Source: Thiobacillus sp. 65-29
Lineage (GTDB): Bacteria > Pseudomonadota > Gammaproteobacteria > Burkholderiales > Thiobacillaceae
Assembly: GCA_001899775.1 (NCBI GenBank)
Contig: MKWN01000016.1
Coordinates: 1-64,000 of the forward strand
DNA: 64,000 nucleotides
Direction of reading: 5' to 3'
Positions 1-64,000 of this stretch are shown here, piece by piece (the stretch's first letter is position 1; every line of letters starts with the position of its first letter). The notes below the pieces were generated by a model. It was given only the letters and a program-made list of their open reading frames with translations, made no database searches and was not told where the DNA came from. A program made the translations under genes and the position numbers.

Positions 1-1
1 C

Positions 2-2857
2 GAGACCGACAAGGCCATCATGGACGTCGAGGTGTTCAAGGCCGGTTACCTCGCCGGTCCGCTCGCCGAGGTCGGTGCCACCATCGCGGTCGGCGCAGCA
101 CTCGGCTACATCACCGACACCCCGGGGGACGTCGCCATCGCCGCCGGCGAGGTGGTCGAGGAGCAGGCACCAACGGAGATGATTCCGCACCATGCCGGCA
201 CGCCGATCGTGATGCCGCAGCTCTCCGACACCATGACCGAAGGGGTGGTGGTGACCTGGGAAAAGCAGCCGGGTGACAGCATCCGCCGCGGCGACATCGT
301 CGCCACGGTGGAGACCGACAAGGCCATCATGGACGTCGAGGTGTTCCAGGAAGGCTTTCTTTCCGGCCCCATCGCCGACGTCGGCAGCGTCGTCGAGGTC
401 GGTCACCCGATGGCCTTCATCGTCGACGATGCGGCGAAGGTCAATGACACGGGCGTAACGATCGCCGCCGACCACAAGGTCAAGGAAACGCACAAGGTCG
501 CCCCGCATCCGGCCGACAGGCCAGCGACGATTCCCGTACCCAAGGCCGCGCCGGCGCAGGTCAGCGCCGCCGGCAACGTGCCGCCGGTGGCGCGCGTGCC
601 GGGGCGGCCGGCTTCGCCTTATGCGCGCAAGGTCGCCGCGCAGCTCGGCGTGAACCTCGCCGGGCTTGCCGGCACCGGCCCGGCGGGCGTCATCGTCGCC
701 GCCGACGTGGCGCGTGCCCGCCCGTCGATGCAGGACGTCGCGCACTCGCTGCCGCAGGTCGACGTGCCCGGCCAGGGCCGTGCCATGACCTCGATGGAAA
801 AGGCCGTCAGCCACGCGATGACCGCGTCGCTCACGCTGCCGACCTTTCATGTCACGGTGAACATCGACACCGTGAAACTGACCGCCGCCGCCAAGGCGAA
901 AAAGGTGTCGGTGACGGTGGCGATCGCCAAGGCCTGCTCGGTCGCCATGGCGAAGTTCCCGCGCATGAACTGGGCCTACCAGCCGGTCGACAAGCTGGTC
1001 GAACGCGCCAATCACGATTTCGGCGTGGCGGTGATGTCGAACGACGGCGGTCTGGTGGTGCCGATCCTGCACGGCATCGAGAAGAAGCCGCTGGAAGCGC
1101 TGCAGACCGAGTGGACCGGCCTGGTCGAGCGCGCACGCGTGAGAAAGCTCGCACCGGCCGAGTATGCCAATCCGACCTTCACCATTTCCAACATGGGCAT
1201 GCTGGGCGTGTCGCATTTCACCGCGATTCCCACCCCCGGTATCGCCGCGATCCTGGCGATCGCCGCCAGCGGCCTGCAAGGCACGCCGTTCACCATCACG
1301 GGTGATCACCGCGTCCTGAACGGCGCCGACGTCGCGCTGTATCTCGCCGCGCTGAAACAGACCATCGAAGCGCCGGACGCCTGGATGGCGGGCGACGCGA
1401 CCGCGGCCGAAGCCGCACCGGTCTCGCCGATCCCCGAAGGCAACTGGGACGTCCCGGTCGTCGTCGTCGGCGGCGGTCCCGGCGGCGAGGATTGCGCGCG
1501 CGACCTCGCCGAGCACGGCGTCAAGGTCATGATGGTCAACAACGAACCCTTCCCCGGCGGCGAATGCCTGTGGCGCGGTTGCATCCCCTCCAAGGCGTGG
1601 CGCGCCGCGGCCGACGGCATCCGCAACCGCGCACACGACGCGGAGATGGGTGTCGACGGCACGCATGCGCCGCAGCTCAACTGGGAACAGGTCGAAAAAC
1701 ACCGCCGCTGGGTGCAGTCGAGCCGCGGCGACATGGCGCTCAAGGCCGACAAGGGGATGAAGATCGACGTGCGCGAAGGTTTCGGCGAATTCGTCGATGC
1801 CCACACGCTGAAGATCACCCCGGTCGAGGGCGAGCCTTATCAGGTCACGTTCGGTGCCGCAGTCATCGCCACCGGTGCGCCCGCCTTCGTGCCGCCCATC
1901 CCCGGCGCGCGCGAAAACCTCGCCTCTGGCGGCGTCGTCACCTCCGACACCATCTGGAACCTCAGCCAGCCGCCGAAGAAGCTCGGCATCGTTGGCGGCG
2001 GCGTGATCGGCGTCGAGATGGCGCAGATCTTCCGCGACTTCGGCAGCGAGGTGCTGATGCTTGAACGGCACGAACGCATTCTCGGCGAGATCGAGGAGGA
2101 AATCGGCAAGACGCTGATCGCGCTGCTGGAAAAGGAAATCACCGTAGTGACCCACGCATCGATCAACGAGGTCTCCGGCACACCCGGTGCGATGAAGCTG
2201 CGCTATGCCGATAAGGACGGCGTCGAGTCGGTATTCGACTGCGACATCGTGCTGATGGCGACCGGCAAGCGTCCGGATACCAGCCGGCTCAACCTCGACA
2301 GGCTCGGCGTCGAACTCGATGGCGCGGCGATCAAGGTCAACGCGCGTTGCCAGACCAGCGTGCCGCACATCTTCGCGGTGGGCGACGTCATCGGCGGCTA
2401 CATGCTCGCGCACACCGCCGCGACCCAGGGACGGGTGGCCGCCGCCAACCTGCTCGGCCACGGCGGCGAATACGACCAGGACCGCGATTGCGCCGTCACC
2501 TTCTCGCGCCCACAGGCCGGTTTCGTCGGCCTCTCCCTCGCCCAGGCGAAGGCGAAGAGTATCGACGCCGTGGAGGCCAAGATGCCCATGAGCATCGACG
2601 CCAAGGCGATGATCACCGGCGAGACCGAGGGCATGATCAAGCTCGTCGCCGACAAGGCCAGCGGCCGCGTCATCGGCGTGCACTTCCTCGCCGACCATAC
2701 CGATACCCTGATCGGCACGGGCGTGATGATGGTCGCCGGCGAGATGACGCTCACCCAGGTCGCCCGCGCCATTTTCCCGCACCCGACGCAGACCGAACTG
2801 TTCGGAGAACTGGCGCGGCGACTGTTGAACCGGCTGCGACGCACGGCGAAGAAATAA
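2..2857 (+). CDS. Fused dihydrolipoyl acyltransferase (E2) and dihydrolipoyl dehydrogenase (E3), 5' partial
   Basis: The frame is open from base 2, so the gene begins upstream of the window. Numbering from the Met at 20, the order is: the end of one lipoyl domain, a full lipoyl domain at about 62-135 with the lipoylated Lys in ETDKA (K101), a Pro/Ala linker, an E1/E3-binding domain at about 197-232, an E2 catalytic domain at about 255-460, then a complete FAD/NAD disulfide oxidoreductase from about 473 to 945. The E3 part shows the GGGPGG FAD motif, the redox pair in CLWRGC, and the C-terminal HPTQTE. Such proteins transfer acyl groups in a 2-oxoacid dehydrogenase complex and reoxidise lipoamide. 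The E2 active-site motif reads DHRVLNG where many E2s have DHRxxDG. Most bacteria encode E2 and E3 separately. The substrate (pyruvate or another 2-oxoacid) cannot be told because E1 lies outside the window. Confidence 0.9.
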   Translation, partial: ETDKAIMDVEVFKAGYLAGPLAEVGATIAVGAALGYITDTPGDVAIAAGEVVEEQAPTEMIPHHAGTPIVMPQLSDTMTEGVVVTWEKQPGDSIRRGDIVATVETDKAIMDVEVFQEGFLSGPIADVGSVVEVGHPMAFIVDDAAKVNDTGVTIAADHKVKETHKVAPHPADRPATIPVPKAAPAQVSAAGNVPPVARVPGRPASPYARKVAAQLGVNLAGLAGTGPAGVIVAADVARARPSMQDVAHSLPQVDVPGQGRAMTSMEKAVSHAMTASLTLPTFHVTVNIDTVKLTAAAKAKKVSVTVAIAKACSVAMAKFPRMNWAYQPVDKLVERANHDFGVAVMSNDGGLVVPILHGIEKKPLEALQTEWTGLVERARVRKLAPAEYANPTFTISNMGMLGVSHFTAIPTPGIAAILAIAASGLQGTPFTITGDHRVLNGADVALYLAALKQTIEAPDAWMAGDATAAEAAPVSPIPEGNWDVPVVVVGGGPGGEDCARDLAEHGVKVMMVNNEPFPGGECLWRGCIPSKAWRAAADGIRNRAHDAEMGVDGTHAPQLNWEQVEKHRRWVQSSRGDMALKADKGMKIDVREGFGEFVDAHTLKITPVEGEPYQVTFGAAVIATGAPAFVPPIPGARENLASGGVVTSDTIWNLSQPPKKLGIVGGGVIGVEMAQIFRDFGSEVLMLERHERILGEIEEEIGKTLIALLEKEITVVTHASINEVSGTPGAMKLRYADKDGVESVFDCDIVLMATGKRPDTSRLNLDRLGVELDGAAIKVNARCQTSVPHIFAVGDVIGGYMLAHTAATQGRVAAANLLGHGGEYDQDRDCAVTFSRPQAGFVGLSLAQAKAKSIDAVEAKMPMSIDAKAMITGETEGMIKLVADKASGRVIGVHFLADHTDTLIGTGVMMVAGEMTLTQVARAIFPHPTQTELFGELARRLLNRLRRTAKK

Positions 2858-2898
2858 GGGTTGGCGGCGGACGACGAAGAAATAAACCTCAAGCACGA

Positions 2899-2936
2899 CC
2901 AACGACAAGGGCCGCAAGCGCGGCCCTTGTCGTTGG
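2899..2936. terminator. Strong hairpin after the E2-E3 gene
   Basis: A perfect 17-bp inverted repeat (2899-2915 and 2920-2936) flanks the loop AAGC. It lies 42 bases after the E2-E3 stop and before the toxin-antitoxin promoter. There is no clear U-tract on the plus strand, so it may act as a transcript-end or barrier hairpin rather than a classical intrinsic terminator. Confidence 0.6.
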
Positions 2937-2973
2937 TGCGCAGCTGCCGCAGCGTTTCCCGCCAGACCAACAA

Positions 2974-3017
2974 TTGACCCACTCGAAAATTGAGACTACA
3001 TTTCAATAAATATTTAT
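2974..3017 (+). promoter_or_regulatory. Candidate sigma-70 promoter and operator of the toxin-antitoxin pair
   Basis: TTGACC (2974-2979) and TACATT (2997-3002) are separated by 17 bases, close to the sigma-70 consensus. Immediately downstream is a perfect 12-bp palindrome, ATAAATATTTAT (3006-3017), just ahead of the antitoxin start. Phd/VapB antitoxins usually repress their own promoter, so this palindrome is a plausible operator; that role is inferred. Confidence 0.5.
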
Positions 3018-3021
3018 CTTT

Positions 3022-3297
3022 ATGGGCCCACAAATGCAGGTATCCATCCGTGAGCTGAAAGCCCACCTGTCGCGCTATCTCGCCCAAGCCCGCCAAGGGA
3101 CGACACTGGAGATCACCTCACATCGTCGCGTCGTTGCCCGCGTAACCGGTATTCCCGAGTCCTCCACGCCAGCCTTGGGCGAGATGATTGCTCGGGGGGC
3201 CGCCGAATGGGACGGCCGCAAGCCGCTGGGCGCACATATCGCACTGTCGCGCAGGGGCGAGTCTGTGTCCCGCATCGTGCTGGGCGACCGCGGATAA
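3022..3297 (+). CDS. Phd/YefM-family antitoxin
   Basis: This 91-residue protein has the N-terminal Phd/YefM signature (VSIRELKAHLSRYL, then RVVARV), the DNA-binding half of the family, which folds with the toxin through a flexible C-terminus. An in-frame ATG at 3034 is an equally plausible start. The gene is followed 7 bases later by a PIN-domain toxin, the usual antitoxin-first order. It should bind the toxin and repress the operon. The surrounding intergenic DNA is A/T-richer than the genome, consistent with a mobile module. Confidence 0.85.
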   Translation: MGPQMQVSIRELKAHLSRYLAQARQGTTLEITSHRRVVARVTGIPESSTPALGEMIARGAAEWDGRKPLGAHIALSRRGESVSRIVLGDRG

Positions 3298-3304
3298 CGC
3301 GCAG

Positions 3305-3745
3305 TTGATCCTGTTTCTCGACACCTCCGCGCTGGTCAAGCTTTATATCGTCGAAGCAGACAGTTCAGCCGTGCATACCTCGGTTGCCGCCGCGCAAACC
3401 GTCGCGGTTTGCCGCATTGCCTGGGCCGAGGCGTGCGCGGCACTGGCCCGCCGCGCGCGTGAAGTGCCTGCCGACGAGGACGCAATCATCGCGGCGCGCC
3501 AGGCTCTGGCACGCGACTGGCCACATTTTTTCATCGTCGAAGTCACGCAGTCGGTGGTCGAACGCGCCGGAGTGTTCGCCGAGACTTTCGCGCTACGCGC
3601 TTACGACAGCGTGCAGCTTGCTGCCGCCTGTGAGATTGTGGCCGTCGCGCCCGGTCAGGTCGCATTCGGTTGTTTCGATAATCGCCTCAACAACGCCGCC
3701 AAGATATTGGGGCTTGGTATTTCGGGATCGGCAGGAGAATATTAA
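3305..3745 (+). CDS. VapC-type PIN-domain toxin (putative RNase)
   Basis: Read from a TTG at 3305, the protein is 146 residues and opens with the PIN signature ILFLDTSAL. The four acidic residues expected for Mg-dependent RNase activity are visible at D6, E42, D101 and D125 (FLDTSA, WAEAC, AYDSVQ, FDNRLN). The frame stays open upstream inside the antitoxin gene, but the homologous N-terminus fixes the start near the TTG. PIN toxins of this type cut specific RNAs, often initiator tRNA or the ribosomal sarcin-ricin loop; the target here is unknown. Partner: the Phd-like antitoxin immediately upstream. Confidence 0.85.
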   Translation: MILFLDTSALVKLYIVEADSSAVHTSVAAAQTVAVCRIAWAEACAALARRAREVPADEDAIIAARQALARDWPHFFIVEVTQSVVERAGVFAETFALRAYDSVQLAAACEIVAVAPGQVAFGCFDNRLNNAAKILGLGISGSAGEY

Positions 3746-3770
3746 TCCGGGAGCATCCAATGAACCGAAA

Positions 3771-3808
3771 ATCGGGCTTCAGCCCGACATGTCGGCTAAA
3801 GCCGGACC
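3771..3808. repeat. REP-like double hairpin
   Basis: Two short hairpins sit side by side: TCGGGCT-TC-AGCCCGA (3772-3787) and GTCGGCT-AA-AGCCGGAC (3791-3807, with one bulged base). The GGGCTTCAGCCC / GGCTAAAGCC pattern followed by GGACCTACG resembles intergenic palindromic repeats seen in many proteobacteria. The rest of the 219-base gap (3746-3964) shows no gene. Confidence 0.55.
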
Positions 3809-3964
3809 TACGTCCCGTTGATTTACCATGTACAGACATTCCAATGAATTTTTTGGGTTGATGCGACAGACACGAGGGAAGGCCCCTTCTGGCGTCGCGA
3901 TGACGTCATTGCGTACAGCTGCCGCGGTTGTCCGATCGATTTCAAGAACACAGGGTTAGCAACA

Positions 3965-5203
3965 ATGACCCGCAGCACGCTCAAGAAGATCAAAGCCGCC
4001 GACCTGAAGCCGGGCATGCACCTGCACGAGCTGTGCGGTTCGTGGATGGATCATCCCTTCTGGCGCAGCAGGTTTACCCTCAGCGACCCGGCAGACATCC
4101 GGCGCATCCTGGACAGCGGGATCGTCGAAGTCTGGATCGACACCGCCAAGGGCGCGGACCTGCCTGCCGCCGCATCCGGGAAACCGCCGACGGAGCCGGC
4201 ACCCGCCGTGGCCACGACACCCGCGCAGCCGGTGGACACGCCCTATGCGAGGGCGCCGAAACAGGTCGCACTGGACGAGGAACTCAAGCGCGCGGCCATG
4301 ATCTGCGCCCGGGCACGCTCGGCCGTGGTGTCCATGTTCCAGGAGGTGCGCATGGGCAAGGCGATCAACGCGGAGGCGGCAAGCGAACTGGTGGAGGAGA
4401 TTTCCTCCTCGGTGTTGCGCAATCCCGGGGCCCTGATCAGTCTCGCGCGCCTCAAGACCGCCGACGACTACACCTACATGCACTCCGTCGCGGTCTGCGC
4501 GCTGATGGTCGCGCTGGCGCGCCAACTCGACCTTGACGAGCAAGCCACGCGCGAGGCGGGCATGTCCGGATTGCTGCACGACATCGGCAAGGCGATGATG
4601 CCGATGGATATCCTCAACAAGCCGGGCAAACTGACCGACGACGAGTTCCGTATCATCCAGAGTCATCCGGTCGAAGGACACCGCCTGCTGGTCGAAGGCA
4701 AGAGCGCGAGCGAGATCGTACTCGACGTCTGCCTGCACCATCACGAGAAGACCGACGGCAGCGGCTATCCCGACCGCCTCCCGGGCGAGAAGATCAGCGT
4801 GTTCGCCAAGATGGGCGCGGTATGCGACGTCTACGACGCCATCACCTCCAACCGCCCCTACAAGGCCGGCTGGGACCCGGCGGAATCGATCCGCCGCATG
4901 GCCGAATGGAGCACGGGGCACTTCGACGACGTCGTCTTCCAGGCCTTCGTCAAGAGCATCGGCATCTACCCGACCGGATCGCTGGTGCGACTCGCCTCGG
5001 GACGCCTGGCGGTGGTCATCGAACAGTCGGAAAAATCGCTGCTCGCACCCCGGGTCAAGGCATTCTTCTCGACCAAGGCGCAGACCTACGTCGTGCCGGA
5101 GATGATCGATCTTTCACACCCGAGTGCCACGGACAGGATCGTGGGACGCGAGGACGCGGCGAAATGGGGGATCAGGAACCTGGACGACCTGTGGGCCGGC
5201 TGA
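3965..5203 (+). CDS. HD-GYP domain cyclic di-GMP phosphodiesterase
   Basis: This 412-residue protein has an N-terminal DUF3391-like region (about 5-145, starting KKIKAADLKPGMHLHEL) followed by an HD-GYP domain (about 165-360). The metal-binding and GYP motifs are intact: LLHDIGK with H205/D206, HHHEKTDGSGYP (H258-P269), then the CDVYDAITSNRPYK stretch. Intact motifs predict hydrolysis of cyclic di-GMP to GMP. There is no signal peptide or membrane segment, so it should be cytosolic. It is monocistronic and convergent with the next gene. A GGDEF protein at 54.9 kb may be part of the same second-messenger economy. Confidence 0.92.
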   Translation: MTRSTLKKIKAADLKPGMHLHELCGSWMDHPFWRSRFTLSDPADIRRILDSGIVEVWIDTAKGADLPAAASGKPPTEPAPAVATTPAQPVDTPYARAPKQVALDEELKRAAMICARARSAVVSMFQEVRMGKAINAEAASELVEEISSSVLRNPGALISLARLKTADDYTYMHSVAVCALMVALARQLDLDEQATREAGMSGLLHDIGKAMMPMDILNKPGKLTDDEFRIIQSHPVEGHRLLVEGKSASEIVLDVCLHHHEKTDGSGYPDRLPGEKISVFAKMGAVCDVYDAITSNRPYKAGWDPAESIRRMAEWSTGHFDDVVFQAFVKSIGIYPTGSLVRLASGRLAVVIEQSEKSLLAPRVKAFFSTKAQTYVVPEMIDLSHPSATDRIVGREDAAKWGIRNLDDLWAG

Positions 5204-5245
5204 GCCCACCCACGATGCGCCCGGCTGGACGCAGCCGAAAGCTGC

Positions 5246-5992
5246 TCACTCGGGCAGCAGTTCCTTGATGCGCCGCGCCAGGTCGGGGTTGTCGGGAGTC
5301 AGATGCACGAGCCAGTGCTGGCTCTTGGTCGTTGCGGGACTGCCTCCATGCAGGTGTCCGGTACGCAGGGTGAAGGAATTGTCCCGCGCGCTCGCGCGAT
5401 GCAGCAGATCGCCCTTGCTCAGATCCCAGTAGAAGGGGCTGGTGAACGGCTTGCGCCAGAGCATCCTGGCCGGCGTCGAGGTGGAACTGTCCTGCTCCCA
5501 TTCGATCTTCAGGCGTCGCCCCTCGAGCAGGGAAACCGTCGCAGCCGGAATATCCTGACTGTTCTGCACAACCGGTTCCCCGAGTCCCACATACTGCTCG
5601 ATCTTCACCTTCGCAGGGGTGCGCATCAGGACGGGCGCCTCGGCGACCGGTTGTGCTTCCCGCTGCACCGGCTGCGCCTGTTGCGCGGGTTTTGGCGCGT
5701 TCGCCGGCTGCGCCTGGGGAGCGGGCCGTGCTGGCTCGCCACCGGTCTTGAGATCGCTGCGGATGACCGACGCGATCGTCGCGTCGGTAAACCCTGCCTC
5801 CTTGAGTTTGAGTACCCTGTCGACGTTGTCGTAGTCGTTGTCGATCATGAAGCGAATGACCTCCTCACCCAGCCCGGATGCCTTCAGTCTGGTCAGCGCC
5901 TCGGTGCTCAAGGTGGCCAGCGCAGCGCCCGACGCGGCCAGGGCCAGGGCACCGGTCAAGCCGAGAATTGCCTTTTTCATGATGGGTGACAT
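5246..5992 (-). CDS. Secreted protein of unknown function
   Basis: The 248-residue product starts at ATG 5992, which has GAGG 8 bases upstream; the frame is open further upstream without a good start. Residues 1-27 look like a signal peptide (MKKAILGLTGALALAASG then ALA). An all-alpha segment (about 28-80, with LSTEALTRLKASGLGEEVI) is followed by a Pro/Ala/Gln-rich linker (about 88-125) and a C-terminal basic, aromatic region of about 120 residues. I do not recognise the family. It is probably periplasmic. It sits alone on the minus strand between the HD-GYP gene and dacC. Confidence 0.7.
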   Translation of the reverse strand: MSPIMKKAILGLTGALALAASGAALATLSTEALTRLKASGLGEEVIRFMIDNDYDNVDRVLKLKEAGFTDATIASVIRSDLKTGGEPARPAPQAQPANAPKPAQQAQPVQREAQPVAEAPVLMRTPAKVKIEQYVGLGEPVVQNSQDIPAATVSLLEGRRLKIEWEQDSSTSTPARMLWRKPFTSPFYWDLSKGDLLHRASARDNSFTLRTGHLHGGSPATTKSQHWLVHLTPDNPDLARRIKELLPE

Positions 5993-6158
5993 GCTCCGAT
6001 CCTCATTCAGACAATCAATGTAGCGAGCCCGCGTCGAAGGAACGACGCGCGGTGCTTCGCCGGTGCTCCTGCTTACCTTGCGCGAGGCATACATCGCATA
6101 TTTTCATTATGCCGCACTTGGCGACGCTGCCCAAAGACGCGGTGGAAATGCCGCCGCC

Positions 6159-7319
6159 TCAGCCGAAGAGCCCGCGGAAAAAGAGGCGGATGCCATCCCA
6201 CATGCGCCGGAAGAAACCGCCCTGCTCGACCGCCTCCAGCGCCACCAACGGCGCCTGCATGACGACCTTGCCGTCGGCGCCCACCAGCTCGACGCGACCG
6301 AGCTGGGCGCCGGCGGCGACGGGTGCGACGACGTCGCCGTCCTTCAGCACGACGCGGGGCGTGTATTCCTCACCCGCACGCTTGGGTAGCGCGGCGGCGA
6401 AATCGCTGCCGACGCCAGCCTTGACGCTGCGTGCGCCCCCTTTCCAGACGTTGACGGCCTGGATCGTCGCACCCTTCCTGAAGAACACGCGGCTTTCGAA
6501 GAAACTGAAGCCATAACCGAGGAGCTTGGCCGTTTCGGTGGCGCGTGCCGCCTCACTGGCGGTGCCGAACACGGCAGCGACAAGACGCATGCCGTCGCGC
6601 TGGGCCGAGGCGACGAGGCAGTAGCCGGCTTCCTCGGTATGGCCCGTCTTCAGGCCATCGACCGACGGGTCGCGCCACAGCAGCAGGTTGCGGTTCGGCT
6701 GGCGGATGTTGTTCCAGACGAACTCCCTTTCCTTGTACAGCGCGTAGTGCGCAGGGTCTTCGAGGATGATCGCGCGCGCGAGCTTCACCATGTCGAGCGC
6801 ACTGGAATAGTGGTTGGGATCGGGCCAGCCGGTGGCGTTGACGAAGTGCGTGTCGGCAAGGCCGAGCCGCTTGGCTTCCTGGTTCATCATCGCGGCGAAG
6901 CTGTCCTCGGAACCGGCGATGTGCTCGGCGAGCGCGATGCTGGCGTCGTTGCCGGACTGCACGATGATCCCCTGCAGAAGATCCCTGACCGCGACCTTGT
7001 CGCCGACCATGACGAACATCTTCGAGCCGCCCATGCGCCAGGCTTTTTCGCTGATGAGTACGCGATCGTCCTCCTTCAGCCGGCCGCGTTGCAGTTCCAG
7101 TGCGGCGACGTGCGCGGTCATCAGCTTGGTGAGACTGGCGGGCGGCAGGCGCTGGCTGCCCTGCTGATCGACCAGCACCGCGCCGCTGGTGGCGTCCATG
7201 AGCACCCACGACCTGGCGGCGAGCGGGGGCGGCGGCGGCACGCTGTCGGAAAGTGCAGGCAGGGGCAGCAGCGAGAGCGCGAGCAGGAACAGGCGGCGGG
7301 CAAGGGTACGTTGGATCAT
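6159..7319 (-). CDS. dacC: D-alanyl-D-alanine carboxypeptidase (penicillin-binding protein 5/6 family)
   Basis: The 386-residue protein has a signal peptide (about 1-24), the serine peptidase S11 domain and a C-terminal PBP5-type domain ending in a Phe/Arg-rich amphipathic helix (FFRRMWDGIRLFFRGLF) that should anchor it to the inner membrane. The three active-site motifs are present: S62-LT-K65, S122-G-N124 and K224-T-G226. The family trims the terminal D-Ala from peptidoglycan pentapeptides in the periplasm. The start chosen is ATG 7319, where the signal peptide begins; the frame remains open upstream only as overlap with pyrD. It is divergent from pyrD. Paralogue naming (dacA versus dacC) is uncertain. 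Confidence 0.93.
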   Translation of the reverse strand: MIQRTLARRLFLLALSLLPLPALSDSVPPPPPLAARSWVLMDATSGAVLVDQQGSQRLPPASLTKLMTAHVAALELQRGRLKEDDRVLISEKAWRMGGSKMFVMVGDKVAVRDLLQGIIVQSGNDASIALAEHIAGSEDSFAAMMNQEAKRLGLADTHFVNATGWPDPNHYSSALDMVKLARAIILEDPAHYALYKEREFVWNNIRQPNRNLLLWRDPSVDGLKTGHTEEAGYCLVASAQRDGMRLVAAVFGTASEAARATETAKLLGYGFSFFESRVFFRKGATIQAVNVWKGGARSVKAGVGSDFAAALPKRAGEEYTPRVVLKDGDVVAPVAAGAQLGRVELVGADGKVVMQAPLVALEAVEQGGFFRRMWDGIRLFFRGLFG

Positions 7320-7446
7320 GGACAAGGATCGGACAATGGATTCGACACCACGCAGCGAGGCCTGAACCGCGCCGCGCACAGGAACGCGAGTGTACCAGCC
7401 GGAGCGCCTGCTACACTCGCGTCTGGCCCAATTTCCCGCGTTGCCC

Positions 7447-8457
7447 ATGCTGTATTCGCTGATCCGCCCCGCGCTCTTCTCGCTCGATCCCGAGGATGCG
7501 CACCGCTTCACCCTCGCGAGCCTCGACGCCGCGCATCGCTTCGGCCTGCTGAACCTCCTGCCGCGTGCGACGGGCCGCGCGGTGCACGTGATGGGCCTCG
7601 ATTTTCCCAACCCCGTGGGGCTTGCCGCCGGGCTCGACAAGGACGGCGCGCACATCGACGTGCTGGCGGCGCTCGGCTTCGGCTTCATCGAGATCGGCAC
7701 GGTGACGCCGCGCCCGCAGGGCGGCAACCCCAAGCCGCGGCTGTTCCGCCTGCCGCAGGCGCAGGCGCTGATCAACCGCATGGGCTTCAACAACCTCGGC
7801 GTCGACAACCTGGTCCGCAATGTCGAGGCAAGCGGCTATAAGGGCATCCTCGGCATCAACATCGGCAAGAACAAGGACACCCCCAACGACCATGCGGTCG
7901 ACGACTATCTCGCCTGCCTCGACAAGGTGTACGCGCACGCGAGCTACGTGACGGTGAACATCTCCTCGCCCAATACGCAGAACCTGCGCGAGTTGCAGAA
8001 GGACGAGGCGCTCGACGCTCTGCTCTCGGCGATCAAGCTGCGGCAGTCGGAACTGGCGCAGCGGCACGGCCGGTACGTGCCGATCGTGCTGAAGATCGCG
8101 CCCGACCTCGACGACGCGCAGATTGCCGCGATCGCCGCGCTCTTGATGATGCACCGCATCGACGCGGTGATCGCCACCAACACCACCATCGCACGCGACA
8201 CCGTCGCCGGCTTGCCCAACGCCGCGGAGACTGGCGGCCTGTCCGGCGCACCGGTGCGTGCCGCCGCCACGCGCGTGGTACGCGAACTGGCGCGTCATCT
8301 GCAGAACGAGGTGCCGATCATCGGTGTCGGCGGCATCCTGTCGGGCGAGGACGCGCGCGAGAAGATCGACGCCGGCGCGACGCTGGTGCAGCTCTATTCC
8401 GGGCTCATCTATCGTGGGCCGGAACTGGTGCGCGAATGCGTGGAGCGACTCGCATGA
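7447..8457 (+). CDS. pyrD: Dihydroorotate dehydrogenase (quinone), class 2
   Basis: The 336-residue protein begins with the amphipathic N-terminal helix of class 2 enzymes ([19 protein letters not shown]) and contains the FMN/orotate signatures [25 protein letters not shown] (catalytic Ser region), ATNTT and [11 protein letters not shown]. It oxidises dihydroorotate to orotate at the inner membrane and passes electrons to quinone in pyrimidine synthesis. ATG 7447 is chosen because it places the membrane helix at the N-terminus. The stop overlaps the next start (ATGA), so the two genes are probably co-translated. Confidence 0.97.
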
Positions 8458-9701
8458 GGGGGCGCTGGCTCGCCGCACTGGCCGCAAGCGCGCTGCTGCA
8501 CGCCGCGCACGCCGCACCCGGCGAGGCGGTGGTGACGGAGTTTCCGCAACCCGCGCTGCGCGCCGAAGATCTCGGTGTGATCGTCAACGACGACGATCCG
8601 GACAGCGTGGCACTCGCCGCGTACTACATGGAAAAACGCGGCATCCCCGCCACGAATCTCATCCACGTACGCTTCCAGCCGGGGCGCCCCACGCTGCCGC
8701 GCGAGGAGTTCGTCAACCTCAAGCGCCGCCTCGAGCGCAAGACGCCCCGGCACGTCCAGGCGTATGCACTGACCTGGACGCAGCCGTGGCGCGTCGACTG
8801 CATGTCGATCACCACGGCGTTCGCCTTCGGTTTCGATCCCGCGTTCTGCGCGAAGGATTGCAAGCCGACGCGCGAAAGCCCGTATTTCAACAGCAACACG
8901 CCACGTCCCTTCGATACCTACCGCATGCGCCCGACCATGAGTCTCGCCGCCGCAAACCTGGACGCGGCCAGGCGCCTGATCGACCGCGGCGTGGCCAGCG
9001 ACGGCAGTAACCCGGATGGCACCGCCTACCTCGTCAGCACCCCGGACAAGGCGCGCAACGTCCGCGCCGCCGCCTTCCATGCATTGCAGATGCAGCTCGG
9101 CAAGGCATTCGTCACCGAGATCGTCGAGGCCGACCGCATCGAGAACAAACCGGACGTCATGTTCTATTTCACCGGCCTGGCGCACGTGCCGGCGATCGAG
9201 CGCAACAGCTATCTGCCCGGCGCCATTGCCGACCACCTCACGTCCTTCGGCGGCGACCTTTCGGGCAACAGCCAGATGAGCAGCCTCGCCTGGATCGACG
9301 CCGGCGCCACCGGCAGCTATGGCACGGTGACCGAGCCGTGCAACTTTCCCACCAAGTTTCCCCAGCCCGGCATCGCCATGGTGCACTACCTGCAGGGCGA
9401 AACGCTCATCGAGGCCTACTGGAAAAGCGTACAGATGCCCGGACAGGGACTCTTCATCGGCGAGCCCCTGGCGCGTCCGTTCGCCGGTGTTGCGCATCAT
9501 GCCGAAGGCGGCGGACTCGCCGTATCCGCGCGTCTGCTCGCACCCGGCCTCTACGACGTGCGCGCCGCACCGTCGATGATGGGACCGTATCAGCGCGTCG
9601 GTCGCATTCCCGTCGCCCCCGGCACGCGCGAAATCCGCCTGCGGCAGGTGCCGCCGGCGTATTACCGCTTCGAGCGGCACGAACCGACACGGGTGCCGTA
9701 G
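8454..9701 (+). CDS. Secreted TIGR03790-like protein of unknown function
   Basis: The 415-residue product starts at ATG 8454, overlapping the pyrD stop, with a signal peptide ending near AAHA (residue 20). The mature protein opens with a motif about clock/residual-type unknowns, [26 protein letters not shown], quoted here in parts: [10 protein letters not shown] and YYMEKRGIP. This pattern (free-standing secreted protein with a YY..KRGIP stretch and a later GSYGTVTEP motif) resembles the uncharacterised family TIGR03790. Function is not known. Six cysteines lie around DCMSIT, FCAKDC and EPCNFP. Translational coupling to pyrD is probably positional rather than functional. Confidence 0.7.
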
Positions 9702-9773
9702 CGTATCAGCCGGACGCCGGGGCGCATCCAGAAGTCTGCCGGCGCGGGCATGACACGCCCCTGTGGAACACGC

Positions 9774-10679
9774 TCAGGCGCCCTTCATGATGTCGGTGAA
9801 GACATCCTCCAGATCGGGCTCCTGCAACTGCAATTCCTGCACGCGCAGACCGGCCGCGCGCAGGTCGGCGAGCAGGTTTTCCAGCTCGACGTAGTCGCCG
9901 AAGTTGACGCGCCAGACGCCGTCGGCGTCGCGCTGCATCCGTCCCTGCCAGTTGGTCGGCACCGCGTCGCCATCGACGCGCAGCTGCGCACAGTGTTCAT
10001 GGGTGCGGCGCAGCAGGTTGCGGGTGGTGTCGCAGGCGACGATGCGGCCGCTTTTCAGCATGGCGATGCGGCCACACAGGGCCTGCGCCTCTTCCAGGTA
10101 GTGCGTGGTGAGCAGGATGGTGTGGCCCTCGCGGTTGAGGCGGCTGACAAACGCCCACAGCGAGCGGCGCAGGTCGACGTCGACCCCGGCGGTCGGCTCG
10201 TCGAGCACGATCACCGGCGGCTTGTGCACCAGCGCCTGCGCCACCAGCAGGCGCCGCTTCATCCCACCGGAGAGATTCTGCGTGCCCTTGCCGGCGTGCG
10301 GCGTCAGTGCCAGGTGATGCATGATCTCGTCGATCCAGTCGTCGTTGCGGTGCAGGCCGAAATAGCCGGACTGAATGCGCAGCGTCTCGCGCACGTTGAA
10401 GAAGGGATCGTAGACCAGCTCCTGCGGCACCACGCCGAGGGCGCGGCGCGCGGCGCGGTAGTCGCGCACCACGTCGTGCCCCATGACGGCGGCGGCACCC
10501 GCGTCGGCGCGGGCGAGCCCGGCAAGGATGGAGATCAGCGTGGTCTTGCCCGCGCCGTTGGGGCCCAGAAGACCGAAAAACTCGCCCGCCGCGATATCGA
10601 GCGAGACACCGTCCAGTGCCTGCGTGGTGCGGAAGCGCTTGCGCAGACCCTCCACGCGGATCGCGGGCGGCACGTTCAT
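9774..10679 (-). CDS. ABC transporter ATP-binding protein (YadG-like), permease absent
   Basis: This 301-residue ATPase shows Walker A GPNGAGKTT, the Q-loop region VVPQE, the signature LSGGMKRR, Walker B VIVLDEP and the H-loop TTHYLEEA, followed by a C-terminal extension typical of ABC-2 exporter ATPases. Its start overlaps the end of mlaB by 4 bases, making it the last gene of the mla operon. In many proteobacteria such a gene is followed by a YadH-type permease, but here the next gene (TIGR03790-like) is convergent, so no permease is adjacent. The substrate is unknown. Confidence 0.9.
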   Translation of the reverse strand: MNVPPAIRVEGLRKRFRTTQALDGVSLDIAAGEFFGLLGPNGAGKTTLISILAGLARADAGAAAVMGHDVVRDYRAARRALGVVPQELVYDPFFNVRETLRIQSGYFGLHRNDDWIDEIMHHLALTPHAGKGTQNLSGGMKRRLLVAQALVHKPPVIVLDEPTAGVDVDLRRSLWAFVSRLNREGHTILLTTHYLEEAQALCGRIAMLKSGRIVACDTTRNLLRRTHEHCAQLRVDGDAVPTNWQGRMQRDADGVWRVNFGDYVELENLLADLRAAGLRVQELQLQEPDLEDVFTDIMKGA

Positions 10680-10945
10680 GCGGGAAGCAGGTCGGCCACT
10701 CCATAGAGGTCGGCGAGCGTGGCAAAACTGGCAGGCAGGCCGGTGCAGGAGAGTTTGCCGTGATTCTGGCGCATGGCGCTGAATACCAGCGCGAGCGCCG
10801 CCGAATCCGCGCGCTCGACGGCGCTGAAATCCAGCACGTCGACGCCGGCGACGAGGTGCGGCTGCAATGCACGCAGCAGGCCGCCGACCGTATCGACGGT
10901 CACCACGCCCTCGATGCGGCAGCGCCCGCCCTCGCAGCGAATCAC
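10676..10945 (-). CDS. mlaB: STAS-domain protein MlaB
   Basis: The 89-residue protein is a minimal STAS domain with the VLDFSAVERADSAALAL stretch that corresponds to the DLSGVxxxDSAGLALL motif of MlaB. In the Mla complex this cytoplasmic subunit binds the MlaF ATPase and is needed for complex stability and activity. It overlaps mlaC by 4 bases upstream and the ABC ATPase by 4 bases downstream, so the three are likely translationally coupled. The assignment rests on domain plus operon position. Confidence 0.85.
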   Translation of the reverse strand: MIRCEGGRCRIEGVVTVDTVGGLLRALQPHLVAGVDVLDFSAVERADSAALALVFSAMRQNHGKLSCTGLPASFATLADLYGVADLLPA

Positions 10946-11577
10946 GTGCCGGAAGGCGCAGCAGGCTTGGCCGCTGCGGCGCGAGCGGATTGGGCGGCGA
11001 GGGTCTTGATGAGGCCGTCGATGCCCTGCTGGCGGATGGTGTTCGAGAACGACGCGCGATAGTTGGTCACCAGGCTGACGCTGTCGATCGACACGTCATA
11101 GACCTTCCAGCCAAAATCGGTCTTGTACATGCTGTAGTCGATGGGAATCGGCTGGCCACCGGGCTGGCGGATTTCCGAGCGCACGACGACGTCGGTGGCA
11201 TCGGGCTTCATCGTCAGCGGCTTGAATTCGACGGTCTGGTTGGAAAACGCGGTCAGCGAGGTCGAATAGGTGCGCACCAGCAGGTTGCGGAACTCGCCGA
11301 CGAGCGCCTGCTTCTGCTGCGGTGTCGCACGCGGCCAGTGTTTGCCGACCACGAGTTGGGTCATGCGATTGAAATCGAAGTGCGGCAGCACCTTGGCCTC
11401 GACCAGCTGCAGCACCTTGGTGGAATTGCCGCTCTGGATGTCCTTGTCCTGCTTGAGAATGGCCAGCACGTCCTGCGTCGTGGAGCGCGCCAGGACGTCG
11501 GGCGGCGTGTTGGTGTCGGCCTGCGCCGTTGCGACACCGGAGATCAGTGCCAGTGCCAGAAGGAAAGCGCGCAACAT
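10942..11577 (-). CDS. mlaC: Periplasmic phospholipid-binding protein MlaC
   Basis: The 211-residue protein has a signal peptide (about 1-20, ending ATAQA) and the Ttg2/MlaC fold signatures, including VLPHFDFNRMTQLVVGKHWP, given as VLPHFDFNRM and VVGKHW, plus the GWKVYDVSIDSVSLVTNYR region (WKVYDVSIDSVS). MlaC ferries phospholipids between the outer membrane and the MlaFEDB complex. It is separated from mlaD by a TolC-type gene, and a 50-base gap precedes it, so it may have its own ribosome site. The C-terminus is Ala-rich. Confidence 0.93.
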   Translation of the reverse strand: MLRAFLLALALISGVATAQADTNTPPDVLARSTTQDVLAILKQDKDIQSGNSTKVLQLVEAKVLPHFDFNRMTQLVVGKHWPRATPQQKQALVGEFRNLLVRTYSTSLTAFSNQTVEFKPLTMKPDATDVVVRSEIRQPGGQPIPIDYSMYKTDFGWKVYDVSIDSVSLVTNYRASFSNTIRQQGIDGLIKTLAAQSARAAAAKPAAPSGT

Positions 11578-11627
11578 GATGATGAAGGTTCCTGTATTCG
11601 GATTGTCGATAGATAGACGTCCGCGCG

Positions 11628-12989
11628 TCAGCGGAGTTCACCCGATAGCCGCGCCAGCTGGGCGACGTTCATGTTGTAGTCGTTGATCGTGCGCAGGTAT
11701 TCGGTCTGCGTGAGGACGTAGCTCTTCATCGCATCGGCGACCTTGTCCGCGCCCTCGAGGCCCGCGGAAAAATCGGCCAGCGTCGCCACCATCCAGCGCC
11801 GTGCCGCGGCAGCGCCCTCCGCCAGATCCCGCTGCGCCTCGAAGTTGGCCTGGGCATTGGCATAGGCCTCGCTGACCTCGTAGGGAATGCCGGCGAGCGC
11901 GAAGGCCTTCTTGTGGTTGAGTGCCTCGAGTTCGGCCTGTGCCTGTTCGACCCGTGCGCTGGCAGCGCCGAACACACTGTCCCATTTCACCCCCACCACC
12001 GGCGTCAGGCCGGCGCTGTTGAAGGGATCGTAGAGATAGGGGTTGTCGAGCCGCTCGCGCCGCGAGGCGTAGTTGGCCTGGCCCACCACGCCGGCGTACA
12101 CGTCGGGCATGCGATCGGCCTTTTTCGCGTCCAGCAGCGCGCGACGGGCGCGCAGACCGGCTTCGAGCTGCTGCATCTCGGCGCGTTCCTGCAGCGCACG
12201 AGACTGGAATTCCGCAAGCTCGACGTGCGGGAAGGGCAAAGGTTCGATGCGGGTATCGGCCACCGCAAGCTGGGATTTCAATCCGGCACCGGTCAGCACC
12301 TTGAGCCCGTCGAGGCTGATTTTCTCGACCGCGCGCGCCTGGTAGGTGTATTTGGCAAGCAGGCCGCGCGCGGTCTGCAGGGCATACAGGTCGGACTGGC
12401 GCGATTCGCCGGTTTCTTCCTTGAGGTTGCGTTCGACCGAGGCGATGGCACCGTTCAGCCGCTCCTGCATGTCCTCCATGAACACGCGGATGTCGCGCGC
12501 CGTCAGATAGCCGAAATAGGCGCGCTTGGTGTCGTAGACGATGTCGCTGCGGGTCTGCTTGAGCTCGCCGCGCTTGAGATCGACGTTGCCCTGCGCCGCC
12601 TCGCCGTAACGCTCGACCTTGCCGAAGGTGTAGAGCGGCTTGATCAGGGCGAAGTCAAGGTGGCTCCAGTCGGACACGCCGTGGAGTTTGTCGCCGTCGC
12701 TGCGCGGCGTAGTTCCTGAAAAGACCCCGCCTTGGTAGAAGCCCCCCTCGGCCTCGGGTGCGAGCCCGATGAAGGCATTGGCGCTGACCCGCCAGCCGGC
12801 GTTGCCCTTGACTTCGTTCATGAGGCCGCGCGCCGCTTCGATGACCTGTTCGCGCTCCTTGATGCGGGGGTCGGCGGCGAGGCTCATCTCGACCGCCTGC
12901 TGCAGGGTGACCGTGTCGGCGCGGGCCGGCAGCGCGGCCACGACGAGGCCTGCCGCCAGCAGAGTCCGGGTGATGGGTTTGAAAGTCAT
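11628..12989 (-). CDS. TolC-family outer membrane protein inside the mla operon
   Basis: The 453-residue product has a signal peptide (about 1-24, ending PARA) and the long helical repeats of the outer-membrane efflux family, with LQQAVEMSLAADPRIKE near the N-terminus and a second half repeating the pattern (RIEPLPFPHVEL..., then YEVSEAYANAQANFEAQRD). It should form a trimeric outer-membrane channel. It overlaps the mlaD stop by 4 bases. In other betaproteobacteria this slot often holds mlaA (vacJ), the outer-membrane lipoprotein of the pathway; no mlaA is present here. Whether this protein works in lipid transport is inference from position only. Confidence 0.85.
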   Translation of the reverse strand: MTFKPITRTLLAAGLVVAALPARADTVTLQQAVEMSLAADPRIKEREQVIEAARGLMNEVKGNAGWRVSANAFIGLAPEAEGGFYQGGVFSGTTPRSDGDKLHGVSDWSHLDFALIKPLYTFGKVERYGEAAQGNVDLKRGELKQTRSDIVYDTKRAYFGYLTARDIRVFMEDMQERLNGAIASVERNLKEETGESRQSDLYALQTARGLLAKYTYQARAVEKISLDGLKVLTGAGLKSQLAVADTRIEPLPFPHVELAEFQSRALQERAEMQQLEAGLRARRALLDAKKADRMPDVYAGVVGQANYASRRERLDNPYLYDPFNSAGLTPVVGVKWDSVFGAASARVEQAQAELEALNHKKAFALAGIPYEVSEAYANAQANFEAQRDLAEGAAAARRWMVATLADFSAGLEGADKVADAMKSYVLTQTEYLRTINDYNMNVAQLARLSGELR

Positions 12990-13453
12990 TGGGGTGCTCC
13001 TTCCTGAGCCTTGCCGTAGATGAACTGTCCGATCAGGTTTTCCAGCACCACCGCCGACTGGGTGAGGGTGATGCGATCCTTGTCCTTAAGTTTCTGTTCG
13101 TCGCCGCCCGCCTCCAGGCCGATGTACTGCTCGCCGAGCAGGCCCGAGGTCATGATCGCGGCGGAGGTGTCCTTGGGGAAAGCATAGCGCTTGTCGATGC
13201 GCAGCGTCACCGCCGCCTCGTAGGTTTCGTTGTCGAAACGGATGTCGGCGACGCGCCCCACCACCACGCCGGCGCTCTTCACCGGGGCGCGCGGCTTCAG
13301 CCCGCCGATGTTGTCGAAGCGGGCGACGACTTCATAGCTGTTGCCTGCCTTTACGGTATTCATGCTACCGACCTTGAGCGCGAGGAACAGCAGCGAGCCA
13401 ATCCCGGCGATGACGAAAAGGCCCACCCAGAGGTCGAGTACGGTACGGTTCAT
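12986..13453 (-). CDS. mlaD: MCE-domain phospholipid-binding protein MlaD
   Basis: The 155-residue protein has one N-terminal membrane helix (about 7-28) and a single MCE domain (GNSYEVVARFDNIGGL, APVKSAGVVVGRV, TSGLLGEQYIGLE). MlaD forms the hexameric periplasmic ring on the MlaE permease. It starts 2 bases after the mlaE stop and overlaps the TolC-like gene by 4 bases. Length and architecture match the family. Confidence 0.95.
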   Translation of the reverse strand: MNRTVLDLWVGLFVIAGIGSLLFLALKVGSMNTVKAGNSYEVVARFDNIGGLKPRAPVKSAGVVVGRVADIRFDNETYEAAVTLRIDKRYAFPKDTSAAIMTSGLLGEQYIGLEAGGDEQKLKDKDRITLTQSAVVLENLIGQFIYGKAQEGAPQ

Positions 13454-13455
13454 TG

Positions 13456-14244
13456 TCAGTTGATTCCCCGGAACATGAATGCGGTCAGGACGAAATCCAG
13501 CGCCAGCACGGCGAGACTGGAAGTCACCACGGTGCGCGTGGTGGCGCCGGATACCCCTTCGGCGGTCGGCGGCGCGTCGTAGCCCTCGAACAGGGCGATG
13601 GTGGTGATGGCGATGCCGAACACCACGCTCTTGATGACGCCGTTCAGGATGTCCTGCTCGAAATCGACCGCACCCTGCATCTGCGACCAGAACGAGCCTT
13701 CGTCGACGCCGATCAGGTGCACGCCGACGAGATAACCACCGAAAATGCCCATTGCGGAGAACAGCGCCGCCAGCACGGGCATCGAGATCACCCCGGCCCA
13801 GAAGCGCGGCGCCACCACGCGGGCGATCGGATCGACCGCCATCATTTCCATCGCGGAGAGCTGTTCGGTCGCCTTCATCAGGCCGATCTCCGCGGTGATC
13901 GCCGACCCCGCGCGGCTGGCGAACAGGAGTCCCGCGAGTACCGGCCCCAGTTCGCGCACCAGCGACAGCGCCACCAGCGTACCCAGCGCCGATTCCGAAC
14001 CATAGCGCTGCAGCGTCTCATAGCCCTGCAGGCCGAGCACCATGCCGACGAACAGGCCGGACACCAGGATGATGATGAGCGAGAGCACGCCGCTGAAATA
14101 CATCTCGCGGATGGTGAGGCCAAAGCGCCGGAACGCGGTACCCGAATGCAGCAGCATCGCCCCGAAGAAGCGGGCGGCAAAGCCGATGCGCCACACGCCT
14201 TCGATGGTGCGCTGCCCCAGCCCCTCGATCGACCGCCTAAGCAC
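13456..14244 (-). CDS. mlaE: Phospholipid ABC transporter permease MlaE
   Basis: The 262-residue protein has about five membrane segments and the conserved family stretch LVRELGPVLAGLLFASRAGSA (VRELGPVLAGLL), followed by IGLMKATEQLSAMEMM and a PRFWAG motif. MlaE is the inner-membrane permease of the MlaFEDB complex. Its start lies inside the last codons of mlaF (8-base overlap), and mlaD follows 2 bases later. Confidence 0.96.
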   Translation of the reverse strand: MLRRSIEGLGQRTIEGVWRIGFAARFFGAMLLHSGTAFRRFGLTIREMYFSGVLSLIIILVSGLFVGMVLGLQGYETLQRYGSESALGTLVALSLVRELGPVLAGLLFASRAGSAITAEIGLMKATEQLSAMEMMAVDPIARVVAPRFWAGVISMPVLAALFSAMGIFGGYLVGVHLIGVDEGSFWSQMQGAVDFEQDILNGVIKSVVFGIAITTIALFEGYDAPPTAEGVSGATTRTVVTSSLAVLALDFVLTAFMFRGIN

Positions 14245-15076
14245 GCTGCACTCCCAGCCGCAGGTCCTCGGCGTACGTCGGCGCGGGGTAATGGAAAGGC
14301 ATCGGGCCGTCGGCCTCGCCGTGCACGAACTGGTGCACGTAGGGCAGGTCCGAGGCGCGGATCTCGTCCGCCGTGCCCTCGGCGACGATCACCCCTTCCG
14401 AGACGAAATACACGTAATCCACGATCTTCAGCGATTCCTGCACGTCATGGGTCACCACCAGCGAAGTCAGGCCGAGCGTGTCGGTCAGCCTGCGGATGAG
14501 GTTGCCGGTCACCCCCAGCGAAATCGGATCGAGTCCCGCAAAGGGCTCGTCGTACATCACCAGCATGGGGTCGAGCGCGATCGCGCGCGCCAGCGCCACC
14601 CGCCGTGCCATGCCACCGGACAGCTCGGACGGCATCAGATCCGCCGCGCCGCGCAGCCCCACCGCGTGCAGCTTCATCAGCACCAGGTCGCGGATGGCGT
14701 CCTCCGGCAGGTCGGTGTGCTCGCGTAGCTGGAAGGCCACGTTGTCGAACACCGGGATGTCGGTGAACAGCGCGCCGAACTGGAACAACATGCCCATTTT
14801 GCGACGCAGCCGGTACAGCCCGGCGCGGTCGAGCTCGCCCACCGATTCGCCGGCCACCCGCACGCTGCCCTGGCCCGGCCGGGCCTGCCCGCCGATCAGG
14901 CGTAACAGTGTGGTCTTTCCGCAACCGCTGCTGCCCATGATGGCGACGACCTGGCCACGCCGTGCGGTCAGGTTGATCCCCTTCAGGACCGGGCGGGCGC
15001 CGTAGCCGAAGACCACGTCCCTGATTTCGACCAGCGTATCGTGTTGCAACCGATGACCCGTGAATGGTGACGACAA
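14237..15076 (-). CDS. mlaF: Phospholipid ABC transporter ATPase MlaF
   Basis: The 279-residue ATPase has Walker A MGSSGCGKTT, the signature ELSGGMARR, Walker B LVMYDEP and the switch His in VVTHDVQ. It is the first gene of the operon and overlaps mlaE by 8 bases. It powers lipid transport between inner and outer membranes. The first in-frame ATG at 15076 is used; homologues commonly begin at or just before the LVEIRDVVFGYG region, so a start up to about 15 residues later is possible. Confidence 0.95.
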   Translation of the reverse strand: MSSPFTGHRLQHDTLVEIRDVVFGYGARPVLKGINLTARRGQVVAIMGSSGCGKTTLLRLIGGQARPGQGSVRVAGESVGELDRAGLYRLRRKMGMLFQFGALFTDIPVFDNVAFQLREHTDLPEDAIRDLVLMKLHAVGLRGAADLMPSELSGGMARRVALARAIALDPMLVMYDEPFAGLDPISLGVTGNLIRRLTDTLGLTSLVVTHDVQESLKIVDYVYFVSEGVIVAEGTADEIRASDLPYVHQFVHGEADGPMPFHYPAPTYAEDLRLGVQRA

Positions 15077-15121
15077 CCTATCATTCTACCGGAGTCGCAC
15101 GTAATTCCGCCCGGTGCGGGG

Positions 15122-15574
15122 TCAGTAACCCATCACCCGGACGAGTTCGGCGGCCTGTCCGAGTCGTGCCAGGCTGCCCTCACGGCTGAACACGAAGAGC
15201 GGTTCACCGCTCGCGGCATGCGCGGTGATACGCTGCGCCAGCGCACGCAGGTCGGGGGCCTCGTCGATCCACCACAGATGTCCGGCCGCCCACGCCGGTG
15301 CGGCCTGCATCACGCGCGGCGAGGACGGTGGTTCGACCCCCGGGGCCGGTTCAAGCACGAATACGAAATCCTCGCGGGTGTCGTACAGCCAGCGCGCCCA
15401 GTCTGCCCCTGACACGCCAGTCCAGGTGTCCGCGGAGAGGAAAACCGCCTGAAACTGGGTGTTGTAATAGGACAACAGCCAGTCCGCGGGAATATCTTCT
15501 GGATAGAAGCTTCCCCGCCATTCCGGGTGCTCCCAGCCGACGCTACCGACCCTGACCAGATGGCTGGTAATCAC
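15122..15574 (-). CDS. Short DUF72-like protein
   Basis: The 150-residue product begins VRVGSVGWEHPEWRGSFYPE, which matches the N-terminal pattern of DUF72 proteins (VGTSGWxYxxWRGxFYP). DUF72 proteins are normally about 240 residues or more; this one keeps the N-terminal strand-helix and a C-terminal segment but lacks the middle of the barrel. It may be a reduced family member or a decaying gene, although the reading frame is intact. The function of DUF72 is not established. It lies between mlaF and the promoter of the methionine-repeat gene, on the opposite strand to the latter. Confidence 0.6.
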   Translation of the reverse strand: MITSHLVRVGSVGWEHPEWRGSFYPEDIPADWLLSYYNTQFQAVFLSADTWTGVSGADWARWLYDTREDFVFVLEPAPGVEPPSSPRVMQAAPAWAAGHLWWIDEAPDLRALAQRITAHAASGEPLFVFSREGSLARLGQAAELVRVMGY

Positions 15575-15620
15575 CCCACACCCCTCCCGGGATTTTCGTA
15601 CCAGATCAGTATATTAGGCA

Positions 15621-15649
15621 TTGACAATATGCTAATGGGGACAAATAAT
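15621..15649 (+). promoter_or_regulatory. Near-consensus sigma-70 promoter of the methionine-repeat gene
   Basis: TTGACA (15621-15626) is an exact -35 box, followed after a 17-base spacer by AATAAT (15644-15649), five of six matches to the -10 consensus. The leader to the ATG at 15708 is about 50 bases. This is one of the best promoter matches in the window and suggests strong expression. An imperfect inverted repeat (ATTAGGCAT / ATGCTAAT) overlaps the -35 box and could be an operator. Confidence 0.65.
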
Positions 15650-15707
15650 CCAATCACGCTCTACATTTAACCGTGTTTTACGTTCGTTCATTTCTATGGA
15701 GTCGATC

Positions 15708-16595
15708 ATGAAAGTGAAGTCCCTCGTAGTTGCCCTCGGCCTGGCCATCGCCCCCGCCGCATTCGCCAATGGCACCGCCCCTGCCGGCGCCCCGGCACCT
15801 GCCGCTGGCGCGGCTGCCAATGTTCCGCAAACCAGCCAGCAGTGGCTGGAGCGCATGACCGACTTCACCCGCAACGCGTCCGCGTATCGTGACCCGAAGG
15901 TGTTCGTGCCTTGGGCGAACGCGGTCACCGAACCCGGCTTCTACACCCAGATGGGCGTCAACATGATGGAGCCGGGCAACTGGTACCGCATGATGGGCTC
16001 GATGATGGATCCGCGCTCGCTGTCCAACTACATGCAGTTCGCCGACCCCAACATGTACATGAAATGGATGGCGGCGTCGATGGACCCCAACTTCTACACC
16101 GCGCTGATGACCCAGCTGTTCGATCCGGGCAAGATGATGCGCTGGATGATGATGCCCATGGATCCGCAGATGTGGAACATGATGATGCAGTCCATGAACC
16201 CCGCCATGTACATGAAGTGGATGATGGCACCGATGGATCCGCGTCTGTGGCAGTTGATGATGCAGCCAATGAACCCCGCCATGTACACCGGCTGGATGAA
16301 CGCGTCGATGAACCCGGCCACCTACGGTTCGTGGGGCACCTGGATGAACCCCGCGACCTACGCCGCCCCCGTGGCTGGCGCCGCGCCTGCCGGGACGTTC
16401 AACTTCTTCGACCCGGCCAGCTGGATGGGCATGACCGCCCCCGCCGCGGGCCAGCCCGCAGCTGCCGGCACCCCGCCCGCTGCGGTCCCCGCTGGCACGT
16501 TCAACTTCTTCGATCCGAACACCTGGATGAACATGATGAACCCGGCGAACTTCTACGCCGCACCGCAGCAGGCACCGGCACCGGCCGCCAAGTAA
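15708..16595 (+). CDS. Secreted methionine-rich repeat protein, unknown function
   Basis: The 295-residue protein has a signal peptide (MKVKSLVVALGLAIAPAAFA) and an Ala/Pro-rich stretch, then about nine tandem copies of a 12-13 residue unit of the form [D/N]P-x-x-[Y/W/M]-x-x-[W/L/M]-M-x-x-[M/F], for example DPNMYMKWMAASM, DPGKMMRWMMMPM and NPAMYMKWMMAPM. I count about 43 Met in 295 residues. The C-terminus has two copies of AGTFNFFDPxxW in a Pro/Ala background. ATG 15708 is chosen over ATG 15696 because it opens the signal peptide. A paralogue with the same repeats and an OmpA domain lies at 58.2-59.5 kb. I do not recognise a described family. Metal (copper) binding or an extended scaffold are possibilities, not conclusions. 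Confidence 0.85.
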   Translation: MKVKSLVVALGLAIAPAAFANGTAPAGAPAPAAGAAANVPQTSQQWLERMTDFTRNASAYRDPKVFVPWANAVTEPGFYTQMGVNMMEPGNWYRMMGSMMDPRSLSNYMQFADPNMYMKWMAASMDPNFYTALMTQLFDPGKMMRWMMMPMDPQMWNMMMQSMNPAMYMKWMMAPMDPRLWQLMMQPMNPAMYTGWMNASMNPATYGSWGTWMNPATYAAPVAGAAPAGTFNFFDPASWMGMTAPAAGQPAAAGTPPAAVPAGTFNFFDPNTWMNMMNPANFYAAPQQAPAPAAK

Positions 16596-16617
16596 TTCCG
16601 GCACGGTCGCAGGCAAG

Positions 16618-16645
16618 AAAGGGACGGTTCGCCGTCCCTTTTTCA
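16618..16645. terminator. Bidirectional intrinsic terminator
   Basis: A perfect 10-bp stem AAAGGGACGG / CCGTCCCTTT encloses the tetraloop TTCG and is followed by a T-run on the plus strand and an A-run before it (T-run on the minus strand). It separates the convergent methionine-repeat gene and cysS and can end both transcripts. Confidence 0.85.
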
Positions 16646-16665
16646 TTGCCAGGATGCGGTTCGCC

Positions 16666-18033
16666 TCAGGCACGCCGCCAGACGGTGCCGCCGGGGCCGT
16701 CCTCCAGAATCACGCCAGCCGCGGCCAGTTCGTCGCGGATGCGGTCGGACTCGGCGAAGTTCTTCGCCTTGCGCGCCGCCTGACGCGCGGCGATCAGACT
16801 TTCGATCGCGGTTTCGTCAAGGCCGCCAGCCGGGACTTTCCCCTTGAGAAAAACCTCGGCCTCGCGTTGCAGCAACCCGAGCGTGCCACCCAGCATGCGC
16901 AACAGGCGCGCGGCCGCCGCATCACCACGGTTGGCCTCGCCGGCGAGGTCGAACAGCACCGCAATCGCCTCCGGCGTATTGAAGTCGTCGTCCATCGCGG
17001 CGCGGAAGCGCGCCGCGGCCGGGATTGCCCAGTCCACCGGGCCGGTTTCCAGCGGCGCACCCTTCAGCGCCGTATACAGGCGGGTCAGCGCGCTGCGCGC
17101 GTCGTCGAGGTGGGCGTCCGAATAGTTCAGGGGGCTGCGGTAATGCGCACGCAGGATGAAGAAGCGCACCACCTCGGCATCGTAGTTCTGCAGGATTTCA
17201 CGGATGGTGAAAAAGTTGCCGAGCGACTTCGACATCTTCTCGTTGTCGACGCGCACGAAGCCGTTGTGCATCCAGTAATTGACGAAGGTGCAGGCGTGCG
17301 CGCCCTCGGACTGGGCGATCTCGTTCTCGTGGTGCGGAAACTGGAGATCCTGGCCGCCGCCATGGATATCGAAGTGGCGGCCCAGCAGTTCCGCGCTCAT
17401 CGCCGAGCATTCGATGTGCCAGCCGGGACGCCCCGGCCCCCACGGCGAATCCCACGCCGGCTCGCCCGGCTTGGCGGCTTTCCACAGCACGAAATCCATG
17501 GGGTCGCGCTTGTTCGGATCGACCTCGACACGCTCGCCGGCTCGCAACTCGTCGAGACTCTTGCCGGATAGCCGGCCGTAGGTGGGAAAACCGCGCACGC
17601 TGTAGTAAACGTCGCCATTGGGCGCAGCGTAGGCCAGTCCCTTTTCCTGCAAACGTTCGATCATCGCCAGCATCTGCGCCACGTAGCGGGTGGCACGTGG
17701 CTCGTGGTCGGGCGGCAGCACGCCAAGCGCGCGCTCGTCCTCGTGCATCGCGGCGATGAAACGCTCGGTGAGCGCGGCCGGCGGCTCGCCGTTTTCCTGC
17801 GCGCGTCTAATGATTTTGTCGTCGATGTCCGTTATGTTCCTGACATACTCGACCTCGTAGCCGCTCGCCCGCAGCCAGCGCACCGCCATGTCGAACACCA
17901 CGAACACGCGTGCGTGGCCCAGGTGGCAGAGGTCGTACACGGTCATTCCGCACACGTACATGCGGACGCGGCCGGGCACGAGCGGAACGAAGGCTTCCTT
18001 GGTGCGGGTGAGGGAGTTGGTAATGTGCAGCAT
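16666..18033 (-). CDS. cysS: Cysteinyl-tRNA synthetase
   Basis: The 455-residue class I synthetase has the HIGH-type motif HLGHAR near residue 37, the preceding YVCGMTVYD zinc Cys, further zinc ligands (ECSAMS, then HHENE), and the KMSKS motif intact. It charges tRNA-Cys with cysteine. Length matches the family. It is convergent with the methionine-repeat gene and divergent from the TPR gene; the intervening 118 bases (18034-18151) should contain promoters for both. Confidence 0.98.
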
Positions 18034-18151
18034 GGAACGAAAGGGCCGGGAACTGAATGATGCGATCCGGGAATCCGGCGGCGCCCCGGCTGTCTCAGCC
18101 GGGTCGATGTTGCTAGAATGCCAGTTTTCCGCGATGACCCGAGCATATCAC

Positions 18152-19111
18152 ATGGCCCTGTCCCGTTTTCTCGCCGCTGCCGCCGTCTGCGCCCTGCTTG
18201 CGGGCGCGCCCGTGCTGGCCAGCGACATCCAGGAAATCAACCAGCAGTTCCGCAAGGGCGACCTTGCCGGCGCGCTCGACAACGCCAACCGCTATCTGGC
18301 GAAGAACCCGAAGGATGCGCAGGCGCGCTTTCTCAAGGGCCTGATCCTCGCCGACCAGGGCAAGACCAACGACGCGATCGGCCTGTTCACCGCGCTGACC
18401 GAGGACTATCCGGAGTTGCCCGAACCCTACAACAACCTCGCGGTACTGTATGCCTCGCAGGGCAAATACGAGGCGGCGAAGGATTCGCTGGAGAAAGCAA
18501 TCCGCACCCATCCGAGCTACGCCACCGCCCACGAGAATCTAGGCGACATTTACGCCAAGATGGCGTCGCTGGCGTATGACAAGGCTCTGGCGCTCGACAG
18601 CCGCAACACCGCCGCGCAGACCAAGCTTGCGTTGATCAAGGAAATGATGGGTGGCCAGCCGCGCAAGACCGCGGTCCGTCCCGCCGTGGCCACCGCCGCT
18701 ACCGCCGCCACGACCGCCGCGCCAGCACCCAAGCTCGCCGCAGCCGCCGTGGAACCCCGCGCCGCAACCCCTGCCGCAGCGGCGACCGACATCGAGGCGG
18801 CGATCACGCAGTGGGCGCGGGCCTGGTCGCGCCGCGACGTCGACGCGTATCTGGCGGCCTACGCCAGCGACTACAGTGCGGAGGGCCTGTCGCGCACGGC
18901 CTGGGAAGCGCAGCGTCGCGCGCGCATCACCGCACCGAAGCGCATCGAGGTCACGGTGAGCGACGTCAAGGTGGAGCAACAGGACGACAACGCGACGGCC
19001 ACCTTCCGCCAGGCCTACCGTTCCGACCGTCTCAGCTCGACCGTCACCAAGACGCTGAAGCTGGCCCTGCAGAACGGCCAGTGGCGCATCGTCGACGAAA
19101 CGTCCCGCTGA
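18152..19111 (+). CDS. Secreted TPR protein with C-terminal NTF2/SnoaL-like domain
   Basis: The 319-residue product starts at ATG 18152 with a signal peptide ending APVLA. Residues about 24-150 form tetratricopeptide repeats ([51 protein letters not shown] in turn). A long Ala/Thr/Pro linker follows, then a C-terminal domain of about 115 residues ([24 protein letters not shown] ... ending [12 protein letters not shown]) that resembles the NTF2-like Cds6 domain. The same domain ends the L,D-transpeptidase gene that starts 8 bases downstream. The pair probably acts in the periplasm on peptidoglycan or outer-membrane anchoring; that is inferred. Confidence 0.85.
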
Positions 19112-19119
19112 CCGCCCGC

Positions 19120-20268
19120 ATGCGCCGCCTGCTGTCCGTCCTCCTGCTCGCCGGCCTGTCGCCAGGCGCGCTGGCGGACGCCGACCGCATGCTGACCGAC
19201 AGCCTGCTCGCCGTGACGCAGAGCCGCGTACCGGAAGCCCTTTCAACAGTCGATCAGCTCACCCGTCAGCATCCCAATTTCCGCCTCGCGCACCTGGTGC
19301 ACGGCGACCTGCTGCTCGCACGCGCACGACCGCTGGACACGCTCGGCAACGTGACGACACGCGGCAGCGAACTCCAGCAGCTGCGCGACGAAGCACGCCA
19401 GCGCGTGCGCGCAGCGACCGACCCCCTGCCACAGGACAAGGTGCCGGCCTACCTGCTCAATCTCGACGACGGCTACCGCCATGCGCTGGTGGTCGACGCC
19501 AGCCGCTCGCGCCTGTATGTCTACGCGAACCGCGCCGGCCTGCCGGTGCGCGTGGCGGATTTCTACGTCACCATCGGCAAGGCCGGCGCCGGCAAGGAGC
19601 GCGAAGGCGACAACCGCACGCCCATCGGTATCTACAACGTGTCCGGCTTCAAGTCGCCACAGGAACTCACCGACTTCTACGGCAGCGGCGCCTTCACCCT
19701 CAGCTACCCCAACGAGTGGGACACCCGTCAGGGACGCAACGGCCATGGCATCTGGATCCACGGCAGTCCCAGCAACACCTACAGCCGGGCGCCGCGTGCA
19801 AGCGAGGGCTGCGTGGTGCTCGCCAACGACGACCTGACGCGCCTCGGACAATACATCGAGCCCCGCAACACACCCGTGGTCATTGCCGAGGCGGTAGAGT
19901 GGGTGGCCCCCGACGCCCTCGCCGAACGCCGCAAGGACCTCGCAACCGCGCTGGAAAGCTGGCGCCAGGACTGGGAAAGCCGCGACACGGCACGCCTGAT
20001 CGCCCATTATCATCCACAGTTTCGCAGCGGCGAACAGGATCTGGGTACGTTCCGCGCCGCGAAGCAGAAGGTCAACGCGGGCAAGACCTGGATCAAGGTG
20101 GGACTCGATCGCGTCAGCCTGATGCTCTACCCCGAACGGCCGGATCTCGCGCTGGTCAGCTTCGTGCAGGACTACCGCAGCAACAATCTCAGCGACCGCA
20201 CCGTGAAGCGCCAGTTCTGGCGCCGCGACAAGGGACGCTGGACGATCATCCAGGAAACTTCACTCTAA
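19120..20268 (+). CDS. L,D-transpeptidase (YkuD) with C-terminal NTF2-like domain
   Basis: The 382-residue protein has a signal peptide (about 1-19), a helical region, a YkuD catalytic domain (about 120-255) with the H214-G and S228-x-G-C231 active-site motif ([17 protein letters not shown]), and a C-terminal NTF2-like domain ending [11 protein letters not shown]. Such enzymes cross-link peptidoglycan or attach proteins to it in the periplasm. The C-terminal domain resembles that of the TPR protein just upstream, so the two genes share a building block. ppiB follows after 8 bases. Confidence 0.92.
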
Positions 20269-20276
20269 GGACGGAC

Positions 20277-20768
20277 ATGGTCAAGCTTCATACCACCCTC
20301 GGCACCCTCACCCTCGAACTCGACGCTGAAAAGGCACCAAAGACGGTGGAAAACTTTCTCCAGTACGTGCGCGATGGTTTCTATGACGGCACGATCTTCC
20401 ATCGCGTGATCGACGGCTTCATGATCCAGGGCGGGGGCTTCGTTCCCGGCATGACGCAGAAGCCGACGCGCGCGCCGATCGAAAACGAAGCATCCAATGG
20501 CCTGAAGAACGAGACCTATACGATCGCCATGGCGCGCACGCCGGATCCGAATTCGGCCACGGCGCAGTTCTTCATCAACGTCAAGGACAACGGCTTTCTC
20601 AACTTCAGCGCCCCCACGCCGCAGGGCTACGGCTATGCGGTGTTCGGCAAGGTGGTCGAGGGCACCGAGGTCATCGACGCCATCAGGAAAGTGAAGACCG
20701 GCAACCGCGCCGGCCACCAGGACGTGCCGCTGGAGGATGTCGTCATCACCAGGGCGGAAATCGCCTGA
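20277..20768 (+). CDS. ppiB: Peptidyl-prolyl cis-trans isomerase B (cyclophilin)
   Basis: The 163-residue protein has no signal peptide and carries the cyclophilin motifs [23 protein letters not shown] and [10 protein letters not shown]. The catalytic Arg is in FHRV. It speeds proline isomerisation in the cytoplasm. The gene sits 8 bases after the L,D-transpeptidase gene and 8 bases before lpxH. A strong terminator-like hairpin lies in the first codons of lpxH, so ppiB may be the effective end of many transcripts. Confidence 0.96.
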
Positions 20769-20776
20769 AACACCCG

Positions 20777-21508
20777 GTGAAGACGGGACGCACCTACTTC
20801 GTCGCCGACCTGCACCTCACCGACGAACGCCCGGCCGCGACCGGGCGTTTTTTTCGCTTTCTCGAAGAGCAGGTTGCGGGTGCCGACGCGCTCTACATAC
20901 TCGGCGATCTGTTCGAAGCCTGGACGGGGGACGACCACGACGAGGCCGTGGCCACGGAAACGGCGCGCCGCCTGAAGACATTGGCCACCTCCGGCACGCC
21001 GGTGTATTTCCAGCACGGCAACCGCGATTTCATGCTGGCGCAGCGCTATGCCTCACACGCCGGCATGACGCTCATCGCCGATCCGGCGCGCGTCGACCTG
21101 TATGGCGTGCCGACGCTGCTGATGCACGGCGACACGCTGTGCACCGATGACCTCGCCTACCAGGCTTTCCGCCGCCGCTCACGCCACCCCGTCACCGTCG
21201 CCCTCCTCAGACGCCTGCCCAAGGGGCTGCGCCGCCACCTGGCGCAGCGGGCACGCGCCGGCAGCGCGGCCGCCAAGGCGCACAAGCCCGCCGCCATCAT
21301 GGATGTCAACGTCAGCGAGGTGGTGCGTGTGCTGCGCGTGCAACGCGTGCAGCGACTGATCCACGGCCACACCCACCGCCCGGCCCGCCACACCCACGAG
21401 GTCGACGGCACGGCGTGCGAGCGCTGGGTGCTGCCGGACTGGTACGCACGCTGGGGCTACGTGGTATGCGATGCCGCGGGCTGCACCCTGGAGGTGGCGC
21501 CGTCATGA
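20777..21508 (+). CDS. lpxH: UDP-2,3-diacylglucosamine diphosphatase
   Basis: The 243-residue protein, read from GTG 20777, has the calcineurin-like metallophosphatase motifs ADLHL (D11, H13), GDLFEAW, HGNRDF and HGHTHRP that bind the two Mn ions. LpxH removes UMP from UDP-2,3-diacylglucosamine to give lipid X in lipid A synthesis. The ppiB-lpxH order is common in betaproteobacteria. Its stop is immediately adjacent to the stop of the convergent unknown gene (TCATGA). Codons 17-26 include a perfect intrinsic terminator structure, described separately. Confidence 0.95.
   Translation: MKTGRTYFVADLHLTDERPAATGRFFRFLEEQVAGADALYILGDLFEAWTGDDHDEAVATETARRLKTLATSGTPVYFQHGNRDFMLAQRYASHAGMTLIADPARVDLYGVPTLLMHGDTLCTDDLAYQAFRRRSRHPVTVALLRRLPKGLRRHLAQRARAGSAAAKAHKPAAIMDVNVSEVVRVLRVQRVQRLIHGHTHRPARHTHEVDGTACERWVLPDWYARWGYVVCDAAGCTLEVAPS
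20826..20854 (+). terminator. Intrinsic terminator inside the lpxH coding sequence
   Basis: The sequence has a perfect 9-bp stem AACGCCCGG (20826-20834) / CCGGGCGTT (20841-20849), a six-base loop CCGCGA, and seven consecutive T (20848-20854). It lies 58 bases after the ppiB stop and 50 bases into lpxH, encoding ERPAATGRFF. By structure it is a textbook rho-independent terminator. Translating ribosomes on lpxH could block its folding, coupling lpxH transcription to its translation. Confidence 0.75.
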
Positions 21509-22159
21509 CGGCGCATCGATCACCGCGTAGCCTTGCGGCAACCGAAACAGGCGGGGCTGCATCGGTTCGCGTGCTTCCTGCTGCAGCACGCGGCTGCGCC
21601 CGCTGAATTCGCGTTCTTCCAGCGGCAGCCCAAGCCCCGGCACGGTGCCGGCTTCCCATACCAGGTTCGCCAGATCGCAGTCGTGCCGCATCTCGGGGGG
21701 CGTATCGCGCCACACGCGATACTGCGTGGCGGCGAGCGCGGTCTTGAGTTCAGTCAGCGCACGCGCCGCATCGGATGCCGCACGCGGCGCCACGCTGCCC
21801 TCGCTGCACACCACATCGCCGAGCATGAGGCGGTAGCGGACGATGCCCGTCGCACCTGCGCGGCGCTCGAGGCGCGCGGACCAGGTTTCGGGTTTCCGTG
21901 GCACGCTGCCGGCGCCGAATACCATGGTCACGCGGGATTCGCGCATGACGCTGAACACCCGCTGCGCGCGCCGGTCGAGCAGGACGAAATCGCCGTCGTC
22001 CGCGCCGCCGTCCATGCGCAGAAAATCCGGCGTCACCAGGATGCGGGTCGGATAAGCGGGATCGCCGGGGTCCTGGTCGAGGTAGCGCAACGCGACCATG
22101 TCCGCCGCGTGTGCGCTGCCGGCCAGCAGCAGCCACGCAGCGAGTGCGAAAGGTTTCAC
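21503..22159 (-). CDS. Secreted protein of unknown function
   Basis: The 218-residue product starts at GTG 22159, which overlaps the metZ stop (GTGA), and begins with a signal peptide (KPFALAAWLLLAGSAHA). The mature part (ALRYLDQDPGDP, TRILVTPDFLRMDGG, DGDFVLLDRRAQ) looks like a beta-rich periplasmic protein reminiscent of LolA-like or outer-membrane-lipoprotein-sorting folds, but I cannot assign a family. Two cysteines (DVVCSEG, HDCDLANL) could pair. Coupling to metZ is probably transcriptional convenience. Confidence 0.7.
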   Translation of the reverse strand: MKPFALAAWLLLAGSAHAADMVALRYLDQDPGDPAYPTRILVTPDFLRMDGGADDGDFVLLDRRAQRVFSVMRESRVTMVFGAGSVPRKPETWSARLERRAGATGIVRYRLMLGDVVCSEGSVAPRAASDAARALTELKTALAATQYRVWRDTPPEMRHDCDLANLVWEAGTVPGLGLPLEEREFSGRSRVLQQEAREPMQPRLFRLPQGYAVIDAPS

Positions 22160-23325
22160 GCGAGCCCGCGCGCGAGATCGGCCTGGATGTCGGCGACGGA
22201 TTCGAGGCCGACGGCAATGCGGATCAGGCCGTCGCCGATACCGGCCGCCGCACGCTGCTCCGCCGTCATGCGACTGTGCGTGGTACTGGCCGGATGGGTG
22301 ATGGTGCTCTTGGTGTCGCCCAGGTTGGCGGTGATCGACAGGAGCCTGGTGGCGTCGATGAGTTTCCACGCTGCGGCCTGGCCACCCTTGATGTCGAAGG
22401 CGACGATGCCGCCGCCGGTTTTCTGCTGCGCCATCGCCAGTGCGTGTTGCGGGTGCGAAGGCAGGCCGGGATAGAGGACGCGCGCGACCTGCGGCTGCCC
22501 TTCCAGCCATTGCGCGAGGGTGAGCGCATTGCGCGAATGTGCCGCCATGCGCAGCGCCAGGGTCTCCATCCCCTTGAGGATCACCCAGGCGTTGAACGGC
22601 GAGAGCGTCGGCCCGGCGGTGCGCAGGAAGGTGTAGACGCCTTCCATGAGCGCCTGGCTGCCCAGCACGGCGCCACCGAGCACACGGCCCTGGCCGTCGA
22701 GGTACTTGGTCGCGGAATGGATCACGATGTCGGCGCCGAGTGCGAGCGGCTGCTGCAGCGCGGGTGAACAGAAGCAGTTGTCCACCGCGAGCCATGCGCC
22801 GGCGTCGTGGGCGATGGCGGCAAGTGCACGGATGTCGCTCACCTCGGTGAGCGGATTGGACGGCGATTCGACGAAGAAGAGCTTCGTGTTCGGTTTCACG
22901 GCCGCGCGCCATTCCGCGGGGTCGGTCGGTGACACGTAGCTCGTCTCGATGCCGAAGCGGCCGAGAATGTTGGAAAAGAGCTGCACCGTGGAACCGAAGA
23001 TCGAGCGCGAGGCGACGATGTGCTCGCCCGCTTTCATGAGCCCCATCACCGTGGCAAGGATCGCCGCCATGCCGGAGGCGAAGGCCACGCAGCGCTCGGC
23101 GCCTTCGAGGGCGGCGAGTCGCGCCTCCATCATCTGTACCGTGGGATTGGTGAAGCGCGCGTAGATCGGTCCCGGCTGTTCGCCCTTGAAGCGCGCCGCG
23201 GCTTCGGCGGCGCTGCCGAACACGAAGCTGGAGGTGAGGAACATCGCCTCCGAGTGTTCGTTGAACTGGCTGCGTACGCTGCCCGCGCGCACCGCCAGGG
23301 TTTCGATGTCGTAGTGTTCGTCCAT
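22156..23325 (-). CDS. metZ: O-succinylhomoserine sulfhydrylase
   Basis: The 389-residue PLP enzyme belongs to the Cys/Met metabolism family, with the PLP-lysine motif SATKYLDGQGRVLGG, the SSxxG-type region ASGMAAILA and the substrate-binding FFVESPSNP. The purF-metZ arrangement with a 1-base gap is typical of betaproteobacteria and favours MetZ over cystathionine gamma-synthase. It converts O-succinyl- (or O-acetyl-) homoserine plus sulfide to homocysteine. Confidence 0.93.
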   Translation of the reverse strand: MDEHYDIETLAVRAGSVRSQFNEHSEAMFLTSSFVFGSAAEAAARFKGEQPGPIYARFTNPTVQMMEARLAALEGAERCVAFASGMAAILATVMGLMKAGEHIVASRSIFGSTVQLFSNILGRFGIETSYVSPTDPAEWRAAVKPNTKLFFVESPSNPLTEVSDIRALAAIAHDAGAWLAVDNCFCSPALQQPLALGADIVIHSATKYLDGQGRVLGGAVLGSQALMEGVYTFLRTAGPTLSPFNAWVILKGMETLALRMAAHSRNALTLAQWLEGQPQVARVLYPGLPSHPQHALAMAQQKTGGGIVAFDIKGGQAAAWKLIDATRLLSITANLGDTKSTITHPASTTHSRMTAEQRAAAGIGDGLIRIAVGLESVADIQADLARGLA

Positions 23326-23326
23326 G

Positions 23327-24847
23327 TCAGCCGGTTACCGCGAGATTGAGATCGAGTTGCTGCGTCGACAGCGCGGACGGCGGCGGCGTCTCGCCGTTGC
23401 GCACCGCTTCGACGTAGGCAAGATATTCCGGCGTCACGTCGCCGGTGATGTAGCGCCCGTCGAAGCACGAGGTATCAAAGTCGGCGATGGACGGATTGCC
23501 GGCGCGCACCGCCGCGACCATGGCGTCGAGATCCTGGTAGATCAGCGCGTCGCAGCCGATCTCGCGGGCGATCTCCGCATCGCTGCGGCCGTTGGCGATG
23601 AGCTCGTTGCGCGTCGGCATGTCGATGCCGTAGACGTTGGAGAATCGCACCGGCGGCGACGCCGAGGCGAAATACACCTGTGCCGCGCCCGCATCGCGCG
23701 CCATCTGCACGATCTCGCGGCTGGTGGTGCCGCGCACGATCGAGTCGTCGACCAGGAGCACGTTGCGGCCCTTGAACTCTTCCGCGATGGCGTTGAGCTT
23801 CTGCCGCACCGATTTCTTGCGCAGCGCCTGCCCCGGCATGATGAAGGTACGGCCGATGTAACGGTTCTTGATGAACCCCTCACGATAGGGAACGTTCAGA
23901 TGGTTCGCCAGTTGCAGTGCCGACGGCCGGCTGGTGTCGGGAATCGGGATCACGACGTCGATCTTCAGGTGGGCGAACTCGCGCCTGATTTTCTCGGCCA
24001 GCGACACACCCATCGCGAGCCGTGTGTTGTATACGGACGCGCCATCGATCACCGAATCGGGACGCGCAAGATAAACGTACTCGAAAATGCACGGATTGAG
24101 CACCGCGCGGTCGCTGCACACGCGACTGTGCATGCGCCGGTCATAGTCGATGAATACCGCCTCGCCGGGCGCGACGTCGCGCAGCAGGCGGAAGCCGAGG
24201 GTGTCGATTGCCACGCTTTCCGACGCCACGATATATTCGTGCGGCATCGCCTGCTCGTTGACGCCGATCACCAGCGGACGGATGCCGTGCGGGTCGCGGA
24301 ACGCCAGCAGGCCGTAACCGGCGATGAACGCCACCACGGCGTAGGCACCGCGACAGCGCGCGTGCACCCCGGCGACGGCACCAAAGATCGCGTCCAGGCT
24401 GAGCTGCCGCCCGCTTACCCGCACCTGCAGCTCGTGCGCGAGCACGTTGAGCAGCACTTCCGAATCGGAATTGGTGTTGACGTGACGCAGATCGGTACCG
24501 AACAGCGATTCCTTCAGCTCTTGCGTGTTGGTGAGATTGCCGTTGTGGCCCAGCACGATGCCGTAGGGCGAGTTGACGTAGAACGGCTGGGATTCCGCCG
24601 ACGACGAGGCGCTGCCGGCAGTGGGATAACGCACGTGCGCCACGCCCATGTCGCCGAGCAGGTTGCGCATGTCACGCGTGCGGAACACGTCGCGCGCCAG
24701 CCCCTGCCCCTTGTGCATGTGAAAGCGGCTTTCCTCCGCCGTGACGATGCCGGCGGCATCCTGGCCACGATGCTGCAACACCATCAGCCCGTCGTAGAGC
24801 AGCTGGTTCACCGAGGTGTTGGCGACGATTCCGATTACTCCGCACAT
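23327..24847 (-). CDS. purF: Amidophosphoribosyltransferase
   Basis: The 506-residue enzyme starts with Met-Cys (MCGVIGIV), leaving Cys2 as the N-terminal nucleophile of the glutaminase domain after Met removal. GHNGNLTN, the PRPP-binding VLLVDDSIVRGTTSREI (VDDSIVRGTT) and a later C-terminal transferase domain are intact. It performs the first committed step of purine synthesis. It lies downstream of cvpA as in many proteobacteria, separated by 137 bases with a GC-rich hairpin-prone stretch (24894-24925). Confidence 0.97.
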   Translation of the reverse strand: MCGVIGIVANTSVNQLLYDGLMVLQHRGQDAAGIVTAEESRFHMHKGQGLARDVFRTRDMRNLLGDMGVAHVRYPTAGSASSSAESQPFYVNSPYGIVLGHNGNLTNTQELKESLFGTDLRHVNTNSDSEVLLNVLAHELQVRVSGRQLSLDAIFGAVAGVHARCRGAYAVVAFIAGYGLLAFRDPHGIRPLVIGVNEQAMPHEYIVASESVAIDTLGFRLLRDVAPGEAVFIDYDRRMHSRVCSDRAVLNPCIFEYVYLARPDSVIDGASVYNTRLAMGVSLAEKIRREFAHLKIDVVIPIPDTSRPSALQLANHLNVPYREGFIKNRYIGRTFIMPGQALRKKSVRQKLNAIAEEFKGRNVLLVDDSIVRGTTSREIVQMARDAGAAQVYFASASPPVRFSNVYGIDMPTRNELIANGRSDAEIAREIGCDALIYQDLDAMVAAVRAGNPSIADFDTSCFDGRYITGDVTPEYLAYVEAVRNGETPPPSALSTQQLDLNLAVTG

Positions 24848-24984
24848 GAGTGCAACCCATCCATTAACGTGAAACTCGCGTAGCCAGGCCTTGTCCCCCT
24901 CGCCCGCTTGGGAGAGCGGGGAGAGCGCAGTGTTCAGCGCGAGCCGCCGTCATCATCTTCCGGGGCGGCGGATCGCCATGAACG

Positions 24985-25476
24985 TCATTCAAAGCGAACA
25001 TGCTTCGCCACGTTCGGAGGCAGCAGCGGCAACGTCGCACGCGCCATCGCCTGCAGGCTGCCGGAAAGCATCGCCTGTTTCCACAGGTCGGTGCGCGGCA
25101 ACGCGGTGAGCCCGGCCGCGACGCTGAAGCCGGTCAGGATGACCAGGCCCTTCACCACCCCGATCAATCCGCCCAGCACCTTGTCGGCGGCACCCAGGCC
25201 GACCGCGCGCACCAGCGCCGCGACGGCATGACCGGCCAGCAGCACCGCGATCAGCACCACCAGGAACACCAGCGCGAACCCGGCGAAATAGCGCGGCGCC
25301 GGGCTTTCCAGGCCCGCCGGCAACAGGGGCTCCGCGAGCAGCGCGCCCCACTTGCCCAGCAAAAATGCGAGCAGCCAGGCCGCCAGCGAAAACAGCGTAT
25401 CCACCATCCCGCGCATCAGTCCGCGCACGACCGCAAGAACCAGCACCAGCAGGACGACGAGATCGAGCACGTTCAT
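24985..25476 (-). CDS. cvpA: CvpA family inner-membrane protein
   Basis: The 163-residue protein has four predicted membrane helices and the family motif RGLMRGMVDTLFSLAAW near the N-terminus. CvpA was named for colicin V production in E. coli; its general role is in envelope homeostasis. It overlaps dedD by 4 bases and precedes purF, the conserved neighbourhood. Confidence 0.92.
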   Translation of the reverse strand: MNVLDLVVLLVLVLAVVRGLMRGMVDTLFSLAAWLLAFLLGKWGALLAEPLLPAGLESPAPRYFAGFALVFLVVLIAVLLAGHAVAALVRAVGLGAADKVLGGLIGVVKGLVILTGFSVAAGLTALPRTDLWKQAMLSGSLQAMARATLPLLPPNVAKHVRFE

Positions 25477-26171
25477 GGCGTCAGGACCGCGTCCTTGATG
25501 CCGGCGGCCTGCAGCCTGCGCACCGCTTCCTGGGCCGCCTCGCGCGTCGGGAACGGCCCCACGCGCACCCGGGTCAGCGGGCCCAGTCGATCAGTGTAGA
25601 CCGGCAAACCCGTGGCGCGCACGCGCGCCTCCAGCTCGCCCACCTTGGCCGCGTCCTGCAGGGCGGCAATCTGGACCGCGTAGCCCTCGCCTGCCGTAGG
25701 CTTGACGGTCACGGCGGATGGCGCAACCGGCTTGGCCGCCGGCCTGGGTGCCTCGGATTGCGGCAGCTTCGGCTTGGCTTCGGGTTTGGCTTCGGGTTTG
25801 GCTTCGGGTTTGGCTTCGGGTTTGGCTTCGGGTTTGGCTTCGGGTTTGGGTTTCGCTTCGGATGTGGGCGACGCGTGCTTGACCGGCTCCGGCACCGGCT
25901 CGGCCACCGCGCGTGGCGTATCCGGCTGCGGTGCGACGGGCAAGGGCTGCACCGGGGGCACGGATTCCGGGACCGCGGCTTCGCTTGACGCGGTCGGCAC
26001 GCTGGCGGGCGGCAGCACGGCCATGCGTACGGCGAGTGGGCTACCGGGCCGTGGCTCGTCTTCAAGCAGCAGGGGCAGGAGAATCACGGCCAGCAGCGTG
26101 AGCGCGACCGCACCGATCAGCCGGCGCCGGGCGCGACGCTTGAGATCGTTTTCACTGCTGGGTGGCGGCAT
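25473..26171 (-). CDS. dedD: SPOR-domain cell-division protein (DedD-like)
   Basis: The 232-residue protein has a short cytoplasmic tail, one membrane helix (about 18-37, IGAVALTLLAVILLPLLL), a long Pro/Ala/Glu/Lys linker and a C-terminal SPOR domain (about 155-230, YAVQIAALQDAAKVGEL ... TRVRVGPF). SPOR domains bind denuded septal glycans. The linker contains a six-fold KPEA repeat. The start ATG 26171 lies 20 bases inside folC. The folC-dedD-cvpA-purF order supports the name. Confidence 0.92.
   Translation of the reverse strand: MPPPSSENDLKRRARRRLIGAVALTLLAVILLPLLLEDEPRPGSPLAVRMAVLPPASVPTASSEAAVPESVPPVQPLPVAPQPDTPRAVAEPVPEPVKHASPTSEAKPKPEAKPEAKPEAKPEAKPEAKPEAKPKLPQSEAPRPAAKPVAPSAVTVKPTAGEGYAVQIAALQDAAKVGELEARVRATGLPVYTDRLGPLTRVRVGPFPTREAAQEAVRRLQAAGIKDAVLTP
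25772..25850 (-). repeat. In-frame 12-base tandem repeat in dedD
   Basis: About six near-identical copies of the 12-base unit GGCTTCGGGTTT (plus-strand reading) encode KPEA repeats in the periplasmic linker. Because the unit is a multiple of three, copy-number change by slippage would alter linker length without a frameshift. Confidence 0.85.
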
Positions 26172-27423
26172 GGGCGAGCACGGCGGCGACGGTATAGAAC
26201 GAACCGAAGACGATAATTCTATCACCTTCCCGCGCCTCGCCCTGCGCGGCGGCGAGCGCGCCGCGCACGTCCGCTTCGATCCACAGCGGCACCGCCGGCG
26301 CCCGGCTGTGCACCACTTCCGCCAGCCGCGCGGCCGGCAGCGCACGCGACGACCCTGGCGTGCAGACCCACCACTGGTCGACCAGTTCGGCGAGCGCGGC
26401 GATGACTCCGGCCGCGTCCTTGTCGGCCAGCATGCCCACTACCGCAAGCGTGCGACCCCGCGCCGGCCTTTCTTGCAGGGTGGCCGCCAGCGCACGCGCG
26501 GCTTCAGGATTGTGCGCGACATCGACGATGGTTTCCGGCATCGAGGCGATGCGCTGGAAGCGACCCGGCACGGTCACCGTGCGCAATCCCTCACGAATCG
26601 CTGTCACATCGACCGGGAGTCGTTCGCGCAGGGCTTCGAGCACGGCCAGCGCGCCCGCGGCATTGCGCAACTGAAAACTGCCGGCAAGCGCCGGAGCCGG
26701 CAACTCCGGCCAGACCACGGCCACGCCGCGATAGGTCCAGCCCTCGCCCTCCGTGTCATAGGAAAACGCCCGTCCCAGCGCGCGCAGATCCGCGCCGATG
26801 GCGCGGGCGTGTGCGACCAGGCTTGCCGTCGGCGCCGGATCGGCGCAGATCGCGGGACGCCCGGCACGATAGATACCGGCTTTCTCAAAACCGATCACGT
26901 CCCGCGTATCGCCCAGGTAATCCTGGTGATCGAGATCGACCGTGGTGACCAGCGCCACATCGGCGTCGAACACGTTGACCGCATCGAGCCGTCCACCGAG
27001 ACCCACTTCGAGAATGGCGACGTCGACGTCCGCGGCGATGAACTGCGCCATCGCCGCAAGGGTGCCGAATTCGAAGTAGGTCAGCGCGGTATCGCCGCGC
27101 GCCGCGTCGACCTGCGCGAACGCGGCGACCAGTTCCGCGTCGCTCGCCTCGCGCCCGCCGATGCGCACGCGCTCGTTGTAGCGCAACAGGTGGGGGGAGG
27201 TGTAGCGCCCGGTCCGATAGCCGGCGGCCGAGAGAATCGCGTCGAGCATGGCGCAGGCTGAGCCCTTGCCATTGGTGCCGCCGACGATGACGAGAGGAAA
27301 GCGGGGGGCAAGCGCCATCGCCTGCATGACGTGACGTACCCGGTCGAGCCCGAGCGCGATGGCGCTCGGATGCAGTTGCTCCAGCCGCGCGAGCCAGGCC
27401 TGAAGAGAATTCGAATGCGACAC
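26152..27423 (-). CDS. folC: Bifunctional dihydrofolate synthase / folylpolyglutamate synthase
   Basis: The 423-residue protein begins at GTG 27423 and has the Mur-ligase-type P-loop VGGTNGKGSACAML, followed by YTSPHL and the NPEAARAL/HNPEA C-terminal ligase region. It adds glutamate to dihydropteroate and folates. The GTG start is chosen because the homologous N-terminus (LQAWLARLEQLHP) begins just after it and upstream reading is unrelated. It lies between accD and dedD as in other betaproteobacteria. Confidence 0.95.
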   Translation of the reverse strand: MSHSNSLQAWLARLEQLHPSAIALGLDRVRHVMQAMALAPRFPLVIVGGTNGKGSACAMLDAILSAAGYRTGRYTSPHLLRYNERVRIGGREASDAELVAAFAQVDAARGDTALTYFEFGTLAAMAQFIAADVDVAILEVGLGGRLDAVNVFDADVALVTTVDLDHQDYLGDTRDVIGFEKAGIYRAGRPAICADPAPTASLVAHARAIGADLRALGRAFSYDTEGEGWTYRGVAVVWPELPAPALAGSFQLRNAAGALAVLEALRERLPVDVTAIREGLRTVTVPGRFQRIASMPETIVDVAHNPEAARALAATLQERPARGRTLAVVGMLADKDAAGVIAALAELVDQWWVCTPGSSRALPAARLAEVVHSRAPAVPLWIEADVRGALAAAQGEAREGDRIIVFGSFYTVAAVLAHAATQQ

Positions 27424-27479
27424 GATCGGTTCTCCGCGCAACCCCCGGCAGGGCCGCGCATGACGGCGGCGGGGCGGCG

Positions 27480-28346
27480 CTACGCCGCCAGCGCCGGCCG
27501 TCCCATCAGCATCGTCAGCGTGGCGGCCAGTTCGTCGCGCATCGCGCGCCGGTCGACGATACGATCGATCGCCCCCTTGTCCAGCAGAAACTCGGCACGC
27601 TGGAAACCTTCCGGCAGGGTCTCGCGCACGGTCTGCTCGATCACGCGCGGACCGGCGAAACCGATCAGCGCGTTGGGTTCGGCGATGACGAGGTCGCCGA
27701 GCATGGCGAAGCTCGCCGACACCCCGCCCATGGTGGGATCGGTCAGCACCGAAATGAACGGCAGGCGATGGCGCGACAATTGGGTGAGCGCAGCCGAGGT
27801 CTTGGCCATCTGCATCAGCGAAAACAGGCCCTCCTGCATGCGCGCGCCACCACTGGCCGAGAAACACACGAAGGCGGAATTCGACTCGATCGCCGCCTCC
27901 ACGCCCTGCACGAAGCGTTCGCCCACCACCGAGCCCATCGAACCGCCCATGAACTTGAACTCGAACGCCGCCGCGACCACCGGCACCGCCTTCACGCTGC
28001 CGCCGATCACCACCAGCGCGTCGCTCTCCGACGTCGCGCCGTGCGCCTCCTTGAGGCGGTCGGGATATTTCTTGCTGTCCTTGAATTTCAGCGGATCGAG
28101 CGGTCTTACCTGCGCGCCGATTTCGTGCCGCCCCTCAGCATCCAGAAACATGGCCAGACGCGCACGCGCACCGATGCGGTGATGATGTCCGCACTTCGGA
28201 CACACTTCCAGATTGCTCTCGAGGTCGGCGCGATACAGCACCTCGTTGCACGCCGGACATTTCGACCACAGGCCTTCCGGCATCGACTTGCGCGCATCCG
28301 CCCGGCGCTTGATTTTCGGCGGCAGGATTTTCTGGAACCAGCTCAT
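27480..28346 (-). CDS. accD: Acetyl-CoA carboxylase carboxyltransferase subunit beta
   Basis: The 288-residue subunit has the N-terminal zinc ribbon with CPAC and CPKCGHH, then the crotonase-like domain including [10 protein letters not shown] and [11 protein letters not shown]. With AccA it transfers carboxyl from biotin to acetyl-CoA, the first step of fatty acid synthesis. It lies 56 bases before folC and 79 bases after trpA. The short gap upstream (28347-28425) contains a GC-rich imperfect hairpin around CCCCTCACTTGAGGGG. Confidence 0.97.
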
Positions 28347-28425
28347 AGGAATGACCCTGACGTTATTGCCCCCTCACTTGAGGGGAGGGAGTGGGGAAAG
28401 GGTGCGGCGCACCCCGGCGTTGATT

Positions 28426-29232
28426 TCACTTGCTCGCGGCGTCCACACCGCGCCGCAGTTCGGCGACCAGATACTTCACGCGGTCGACACAACCACCGTC
28501 CGGAGCGGCCTCGATCTCGCCGACGATGCGGCTGCCCACCACCACGGCATCGGCGACGCGCGCCACCGCACACGCGGAGTCCGCATCGCGGATACCGAAA
28601 CCGACGCCCACCGGCAGGCTGCAATGCTTGCGCACCAGGGCGATCTTGCGCGCCACCTCGTCGATGTCGAGATTCGCCGAGCCGGTGACGCCCTTCAGCG
28701 ACACGTAATAGATGAAGCCGCCGGCCACCGCCGCCACCTGCTCGATGCGCGACTCCGGCGTGGTCGGCGACAGGAGAAAGATCGGATCGATGTCATGCGC
28801 CTTGAACGCTTGCGCGATGCCGGCCGCTTCCTCCGGTGGAATGTCCACCGTCAGCACGCCATCCACCCCCGCCGCCTGCGCCGCCTGGGCGAAATTTTCG
28901 TAGCCCATGCGTTCCACCGGATTGGCGTAACCCATCAGCACCACCGGCGTGGTCGTGTTGACCTTGCGGAATTCGGCGACCATGGCCAGCACGTCCCTGA
29001 GCCCCACCTTGTTCGCCAGTGCCCGCTCCGACGCGCGCTGGATCACCGGCCCATCCGCCATCGGATCGGAAAACGGCACCCCCAGCTCGATGATGTCCAC
29101 GCCGGCCTCCACCAGCGCGTGCATCAGCGGCACGGTCATGCCCTTGCCGGGAATCCCGGCGGTGATGAAGGGAATCAGGGCTTTCCTGTTTTGCGCTTTC
29201 AGCGCGGCGAAGGTGGGGCCGATGCGGCTCAT
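28426..29232 (-). CDS. trpA: Tryptophan synthase alpha subunit
   Basis: The 268-residue TIM-barrel protein has the catalytic Glu in [14 protein letters not shown] and the phosphate-binding GVGFGI and VVVGSRIV motifs. It cleaves indole-glycerol phosphate to indole and passes it to TrpB. In this operon trpA is separated from trpB by about 1.4 kb carrying mrr, hicB and hicA. The mrr stop is only 3 bases before the trpA ATG, so trpA may be expressed through the insert. Confidence 0.97.
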
Positions 29233-29235
29233 AGC

Positions 29236-30159
29236 TCAGTCTTCTTCAAAATAATCGGAGTCAACGCGTTTGATTTCATAGGTATTGACCAGGGAGACTC
29301 CCAAGCCAAAATCCATCATCAGTTCGGCCAGCATGGGGCCGTCAATCAAGACAATCTTGCTGGTCACATTGGAAGCCGTGCTGCGGGCGTTCTTGTTGAA
29401 GCCGGAGGTTGTGATGAATACCCCTTTGTTAGCTTTGTTCACTGACAAGGCCCCGATGAAATTCCGGATTTCCGAACTGCCTACATCAGCTTCCCAGCGC
29501 TTGGCCTGGATATAGATGACATCCAGTCCGAGACGGTCCTCCTTGATGATGCCGTCAATACCGCCGTCCCCGCTCTTGCCCACAACCTGTGCCGCATCTT
29601 CACGTGTTCCGCCATACCCCATGCGTAGCAGCAGTTCCACAACCATGCGCTCAAAAAATGCGGGGGATGCGGATTTGACTTGCTGGAGTAATTCGCCTCC
29701 CAAAGCAGAGCGTAGCTGGCGATAACCGGCTTCAAGCAGTTCTTCCGGCGTGGCGTCCGACACTGCCTCTTCTACCGCAGTCTGCCCTGATTCCTGTTTT
29801 TCTCTGTTGCTTTTTCCACGGTTGCGAAAAGCAATGTATTCCGGGTACTGCTCAAGGAATTTCATGTCGATCCTGGCAGGGTTGGATACCAGAACCTGTT
29901 TCCCTCGCTCCGTAATACGAAATAAACCCCGCCCCGTGATTTCGAGCAAGCCAGCTTGTTTCAAATAGGTCTGCGCCCAGGCTACGCGGTTATAAAACTT
30001 ACCCTGACGTACCTTAGGCAAATCCTCTGCGAGTTCCACTTCTGTCAAGCCAAACTCTTTGGCCAGTGCTGGAACGGCTTCACTTTTTGTGTGGTCCTTG
30101 CCGTCCCCACAATAGCGGAGCAAAGGAAGCATCAGCGTCTGGAAATCGGGAATAGCCAT
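29236..30159 (-). CDS. mrr: Mrr-type restriction endonuclease
   Basis: The 307-residue protein has an N-terminal winged-helix Mrr_N region (about 1-95, DHTKSEAVPALAKEFGL) and a C-terminal Mrr catalytic domain (about 160-285) with the PD-(D/E)xK-like residues in GDGGIDG and YIQAKRW. Mrr enzymes cut modified DNA. Base composition is clearly lower in G+C than the flanking trp genes, and codon use differs, indicating transfer. It lies inside the trp operon between trpB and trpA. No modification methyltransferase is nearby, which fits a modification-dependent enzyme. Confidence 0.9.
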   Translation of the reverse strand: MAIPDFQTLMLPLLRYCGDGKDHTKSEAVPALAKEFGLTEVELAEDLPKVRQGKFYNRVAWAQTYLKQAGLLEITGRGLFRITERGKQVLVSNPARIDMKFLEQYPEYIAFRNRGKSNREKQESGQTAVEEAVSDATPEELLEAGYRQLRSALGGELLQQVKSASPAFFERMVVELLLRMGYGGTREDAAQVVGKSGDGGIDGIIKEDRLGLDVIYIQAKRWEADVGSSEIRNFIGALSVNKANKGVFITTSGFNKNARSTASNVTSKIVLIDGPMLAELMMDFGLGVSLVNTYEIKRVDSDYFEED

Positions 30160-30205
30160 GCTTACAGCGCACCCGCCGATACCTTCCCTACGGTGCCAAT
30201 GTCCT
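30157..30205 (-). pseudogene. Remnant of the 3' end of trpB between hicB and mrr
   Basis: Plus-strand bases 30156-30205 align without gaps to 30669-30718, the last codons of the real trpB, with 37 of 50 identities by my count. Read on the minus strand, the remnant encodes DIGTVGKVSAGAL-stop, against [13 protein letters not shown]-stop for trpB. Both copies are followed by GC and then an ATG (mrr here, hicA at the intact copy). The conserved frame, stop and spacing make chance similarity unlikely. Confidence 0.75.
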
Positions 30206-30414
30206 CACGCATACATCAAGCGCCCGCGCGGCTCGGGAATGGAGTCGCCAAACTCTCGCGCAGTATCCAGCCAGAGCCGCATGGCTTTCTTGATATTGCT
30301 CAAGGCTTCTTCCTGTGTGTCGCCATGCGCCACGCAACCGGGCAACTCGGGCACGACGGCAACAAACACCTCGTCTTCCTTGCTCCAGTACATGATGATT
30401 TCGTAGCGTTCCAT
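30205..30414 (-). CDS. hicB: HicB-family antitoxin
   Basis: The 69-residue protein has the HicB partial-RNase-H-like fold signature (YEIIMYWSKEDEVFVAVVPE, then LPGCVAHGDTQEEALSNIKKA). It has no added DNA-binding domain, so it is the short type. It starts 3 bases after the hicA stop. Its role is to bind and neutralise HicA. The last codons run into the trpB remnant. Confidence 0.92.
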   Translation of the reverse strand: MERYEIIMYWSKEDEVFVAVVPELPGCVAHGDTQEEALSNIKKAMRLWLDTAREFGDSIPEPRGRLMYA

Positions 30415-30417
30415 TTT

Positions 30418-30672
30418 TTACTCCTCAAGACCCAGGCGGTGTTTACGGATAACTTCCCGAACCTGTTTTACCTGATAGGGTTTGGCTTTTGGACCTTGCC
30501 TTTGCAAGTTGATTTTTTCAGAAACGCCGGCCTTTCTGAACATGTGGTGGCTTCCACGAATGCGGATTTCAAACCCCAAGTGCTCCAGCAAACACAGCAA
30601 ATCATCAAACGCAATATTTGCATCTGACAAGCCATGCAATATCTGAAGAATCAGCTTGTCATATTTTCCCAT
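30418..30672 (-). CDS. hicA: HicA-family toxin (mRNA interferase)
   Basis: The 84-residue protein has a double-stranded-RNA-binding-like fold with the catalytic His in RGSHHMF and the basic C-terminus KQVREVIRKHRLG. HicA toxins cleave mRNA independently of translation. The ATG lies 2 bases after the trpB stop. Base composition is lower in G+C than trpB. The toxin gene precedes the antitoxin gene, the usual hicAB order. It is somewhat longer at the N-terminus than the 60-residue minimal HicA. Confidence 0.9.
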   Translation of the reverse strand: MGKYDKLILQILHGLSDANIAFDDLLCLLEHLGFEIRIRGSHHMFRKAGVSEKINLQRQGPKAKPYQVKQVREVIRKHRLGLEE

Positions 30673-30674
30673 GC

Positions 30675-31874
30675 CTACAGGGTAATCCCCGACACCTTCG
30701 CCACCGTGTTGATGTCCTTGTCGCCGCGGCCGGAAAGGTTGATGAGAATGATCTGGTCTTTCTTCATGGTTGGCGCCAGTTGCTTGGCATACGCGACGGC
30801 GTGGCTCGATTCGAGCGCGGGAATGATGCCTTCCAGCCGGCACAGATCACTGAAGGCGGCAAGCGCCTCGTCGTCGTTGACCGGGACGTACTCGGCGCGG
30901 CCGATGTCCTTGAGATAGCTGTGCTCGGGGCCGACACCCGGGTAATCGAGGCCGGCCGAGACGGAATGCGTCTCGGTGATCTGGCCGTTCTCGTCCTGCA
31001 TCAGATAGCTGCGGAAGCCGTGCAGCACGCCCGGGCTGCCGGCGTTGAGCGGCGCGGCGTGCTTGCCGGAGGCGATACCGAGGCCGCCTGCCTCGACGCC
31101 GATGAGGCGCACGCCGTCATGTTCGAGGTAGGGGTGGAAGATGCCGATGGCGTTGGAGCCGCCGCCGACGCAGGCGATGACGGCATCAGGCTGGCGGCCG
31201 GTCAGTTCCGGCATCTGTTGCAGGCATTCGCGGCCGATCACGCACTGGAAATCGCGCACGAGCATGGGATAGGGATGCGGACCAGCGGCGGTGCCGAGAA
31301 TGTAGAACGTGGTTTCGACGTTGGTGACCCAGTCGCGCATGGCCTCGTTGAGCGCGTCCTTCAGCGTCTTCGAACCGGACGCCACCGGCACCACGGTGGC
31401 GCCGAGGAGCTTCATGCGGAACACGTTGGGCGCCTGGCGCGCGACGTCCTCGGCGCCCATGTAGACCACGCATTCCATGCCGTAGCGCGCGGCGACGGTG
31501 GCGGTGGCGACGCCATGCTGACCGGCGCCGGTCTCGGCGATGACGCGCTGCTTGCCCATGCGGCGGGCGAGCAGCGCCTGGCCGATGGTGTTGTTGATCT
31601 TGTGCGCGCCGGTGTGGTTGAGATCCTCGCGCTTGAGGTAGATCTGCGCGCCGCCGTACGCCTCGCTCAGGCGCCTGGCGTGGTACACCGGGCTGGGGCG
31701 GCCGACGTAGTGCTTGAGCTCGTATTCGAACTCGGTCATGAAGGCGGGATCCTTGCGCGCGCGGTCGTACTCCGCGCGCAGGTCCTCCAGCGCCGCCATC
31801 AGGGTTTCGGCGACGAAAATGCCGCCGTAGGGACCGAAATGGCCGCGGGAATCAGGTAGATCAGTCAGCTTCAT
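30675..31874 (-). CDS. trpB: Tryptophan synthase beta subunit
   Basis: The 399-residue PLP enzyme has the PLP lysine in [10 protein letters not shown], the [10 protein letters not shown] and GGGSNAIG phosphate-binding loops and the ESSHA motif. It condenses indole with serine to tryptophan. It overlaps trpF by 4 bases. The C-terminus ends normally ([13 protein letters not shown]) although a low-G+C insert follows immediately. Confidence 0.98.
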
Positions 31875-32488
31875 GTTGCCCTTGCTCGTGCAATGAATTG
31901 CGCCACTTTCTGTGGATCCTTGATACCCTTCGCGGCTTCCACGCCGGAGGAGACATCGACTGCCCACGGGCGCACCGTGCGCACCGCGTCGACGACGTTG
32001 GCGGGGTCGAGGCCGCCCGACAGCACCACCGGCAGCGGCAGGTCCGGCGGGATCAGCCCCCAGTCGAAGCGCTCGCCGGTACCGCCCGGCACGCCGGGTA
32101 CGAAGGCATCGAGCAGGAGACCGCGGGCACCCGCGAAGTCAGCCGCACATTTTAGCAAATCCGTCCCGGCACTGACGCGAACGGCCTTGATCCAGGGCCG
32201 GCCGTACCGCGCACAGTCGGCCCGCGTCTCGTCGCCGTGGAATTGCAACAGGTCGAGTGGCGCAACGTGCAGCACTGATTCGACGAAAGCCGGATCGGCG
32301 TTCACGAAGAGCCCCACCGACTGCACGAAGGGCGGCAGTTCGCGCAGCAGCGCCGTCGCGGTCCCGAGCGAGACGTGCCGCGGGCTCTTGTCGTAGAACA
32401 CGAAGCCGAGCGCGTCGGCGCCGGCCTCGCAGGCGGCGTGCAGATCCTGTGCGCGGGTGATACCACAGATTTTTACGCGCAAACTCAT
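31871..32488 (-). CDS. trpF: Phosphoribosylanthranilate isomerase
   Basis: The 205-residue TIM-barrel enzyme has the catalytic Cys in KICGIT, LQFHGDE and the catalytic Asp/phosphate site in [10 protein letters not shown] and VDVSSGVE. It converts phosphoribosylanthranilate to the carboxyphenylamino-deoxyribulose phosphate. ATG 32488 overlaps the truA stop (ATGA); an in-frame ATG 15 bases upstream is also possible. Confidence 0.96.
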
Positions 32489-33270
32489 GTTGCGAAGGGC
32501 CATCGGTCGGAGTGTTCCGGCAGGGCAAAGTGCGCAGGATACCGGATATGGGTGAGATAGAGCCCGGCGGCGTCGAAGGTCGGCGCCGCGAGCGTGCGGT
32601 CGCGGCTCGTCAGGAGTTCGCCCAGCCACTCGGCCGGCTGCATGCCGGCACCGACCTGGATCAGGCTGCCCATGATGTTGCGCACCATGTGATGCAGGAA
32701 GCCGTCGGCCTGGAAGTCGCACAGAAGATACTCGCCGCGCCGCTCGACCTGCGCGCGACGCAGTTCCTTGACCGGGGATTTCGCCTGGCATTCGGCGGCG
32801 CGAAAGGCGGAAAAATCGTGCTGGCCGATGAGATGCAGCGCCGCACGGTTCATCGCGTCGGCGTCGAGCGGGCGATGATGCCAGCCGACGAGACCGGCAT
32901 TGAGGCCGGGGCGCACCGGATGGTTGAGCAGCACATAGCGATAACCGCGCTGGAGGGCGGCGAAACGCGCATGAAAGGACGCGTCCGTTTCGCGCGCCCA
33001 CAGCACCGCCACGCCTTCGGGAAGATGGCTGTTGACGCCACGCACCCACGCGGTGAGCGGACGTTCCACCGACACGTCGAAGTGCGCGACCTGCAACGCG
33101 GCGTGCACGCCGGTGTCGGTGCGGCCGGCGGCGGTGACGGTCGTTTTCGCATCGGCGATGGCGCCGACCGCGGCTTCCACCGCGTCCTGCACAGCGCAGC
33201 CCTGCGGCTGCGACTGCCAGCCGCAAAAGCCCTGTCCCCGGTATTCGAGGCCGATGACGATTCTTCTCAT
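32485..33270 (-). CDS. truA: tRNA pseudouridine synthase A (positions 38-40)
   Basis: The 261-residue protein has the catalytic Asp in GRTDTGVHA and the family motifs [12 protein letters not shown] and FLHHMVRNI. It makes pseudouridine in the anticodon arm of many tRNAs. It starts at ATG 33270, overlapping the stop of the membrane protein gene, and its own stop overlaps trpF. The fimV-truA-trpF-trpB order is typical for betaproteobacteria. Confidence 0.97.
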
Positions 33271-33869
33271 GCCAAAGCGCATCCCAGCAGAAGCAAGCCC
33301 GCGAGTATGACGGCGCTGTCGCGGCTTTGCCAGCGCTCGGCTTCCAGCCGATAGCTGACGGGCGTTCCCGGATCGGGTATCGGTGCACGCAGCGCATCAA
33401 GCCAGTGCGCCGGCTTCGCCGCATGTTCGGCGTAATCGAGCGTCAGGCCGAGGCGTACCGCGAAGGCACGGCGGTCGAAGCCGAACGCGGTCAGCGGACG
33501 GGCCAGGGTGTACAGGGCGTAGATCAGGCGCGGCCGCGTGGTGTAGGCGAGCAGCAGCGCGAGGCCGGCAAGCAGCAGCACCAACCGCACCGCGCGCAGC
33601 GCGCCCGCGTGCAGGCCTTCGACACTTGGGCTCGCCCACCCCAGCGCGGGCCACGCGGCGACCCCGGGCAGGGCATAGGCGTGAGCGATGATCAGCACGA
33701 CGAGCAGCCAGCGGGTGCGCCGCAGCAGCCGCAGCAGTTGGACGCGCGAGGCCGCAAACAGAAAGGCCGTCGCGGAGGCGACGGCCAGGATCGTCAGCAG
33801 GGGCGGGGCAGCGCGTTCGACCGCCACCGCCCAGCCGCACCACAACAGGATGCGGGCGAGCGGATGCAA
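33267..33869 (-). CDS. Integral membrane protein, EcfT/CbiQ-like, unknown role
   Basis: The likely product is about 200 residues, starting at TTG 33869, 4 bases after the fimV stop; the frame upstream only shadows fimV. It has four to five membrane helices ([58 protein letters not shown]). The middle ([37 protein letters not shown]) recalls the coupling region of EcfT/CbiQ transporter proteins, but no ATPase partner is adjacent. Position between fimV and truA suggests it is a regular part of this operon. Confidence 0.65.
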
Positions 33870-33873
33870 GAGG

Positions 33874-36309
33874 TCAGCCCAGCGCGCCCAGCATGTCCTT
33901 CGCGTCGGACTTCTGCCTGTCGCTGCCTTCGGCCAGCACTTCGTTGAGGATTTCGCGGGCGCCTTCCTTGTCGCCCATTTCGACGTAGGCACGGGCAAGA
34001 TCGAGTTTGGTGCCGACTTCGTCGAGTTCGAGCTCGCTGCCACCGGCTTCGCCCAGGTCGAGGTCGAGGCCGCTGAAATCGAACTTGCTGTCCGGGCCGC
34101 TGTCCTCTTCCAGGCCCAGGTCCAGCTTGAGTTCATCGTCCTGCACGTTCGGCAGATCGAGCTCGGGCAGTTCGAAATCGAGGCCCTGCGTGTCCGGCTC
34201 CACGTACGCCTGTTCGGCGGCCACGGGAGTTTCGGCGATCACCGCTGCTTCGGCGCGGGTATCGAAGCTGAGAACGTTGCCGGCTGATTCGAATTCCAGC
34301 GGTCCGGATGTGACGGCCTCGACCGCTTCGGCCACAGGCGCGGGTTCGTAGGCCGGGAACGGCTCGGGTTCCGGTGCGACGGCCGGCGCTTCGGCCAGTG
34401 CGTCGCCGCCGAAGGCCACGGCACCGCCGGCGATCGCCGCGGTGGCGGCAACCGTCTCGGCCGGCGCGGCGGACTCGCCACCCCCGTACAGCGGATTGGT
34501 CGGGTCGATACTGCGCCCCATCTCGCAGACCTTGTCCCACAGCGGATGCTGCGTGCTGCCGAGTGCCGCATAGAGTTCGCCCGCCCCCGCCCCGAAGGCC
34601 TGGGTGTTGCGGCGCGCCGCATAGATTTCCAGCAGCTTGACGCGAATCTCGTGGCGGTCGGGATTCTTGTTGATGGCTTCCTTGAGGATTTCCTCGGCCT
34701 GGGCATCGCGGCCGTAAGCCATGTAGACCTCGGCTTCGGCGATGGGATCGACGTCATGCGTGTCGATGGTGCCAAGGCCTGCCTGGCTGAAGTCGGTCAG
34801 GAAGGACGTGTCGCCGGTGTTCACGCTGCCGCCGGATGCGGCGCCAATGACGGTGTTCGGACGCACCTCGCCACTGCTCATGATGCTGTCTTCCAGCGCG
34901 CTTGCGGTGGTCTTGCGGCGGCGCCCGCCGCCGGCCAGCATCCACCACAGCACGCCGCCCAGGCCCAGCGCCGCCAGGCCGCCGCCCCAGTAGAGCGGAT
35001 TTTGCAGCAGCGGGGTATACCAGGCCTCGCCGGCCGGCGGTGCAGCGGGGGGAGCCTTGACTGCGGGCGCCGGAGCGGGCTTGGGCACGGGTGGGGCTTC
35101 CACCTTGGGCTCGGGTACCGGCACGGGTTCGGGGGCCGCCGCGGCCTGCTGCTCCTTGTCCTTCATCTCGACCAGCTTCTGCATGTCCTCGATCTGCTTT
35201 TCGAGCGCAGCAACCCGCTGGCCGGATTCGTCGAGCGCCTTCTGCCGCGCGATGGCGTCTTCTTCCTGGGCGCGCAGCTTGTCCTGCAGCGCGCGCGCCT
35301 CGTCCGCCTTGGCGGTGGCCGCCGGCGCCTTGGACAGCTTCAGCACGTCCTGTTGCGCCTCGGGCGCGGGCTTGGCCTTGTCCTCGACCTTGGGCGTGAT
35401 CTTGCCCGTCGCGGCCTGCGCCGGTTCGGTCTTTGCCGCGGGCGCTTCCTGCACCGCGGTCGCGAGCTTCTGGCGGTAGGCGCGCCAGTCTTCGGCCTGC
35501 AGGCGGATTTCGCGCGCCGCTTCCTGGCGGGTGATGCCGGCCAGCGCTTCCGCGCCGGGAATATTCAGCGTCTTGCCCGACTTCAGCCGGTTCATGTTGC
35601 CTTCGAACGCCTTGGCGTTCTCGCGATACAGGCCAACCAGGGCCTGTTCCAGGCTGACGCCTTCCGGACGCACCCGGCTGGCGATTTTCGCCAGGGTGTC
35701 ACCACGCTTGACGACGATCTCGGTCGGTGCAGCGGCCGGCGCCGCCGGCTCAGCCGGCTTGGCTGCGGCCTTGGCTGCCGGCGCGGCAGGCACCTCGGCG
35801 GCAGGTGTCGCCGGTGCCGACTCGGGAGCCGGCGCCGGCTTGGGGGCGGCCTTGGGCGCGGCAACCTGCGCGGGCACCACCGTCGGCGCAGCCTTCTGGG
35901 GCGCCGCCATGCCGGGCGGATCGAGCAGCATGGTGTATTCGCGCACCAGGCGACCGGAATTCCAGTTCAGTTCAAGAACGAGATCGACAAAAGGATCGTT
36001 GACCGGGCGGTTCGTGCTGAGCTTGAGCACGGCCCGGCCGTCGGGCTTGCGTTCGAGGGAAAACCGCAAGGAGGAGAGAATGGGAGCGAACTCGACACGC
36101 GCCTCACGGAAGGCCTGATCGGACGCAAGATTGGCGGTCAGGCTGTCGAATTCGGCCTTGTCCGCGGCAAACACCTCGATCTCGGCCGCCAGCGGCTGGC
36201 CAAGCGCCGAGGTGACGGACAGCTTGCCGAGACCCGCTGCGTGCGCCATCCACGGCAGGGCGACCAGCCCCGCCGCCGCCAGATGAGTGGTGAAGCGCTT
36301 CAATTTCAT
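33874..36309 (-). CDS. fimV: FimV-family peptidoglycan-binding polar hub protein
   Basis: The 811-residue protein has a signal peptide (about 1-23), a conserved N-terminal FimV domain (LGKLSVTSALGQPLAAEIE...), a LysM domain (about 210-265, IVVKRGDTLAKIASRV), a coiled coil with RALQDKLRAQEEDAIARQ, one membrane helix (about 455-475), a very acidic cytoplasmic region, and a C-terminal FimV repeat ending GDKEGAREILNEVL. FimV organises the cell pole for type IV pili and chemotaxis in Pseudomonas. The Ala/Pro-rich linkers inflate the length. It sits upstream of truA and downstream of asd, the standard position. Confidence 0.93.
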   Translation of the reverse strand: MKLKRFTTHLAAAGLVALPWMAHAAGLGKLSVTSALGQPLAAEIEVFAADKAEFDSLTANLASDQAFREARVEFAPILSSLRFSLERKPDGRAVLKLSTNRPVNDPFVDLVLELNWNSGRLVREYTMLLDPPGMAAPQKAAPTVVPAQVAAPKAAPKPAPAPESAPATPAAEVPAAPAAKAAAKPAEPAAPAAAPTEIVVKRGDTLAKIASRVRPEGVSLEQALVGLYRENAKAFEGNMNRLKSGKTLNIPGAEALAGITRQEAAREIRLQAEDWRAYRQKLATAVQEAPAAKTEPAQAATGKITPKVEDKAKPAPEAQQDVLKLSKAPAATAKADEARALQDKLRAQEEDAIARQKALDESGQRVAALEKQIEDMQKLVEMKDKEQQAAAAPEPVPVPEPKVEAPPVPKPAPAPAVKAPPAAPPAGEAWYTPLLQNPLYWGGGLAALGLGGVLWWMLAGGGRRRKTTASALEDSIMSSGEVRPNTVIGAASGGSVNTGDTSFLTDFSQAGLGTIDTHDVDPIAEAEVYMAYGRDAQAEEILKEAINKNPDRHEIRVKLLEIYAARRNTQAFGAGAGELYAALGSTQHPLWDKVCEMGRSIDPTNPLYGGGESAAPAETVAATAAIAGGAVAFGGDALAEAPAVAPEPEPFPAYEPAPVAEAVEAVTSGPLEFESAGNVLSFDTRAEAAVIAETPVAAEQAYVEPDTQGLDFELPELDLPNVQDDELKLDLGLEEDSGPDSKFDFSGLDLDLGEAGGSELELDEVGTKLDLARAYVEMGDKEGAREILNEVLAEGSDRQKSDAKDMLGALG

Positions 36310-36438
36310 CCCGTTCTCCCTGTACGCCCCGCCTGTCGGGGCTGTTGAATCGTCGACGCCACTATTGACGGCTCGGCAGGCGCAATCTTTAGAGCAACAA
36401 GCGCACCAGATCACCACTCGGCGACTTTTTTGTCCTGC

Positions 36439-37557
36439 TCAGGCCTCCAGCAGGATGCGCAGCATGCGGCGCAGCGGCTCGGCGGCGCCCCACAGGAGCT
36501 GGTCGCCCACGGTGAAGGCAGCGAGGTACTGCGGCCCCATGTTGAGCTTGCGCATGCGCCCGATGGGCACGCTCAGCGTGCCGGTCACCGCCGCCGGCGT
36601 GAGTTCGCGCATGCTGAGTTCACGGTCGTTCGGTACCACTTTCACCCATTGGTTGTGCGCGGCGATGAGTTCGTGGATCTCCGGCAGCGGCACGTCGCGG
36701 GTCAGCTTGATGGTGAGCGCCTGCGAGTGGCAGCGCATCGCGCCGACGCGCACGCACAGGCCGTCGATGGGAATCGGGCTGGCGCTCCGGCCCATGATCT
36801 TGTTGGCCTCGACCTGGGCTTTCCACTCCTCCTTCGACTGGCCGGATTCGAGCGCGACGTCGATCCACGGAATCAGGTTGCCGGCGAGCGGCACCGGCCA
36901 GGCATCGGTCGGATAGCGATCCGAACGGATGAATTCGGCCACCTTGCGGTCGATTTCGAGTATCGCCGAGGCCGGGTCGTCGAGCAGCGCTTTCACTTCG
37001 CCATGAACCGCGCCCATCTGCTGGATCAGTTCGCGCATGTTGCGCGCACCGGCGCCGGACGCCGCCTGGTAGGTCATCGGCGAGACCCACTCGACGAGAC
37101 CGGCGTCGAACAGGCCGCCCATTGCCATCAGCATCAGGGACACCGTGCAGTTGCCGCCCACGTAAGTCTTGACGCCGTGGGCGATGCCGTCCTGGATCGC
37201 CTTCCTGTTGACCGGGTCGAGGATGATGATGGACTCGTCTTTCATACGCAGCGCGGAGGCGGCGTCGATCCAGTAGCCTTTCCAGCCGGCGGCGCGCAAT
37301 CCGGGATAGACCTCATTCGTATAGTCGCCGCCCTGGCAGCTGATGAGGATGTCGCACGCCTTGAGTTCGTCGACGCTGCGGGCGTCCTTCAGCGGCGGCA
37401 CCTCACGGCCGATGTCGGGGCCCTTGCCACCGACGTTCGAGGTGGTGAAGAACACGGGGTCGATGTGGTCGAAATCGCGTTCTTCCTTCATGCGCCCCAT
37501 CAGCACCGAACCCACCATGCCGCGCCAGCCGATCAAGCCTGTCTTCATCATGTTCAT
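36439..37557 (-). CDS. asd: Aspartate-semialdehyde dehydrogenase
   Basis: The 372-residue enzyme has the NADP motif [10 protein letters not shown], the active-site Cys in GGNCTVSLM and the catalytic His region [16 protein letters not shown]. It reduces aspartyl phosphate to the semialdehyde, feeding Lys, Met, Thr and diaminopimelate synthesis. ATG 37557 is chosen because AAGGAG lies 8 bases upstream. An interspersed palindrome separates it from leuB. Confidence 0.97.
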
Positions 37558-37573
37558 CTCCAAAACTCCTTAT

Positions 37574-37637
37574 CCACGAAGGACGCGAAGAAACGCCAAG
37601 AACTGCCTTTCTTCGCGAACCTTCGCGTCCTTCGCGG
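37574..37637. repeat. Interspersed palindromic repeat, asd-leuB copy
   Basis: The arms 37574-37590 and 37621-37637 are inverted complements of 17 bases with one mismatch (CCACGAAGGACGCGAAG and CTTCGCGTCCTTCGCGG). The same palindrome recurs between leuB and leuD. Confidence 0.85.
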
Positions 37638-37643
37638 AAAAAA

Positions 37644-38705
37644 TCAAAGCGCCTTCACCACTGCATCGCCCATCGTGCTGCACGACACCTTCTGCGTGCC
37701 TTCGGTCCAGATGTCGCCGGTGCGGTAACCTTCGGCGATCACCTTCTTCACCGCGTTCTCGATGCGGTCGGCGGTGGCGAGGTCGGCGAAGGTGTAACGG
37801 TACATCATCGCCACCGAGAGGATGGTCGCGAGCGGGTTGGCCATGTCCTTGCCGGCGATATCCGGCGCGGAGCCATGGATCGGTTCGTACATGCCCTTGT
37901 TGTGCTCGTCCAGCGACGCCGACGGCAGCATGCCGATCGAGCCGGACAGCATCGAGGCGGCGTCGGACAGGATGTCGCCGAAGATGTTGCCGGTGACCAT
38001 GGTGTCGAACTGCTTGGGGGCACGGATGATCTGCATCGCGGCATTGTCCACGTACATGTGGGACAGTTCGACCGCGGGATAGTCCTTCGCGACTTCGATC
38101 ATCACTTCCTTCCACAGCTCGGAGCATTCCAGCACGTTGGATTTTTCCACCGAACACAGGCGCTTGCCGCGTTTCATCGCGATATCGAAAGCGACATGGG
38201 CCACGCGGCGCACTTCGGATTCCGAATACAGCATGGTGTTGAAGCCGACGCGCTCGCCATTGCGCACTTCGATGCCGCGCGGCTGGCCGAAGTACACGTC
38301 GCCGGTCAGCTCGCGCACGATCATGAGGTCGAGCCCCGCCACCACCTCGGGCTTCAGCGAGGATGCGCCGGCGAGTTCCGGATACAGCAGCGCCGGACGC
38401 AGGTTGGCGAAGAGGTTCAATTCCTTGCGGATGCGCAGGAGCCCGCGCTCGGGACGCAGCGGCCGCTCCAGCGTGTCGTACTGCACGCCACCGACGGCGC
38501 CGAGCAGCACCGCGTCGGCTGCGCGCGCGAGTTTCAGTGTGGCGTCGGGCAGCGGGTCGCCGGCCGCGTCGTAGCCGGCGCCGCCGATCGGCGCGCTTTC
38601 CATTTCGATCTTCGCGCCGTCGGCGCGCAGCGCCTCGAGCACCTTGACGGCCTGGGCGACGATTTCCGGACCGATGCCGTCACCCGGCAGGACTGCAATT
38701 TTCAT
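37644..38705 (-). CDS. leuB: 3-isopropylmalate dehydrogenase
   Basis: The 353-residue enzyme begins [16 protein letters not shown] and has the substrate-binding [14 protein letters not shown], the catalytic Lys/Tyr region [14 protein letters not shown] and the NAD-binding [16 protein letters not shown]. It performs oxidative decarboxylation of 3-isopropylmalate in leucine synthesis. It lies between repeat-bearing gaps that separate it from leuD and asd. Confidence 0.98.
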
Positions 38706-38724
38706 GTTCTCAAAACCCTTCTTT

Positions 38725-38789
38725 CCGCGAAGGACGCGAAGATCACGAAGAAAAATCCTTCATTTCGCGTTTCTTCGCGTCCTTCGCGG
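38725..38789. repeat. Interspersed palindromic repeat, leuD-leuB copy
   Basis: Arms 38725-38741 and 38773-38789 are a perfect 17-bp inverted repeat (CCGCGAAGGACGCGAAG). A partial third unit, CTTCGCGGATAAAAA, follows at 38797-38811. It is the same element as the asd-leuB copy, so the repeat has spread within this operon. Confidence 0.88.
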
Positions 38790-38812
38790 ATAAAAACTTC
38801 GCGGATAAAAAA

Positions 38813-39451
38813 TCACGCAAACAACCACGGTGCTTCGATCTTGCGGCGCTCTTCATACGCCCTGATCCGGTCCGCCTGCAGCAAGGTGAGGCCGATGTCG
38901 TCGAGCCCGTTCAGCAGGCGATGCTTGCGCCCGCCGTCGACCTCGAACTTCAGGACCTCGCCACCCGGTGTGGTGACCGTCTGTTGCGCCAGATCGATGG
39001 TGAGGCGGTAGCCCTCGTTCGCCTCGCACTCACGGAACAGGCGGTCGACCGTCGCGGCGTCGAGCACGATGGGCAGGATGCCGTTCTTGAAACAGTTGTT
39101 ATAGAAGATGTCGGCAAAGCTTGGCGCGATGATCGCACGGATACCGTAATCCTCCAGCGCCCACGGTGCATGTTCGCGGCTCGACCCGCAGCCGAAGTTC
39201 TCGCGCACGAGCAGCACCGACGCGCCCTTGTAGCGCGAAAAGTTGAGCACGAAATCCGGATTCGGCTGGCGCGTGGCGGGGTCCATGCCCGGCTCGCCGT
39301 GATCGAGATAGCGCCATTCGTCGAACAGGTTGGGGCCGAAGCCCGCGCGCTTGATCGACTTCAGAAACTGCTTGGGAATGATGGCGTCGGTGTCGACGTT
39401 GGCGCGGTCGAGCGGCACCACCAGGCCGTCCAGCGTGGTAAATGCCTGCAT
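38813..39451 (-). CDS. leuD: 3-isopropylmalate dehydratase small subunit
   Basis: The 212-residue subunit begins with [31 protein letters not shown] (quoted in parts: [20 protein letters not shown]) and has [15 protein letters not shown] and [14 protein letters not shown]. With LeuC it isomerises 2- to 3-isopropylmalate. ATG 39451 overlaps the stop of the entericidin-like gene (TGATG); a GTG directly before it is an alternative. Confidence 0.97.
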
Positions 39452-39576
39452 CACTTGCTGCCGGCGCGTTCGATCGCGCTGCCGGCCTTCTGGATATCCT
39501 GGCCCATGCCCTGCACGGTGTTGCAGCCGGCCAGGGTCATCATGGCAGCAATCAGGACGGCGATCATCGGTTTCAT
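39451..39576 (-). CDS. Entericidin A/B-family small lipoprotein
   Basis: This 41-residue reading frame lies between leuC and leuD. It has a lipoprotein signal with lipobox LAGC (Cys18), followed by the typical entericidin tail [19 protein letters not shown] strong GAGGAG ribosome site precedes the ATG. Its stop overlaps the leuD start, so leuD translation is coupled to it. Entericidins are small envelope lipoproteins; the same small gene sits between leuC and leuD in many betaproteobacteria. Confidence 0.88.
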
Positions 39577-39589
39577 GGAAACGTTCTCC

Positions 39590-40993
39590 TCAAAAATCAC
39601 GTACGTCGACGAAATGTCCGGCACACGCGGCGGCGGCGGCCATCGCCGGGCTGACGAGGTGGGTGCGCCCCCCCTGCCCCTGCCGGCCCTCGAAATTGCG
39701 GTTGCTGGTCGAGGCGCAGCGCTCGCCGGGCTCCAGCCGGTCGGCGTTCATCGCCAGACACATCGAGCAACCCGGCTCGCGCCATTCGAAGCCTGCCTCG
39801 ATAAAGATTTTATCCAGACCTTCGGCCTCGGCCTGCTGCTTGACCAGACCGGAGCCCGGCACGACCATGGCCAGTTTGACGTTGGGTGCGACCTTGCGGC
39901 CTTTCGCCACCGCGGCCGCCTCGCGCAGGTCCTCGATGCGGGAATTGGTGCACGAACCAATGAACACCTTGTCCACCATGATTTCGGTGATCGGTATACC
40001 CGCCGCAAGCCCCATGTATTCGAGCGCGCGCGCCCAGTCGCTGGCCTTGACCGGTGTCGGGGCGTCGGCCGGATCGGGTACGCGTCCGTCCACCGTGGTC
40101 ACCATTTCCGGCGAGGTGCCCCAGGTCACCTGCGGCGCGATGCGCGCCGCGTCGAGTTCGACCACGCGATCGAAGCTTGCGTCGGCGTCCGAATGCAGCG
40201 TGTTCCACCACGCGACCGCCTTGTCCCACGCCGCGCCGGTGGGGGCATAGGGACGCCCCTTCACGTAGTCGATCGTGGTCGCATCGACCGCCACCATGCC
40301 GGCGCGCGCGCCGGCCTCGATCGCCATGTTGCACAGCGTCATGCGGCCTTCCATCGACAGCGCACGGATCGCCGCGCCGCCGAACTCGATGGCGTAGCCG
40401 GTGCCGCCGGCGGTGCCGATCGCGCCGATGACGGCGAGCGCGATGTCCTTGGCGGTGACGCCCTTGCCCAGTTGGCCTTCGACCTTCACCAGCATGGTTT
40501 TCGACGGTTTCTGCCACAGGCATTGCGTCGCCAGCACATGCTCGACCTCCGAGGTGCCGATGCCGAAGGCCAAGGCGCCGAACGCGCCATGCGTCGAGGT
40601 GTGCGAATCGCCGCACACCACGGTCATGCCGGGGAGCGTCAGCCCCTCCTCGGGGCCGATGACGTGGACGATGCCCTGGCGGACGTCGTCCATCCTGAAT
40701 TCGGTGATGCCGAACTCGGCGCAGTTGGCGTCGAGCGTCTCCACCTGCAGGCGCGACACCGGGTCGGCAATGCCCTGCGAGCGGTCGGTGGTCGGCACGT
40801 TGTGGTCGGGCACGGCGATCGCGGCGTCGGTGCGGCGCGGCTTGCGGTGCGCGAGCTTCAGCCCCTCGAACGCCTGCGGGCTGGTGACTTCGTGCACCAG
40901 GTGGCGGTCGATATAGAGCAGCGTGGTGCCGTCGGGCTCGACGTGGACGACGTGGGCGTCCCACAGTTTCTGGAAGAGGGTTTGACCGGACAT
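39590..40993 (-). CDS. leuC: 3-isopropylmalate dehydratase large subunit
   Basis: The 467-residue aconitase-family protein has the [4Fe-4S] cysteines in [26 protein letters not shown] and CSMCLAMN. It is the first gene of the leucine cluster, with 200 bases of upstream DNA (40994-41193) in which I see no leader peptide rich in Leu codons and no clear attenuator. Confidence 0.98.
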
Positions 40994-41193
40994 GCGGAGT
41001 AATAAAGCGTTACGGCGCGGAAAAGGCTAATTATTTCATAGCTTGGCCCTTGCTGGCACGGACTTTGTTGCCGCTACCCCGGCTACACACGTGGTCGCCC
41101 GTCCAACACTCCAGGCGCCCTTCGGCCCGCCATCAGTCCCCCCGCTCCAGCACATACGGGCAGGGCTTGTCGTGCCCTATATTGTGGGGCATC

Positions 41194-41478
41194 ATGGGCT
41201 ATATGAAAGCCGTGCTCGTCCATCAATTCAAGCAGGCGTACGGCAGGGGCAGGATCGAGGGCGTGATATGGAAAGTCCCGGAGCCCGTGCCGCCTAGCCG
41301 GCATGGATACAAATACCGGCTGGTCTATCTCGTCGATGGGGAAAGAATCGTGGGTTACGACAACGAGCGAGGCAAGGGCGATCACCGGCACCGCGGCGGT
41401 CGCGAAACACCCTACCGTTTTGTCGACGTGCCGACCCTGCTCAAGGATTTCATTCGGGACGTGGAGCAAATCAAATGA
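41194..41478 (+). CDS. TumE/DUF6516-like toxin of a toxin-antitoxin pair
   Basis: The 94-residue protein (from ATG 41194; ATG 41203 also possible) has the pattern YKYRLVYLVDGERIVGYDNERGKGDHRH, seen here as YRLVYLVDGER and YDNERGKGDHRH, which matches DUF6516/TumE-type toxins. Its stop overlaps the following helix-turn-helix gene by 4 bases (ATGA), the usual toxin-first order for this class. The biochemical target of the family is not settled. Confidence 0.75.
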   Translation: MGYMKAVLVHQFKQAYGRGRIEGVIWKVPEPVPPSRHGYKYRLVYLVDGERIVGYDNERGKGDHRHRGGRETPYRFVDVPTLLKDFIRDVEQIK

Positions 41479-41840
41479 ACAAACTGCATATCGAAGTTCA
41501 GCCCGCCACCGCCGCGCTGGAGCGTTTCGGCAAAAGCCTGCAGGCCGTGATCGAGAGGCGCACGCCGCGCGCTTATTCCGGCATCGGTTTCGAGAACATG
41601 GCGCAATTCGGCGAAGTATTCAGCCCGAAGCGCTGGGAACTGATCGAAAGTCTGAAAGCATCGGGCCCGCTGAGCATCTACGCGCTGGCAAAAATGCTGA
41701 AGCGCCACTATCGCAACGTCTACAAGGACGTCGGCATCCTGTCCGAGTGGATGGTTATCAGCAAGGACGAAAACGGCAAGGTATTCGTGCCGTGGGATGA
41801 AATCGATGTGAGGATGGCACTGGTCAAGCAGGCGGCATGA
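41475..41840 (+). CDS. Helix-turn-helix antitoxin, TumA/HVO_A0114-like
   Basis: The 121-residue protein has an N-terminal region (ATAALERFGKSLQAVIERR) and a winged helix-turn-helix (RWELIESLKASGPLSIYALAKMLKRHYRNVYKDV in parts: SLKASGPLSIYALAK, RNVYKDVGIL). It resembles the HVO_A0114-type regulators paired with TumE toxins. It should repress the operon and neutralise the toxin. It is translationally coupled to the toxin gene. Confidence 0.75.
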   Translation: MNKLHIEVQPATAALERFGKSLQAVIERRTPRAYSGIGFENMAQFGEVFSPKRWELIESLKASGPLSIYALAKMLKRHYRNVYKDVGILSEWMVISKDENGKVFVPWDEIDVRMALVKQAA

Positions 41841-41874
41841 ATGGTGGAGATTGAGAAATGACCGTCAGCCACCG

Positions 41875-42168
41875 CTAACGACGCCCCCCCCAATACCCCG
41901 GGCGGCGGCTGTGGTGGGCGACGGCGATGATCCGTACGCTGTCGGGCGACACCCGATAGATCAGCGAATAAGGAAACTTGGGCAAGGTGAATGCGCGCGT
42001 CTGGTATCGGTTGGCACTTCCCACATCGTGAAAGGACTGGAGCAGCACCAACCCACGCTCGAACTCATCGGCAAAACCCTCGGCGGCATCGAACGCCAAC
42101 TCGTCCAGGTACCAGTCGAGCGCGGCGTCGAAATCGGCCTGCGCTTCGTCGGAAACGCTAACCCGCAT
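41875..42168 (-). CDS. ParE/RelE-superfamily toxin
   Basis: The 97-residue protein has the family pattern VSVSDEAQADFDAALDWYLDE, then FPYSLIYRVSPDSVRIIAVAHHSRRPGYW, quoted in parts here as SLIYRV and HHSRRPGYW. Such toxins act on gyrase (ParE) or ribosome-bound mRNA (RelE); the ending AVAHxxRxPxYW is more ParE-like. It overlaps the antitoxin gene by 11 bases. Confidence 0.85.
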   Translation of the reverse strand: MRVSVSDEAQADFDAALDWYLDELAFDAAEGFADEFERGLVLLQSFHDVGSANRYQTRAFTLPKFPYSLIYRVSPDSVRIIAVAHHSRRPGYWGGRR

Positions 42169-42421
42169 GGGCCGCTTTGGCGGCGGCGATGCGTTCGCGG
42201 ATTCTGCGCATGGCTTCGTCCGCCGGGATCCACCTTGTGCGCCCCGCGTCCATATCCGCGACGCGCCGCGCGATTTCCTCGTCCCAGGCTTGGGCGATGG
42301 CTTCCGGCGTGTCTTCGACCGGCCCGTCCAGGCTTACGATCAGGCGATGGGCGAGTTCGCTGCGTTCACGGGGCGTGAGTTGCAGCGCCTGGGCTTCGAT
42401 TTCTGCAAGGGTGATGGCCAT
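42158..42421 (-). CDS. Addiction-module antitoxin paired with ParE-like toxin
   Basis: The 87-residue protein (EIEAQALQLTPRERSELAHRL, then EEIARRVADMDAGRTRWIPADEAM) matches the short addiction-module antitoxin family that accompanies ParE/RelE toxins. It precedes and overlaps the toxin gene. The conserved WxxEI.RR.....G pattern is seen as WDEEIARRVADMDAG. It should bind the toxin. Confidence 0.85.
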   Translation of the reverse strand: MAITLAEIEAQALQLTPRERSELAHRLIVSLDGPVEDTPEAIAQAWDEEIARRVADMDAGRTRWIPADEAMRRIRERIAAAKAAHAG

Positions 42422-42675
42422 GCCCCACTCCCAATCGGTTGACTCAAGGCGATGTTAGCACCATGACCGAAGCCGACCCAATACCACTCTCCGCGGTCCA
42501 CAATCTGGTACCGGTTCAACCGGAGACCCCGAAGGATTCGTGGGGCAAGACCGAAAATAGTATCTGTTGAAAATACAGTGGGTGATGGGAACATTTGCGC
42601 GGGCGCCTGAACCCGGGGCCCACGAATCAATCCAGATTGTCCATTTGGCCGTAGGTCGGGTGGAGCGAAGTTCTG

Positions 42676-43227
42676 CGACGCGCTGTTCTTCGCGGACCGG
42701 GCGGGGCACATCGTCCACGCCAACCGGGCGGCGCACGCGCTACTTGCGGAACGCAACGGCCTGCGCCTGATAGATCGCCGGCTGCTGCCGACGACCCGGA
42801 CGAGAACCGCCTTCTGCGCGATTTGTTCGCGATGCGGGAGTCGGGAGTAGGGAGTCGGGAGTCGGCGGGCTCGCTGCGCATCACCCGCCCGAGCGGCAAG
42901 CAGGCGTATGTGGCCACGCGCGTGAAGGCGGCCGAGTGCGCGCGGCAACACACCGCCCACCTGCCGCAGCAGGTGGTGCTGATCCACGATCCGGAAGCGA
43001 ATTTGCCGGCCCGCGTCACCGCGATCCGCAACCGCTATGCGCTTACCGCGGCGGAAAGCCAGCTTGTCGCAGCGCTATTGAAAACCGGCTCGGCCAGTGC
43101 CGCGGCGCAGCATCTGGGCTTGAGCGAAAACACGATCAAGACCCATCTGCGATCGGTTTTCAGCAAGACCGGCGTGCACCGGCAAGCCGAGCTCATTCAG
43201 CTGGTGCTGAGTTTCCCGCGGATCTGA
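42676..43227 (+). pseudogene. Frameshifted LuxR-family regulator remnant
   Basis: Two frames together look like one LuxR-type regulator. The first (from about 42676) reads DALFFADRAGHIVHANRAAHALL and LRLIDRRLL, a PAS-like sensor segment; the second continues as DPDENRLLRDLFAMRES from about 42785 and runs to a good LuxR helix-turn-helix (LTAAESQLVAALLK, LSENTIKTHLRSVFSKTG) at the C-terminus. The frame changes near 42780 and there is no start or N-terminus upstream. A small GAGTCGG direct repeat at 42838-42863 may mark the disruption. It is probably inactive, though the C-terminal 134 codons are open from ATG 42823. Confidence 0.7.
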
Positions 43228-43296
43228 TGTTGGCAGCGGTGTGGCCGGCCCGGGCGATTCCGTGCCGTCAGCCTCCGGTTCCGGATTCGGAATTGC

Positions 43297-43626
43297 TCAG
43301 GACGCGCGCAGTTCCTCGCGAATAATCGCGCGCAAGTCCGCTTCGAGCCGCTCGCCCGCGATGGCGCGGCGCAGGGTGTCGTTGATCAGGGTCTGGTAGC
43401 CGCGTTCGCCAGCCAGCGCCTTGAAATGCTCGACGATGGGTGCATCGAGCATGATGTTGATGCGCTGCTTTCCACTGCGGGCGCGCACGGCAGCCTGCCA
43501 TTCGGACTGGCTGGCCGATTTGCCGCCGATCTTGTAGCGCGCGCGGTCGAAATCCGCCTGCGTCAGGGGCGGCGCGTCGTCTGCGTCAGAAATAGCCGAC
43601 GTTGCGGTAGTAGAGGTCGGTTTCAT
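43297..43626 (-). CDS. brnA: BrnA-family antitoxin
   Basis: The 109-residue protein, from ATG 43626, has the BrnA/CopG-like C-terminus KQRINIMLDAPIVEHFKALAGERGYQTLIN, quoted as RINIMLDAPIVEHFKA and GYQTLINDTLR, a ribbon-helix-helix DNA-binding fold. It overlaps the BrnT gene by 41 bases. BrnA both represses the operon and binds the toxin. Confidence 0.9.
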   Translation of the reverse strand: MKPTSTTATSAISDADDAPPLTQADFDRARYKIGGKSASQSEWQAAVRARSGKQRINIMLDAPIVEHFKALAGERGYQTLINDTLRRAIAGERLEADLRAIIREELRAS

Positions 43627-43864
43627 CGCTGTCTGCCTTTCGCATGGAAATGATACGGATCGAGTCATCGGATTCGACGTGGACGATGAGCACCACCAGG
43701 GTTTCCAACAGGCCGATGCCTATCATCCTTTGTTCGCCGTAATTACGGCGCGTATCCTCGAATAGCGCCATCGGCCCCGCGAATACCTTTTCCGCATCAG
43801 CGAAATCCAGGCCATGCTTGGCCAGATTGGCTTGCCGTTTGGCTTCGTCCCAGAAATAGCGCAC
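43586..43864 (-). CDS. brnT: BrnT-family toxin (RNase)
   Basis: The 92-residue protein, from GTG 43864, has the BrnT signature RYFWDEAKRQANLAKHGLDF, then VFAGP, DTRRNYGEQR and IRIISMRKADSDE. BrnT is a RelE-fold ribonuclease that halts translation. Toxin precedes antitoxin, as in Brucella brnTA. An AT-rich 40-base gap upstream (43865-43904) should carry the promoter. Confidence 0.92.
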   Translation of the reverse strand: MRYFWDEAKRQANLAKHGLDFADAEKVFAGPMALFEDTRRNYGEQRMIGIGLLETLVVLIVHVESDDSIRIISMRKADSDETDLYYRNVGYF

Positions 43865-43904
43865 GATTCAATAATACACATCGCGATGCATATTTCAAGC
43901 CAGC

Positions 43905-45044
43905 CTATCGGGCTCGCCCCCACACCACATACACACCCCAGGCCAGCGCCGCGCTGGCGGCGGCCAGGGTAAAGGTCCACGCCGGCCCCGGCGTGTCCCA
44001 GGCCAACCCGCTGCCCAGCCCGCCCAGCGTGCCGCCCACCCCGTAGGACAGGCTGTTGAAGAGCGCCTGTCCGCGCGCCTGGTGCCGGCCGCGGAAGTGC
44101 TGGTGGATCAGCGCCACCGCGGCCGCGTGGTAGGTGCCGAAGGTGAACGCGTGCAGGGTCTGCGCCCCCCACACCACCCAGGGCGACTCGACACCCCAGG
44201 CGATCAGCAGGAAGCGCAGTACCGCCAGCGCGAAGCTCGCCAGCAGCAGCCGGCGCGGCGTCACCCGGGCGAAGATGCGGGGGATGACGAGAAAGATGCC
44301 GATCTCGCACAGCACGCCGAGCGCCCACAGCCAGCCGACGGTGGACTTGTCGTAGCCGTGGTCGACCAGATAGATCGAGTAGAAGGTGTAGTAGGGGCCG
44401 TGCGTCACCGCCATCAGGAGGCAGGCGGCGAGCAGCGAGGCCACCTCGGGCCGCTTCACGACGTCCCACAGCGGAACGTGGTCGGCCGGGTGGGCGAGGA
44501 TTTCGGCCTCGGGGATCACCCGCGCGAACGCCACAATGCCGAGCATCACCGCCAGCACCGCCCACGGCAGCCAGGCGATGGACACGGTGTCGAGCGCGTA
44601 GCCCAGGCCGACGACCATGACGATGAAGCCCACCGAGCCCCACAGGCGGATGCGGCCGTAGCGGTCCGTGCGCTCGCCCAGGTGCGACAGGGTCATCGCC
44701 TCGACCAGCGGCAGGGACGCGCTCCAGAAGAAGCTCAGCGCGGCCATCACGGCGAACAGCCACCAGAAGCCGCTGCCGAAGAACACGCCAGCGAAGGCCA
44801 GCACGCTGCCGAACGCCGCCAGTTGCACGATGGCGGTGCGCCGCCCGCTGCGGTCGGCGATGTGCCCCCAGATGTTGGGTGCGAAGATGCGCATCACCTG
44901 CAGCAGCGACATCAGCACGCCGATCTGGAAGGCATTGAACGCCAGTGACTTGAGGTACAGCCCCCAGAACGGCGACATCGCGCCGACGAAGGCGAAATAG
45001 AAGAAATAGAAACCGGACAGGCGCCAGTAGGGGACCGCGTTCAT
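43905..45044 (-). CDS. MFS transporter, HcaT/phenylpropionate permease-like
   Basis: The 379-residue protein has about twelve membrane helices and the nucleoside/HcaT-type N-terminus YWRLSGFYFFYFAFVGAMSPFWGLYL (seen as GFYFFYFAFVGA), with IWGHIADRSGRR between helices 2 and 3 and YGRIRLWGSVGF later. The substrate is unknown; HcaT-like genes are often found away from aromatic degradation genes. It is monocistronic, next to the toxin-antitoxin cluster. Confidence 0.88.
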   Translation of the reverse strand: MNAVPYWRLSGFYFFYFAFVGAMSPFWGLYLKSLAFNAFQIGVLMSLLQVMRIFAPNIWGHIADRSGRRTAIVQLAAFGSVLAFAGVFFGSGFWWLFAVMAALSFFWSASLPLVEAMTLSHLGERTDRYGRIRLWGSVGFIVMVVGLGYALDTVSIAWLPWAVLAVMLGIVAFARVIPEAEILAHPADHVPLWDVVKRPEVASLLAACLLMAVTHGPYYTFYSIYLVDHGYDKSTVGWLWALGVLCEIGIFLVIPRIFARVTPRRLLLASFALAVLRFLLIAWGVESPWVVWGAQTLHAFTFGTYHAAAVALIHQHFRGRHQARGQALFNSLSYGVGGTLGGLGSGLAWDTPGPAWTFTLAAASAALAWGVYVVWGRAR

Positions 45045-45091
45045 GCGGCGTGATTATCCACGAGCGCGGGGGCGGCACCCGCAGACGCCGC

Positions 45092-45628
45092 TTATTTCAT
45101 CGCCGAGACGAGCCTGAACGCCTCCCCGGGTGCAAAAAACACGCCGTTGCCGCGGTGGTGCAGGGTCTGCGGCTGTTTGAGCGCGGTGTCGACCCACGCC
45201 TGCACGACTTCGAGGATGAAGAAGTTGTAGCGGTTCACCAGCCGCGTATCGGTGACGCGGCATTCCAGGCTCGCGTAGCACTCGGCGATCAGCGGCGCCT
45301 CGACCTGCGCCGCGGCGACGGGCGTCAGGCCGAACTTCGCGAACTTGTCGACGCTGCGCCCCGAGCAGTTGCCGATCCCCACCACCGGCTTCGCCAGTTC
45401 CCTGGTGGGAATGTTGATCGCACACTCCTTCGTTGCCCGCAGCGCGTCGAACGAGTGGTTGCGCCCGCTGACCACGCAACCGACAAGCGGCGGTTCGAAT
45501 TCCATCATGGTGTGCCACGACATCGTCATGATGTTGCGCCGGTCCTTGCGGGCGGTGGTCAGCAGGACCACCGGTCCCGGCTCCAGCAGGCCATACACTT
45601 TTGCCAGCGGATAGCTGCGTTTCGCCAT
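45092..45628 (-). CDS. Flavin reductase-family FMN-binding protein
   Basis: The 178-residue protein has the FMN-binding split-barrel pattern PVVLLTTARKDRRNIMTMSWHTMMEFEPPLVG (seen as TTARKDRRNIMTMSW) and ECAINIPTRELA. Members reduce flavins or act as flavoproteins. It is read on its own; the neighbours give no pathway. Confidence 0.88.
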   Translation of the reverse strand: MAKRSYPLAKVYGLLEPGPVVLLTTARKDRRNIMTMSWHTMMEFEPPLVGCVVSGRNHSFDALRATKECAINIPTRELAKPVVGIGNCSGRSVDKFAKFGLTPVAAAQVEAPLIAECYASLECRVTDTRLVNRYNFFILEVVQAWVDTALKQPQTLHHRGNGVFFAPGEAFRLVSAMK

Positions 45629-45652
45629 GACCTTGTCCTCCGGACAGACGCT

Positions 45653-46036
45653 TCACCCCGGGCCGGACGGCGCGTCGCGCGACGGAATGCGGGCGATCCA
45701 CGTCATCAGCAGCAGCCCGCCGACGCCCATTGCCAGTTTGGCCGGCCAGCCCGGCACGAAAAAAGTGATGGAGACCGCGAAGCTCAGCACAATGAGCACG
45801 AGCGCGGTGCGCTTGGCGCGATACGGAATACTGCGGTATTCGCGCCATTCGCGGATCAACGGACCGAAGCGCGGATGATTCAGCAGCCAGTTGAAGACAC
45901 GGCGCGAGGCGCGCGCATAGCAGGCGGTCGCCAGCAGCAGGAAGGGGGTCGTCGGCAGCACCGGCAGGAACGCCCCGAACACGCCAAGCAGCAGGAACAG
46001 CGTGCCCAGTGCAGCGAACAGCAGGCGTACCGGCAT
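45653..46036 (-). CDS. DUF454 (YbaN-like) membrane protein
   Basis: The protein is 127 residues from ATG 46036 (an upstream ATG 46093 would add a polar tail). It has three membrane helices and the DUF454 motif LGVFGAFLPVLPTTPFLLLA, followed by CYARASRRVFNWLLNHPRFG. Function is unknown. Confidence 0.88.
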   Translation of the reverse strand: MPVRLLFAALGTLFLLLGVFGAFLPVLPTTPFLLLATACYARASRRVFNWLLNHPRFGPLIREWREYRSIPYRAKRTALVLIVLSFAVSITFFVPGWPAKLAMGVGGLLLMTWIARIPSRDAPSGPG

Positions 46037-46115
46037 GGCGTGGCGATGCGGCCCACCGCCGTCTCCATCGCCGTTCGAGCGGCTCCCCGTCATCGACGGG
46101 GTCGAGCGTGCCCGC

Positions 46116-46316
46116 TCATTTCAGCACGAACGTCAGCTTCATGCGCACGACGTATTCGGCGATCTTGCCCTTGGCCACGTGAACGTTCTGGTCCATCACC
46201 CAGGCTCCGGTGATGTTTTCAAGCGATTCGGCTGCTTTCGCCACGCCCTGCTTGATGGCGTCGTCGAAGCTCTTCTTCGAGCTGGCGGTGATTTCGATGG
46301 TTTTGGCTACGCTCAT
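46116..46316 (-). CDS. Dodecin (flavin-storage protein)
   Basis: The 66-residue protein matches dodecins throughout (VAKTIEITASSKKSFDDAI, ENITGAWVMDQNVHV, YVVRMKLTFVL), including the Trp that stacks on flavin. Dodecins form hollow dodecamers that bind riboflavin or FMN/CoA. An AGGAGG ribosome site precedes the start. It stands near the flavin reductase gene, though no operon link is evident. Confidence 0.95.
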   Translation of the reverse strand: MSVAKTIEITASSKKSFDDAIKQGVAKAAESLENITGAWVMDQNVHVAKGKIAEYVVRMKLTFVLK

Positions 46317-46385
46317 GATTCCTCCTGAGTGGGCACGCGCAACGCGTAGCTTCAGCCTACCAGTCTGGAGAAAAAAACAAAGCGC

Positions 46386-46871
46386 TCAGAAAAGGCGCGC
46401 GGCGACGAACACGCCGATCATGGTGAAGGCGAGTGCGATCTTCAGCAGCGCGCCGAACACCAGCCCCACCAGCGCTCCGACACCGGCGCGCGTAGCGGCC
46501 GCGACGGATGCGCGCTGGCTGAATTCGGCGATGAGCGCGCCGGCGAAGGGGCCGAGCACGATGCCGGGCAGGCCGAAGAACACCCCGACCACGGCGCCGA
46601 GCGCCGCGCCGACGATGGCCCGCGGCGAGGCACCGAAATGCTTCGCACCGAGCGCGCTGGCGAGGAAATCGACCGCATAACTGAGGAGCGCGAGCAGGCC
46701 CAGTACGGCAAGCGTACCCCAGCCCACGTAAGCAAAATTCTCCGCCCAGGCCAGCAGCACAAGGCCGGCGAACACCAGTGGAATGCCCGGCAGCATCGGG
46801 AGGATCAGTCCGGCAAAACCGACGGCGATCAGCAGCGCGGCAAGCAGCCAGAGCAAAAGCTGGGTTTCCAT
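46386..46871 (-). CDS. DUF456 membrane protein
   Basis: The 161-residue protein from ATG 46871 has five hydrophobic helices with Gly/Ala-rich faces and the DUF456 stretches GLILPMLPGIPLVFAGLVLLAW and GASPRAIVGAALGAVVG (parts GIPLVFAGL, GASPRAIVGAA). Family function is unknown. It is divergent from the MFS gene; the 90-base gap holds both starts. Confidence 0.88.
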   Translation of the reverse strand: METQLLLWLLAALLIAVGFAGLILPMLPGIPLVFAGLVLLAWAENFAYVGWGTLAVLGLLALLSYAVDFLASALGAKHFGASPRAIVGAALGAVVGVFFGLPGIVLGPFAGALIAEFSQRASVAAATRAGVGALVGLVFGALLKIALAFTMIGVFVAARLF

Positions 46872-46961
46872 GTGGAAGCGAAGCGTGAGTGGCGGATGAT
46901 TATAGCCGGCGCGCCGGGCCGACACCGATTGCTACAATCAGGGAACACTGCAAGCGCCCTC

Positions 46962-48122
46962 ATGAAATCCCTCAAGCCCTCCTTCTTCGTTCTCATTGCC
47001 ACCATCGGTGCGCTGGCGATCTTCAGCTCGACGCTGTCGAAAACGCCGGTGCTGCCGCTGTTTGCCACATCGCTCGGCGCCACACCCGCCGAAATCGGCT
47101 GGATCGTCATTGCCTCGACGATTCCCGGCGTGCTCATCAGCTTTCCCGCCGGCGCCCTCGCCGACCACCTTGGCACGCGCCGCGTGCTGCTCGCTTCACT
47201 GGTGGTATTCGCCACCGCGCCCTTCCTCTATCTGGGTGTCGAGAACGCGTGGCAGCTCATGGCGGTGCGCTTCTACCACGGCTTCGCCACCGCCATCTTC
47301 GGCACCGTGGCGAGCGCAGCGATTGCCGAGCGCTACACGCAGGACCGCGCCGCGCGGCTTTCCACGTATTCCTCGGCGACCATCGTCGGCCGCTCGCTGG
47401 CGCCGTTCCTTGGCGGCTTCCTGATTTCGCTGGCGAGCTACGGCGCGGTCTACATCGCGTGCGCGGTGAGCGGCGTGCTGGCGCTCGCCGCCGGCCTGCT
47501 GCTGCGCGACGACCCGCCGGCGCAGGTGAAGACCACGACGCGACTGCGCTTCTGGGCCAGTCTGAAAGAGGTGCTGCGGGATCGCGGCATTCTTCTGGTG
47601 AGCACGGTGGAAGCGGCGCAATATCTGGTGTTCGGGGCGATCGAAGCGTTTCTCGCGCTGTACGCCGCATCGCTCGGCGTGCCGGCGTGGCAGATCGGCA
47701 TCATCCTCGGCGTGCAACTGGTCAGCATCGTGCTGGCCAAGCCGCTGATGGGCCGCCTGTCCGACCGCGCCGGCCGCCGCCGCGTGATCCTGCCCGGACT
47801 CGCGCTCGGCGCGGGCAGCATTCTGCTGCTGCCGTGGGCTTCGGGATTTTTCGGCCTTGCGGCACTGAGCCTGGTATTCGGCCTCGGGTTCGCCACCGTC
47901 ACCTCGTCGACCTCGGCGCTGGTCGCCGATCTGACCCGCAATGGCCGCTTCGGCGCGTCGATGGGCGTGTTGCGCACGGTGATGGACGTCGGCCAGTCGA
48001 TCGGGCCGGTGCTCACCGGCTGGATGGTCACCGTCGCCGGTTATACCAGCGCGTTCAACCTGCTGGCGGCGATCCTCATCGCTGCGGCCGTGCTGCTCGC
48101 CACGCTGTTCCGCATGCCGTAG
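46962..48122 (+). CDS. MFS transporter
   Basis: The 386-residue protein has twelve predicted helices and the MFS loop motif GALADHLGTRRVLL, repeated in the second half as GRLSDRAGRRRVIL. The substrate is unknown; drug or sugar export are common roles for this type. The reading frame upstream of ATG 46962 is a shadow of the DUF456 gene. Confidence 0.92.
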   Translation: MKSLKPSFFVLIATIGALAIFSSTLSKTPVLPLFATSLGATPAEIGWIVIASTIPGVLISFPAGALADHLGTRRVLLASLVVFATAPFLYLGVENAWQLMAVRFYHGFATAIFGTVASAAIAERYTQDRAARLSTYSSATIVGRSLAPFLGGFLISLASYGAVYIACAVSGVLALAAGLLLRDDPPAQVKTTTRLRFWASLKEVLRDRGILLVSTVEAAQYLVFGAIEAFLALYAASLGVPAWQIGIILGVQLVSIVLAKPLMGRLSDRAGRRRVILPGLALGAGSILLLPWASGFFGLAALSLVFGLGFATVTSSTSALVADLTRNGRFGASMGVLRTVMDVGQSIGPVLTGWMVTVAGYTSAFNLLAAILIAAAVLLATLFRMP

Positions 48123-48131
48123 TGCCGCGCG

Positions 48132-50567
48132 TCAACGCGGCGCACCCGGCTTGCGCGGACTGCGCGCGCGGGTGTCCGCCGCGCGGCAGGCGCGCCGGAA
48201 AGCCTGCAAGGTCGCCTGCGCGCGGCCGAACACGCTCTTCGCCGGATAGCGTCCGGCACCGTCGGCTGCGCCCGCCGCCACGCCGGTAAGACGCTCGATG
48301 CCTTCGGCCGCCGTCGCCGCGGTGTAGACGTGGAAGCGTCCGGCGGCCACGGCGGCGACGAGTTCCGGCGCGAGCATGAGGTGACGGCGGTTGCGCGCGG
48401 GAATCAGCACGCCCTGGCGGCCATCGAGACCGACCTCTGCGCAGACGCGGAACCAGCCCTCGATCTTTTCGTTGATGCCGCCCACCGGCAGCACCTCGCC
48501 GTGCTGGTTGACCGCGCCGGTCACCGCGACGCCCTGCGCCAGGGGTAGTCCGGACAGCGCGGAGAGCAGCGCGTACAGTTCCGCGCAGGACGCCGAGTCG
48601 CCTTCGACGCCGTGGTACTGCTGCTCGAAGGCGAGCGACGCGCTGAGCGAAAGCGGCGCGTTCGCCGCGAACAGGCCGTTGAGATAGTGCTCCAGGATCA
48701 GCACCCCCTTGTCGTGCACCGGCCCGGACAGTTCGACTTCGCGCTCGATGTTGAGCACCCCGGCGTCGCCCGCGAACGCGCGCGCAGACAGGCGCACCGG
48801 CACGCCGAACCGGTAGTCGCCGGTGTCGACCACGCTCAAGCCGTTCAGGCGCCCGGTCGCCGTACCCACGACGTCGATCAGCACGTCGCCCTCGACGATG
48901 GCCTCGCGCAGGCGTTGCTCGGGATAATCGTGGCGCGTCGTGCGTGCCGCCAGCGCGGCCTCGACATCCAGCGCCTCGGTGCGCGCGGCGCCGCGTACAC
49001 GTGCCTGCGTCGCGCTCTCGATCACCAGCGCCTCGGCACGCGCGAACAATGCACTCTGCCGCGTGCGATCGCCCGCTTCGCGATGCGATTCCTCCAGCAG
49101 GCGCGCGACCGCCGCCGCGTCGAAGTGCGGCAGGCCGTGTTGACGGCAGGTGTGTGCGACGAAAATTGCGGACGCGTGGTGCGTTTCCGGCGTGGCCGGA
49201 AAGCTGTCGGCGAAATCGACCTTGGCGCGAAAATGGCGCGCGACTTCGGGGGCCGCTTCCTGGAGTTCGTAATACTGTTCGCGCGAGCCGATCAGCACCA
49301 GCTTGACGTCGACGTCGACCGCCTCTGGCACCAGCGACACCGTGGCGATCGGCGAGAACGACACGCCCGGCTCCTCGATCTGCAGGCGCCCGCTGCGCAG
49401 AAAACGTCGCAGCTTCTCCCACACCAGCGGATCGGCGAGCACGTCGGCAAGATGCAGCATGAGAAAACCGCCGTGCGCACGCAGCAGGCTGCCGGCGCGA
49501 ATGCGCGAGAAATCGGTGACCAGCACGTCGTTCTCGGTCTGGTATTCGATGCTGCCGAACAGCGCGCGAAACAGCGGGTTCTCCTCGACGATCACCGGCG
49601 CCCCCGCCAGACTGCCGTTGTCGACGACGACATTGACGCGATAGCGCGCCAGCACCATGTGCAAGGCGTCGAGGCGCTCGGCGTCGTCGGCGTCGCCGTG
49701 AAAAAGCTCCAGCCCGTCGAGCAGATCGGTTTGCAGCGCATCGAGCCAGGCGGTCAGCTTGGCGGCATCCTTGATCTGCTTCTTCATTGCGCCGCGAATC
49801 GTCTCCAGCGCACGCTCCACCAGAGGTTTCACCATCTGCCGGCGCAGCAGCGCCAGCGCCTCGTTCATCGCGCGCTCCAGCGGCTGCGTCTTCTCGATGT
49901 AGCGGGTGATTTCGGCGCGCAGTTCCTGCTCGCCGCGTTCCACCTGGGTCCGGCGTGCCTTCGGCAGCGCCAGCACCTCGTCCTCGGTCAACGCCTGACC
50001 CTTCTTCCCGGTCAGGGTGAACACCATGCGTCCGCCTTCACGGTGCAGCGAGAAACTGCGTGCCTCGGCAAACGCCGACAGCTCGGCATACAGTCCGGCC
50101 ACCTCGTCCTTCCATGCCTGCTCGATGCGCGCCGCTTCCGCCTTGTAGTCCGGTCCTTCGAGGCGCTGCGGAATGTCCGTCTGCAGGGTTTTCACCGCAT
50201 GCGCCAGCGATTGCCGCAACAGCCGCCCCTCGCCCGCCGGCAGACGCAGCGCCAACGGCCGCTCCGGCGTATCGAAATTATGCAGATAGCACAGGTCCGG
50301 CGGCACCCGGCGCTGCGCCGCCACCTCGCGCATCGCCTGGCGCAACAGCGAACTGCGCCCGCTGCCGGTCTTGCCGAGTATGAACAGGTTGTAGTCCGGC
50401 GCCTCGATCGCCAGACCGAAACGCGCCGCCGCCTCGGCCCGCGCCTGGCCGATCCATGGCAGGGCTTCGTTGACCAGCGCGTGCGTGGTGTCGAAACCAA
50501 GGCTGGCGGAATCGATGGCGACACGCAGTTCGGCAGGCGGCAGGGCAGCGGCGGACATGGCAGGCAA
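48132..50567 (-). CDS. Lon-like ATP-dependent protease (LonB/YcbZ type)
   Basis: The 811-residue protein has Walker A GKTGSGRSSL near residue 70, a long helical insert, a Walker B-region with HGGFLMLHLADVL, and a C-terminal Lon protease domain (about 575-765). The catalytic dyad is S658 (GDSAS) and K701 (GGINEKIEG), 43 residues apart as in Lon. The arrangement with the N-terminal P-loop and no Lon-N domain matches the Lon-related COG1067 proteases. ATG 50558 is an alternative start. Substrates are unknown. Confidence 0.92.
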   Translation of the reverse strand: MPAMSAAALPPAELRVAIDSASLGFDTTHALVNEALPWIGQARAEAAARFGLAIEAPDYNLFILGKTGSGRSSLLRQAMREVAAQRRVPPDLCYLHNFDTPERPLALRLPAGEGRLLRQSLAHAVKTLQTDIPQRLEGPDYKAEAARIEQAWKDEVAGLYAELSAFAEARSFSLHREGGRMVFTLTGKKGQALTEDEVLALPKARRTQVERGEQELRAEITRYIEKTQPLERAMNEALALLRRQMVKPLVERALETIRGAMKKQIKDAAKLTAWLDALQTDLLDGLELFHGDADDAERLDALHMVLARYRVNVVVDNGSLAGAPVIVEENPLFRALFGSIEYQTENDVLVTDFSRIRAGSLLRAHGGFLMLHLADVLADPLVWEKLRRFLRSGRLQIEEPGVSFSPIATVSLVPEAVDVDVKLVLIGSREQYYELQEAAPEVARHFRAKVDFADSFPATPETHHASAIFVAHTCRQHGLPHFDAAAVARLLEESHREAGDRTRQSALFARAEALVIESATQARVRGAARTEALDVEAALAARTTRHDYPEQRLREAIVEGDVLIDVVGTATGRLNGLSVVDTGDYRFGVPVRLSARAFAGDAGVLNIEREVELSGPVHDKGVLILEHYLNGLFAANAPLSLSASLAFEQQYHGVEGDSASCAELYALLSALSGLPLAQGVAVTGAVNQHGEVLPVGGINEKIEGWFRVCAEVGLDGRQGVLIPARNRRHLMLAPELVAAVAAGRFHVYTAATAAEGIERLTGVAAGAADGAGRYPAKSVFGRAQATLQAFRRACRAADTRARSPRKPGAPR

Positions 50568-50597
50568 GGATCGGAGGACAGTCTCGATTATGCCGAA

Positions 50598-51785
50598 TCA
50601 CTGGCCCGACAACAGGGGCCTCCATTCGGCAAGACTGGAACGATACGCCGCTTCGAGTGACGCGGCGTGGGCTTCCCGCTGCGCGTGCGGCACCGCCAGC
50701 GCCGCCGCGACGGCCGGCGCAAGATCGGCGGATGCAACGCAACCGGGCAGCGCATCCGGTTCCCAGGTGGCGACGAAGGCGTCACGCTTGTCCGGACCGT
50801 CTCCCTGCGGCGGCCGTAGTGTCAGCCGCGGGCGCGCGTAGGCCAGTGCCACGACACGCGCGTGCAGACTGCTGGAGAGCGTGACGCGGCTCGCGGCGAT
50901 GAGCGCGCACAGATCCCACAGGTGCAGCGAGGCGAAGCGGCGCGCCAAGCCATCCGGCAGGCGCGGCAGGATGGCGTCATACAGCGCGGCATCGTCGTGC
51001 CAGGGTGCGGCGCCGGCCTGGAACAGCACCACGCCGAGACCGCTTGCCGTGGCGGCAGCCCGCAGTCCCTGCGCCAGCGCATCGAGCGTGGCGTCATCGC
51101 CGAACTCGGCGCTGAACTGGCAGGCGATATAACCCTGCGGAAACGCCGCACGCACCGCGCGGGCCTCGCCCCGCGCTGCGTACCGAGCGATGGTTTCGCC
51201 ACAGCACGCACGCACCATCACCGCCGGGTCCGGACACAAGGTGGCGGTGATGCCATCGGCGCGCAGCGCGTCCAGCGTGATACGGTCGCGTACGCTCACC
51301 CAGTCGGCAGCGGCAAGTGCCGCCTTCGCTTCGGCACGCGTGTTTACGGGCAGCGTGGCCCAGTCGACGCCGCCCACCGCATTGAAAATCAGCCGTCCGG
51401 GTGAGGCCACCGCATCACGTCCGGCCACATACGGCAACGCGCGTGCGGTGCCGAGCTGGCGTGCCGCCCACGCCGTGGCGGCAGCCGGGTCGCGGTCGTA
51501 ACGCGCAATGACCTGCGCCGCCGCGGCGGGATCGAGCAGCATCACCGCCGCCTCGTAAGCGCGGCAGCCGAGCAGCTCCCCACCGGCATGGATGAGGTGG
51601 CCGCGCCGCTTCGTCCCCAGCGCGGTCACGCGATGCCCGCCGAACCGCCTGAGATCGCGCGCCGCCAGCCCCGCCCACGCGAAGCGCTCGCCGCGCAGTT
51701 GCGCGGCGAGCAGATGGAGAAACAGCAGGTCGCCGAAGTTGTGACGGTCGAAAGCGCCGAAGACGACGCAGGGCAGATCGCTCAA
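50598..51785 (-). CDS. Polysaccharide pyruvyl transferase-family protein
   Basis: The 395-residue protein has the family's N-terminal FGAFDRHNFGDLLFLHLLA (GD-containing motif), SVRDRITLDALR in the middle and the C-terminal SSSLHARVVALAYARP that binds the nucleotide or acceptor. Family members add pyruvate ketals to sugars (WcaK, CsaB), but many relatives are uncharacterised. No polysaccharide cluster surrounds it. The neighbour upstream is the divergent cysteine-rich gene. Confidence 0.85.
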   Translation of the reverse strand: MSDLPCVVFGAFDRHNFGDLLFLHLLAAQLRGERFAWAGLAARDLRRFGGHRVTALGTKRRGHLIHAGGELLGCRAYEAAVMLLDPAAAAQVIARYDRDPAAATAWAARQLGTARALPYVAGRDAVASPGRLIFNAVGGVDWATLPVNTRAEAKAALAAADWVSVRDRITLDALRADGITATLCPDPAVMVRACCGETIARYAARGEARAVRAAFPQGYIACQFSAEFGDDATLDALAQGLRAAATASGLGVVLFQAGAAPWHDDAALYDAILPRLPDGLARRFASLHLWDLCALIAASRVTLSSSLHARVVALAYARPRLTLRPPQGDGPDKRDAFVATWEPDALPGCVASADLAPAVAAALAVPHAQREAHAASLEAAYRSSLAEWRPLLSGQ

Positions 51786-51868
51786 GCCCGACAGGCTCCC
51801 GGGGAACCCACGCCGTGTCCTGCGATCGGATACACTGACATTCGCCTCATCGTTTCGCGGAGCCGCTC

Positions 51869-52138
51869 ATGTTCGCACGTCTGTCGATCGCCCTGTTCGT
51901 CCTGTTGCCGGCGCTGTCCCTGGCGGCCGACACCCCGCCCCCGGTTGCCATCCAGGCGCCGCCAGCCGCCGCCGTCTGCGCGCCCGCCGACCGCCTCGCC
52001 CAGCTCACCCAGACCGAGTGCTGCAAGGTGCACAAGGGCATCTGCGGCTGCCGTGCCGGCAAGATCGTCTGCTGCGACGGCAGCGTCAGCAAGGAGCCGG
52101 GGTGTACCTGTCACGGCGAGGACGGCTTCGCCGAGTGA
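51869..52138 (+). CDS. Small cysteine-rich secreted protein
   Basis: The 89-residue product has a signal peptide (MFARLSIALFVLLPALSLAA) and a mature domain with nine cysteines in the pattern C-x(16)-CC-x(5)-CGC-x(6)-CC-x(9)-CTC (VCAPADR, ECCKVHKGICGC, IVCCDGS, GCTCHG). I do not recognise the family. The spacing suggests disulfides or metal sites in the periplasm. It is convergent with the cyclase gene. Confidence 0.8.
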   Translation: MFARLSIALFVLLPALSLAADTPPPVAIQAPPAAAVCAPADRLAQLTQTECCKVHKGICGCRAGKIVCCDGSVSKEPGCTCHGEDGFAE

Positions 52139-52146
52139 GTGCGACC

Positions 52147-53871
52147 TCATTTGCTCGCGGCGGTCCAGCTCCCGTCCCAATCCGTATCGGGCGGTGTCTG
52201 CCGGAACGCGGCAATCCGCTCCAGCATGACCCGGCTCGGCCGGTCGTCCGCCACCCGCGCCAGGCAGTCGCGGAACGCGGCTTCGGCAGCGTCCCACGCC
52301 TGCGCACGATAGTGCGCAAGTCCCTGTTCGTAAGCCTGGACCGCCTCGGCCGTGCTGTCGTCGAGCTCTGCGGCGAGGCCGATGAGTTCGTACACCCGGA
52401 CCGGCTCCAGCTTGCCCATGACCCGCAGGCTGTCGATTTCGCGCCACGCGAGCACATCCCCGGCGAGCCTGCGTGTCGTTTCGTTCGCCAGAATGCGCGT
52501 GCCGTAGAACTTGTTGGCCTGCTCCAGCCTTGACGCCAGATTCACCGTATCGCCGATGACGGTGTAGCCACGCGAGGTCTCGGAACCGATGTTGCCGACC
52601 GTCACCTCGCCGCTGGCGAGCCCCATGCGCACATTGACCTCCGGCAGGCCGTGCTTCACGCCGAACAGTTCCGGCAGACCCGCGCGGAATTCCGCCATCC
52701 TGCGCATCTGCCCGAGCGCCGCCACGCACGCACGCCGCGCATGCTCGGCGGGATCGGTGAACGGCGGCCCCCAGAACGCCATGACCGAATCGCCGATGAA
52801 TTTGTCGATGATCCCTTCATGGTCGCGCACCACTTCGCCCATCATCGTGAAATAGCGGTTGAGAAAACGTACCGTGGCTTCGGGGGTGAGCCCCTCGGCC
52901 AGGCGCGTGAAACCTTCGAGATCGGAAAAGAACACCGTCATCACCTGCCGCTCGCCGCGGTCCGCGACCATGCGGTTTTCCAGCAGCGTCCTGACGATGC
53001 GCGGATCGACGTACTGGCCGAAGGTCTCGCGGATGCGCTCCTTCTCGCGCAGGCCGACGACCATGTGGTTGAAGGATCCGGCGAGGGTCGCCAGCTCGTC
53101 ATGGGTGCGCACCTGGATCTGCACGTCGAGGTCGCCCGCCTCCACGGCGCGCGTACCGCCCAGCAGGCGCTTGACCGGATCGACCAGCGAGCGGGTGACG
53201 AAGGCGGCGAAGACCAGACCCAGCGCGGTGGCGATACCGGTGACGATCCAGTTGAGCGTGGTAGCACGCGCCTCCTCGCGTTTCGCCGCGGCGGCGGTAT
53301 CGCGCGTGAGCGTGTTGAGGAGATCGAGCGTCTTGCCGATCTCGACGTCGACGTTGTCCTTCTCGCGCAGCAGGGCTTCGCGCACCCGCTTTTCCGAGCG
53401 TGGATTGCCCTCCTCGGCCTCGATCTGGAACTGGCGGAAGCTCGCGTGGAAATGCTGGCGCGCGGTCTGGATCGCCGGCAACTGGCGCCCCAGCACCGCC
53501 AGGGTCACGCGGTCGAGCCGAATGTCCTGCTGCGCCTCGGCCTCACCCAGCATGCGCAGCGAGGAATCGATGATCTGGTCGGCATTGACCCCGCGCATGT
53601 CGAAGCCGTTCGACTCGCGCGCGAGGTATTCGGCATCGGGATGCGCCACTTCCATGCCCGCCAGCACGCGTTCCATATGCACCATCTGCTGGCGGATGAG
53701 AATTTCCACGCTCGCCACCTGTTGTTCCAGCGGCAGATACCAGTCGGACAGCGCGCGCACCTGATTGTTGAGGTTGCGAAAATTCAGTACCGACAACCAG
53801 GTGACGACGATCATCAATGCAAGCAGCGCCAGGGTGATACTGAAGATTTTCAGGCTGATGGGGAGCCGCAT
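52147..53871 (-). CDS. Membrane adenylate/guanylate cyclase with HAMP domain
   Basis: The 574-residue protein starts at ATG 53871. It has an N-terminal membrane helix (about 8-30), a periplasmic sensor region of about 165 residues, a second helix (about 205-225), HAMP (about 225-280), and a class III cyclase domain (about 300-490) with VFFSDLEGFTRLAE and the second metal Asp in DSVMAFWGP (FIGDSVM). A short TPR-like tail follows (AVQAYEQGLAHYRAQAWDAAEAAF). It should make cAMP or cGMP in response to an envelope signal. Confidence 0.93.
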   Translation of the reverse strand: MRLPISLKIFSITLALLALMIVVTWLSVLNFRNLNNQVRALSDWYLPLEQQVASVEILIRQQMVHMERVLAGMEVAHPDAEYLARESNGFDMRGVNADQIIDSSLRMLGEAEAQQDIRLDRVTLAVLGRQLPAIQTARQHFHASFRQFQIEAEEGNPRSEKRVREALLREKDNVDVEIGKTLDLLNTLTRDTAAAAKREEARATTLNWIVTGIATALGLVFAAFVTRSLVDPVKRLLGGTRAVEAGDLDVQIQVRTHDELATLAGSFNHMVVGLREKERIRETFGQYVDPRIVRTLLENRMVADRGERQVMTVFFSDLEGFTRLAEGLTPEATVRFLNRYFTMMGEVVRDHEGIIDKFIGDSVMAFWGPPFTDPAEHARRACVAALGQMRRMAEFRAGLPELFGVKHGLPEVNVRMGLASGEVTVGNIGSETSRGYTVIGDTVNLASRLEQANKFYGTRILANETTRRLAGDVLAWREIDSLRVMGKLEPVRVYELIGLAAELDDSTAEAVQAYEQGLAHYRAQAWDAAEAAFRDCLARVADDRPSRVMLERIAAFRQTPPDTDWDGSWTAASK

Positions 53872-54051
53872 GGCGGAGTTCTCGTCACGTCGATGCCGCC
53901 ACCGTAGCGCATCGCCGCGCGGCGTCAATAGGTACCCGGTAGCGGACCTTGCATCCCGGCTTTTCTGGCCTAGAGTGAGAAACCGTAAGGAGCGTGCCGC
54001 GAGCGCCTTCCTGGCGTTCTGGCTGCTTCTTTTTCTGCAAGGAGTACGACC

Positions 54052-54423
54052 ATGCTGCACACTTCCACCGACATCAACCAGCTCATCCGCGAACCCGACA
54101 TCGACCCGGATTTCCCTCACGCCCCGCTCGACTGGACCCGCGACGACGCAGTAGCCGCCGCCCGCGAGGAAGGCCTCCGCCTGACCGACGCGCACTGGGA
54201 AGCGATCCGTGTCATGCAGGGCTATTACGCCCGCCACGCCGACGACACGACCCTCACCCTGCGCGCACTGCACGACGCGCTGGAGGAGCATTTCCACCAC
54301 CAGGGTGGGCTGAAATATCTCTACACGCTGTTCCCGGGCGGCCCCATCGTGCAGATCTCCCGCCTCGGCGGCCTCGTCGCGCCGGCCAACGCGATCGACA
54401 GGAGCTTCGGCAGCGTCGCCTGA
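54052..54423 (+). CDS. DsrC/TusE-family protein lacking both C-terminal cysteines (RspA-like)
   Basis: The 123-residue protein has the DsrC fold signature (DIDPDFPHAPLDWTRDDAVAAAREEGLRLTDAHWE, quoted in parts: LDWTRDDAV, GLRLTDAHWE) and GGLKYLYTLFPGGP. In DsrC the two redox cysteines of the C-terminal arm would lie at positions aligning with S103 and A114; TusE keeps the last one. Neither is present. Cysteine-less DsrC homologues have been called RspA and proposed to be regulatory. A strong AAGGAG ribosome site precedes the ATG. It is divergent from the cyclase gene and carries no dsr or tus genes beside it. Confidence 0.85.
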   Translation: MLHTSTDINQLIREPDIDPDFPHAPLDWTRDDAVAAAREEGLRLTDAHWEAIRVMQGYYARHADDTTLTLRALHDALEEHFHHQGGLKYLYTLFPGGPIVQISRLGGLVAPANAIDRSFGSVA

Positions 54424-54930
54424 CGCGGGATCGCCCGTCTGGCCAGCCGGGTTTCAGCGCGGCGGCCCTCACCAGGCCGGCCGACAACGGGGCATGATGG
54501 GGATGCCCACCCTGCGGCCCCGGATGTAACCGGATTGTCCATTCGCCGGCAGGGGGGGCTTGCGATGCGCAATGAGTAGCCGGGCGCGCCCTCCCGCAAG
54601 AGCACGCCCCACCTGTAGGAGCGGCGCCCTCGCCGCGATTGTCGGACGGTGGAATCATCACCCCATCGGGCCGGGGGCGGCCCTCCTACAACACCACGCC
54701 CCCCTGCAGGAGCGCCGCCCCCGCCGCGATTGTCGGGCGGTGGCGTCATCACCCCATCGGGCCGGGGGCGGCCCTCCTACAATGGCGCACCCCGCCTGCC
54801 TGCGTCTTTCCGCGGGACGCCGTTACGCGGCGCTTGATCCGGCACCTATTCCCCCGCATACTCTTCGCAATGCCGGTGGCAGCCCCGCCAGGGGCGCGCC
54901 CTGACGCCATCCATCCAACCGCTCATTTTC
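54424..54930. other. 507-base gene-free gap with repeats
   Basis: No supported gene is present here between the DsrC-family gene and the diguanylate cyclase. Several open frames on both strands are Arg/Pro-rich products of GC-rich palindromes. The main content is the tandem repeat at 54614-54781; the remainder holds shorter GGCCGG palindromes near 54468-54483. Confidence 0.7.
54614..54781. repeat. Two tandem REP/BIME-like units
   Basis: Unit 1 (54614-54690) and unit 2 (54705-54781) repeat with a 91-base period and high identity. Each starts TGTAGGAGCGGCG or TGCAGGAGCGCCG, continues through CCGCGATTGTCGG and TCATCACCCCATCGGGCCGG, and ends GCGGCCCTCCTACAA, so the two ends of a unit form inverted arms (GTAGGAG and CTCCTAC). 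This is the layout of a bacterial interspersed mosaic element made of paired REPs. Confidence 0.85.
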
Positions 54931-55685
<755 letters not shown>

Positions 55686-55689
<4 letters not shown>

Positions 55690-56507
55690 CTGCTGCCCTC
55701 CAGACACCCGCTACGCCGCCTTCGCTCAAGCCGCTCGAGAAGGTGATTGCCGTCACCAGCGGCAAGGGGGGCGTCGGCAAGACCTTCGTCGCCGCCAACC
55801 TCGCTGCCGCACTGGCGCAACGCGGACACCGCGTGCTGGTGCTCGATGCCGACCTTGGCCTCGCCAACCTCGACGTCGTGCTGAATCTCTATCCCAAGCT
55901 CACCCTGCACGACGTGTTCACCGGCAAATGCGCGCTCGACGAAGCCATCCTGCAGGCCCCCGGCGGTTTCTCGGTACTGCTGGCTGGCTCCGGCATGGTC
56001 GAATACTCGCGCCTGACGACGGAAGTGCGCGACGAATTCATGCGCGCAATCTACGCCGTGGTGCCACGCTACGACATCGTCCTGCTCGACACCGGCGCGG
56101 GGATTTCGGACGTGGTGCTGTTCGCCGTATCGCTCGCCGCGGAAGTTCTCATGGTGGCAACGCCGGAGCCCACCTCGCTGACCGACGCCTACGCCACCGT
56201 GAAGGTGCTCGCAGGCCAGCAGCAGCGCCAGCTCGTGCGCCTGGTCGTCAACCAGGCCACGCGGGCCGGCGCGGGGCAGACGATCGCCGCGCAACTGCAG
56301 CAGGTACTCGACCGCTTCGTCGCCAGCGAAACCGGGCGCCAGATTCGCCTGCAGTCGATGGGAGAAATTCCGGTCGATCCGGAAGTGCGCCAGGCGATCA
56401 TGCGCCGCCAGTTGCTGTTGCAGGCCAAACCCGGCTGTCCCGCAGCGCAGGCGATCACCCGCCTCGCCGCCCTGGTGGAAAAGATCGTCGCCCCCAAGCC
56501 CGCCTGA
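55686..56507 (+). CDS. MinD/ParA-family ATPase (FlhG/FleN-like)
   Basis: The 273-residue protein has the deviant Walker A SGKGGVGKTFVAANLA, LVLDADLGLANLDV, DIVLLDTGAGIS and later PEPTSLTDAYATVKVL, which is the FlhG/FleN rather than the MinD consensus. No C-terminal membrane-targeting helix is obvious. FlhG-type ATPases control flagellar number or act with cyclic di-GMP. No flagellar genes lie nearby; the partner here is the GGDEF protein whose stop it overlaps. Confidence 0.88.
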
Positions 56508-56562
56508 CGCACGAATGCAGTGCTGCGCGCTGTCTGGAACCTGTGCGCGGGCCAGCGCGCTA

Positions 56563-56592
56563 TTGCAGGTCGGGCTTTAGACTGACCTGCAA
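56563..56592. repeat. REP-like inverted repeat
   Basis: A perfect 9-bp inverted repeat TTGCAGGTC (56563-56571) / GACCTGCAA (56584-56592) with the loop GGGCTTTAGACT lies between the convergent MinD-like and HDOD genes. It resembles the GGGCTTTAGCCCGACCT-type palindromes and the element at 3771. Confidence 0.55.
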
Positions 56593-56631
56593 GGGCTTAC
56601 GCGAACGCATCACCAAGCGCGCAACACGACG

Positions 56632-57462
56632 CTAACCCGTCTCGGCCACGGGCAACCTGCGCACCAGGCGCTCCACCGCTTCCGGCTCCATGCGCAGCAG
56701 TTCACCGATCGCGCGATAGTCGTCAGGCAGCGCCGCGTCGTCCCAACCCTGTGCCGAGTGGCGCGCGAGATTCACTGCAAGCATCACGTTGCGTACGCGG
56801 CTCGACCGTGCCAGCGCCGGATCGGCGAGGTTCTGCAACAATTCGGGCAGCCGCCAGTCAAGTGTGAGCCGGCGCTGGAATTCCATGCCGGTGAATCCCA
56901 GCACCTGACGCTGCGCGTCGGCACTGCGCAACGTGGAATCGGCGCGCTGGCGGCGGCGGATCTCCAGCATCGGGCCGGGATTGAAACACCACATCAGCAT
57001 CTCCGACGCATGCGTGAGCAGCGCCGAAACGTAGACCTCCTCCGCATGCAGGTCGTGCAGCCGCAAGGCCCAGTCATAGCCGTAATAGGCCGCACGCTGC
57101 GCGCGCCGGACGGTCTGCAGCAGTTGCACCAGGGCGTCGAGGTGGTCGTGCAACATGTCCTCCACCAGCGGCGTCGCCGGCACGTCGCGCAGGAAGGCGT
57201 CCAGCCCCATCATCAGCAGCACCTGCCTGACATCGACCAGCTCGTATTCCTGCCGGCTGAGTTTGTGGCGCTGCAAGTGGCGCAGAAGCTTGAGTGTCAT
57301 GAGGGGATCGTCGGCCACCACGTCCGCGACGGCGCGGGCGGTAAAACGTGTCTCGTCGGCATGCAGGCGCCCCAGCTCACGCGCGGTATGCCGGAGCGCG
57401 GGAATATCGGCCGTCCCCAGAAAGGCCAGCCATTCGTCCAGCGTTTTTTGCTGCTGTACCAT
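56632..57462 (-). CDS. HDOD-domain signalling protein
   Basis: The 276-residue protein from ATG 57462 has the HDOD pattern LGRLHADETRFTARAVADVVADDPLMTLKLLRHLQ (parts: AVADVVADDPLMTLKLL) and RQVLLMMGLDAFLRDVP, a non-catalytic HD-like signalling domain. Conserved HD metal ligands are absent. The C-terminal half is a helical bundle with HASEMLMWCFNP. HDOD proteins often link cyclic di-GMP or two-component signals to output; the role here is unknown. Confidence 0.82.
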   Translation of the reverse strand: MVQQQKTLDEWLAFLGTADIPALRHTARELGRLHADETRFTARAVADVVADDPLMTLKLLRHLQRHKLSRQEYELVDVRQVLLMMGLDAFLRDVPATPLVEDMLHDHLDALVQLLQTVRRAQRAAYYGYDWALRLHDLHAEEVYVSALLTHASEMLMWCFNPGPMLEIRRRQRADSTLRSADAQRQVLGFTGMEFQRRLTLDWRLPELLQNLADPALARSSRVRNVMLAVNLARHSAQGWDDAALPDDYRAIGELLRMEPEAVERLVRRLPVAETG

Positions 57463-57691
57463 GCCGCCTCCAGCAATGTCGTGCCAGGCCGCACGGTCGC
57501 GGCCTGGCCCGAGGCCCCGCAAGACCCCTGAGAGGATAATCGGCGCGGATCGCCACAACTTGAACCCGCCTCGCCGCGTGGCACGGCGCCACCCCGCGGG
57601 CGAAGCCGCCCACGACTGAACCCTCCCGGGAGTTTACAGGTCCAAGGGGAGTATAATGTCGTTCCTTTTTCGCAATTCTGAGGGCACCGTC

Positions 57692-58072
57692 ATGCAGAGA
57701 ACGATGCTCAAGTCCAAGCTGCACCGGGTCACCGTCACCCATTCGGAGCTGCATTACGAAGGCTCCTGCGCGATCGACGAGACCCTGCTGGACGCAGCCG
57801 ACATCCACGAGTACGAGCAGATCCAGATCTACAACGTCACCAATGGCGAACGCTTCACCACCTACGCCATCCGTGCGGCGCGCGATTCGGGGATCGTCTC
57901 GGTGAATGGTGCGGCCGCACACAAGGCCAATCCGGGCGATCTCGTCATCATCGCCACCTACGCGACCTATAACGAGCTGGAACTGGCGCGCTACGCGCCG
58001 GAGCTGGTGTACGTGGACGCCGACAACCGCATCCTGGACACGCGCCAGGCAATTCCGGTCCAGGCCGCCTGA
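57692..58072 (+). CDS. panD: Aspartate 1-decarboxylase
   Basis: The 126-residue pro-enzyme has the self-processing site G24-S25 (HYEGSCAID) that becomes the pyruvoyl group, and [15 protein letters not shown]. It makes beta-alanine for pantothenate. ATG 57692 is chosen because the family N-terminus [13 protein letters not shown] begins there. A strong terminator follows. Confidence 0.97.
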
Positions 58073-58088
58073 TCGGGCCTCGCTCCAT

Positions 58089-58118
58089 GAAAAAGGCCGG
58101 GACGTCCCGGCCTTTTTC
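58089..58118. terminator. Intrinsic terminator after panD
   Basis: A perfect palindrome, GAAAAAGGCCGGGAC (58089-58103) with its complement GTCCCGGCCTTTTTC (58104-58118), gives a long GC stem flanked by A and T runs. It can stop transcripts from panD and from the convergent OmpA-fusion gene. Confidence 0.88.
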
Positions 58119-58192
58119 GTTCCTGCACGCACCCTGAAGGGCGCGAACTCAACCAAGCAATCCTGGATTCCTGCCTGGCGGCACCGCTCACC

Positions 58193-59539
58193 CTATTTCT
58201 TCGCCCCGGTGACCTCGATTTCCACGCGGCGGTTGGGTGCGAGACAGGCCTTCAGCGCGTCCTTGGCGAGCTTCATGTCGCAGTCGACGACCGGCTGGGT
58301 GTCGCCCATGCCTGCGGTGGCGAAGGTCTTGGCCTTCACGCCCTTGGACTTGAGATAGGCCGTCACGGCCTTCGCACGCGCCAGCGACAGTTTCTTGTTG
58401 TCGGACGCCTTGCCCATCTTGTCGGCGTGGCCCGTCACCTTGACGCTGTCGATCGCACCGAATGCTTTGATTTTGCCAACCAGATCATCGAGTTTGGCGC
58501 GCCCTTCCGGGGTCAGATCCTTGGTGGACGACTTGCCCGTCTTGAACAGGGCGTCACCGCCGAGACTCAGGGTCGACGGTGCGCCAGCCTGGACCGCGAA
58601 CCCGGCGGGCGCGGGCGCGGGCGCGGGCGCAGGGGCGGTTGCCGGCGCGGCGACGGGGGCCGCGGCGCCGGTCGCCGGTTGCGCCGGGCGCGGCGCCGGC
58701 AGGTAGGGGTTGGGGCCACTGCCGAAGGTGGGGAAGAACGACGTTGCCGCACCCGTCCCGGCCCCCCCGGCCGTTCCGGCCGAAGGATTGATGCCGAACA
58801 TGTTGAGCATGCTGAACCAGGTGCTCGGGTCCCACACGTTGATCGGGCTCGCCACCGGCGCATAACCCTGCACCTGCACCACCGGCTGCGCCGGATACAT
58901 GAACGTGCCCCAGGTCGAATTCGGCCCGCCGACCAGTTGCGGATTCAACGCGCCGCCCAGCATGCTGCCGTAGAGCTGCGGATTCATCGGCGCGAACATC
59001 AGCGCCATCGCGCGCGGATCGGTCGGCGTCATCATCCACTTCATGTAGAGATTGGGGTCCATCATCTGCATCCCCAGCTTCCACACTTTGGGATCCATCG
59101 GCAGCATCATCCAGCGCATCATCTTGCCGGGGTCCGCCATGTTCAGGGCCATCTGCGTGTACCACATGGGGTTCATCATGGCCCCACCCCAGCGCAGGTA
59201 GATGTTCGGGTCGAGGAACTGCATGTAGTTGGCCGTCGTGCCGGGCTGCATCATCGTCGTCATCGCACGCAGCAGGTTGCCCGGCTCCATCAGGTGGCTC
59301 GCCATGGCAGTGGCCATCGCGGGATCGGTCATCGCATTGGTCCACGCCGCGAACGCGGCCGGGTCCTTGAAGGCCGACGCATTCTGCGTGAAGTCCATCA
59401 TGCGGTTCATCCACTGGTCGGCCGATTGCGGCGTACCGGCCGGAACCGGCAGTACCGGGGGAAGAAGCTGGGCACCAGCCGGCGCGGACAGGCCGGCAAG
59501 TGCGGCCGTCAGGACGACCAGAAGGGATTTGACGTGCAT
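58193..59539 (-). CDS. Methionine-repeat protein with C-terminal OmpA domain
   Basis: The 448-residue protein has a signal peptide (MHVKSLLVVLTAALAGLSAP), about ten copies of the 12-13 residue repeat also found at 15.7 kb (DPNIYLRWGGAMM, DPGKMMRWMMLPM, DPNLYMKWMMTPT), a Pro/Ala-rich linker with (AP)n, and an OmpA/MotB peptidoglycan-binding domain from about 325 (VKVTGHADKMGK, LSLARAKAVTAYLKSKGV, PNRRVEIEV). It should be anchored to the cell wall from the periplasm. N-terminal regions align closely with the smaller paralogue (RMMDFTQNAS versus RMTDFTRNAS). The repeat family is not one I recognise. Confidence 0.88.
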   Translation of the reverse strand: MHVKSLLVVLTAALAGLSAPAGAQLLPPVLPVPAGTPQSADQWMNRMMDFTQNASAFKDPAAFAAWTNAMTDPAMATAMASHLMEPGNLLRAMTTMMQPGTTANYMQFLDPNIYLRWGGAMMNPMWYTQMALNMADPGKMMRWMMLPMDPKVWKLGMQMMDPNLYMKWMMTPTDPRAMALMFAPMNPQLYGSMLGGALNPQLVGGPNSTWGTFMYPAQPVVQVQGYAPVASPINVWDPSTWFSMLNMFGINPSAGTAGGAGTGAATSFFPTFGSGPNPYLPAPRPAQPATGAAAPVAAPATAPAPAPAPAPAGFAVQAGAPSTLSLGGDALFKTGKSSTKDLTPEGRAKLDDLVGKIKAFGAIDSVKVTGHADKMGKASDNKKLSLARAKAVTAYLKSKGVKAKTFATAGMGDTQPVVDCDMKLAKDALKACLAPNRRVEIEVTGAKK

Positions 59540-59709
59540 GGAAGGCTCCAGTTAGAGGACAAAAACGGAAACCTCAAGAACCGGACACCGAAACTTGAGG
59601 GAGTGAATATATTAGGTTTTCATGATATACCGAAAAACGGTTTACCTCGCGGTGCGACACTGGTATCTTCGTGCTGCCCTTGCTCGGTCGCGACGAACGG
59701 TTGCGACGT

Positions 59710-60042
59710 TCAAAGCCCGTCGAAACGCGCTGCGCCGGTCGCCTTGTCGATCATCACCCGCAGTTCGCAGTACGCCTCGTCGCACATCCCGCTGCCACCG
59801 CTGCACGTGGTGCATGCAACGATCTCGGCGAAAAACACGCCTACCGTGGCATGGATGTGTGTCGCATCCTCACTCACCGCATTGACGATCACGCCCAAAT
59901 CGCTGTCGTCGATGCGATTGCCCGCCGCGATCGCATGGCCGATCGGCAGTACATCGCTGCGCAGGCGCTCGAGCTCCGTCTTCAGCGTGGCGGCAAACGC
60001 ATCCGTACCCCAGGCGGCGACGGATTCTTCCAGCAAAATCAT
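59710..60042 (-). CDS. Small four-cysteine protein, unknown function
   Basis: The 110-residue protein lies 43 bases downstream of glgP on the same strand. It has no signal peptide. Its notable feature is C-TT-C-x6-C-x4-C (CTTCSGGSGMC, EAYC), suited to zinc or an iron-sulfur cluster. The N-terminal half (LLEESVAAWGTDAFAATLKTELERL) is helical. I do not recognise it. The upstream gap 59540-59709 contains A/T-rich DNA and the promoter region of the OmpA-fusion gene. Confidence 0.65.
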   Translation of the reverse strand: MILLEESVAAWGTDAFAATLKTELERLRSDVLPIGHAIAAGNRIDDSDLGVIVNAVSEDATHIHATVGVFFAEIVACTTCSGGSGMCDEAYCELRVMIDKATGAARFDGL

Positions 60043-60085
60043 CGACGATCCTTTCGCTTGCAGAAAAGCGCGAACATCCGGCGCC

Positions 60086-62587
60086 TCACCCCCCGTTCGC
60101 CACCAGTTTCCAGATGTCGTCGTTGTATTCCCGCATGGTGCGGTCGGTGGAGAAATAGCCGCTGGAAGCAGTATTGAGGATGCTCATGCGGGTCCAGCCT
60201 GCGGGGTGGCTCCAGGCCTGTTCGACGCGATTCTGCGCGTCGACATAGCTGCGGAAATCGGCGAGCGTCATCCAGGGATCGTTCGGGTCCAGCATGGCGT
60301 CGAGGATGGGCTGAAAAATGCCGGGTTCGCACAGGCTGAAGTGGTCGGACTGCAACAGTCCGATGACGTCGCGCAGATCGGGGTCGTTGTCGATATACGC
60401 CTGCGGGTTGTAGTGCGGACGCAGGTCTTCGATTTCTTCCGCGCGCAGGCCGAAGAGGAAGAAGTTGTCTTCGCCGACGGCTTCGAGGATTTCGATGTTG
60501 GCGCCGTCGTAGGTGCCGATGGTGACGGCGCCGTTCATCATGAATTTCATGTTGCCGGTACCGGAGGCTTCCTTGCCGGCGGTGGAAACCTGCTCGGACA
60601 GGTCGGTGGCGGGGGCGATGATTTCCATGCTGGTGACACGGTAGTTGGGCAGGAAGGCGACCCGCAGACGGCCACCGACGTCGGGATCCTTGTTGACGAC
60701 GTCGGCGACGCTGGTGATGAGCTTGATGATGCGCTTGGCCATGAGGTAGCCGGGCGCGGCCTTGCCACCGATGAGGACGCAGCGGTCGACCCAGCCGTCG
60801 AGGCGGTGCTGGTTGATGCGGTTGTACAGGTGGATGACGTGCAAAATGTTGAGGAGTTGCCGCTTGTATTCGTGGATGCGCTTCACCTGCACGTCGAACA
60901 GGGCGTCGGGATTGAATTCGATACCGCATTCGTGCTTGACCAGGGCGGCCAGGCGCACCTTGTTGGTGCGCTTGGCAGCGCGCCATTCGGCCTGGAAGGC
61001 CTCGTGTCCGGGTGCAGCGAAGGGTCGCAGGCGCTCGAGCTGGCCCAGGTCGGCCACCCAGCCGTCGCCGATCTCGCGGGTGATGAGCGCGGACAGCGAG
61101 GGATTGGCGTGCGCGAGCCAGCGACGCGGGGTGACGCCGTTGGTCTTGTTGTTGAATTTGTCGGGCCACAGTTCGTAGAAGTCGCGGAACAGCCCTTCGC
61201 GCAGCAGGCGCGAATGCAGGGCCGCGACGCCATTGACGGAGAAGCTGCCAGTGATGGCGAGCCAGGCCATGCGGATCTGGCGCACGTCGCCTTCCTCGAC
61301 CAGCGACATGCGGCGCCGGCGGTCGATGTCGCCGGGCCAGCGGGTGGCGACTTCGCGCAGCAGGGCGCCGTTGATCTCGTAGATGATTTCCAGGAGACGC
61401 GGCAGCAACCGTTCGAACAACGAGACGGGCCACTTTTCCAGCGCTTCGGGCAGCAGGGTGTGGTTCGTGTAGGCCATGCAGTTGCGCGTGATGGCCCAGG
61501 CCTGGTCCCAGGTCAGGCGCTCGTGGTCGAGCAGCAGGCGCATCAGCTCGGCGACGGCGATGGAGGGATGGGTGTCGTTCATCTGGAACACGTTGTGTTC
61601 GGCGAACTTCATCAGATCGCTGTTGCCGGCGGCGCGCCACTGGCGGAAGACATCCTGCAGGCTCGCGGAGGCAAGGAAATACTGCTGGCGCAGGCGCAGC
61701 TCGCGGCCGTTCTCGCTGCTGTCGTTGGGGTAGAGCACCATCGAGATGTGCTCGGCCTCGTTCTTGGCCTGCACGGCTTCGCCATAACTGCCGGCACTGA
61801 ATTCGTCGAAGTCGAATTCGTCGGTGGCGGCAGCCTTCCACAGGCGCAGGGTGTTGACCGCACGGTTGCGGTAGCCGGTGATCGGCATGTCGTAGGGAAT
61901 GGCGAGCACGTCGGCGGTGTCGATCCAGCGCGCGCGCGGGATGCCGGCCGGGTCGCGAAAATGCTCGACGCGCCCGCCGAAGTGCACGCGGCAGGTGAAT
62001 TCGGAACGCTCGACTTCCCACGGGTTGCCGGCGCGCAGCCAGTGGTCGGGTTCTTCCTTCTGGTAGCCGTCCTCGATGCGCTGGCCGAACATGCCGTATT
62101 CGTAGCGGATGCCATAACCCATGACCGGCAGCTTGAGGGTGGCGCAACTGTCCATGAAGCAGGCGGCCAGACGACCAAGACCGCCGTTGCCCAGGCCGGC
62201 GTCGGGCTCCTGCTCGACGACCTCTTCGAGGGTGTGACTGAAGCTTTGCAGGGCTTCGCGCGTCGGTGCGTCGAGGCCGAGATTGAGAACATGGTTGCCC
62301 AGGGCGCGGCCGATGAGGAATTCGAGCGACAGATAGTAGGCGTGACGCCGGCCCGGCTGGTCGCGCCCGGCGTAGGTGTTCATCCAGTCGGACATGATGC
62401 GGTCGCGCAGAGCCCAGGCGAGCGCATGGTAGGCGTACAGCGGCGGCGCGCCATACGGGCGGCCCAGATGGTAGTACTGGTAACGCTCGAAATCGCGGCG
62501 CAGCGCCTCGGTGTCCGACGGCAGCGGCTCCAGCGAAAACGGGCAGGCGGAAAGTGTGCAAAGTTCTTCGGATGTTTTGGCGGACAT
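60086..62587 (-). CDS. glgP: Glycogen/starch/alpha-glucan phosphorylase
   Basis: The 833-residue enzyme has GLGNGGLGRLAACFMDS, the PLP-lysine motif EASGTGNMKFMMNGA and the catalytic GTYDGANIEI. It releases glucose-1-phosphate from glycogen with phosphate. It follows glgA with an 17-base gap, so storage synthesis and breakdown genes are co-transcribed. Length matches bacterial GlgP. Confidence 0.97.
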   Translation of the reverse strand: MSAKTSEELCTLSACPFSLEPLPSDTEALRRDFERYQYYHLGRPYGAPPLYAYHALAWALRDRIMSDWMNTYAGRDQPGRRHAYYLSLEFLIGRALGNHVLNLGLDAPTREALQSFSHTLEEVVEQEPDAGLGNGGLGRLAACFMDSCATLKLPVMGYGIRYEYGMFGQRIEDGYQKEEPDHWLRAGNPWEVERSEFTCRVHFGGRVEHFRDPAGIPRARWIDTADVLAIPYDMPITGYRNRAVNTLRLWKAAATDEFDFDEFSAGSYGEAVQAKNEAEHISMVLYPNDSSENGRELRLRQQYFLASASLQDVFRQWRAAGNSDLMKFAEHNVFQMNDTHPSIAVAELMRLLLDHERLTWDQAWAITRNCMAYTNHTLLPEALEKWPVSLFERLLPRLLEIIYEINGALLREVATRWPGDIDRRRRMSLVEEGDVRQIRMAWLAITGSFSVNGVAALHSRLLREGLFRDFYELWPDKFNNKTNGVTPRRWLAHANPSLSALITREIGDGWVADLGQLERLRPFAAPGHEAFQAEWRAAKRTNKVRLAALVKHECGIEFNPDALFDVQVKRIHEYKRQLLNILHVIHLYNRINQHRLDGWVDRCVLIGGKAAPGYLMAKRIIKLITSVADVVNKDPDVGGRLRVAFLPNYRVTSMEIIAPATDLSEQVSTAGKEASGTGNMKFMMNGAVTIGTYDGANIEILEAVGEDNFFLFGLRAEEIEDLRPHYNPQAYIDNDPDLRDVIGLLQSDHFSLCEPGIFQPILDAMLDPNDPWMTLADFRSYVDAQNRVEQAWSHPAGWTRMSILNTASSGYFSTDRTMREYNDDIWKLVANGG

Positions 62588-62604
62588 GACAACCCCGGCA
62601 AATA

Positions 62605-64000
62605 TCAGGTGGCGTAGAGGGACAGATAATGGCCCGCGCTTTCAGACCAGTCGAAGTTCTGGCGCATGCCGGTCTGCTGCAGCCGGCGCCACGCCTTGGG
62701 CTGCCGGTACAGATCGAGCGCACGGCGGATGGCATCGAGGAAGCCGGCGAGCGCGGGCTGGTCGAAGACGAAGCCGGTGGCGGTGCCGTCGGTACAATGC
62801 GGCGCATCGGCGTCGACCACGGTATCGGCCAGCCCGCCTGTGCGGAACACCACGGGTGGCGTGCCGTAGCGCAGGCTGTACATCTGGTTGAGCCCGCACG
62901 GCTCGAAACGCGAGGGCATGAGGAACACATCGGCGCCGGCCTCGACACGGTGCGCCAGATTTTCATCGTAGCCGATTTCGACCATGATGCGATCCGGATG
63001 CTGCTGCGCCAGGCGCTGCAGCTTCTCCTCATAGAGCGCCTGGCCGCTGCCGAGCACGACGAAGCGCACGTCGCTTTCGGCGAGCAGCACAGGCATCGCG
63101 GCGAGGATCCAGTCGATTCCCTTCTGCTCGACGAGGCGCCCGACCGTACCGAGCAGGGGGGCGTCGAGCAGGGCGTCGTCGACGGGCTGGAAGCGTTCGA
63201 GCAGGGCGCGCTTGTTGTGCCGCTTGCCGGGCTGGATGCGCGCTTTCGAATAGTGCGCGGACAGATGCGGATCGGTGGCGGGATTCCACGCTTCGGTGTC
63301 GATGCCGTTGAGGATGCCGGTGAGCTTGTGGCGACGTGAACGCAGCAGGCCGTCGAGTCCGTAGCCGAACTCGGGGGTACAGATTTCCTCGGCGTAGGTC
63401 GGGCTCACTGTGGTGATGGCGTCGGCGTAGACGATACCGCTCTTCAGCATGGACAGACCGCCGTGAAACTCGACCCCTTCCGGGCTCCACCAGTGCGCCG
63501 GCAATTGCAGGCGAACGAAATCGGCATGCGGGAAATACCCGCCATAAGCCAGGTTGTGGATGGTGAACACGGTCCGCGGCGGCGTGGCCAGATCGGCGAG
63601 GAAGGCGGGCACCAGTCCGGTCTGCCAGTCGTGGCTGTGCACCACGTCGGCACGCCAGCCAAGACCCAGGGCATCCTGTGCGAGCAGGGCCACGGTGCGC
63701 GCGAACACGGCGAAGCGTTCGGCGTTGTCGGGCCAGTCGCGGCCGTTTGCGGCAACGTAGGGATTGCCGGGGCGATCGAACAGGGACGGGCAGTCGACGA
63801 TCCACAGCGGGAACGGATAGGCGGCGTGACGGGCTTCCAGCACCCGCACGCCGAGCGTACGCTCACTGCCGCGCACCTCCAGCCAGCCGGCGATGCGCAT
63901 CGCATCCAGTTGGCGCAGCAGGTCATGATAGCCCGGCAGGACCAGGCGGATGTCGGCGCCTCGTGCGTGCAGGGCCTTCGGCAGGCTGTAGGCGACGTCG
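62605..64000 (-). CDS. glgA: Glycogen synthase, 5' end outside window
   Basis: The frame stays open past the Met at 63900 to the end of the window (upstream codons read [20 protein letters not shown]), so the start lies beyond 64000. Visible GT5 features include [48 protein letters not shown] and the catalytic [19 protein letters not shown]. The N-terminal KxGGL motif is not in view. It extends alpha-1,4-glucan using ADP-glucose. Confidence 0.95.

Follow-up and report, generated by a model that had tools for sequence, protein, structure and literature searches.

The window, a stretch of 64,000 nucleotides from Thiobacillus sp. 65-29, encodes a member of an apparently undescribed, multi-copy family of coil-shaped repeat proteins, which are probably secreted. 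The probable role of these proteins is to help in sulfur handling beyond the cell membrane and not to bind copper, since some of the relatives of the target are encoded inside groups of genes for sulfide and thiosulfate oxidation. The family, its repeat, the predicted fold, the OmpA fusion of one paralogue, the operon links and the distribution were computed directly. No description of the family was found in the literature searched, which left out most subscription papers, and publication elsewhere is possible. As the first-pass annotation of this DNA had proposed, the repeat family is real and unrecognised: neither the target nor the relatives tested score above a Pfam or NCBIfam cut-off, and for the target itself Pfam returns no family at E 1 or better, while the best NCBIfam model reaches 16 bits against a cut-off of 50. 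To our knowledge, little is known about how solid sulfur is held in or near the periplasm outside the well-studied purple sulfur bacteria; the family supplies named genes with which this can be tested in sulfur oxidizers other than these.

The repeat and its predicted fold

The target, copy A of the family, contains 43 Met (the figure that had been given as approximate is exact), 13 Trp, and neither Cys nor His in its 295 residues. Its N-terminus, MKVKSLVVALGLAIAPAAFA, resembles a Sec signal when judged by eye, in agreement with the earlier claim of a signal peptide, and a GGAG lying 6 nt upstream of the ATG at 15708 favours this start over the in-frame ATG at 15696. The dipeptide [D/N/E]P is found at residues 62, 75, 88, 101, 113, 126, 139, 152, 164, 177, 189, 202, and 214, with spacings of 13, 13, 13, 12, 13, 13, 13, 12, 13, 12, 13, and 12. 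The repeat thus consists of 13 consecutive units and not of about nine, and it is more regular than had been described; three additional DP or NP motifs are located in the C-terminal tail. In total, 12 of the D/N/E-P dipeptides have another one 12 or 13 residues further on, whereas shuffled sequences (n = 5000) give 0.12 on average and never more than 2. The WM core attributed to the units is present only in some; what the homologues share in many units is the Pro, a Tyr at +3 and a Trp at +6 (50-row core alignment).

At the DNA level, the only repetition in the target is a 75-bp unit (25 amino acids, that is, two units) in 1.9 copies with 82% matches. The core is under purifying selection, with dN/dS values of 0.02–0.18 against seven orthologues, which bears out the view that the repeat is selected. 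A recent, strain-specific tandem expansion was rejected on the basis of the DNA repeat scan, the genome search and the selection analysis. Elsewhere in the window, short tandem arrays are present at 25766–25868 (a 12-bp unit in 7.1 copies, followed by an 18-bp unit in 2.2 copies), as well as a 91-bp repeat at 54579–54782 (2.2 copies, 88% matches). Upstream of the target, the near-consensus promoter that had been noted is present, and two promoter-like sites are found in the region of the target against 0.4 expected in shuffles; such a site is no proof of expression.

A structure prediction of the repeat array, which the first-pass annotation had suggested, was obtained with AlphaFold2 from 50 aligned sequences, and it yields a confidently predicted solenoid of about 12 short helices. 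In the model of the full protein, residues 41–200 have block-mean pLDDT values of 89–95 and consist entirely of helix and turn, the tail is poorly modelled, and the pTM is 0.57. The model of the core alone (mean pLDDT 87.9, pTM 0.74) is composed of 14 helices of 5–12 residues each, most of which begin at D/N-P turns. Tandem short helices are common to this model and to alpha-solenoid repeat proteins in general, among which the core model has no significant match in the PDB. Foldseek retrieves no PDB structure for the core model at E 10 or better; with the full model, the PDB yields just five matches, none below E 4.1, and the viral structures give a best E of 0.77; the best E in a PDB sequence search with the target is 0.36, and VIA-align gives no Z of 2 or more between the core and any of four realigned chains. 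The modelled fold has no significant PDB match, which is no proof of a new fold; if the model is true, the repeat architecture of the family is one that no solved structure matches significantly.

Table 1. Features of the target gene, its upstream neighbour and paralogue B, in window coordinates
Feature	Position	Strand	Basis
Target gene (subfamily A) for a probably secreted repeat protein of 295 aa	15708..16595	+	ORF, translation, orthologues, purifying selection
Probable Sec signal peptide, residues 1–20	15708..15767	+	By eye
Repeat core, residues 38–218, D/N/E-P units of 12/13 residues, modelled alpha-solenoid of short helices	15819..16361	+	Periodicity, AlphaFold2 core model, unit profile
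Ala/Pro-rich tail, two FNFFDP[AN][ST]WM motifs, low model confidence	16362..16592	+	Sequence; pLDDT <50 at residues 218–228, 241–262
Promoter-like TTGACA-N17-AATAAT upstream of target	15621..15649	+	Consensus scan, 11/12 matches
Divergent upstream gene, DUF72-like, conserved neighbour, not a family member	15122..15574	-	Pfam 20.4 bits, below cut-off 25.3
Paralogue B, same repeat array plus C-terminal OmpA domain	58193..59539	-	48% identity, E 7.3e-63

Relatives of the target and their association with sulfur genes

Three copies of the family are detected in the own genome of the target at E 10 or better, namely the target (A), paralogue B and copy C (contig C53, locus L003). The domain that B shares with OmpA-like proteins (PF00691) scores 64.7 bits against a cut-off of 27.2; the N-terminal part of B is the repeat array, and the target is without the OmpA domain. 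Direct support for the earlier designation as envelope proteins is thus confined to this OmpA-fused paralogue. In the tree, A and B of the window fall into separate supported groups, each together with other named genomes, so that their duplication is older than the split of these genomes. At the loci L021, L024, L025, and L029, a second ORF encodes a tandem partner of copy C that has similar D/N-P motifs and is poorer in Met.

Homologues extend far beyond this strain, both in the genome searches and in the named ones. The family is found in 11 of 100 genomes in a search that included the own genome, and a profile search finds it in 52 of the 117 genomes belonging to the bacterial family of the target, which is Thiobacillaceae-like to judge from the nearest named relatives; these 52 cover 9 of 12 genera, with 3–10 profile matches in each carrier. 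Within the genus of the target, it is confined to 9 of 56 genomes. In a class-wide sample, it is present in 8 of 369 genomes, the same eight being recovered with a profile of close or of distant relatives. The named scan returned 119 relatives, for which 80 loci were kept; 27 of these loci are labelled Thiobacillus or Thiobacillaceae, and the remaining ones belong to Hydrogenophilales, Gallionellaceae, Tepidiphilus, or Proteobacteria with a less precise label.

Carriers of the family tend to be sulfur oxidizers. Among the eight class-level carriers, of which two pairs share a genus, soxB is over cut-off in seven (not in G310) versus 148 of 369 genomes overall, and dsrA likewise in seven (not in G192) versus 112 of 369; with kinship ignored, Fisher tests give p 0.008 for soxB and p 0.0012 for dsrA, which become 0.018 and 0.0036 when the own genome is left out. 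The number of genes for sulfide dehydrogenase (FCSD) also tracks the presence of the family: matches to FCSD_central, counted including weak ones under the curated cut-off, average 3.96 per genome in the 52 carriers and 1.48 in the 65 non-carriers of the bacterial family (kinship ignored). The same comparison within single genera, again with kinship ignored, gives 3.22 (n = 9) versus 1.38 (n = 47) in g1, the genus of the target (p 3.6e-5), and 4.5 versus 2.0 in g2 (p 0.018); in g322, the values of 3.0 and 2.2 do not differ significantly (p 0.34). A match to FCSD_central is present in 42 of the 47 non-carriers of the target's genus. The own genome contains sox and dsr genes, with soxB and dsrA over cut-off, as well as three FCSD loci; all of these lie on other contigs than its three family copies.

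Part of the family is operon-borne with fccAB and soxYZ. This was looked for in 38 regions that were hand-picked, not drawn at random, mostly around copies outside the groups of A and B, and that all contain a family ORF. By BLAST, FccB-like genes, SoxYZ-like genes, or both lie at most 6 kb from the family member in eight of them (L163, L166, L168, L179, L180, L186, L187, and L199), orthologous operons among the regions being non-independent events. FCSD_central is over the curated cut-off in L163, L166, L186, and L199, SoxY is over its cut-off in L163 and L187, and SoxZ in L163 and L199. A ninth region, L170, was left uncounted, as it has only an FccA-like cytochrome about 5 kb away. In L204 and L205, which were chosen since family and FCSD profile matches adjoin there, the order is NPYL-type protein, family member, fccA, and fccB (named by eye, FccB also by profile search). 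A further link comes from a different bacterial family, in which the genome G113 encodes a distant member, together with two profile matches of lower score, at 2.7–5.4 kb from SoxZ; SoxY is the neighbour of SoxZ, and both are over cut-off. A search for more relatives of G113 gave 4 of 94 genomes, all already known. In the 80 named loci, many of which hold A and B copies and 21 of which extend over less than 12 kb, no FccB-like or SoxYZ-like gene lies within 6 kb of a member, and L098 has an FccA-like cytochrome near one.

Proposed sulfur handling and alternative roles in the envelope

By analogy with sulfur-globule scaffolds, we tentatively favour a secreted solenoid whose role would be to bind or coat zero-valent sulfur or polysulfide. 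Sgp proteins are described as Sec-exported and repetitive, with regularly spaced Pro and extreme hydrophobicity in SgpA–C, and as encoded by 1–6 genes per genome; for SgpD, the spacing is reported to be of the P-x2-P type, with two confident helices and with large loops of low confidence (PMC10386293). By these descriptions, the family resembles SgpA–SgpD of Allochromatium vinosum in its regularly spaced Pro, its several copies, and its occurrence in sulfur oxidizers (sox, rDsr), and its N-terminus, judged by eye, may be a Sec signal; the Cys-free core and the Met columns with 94% hydrophobic residues would also fit this reading. It differs from SgpD, as far as described there, in its units of 12/13 residues within a confident helical solenoid, and in having OmpA-fused and fcc/sox-linked members.

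In such a mechanism, the alpha-solenoid would be secreted, with most of its short helices capped by an Asp/Asn-Pro turn and with conserved apolar Trp, Tyr, and Met/Leu, and it would occur as a free form (A), an OmpA-fused form (B) and operon-borne forms with fccAB/soxYZ. Flavocytochrome c and Sox would make zero-valent sulfur or polysulfide in the periplasm, the apolar, Cys-free surface of the solenoid would bind or coat it, and the OmpA domain of B would tether the repeat array to peptidoglycan. Export, wall tethering, sulfur binding, and the globule role are what we infer in this proposal. No sulfur gene lies beside the target, which is located between mla and cysS, and its role is therefore deduced from its operon-borne relatives, with which it would share it. 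A broader version, which we consider doubtful, would make the family an undescribed class of Pro-capped short-helix solenoids without a PDB match, whose free, wall-tethered and fcc/sox-operon variants nucleate or coat zero-valent sulfur non-covalently and tie it to the wall, replacing the classical Sgp in Thiobacillaceae-like bacteria.

The nearest rival, which is rather unlikely, is a scaffold for the periplasmic sulfur-oxidation enzymes, a protein-protein platform by which FCSD, SoxYZ, and cytochromes would be kept close to the wall and which would make no contact with sulfur. Alpha-solenoids commonly bind proteins, and both the position of part of the family next to fccAB and soxYZ and the existence of an OmpA-fused version would fit such a function. 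However, most of the conserved positions carry apolar or aromatic residues, which may also reflect core packing, and the A and B copies are not found in sulfur operons.

Unlikely as well is a general structural protein of the envelope, either a spacer of the cell wall or outer membrane or a lipid-related partner of Mla, for which the link to sulfur would be incidental. The target is oriented divergently to the DUF72-like gene and to the mla cluster, and convergently to cysS. Apart from the OmpA fusion, it is the neighbourhood that speaks in favour of this reading: among the 80 named loci, 21 of which span less than 12 kb, 39 have a family member no more than 4 kb from mla genes, 29 have one equally close to cysS, and 27 have both. 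Yet in nine of ten non-carriers searched (eight of the same genus and one of genus g3), the DUF72-like gene, mlaF, and cysS are adjacent and the gene is absent, with 9–80 nt between the aligned ends, so that the gene has been gained or lost cleanly at this site and mla is independent of it; in the tenth, G056, no DUF72-like match was found. A functional need of the mla operon for the target is weakened by these nine genomes. The copies in fcc/sox operons and the FCSD match number that tracks the presence of the family within the genus also count against a purely structural protein.

The methionine residues and other Met-rich proteins

The first-pass annotation had considered that the Met- and Trp-rich repeats could bind Cu(I) or other soft metals or shield against oxidants. 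Met as the functional element of either is not supported, as it is less well conserved than the skeleton formed by Pro, Asp, Tyr, and Trp. Across 51 homologues and 177 core positions, the columns at least 90% identical to the target comprise 17 of 18 Pro, 7 of 8 Asp, 5 of 9 Tyr, 4 of 11 Trp, and 3 of 37 Met. The Met content of the core ranges from 4.5 to 21.5% over these homologues, the main substitute being Leu; in many rows, Leu, Val, or Ala replaces Met, and no core contains Cys. In the 50-row core alignment, Met columns are on average 57% Met but 94% hydrophobic. Judged from the aligned sequences, this pattern argues against functions that depend on thioethers; the apolar positions of the solenoid may pack its core, form a binding surface, or do both. 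Since Pro, Asp, Tyr, and Trp are kept where Met changes, Met-based functions (copper, silver, or an oxidant sink) were dropped as the leading reading.

A protein whose Met residues are sacrificed to oxidants and then restored by methionine sulfoxide reductase is accordingly very unlikely. Its model would be MrpX, reportedly a periplasmic methionine-rich peptide of Azospira suillum, which the target resembles in its abundance of Met and in its probable export. Here, though, Met is not the conserved element: a consistently high Met content was not found in the 51 homologues, whose skeleton stays intact at the lowest core values, and no Msr gene was recognised by eye in the neighbourhoods examined. 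Binding of Cu(I)/Ag(I) or other soft metals through thioethers, to which a Met-rich and probably exported protein would lend itself, is the least probable of all: Met is poorly conserved and Cys lacking in the cores of the 51 homologues, the target is without His, and conserved thioether, Cys, or His ligand positions of the kind expected of a Met-motif copper binder were not found; no copper-handling gene was recognised by eye in the neighbourhoods examined.

Further proteins with NPY or Met-rich motifs are encoded close to sulfur genes or family members. In G113, near soxYZ, a CxxCH protein with a long MNPM-rich stretch (27% Met) is found (L123:11098–12090, minus strand), which has no Pfam or NCBIfam match. 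A protein with 9% Met that contains NPYM is located near an FCSD match of the own genome (L201:11269–12033, minus strand) and is maybe related to the NPYL-type proteins. The latter occur beside a family member at L204:1544–2257, as recognised by eye, and together with a family member in fcc/sox operons at L163:10790–11506 and L179:8704–9420, where DUF302 is over the Pfam cut-off.
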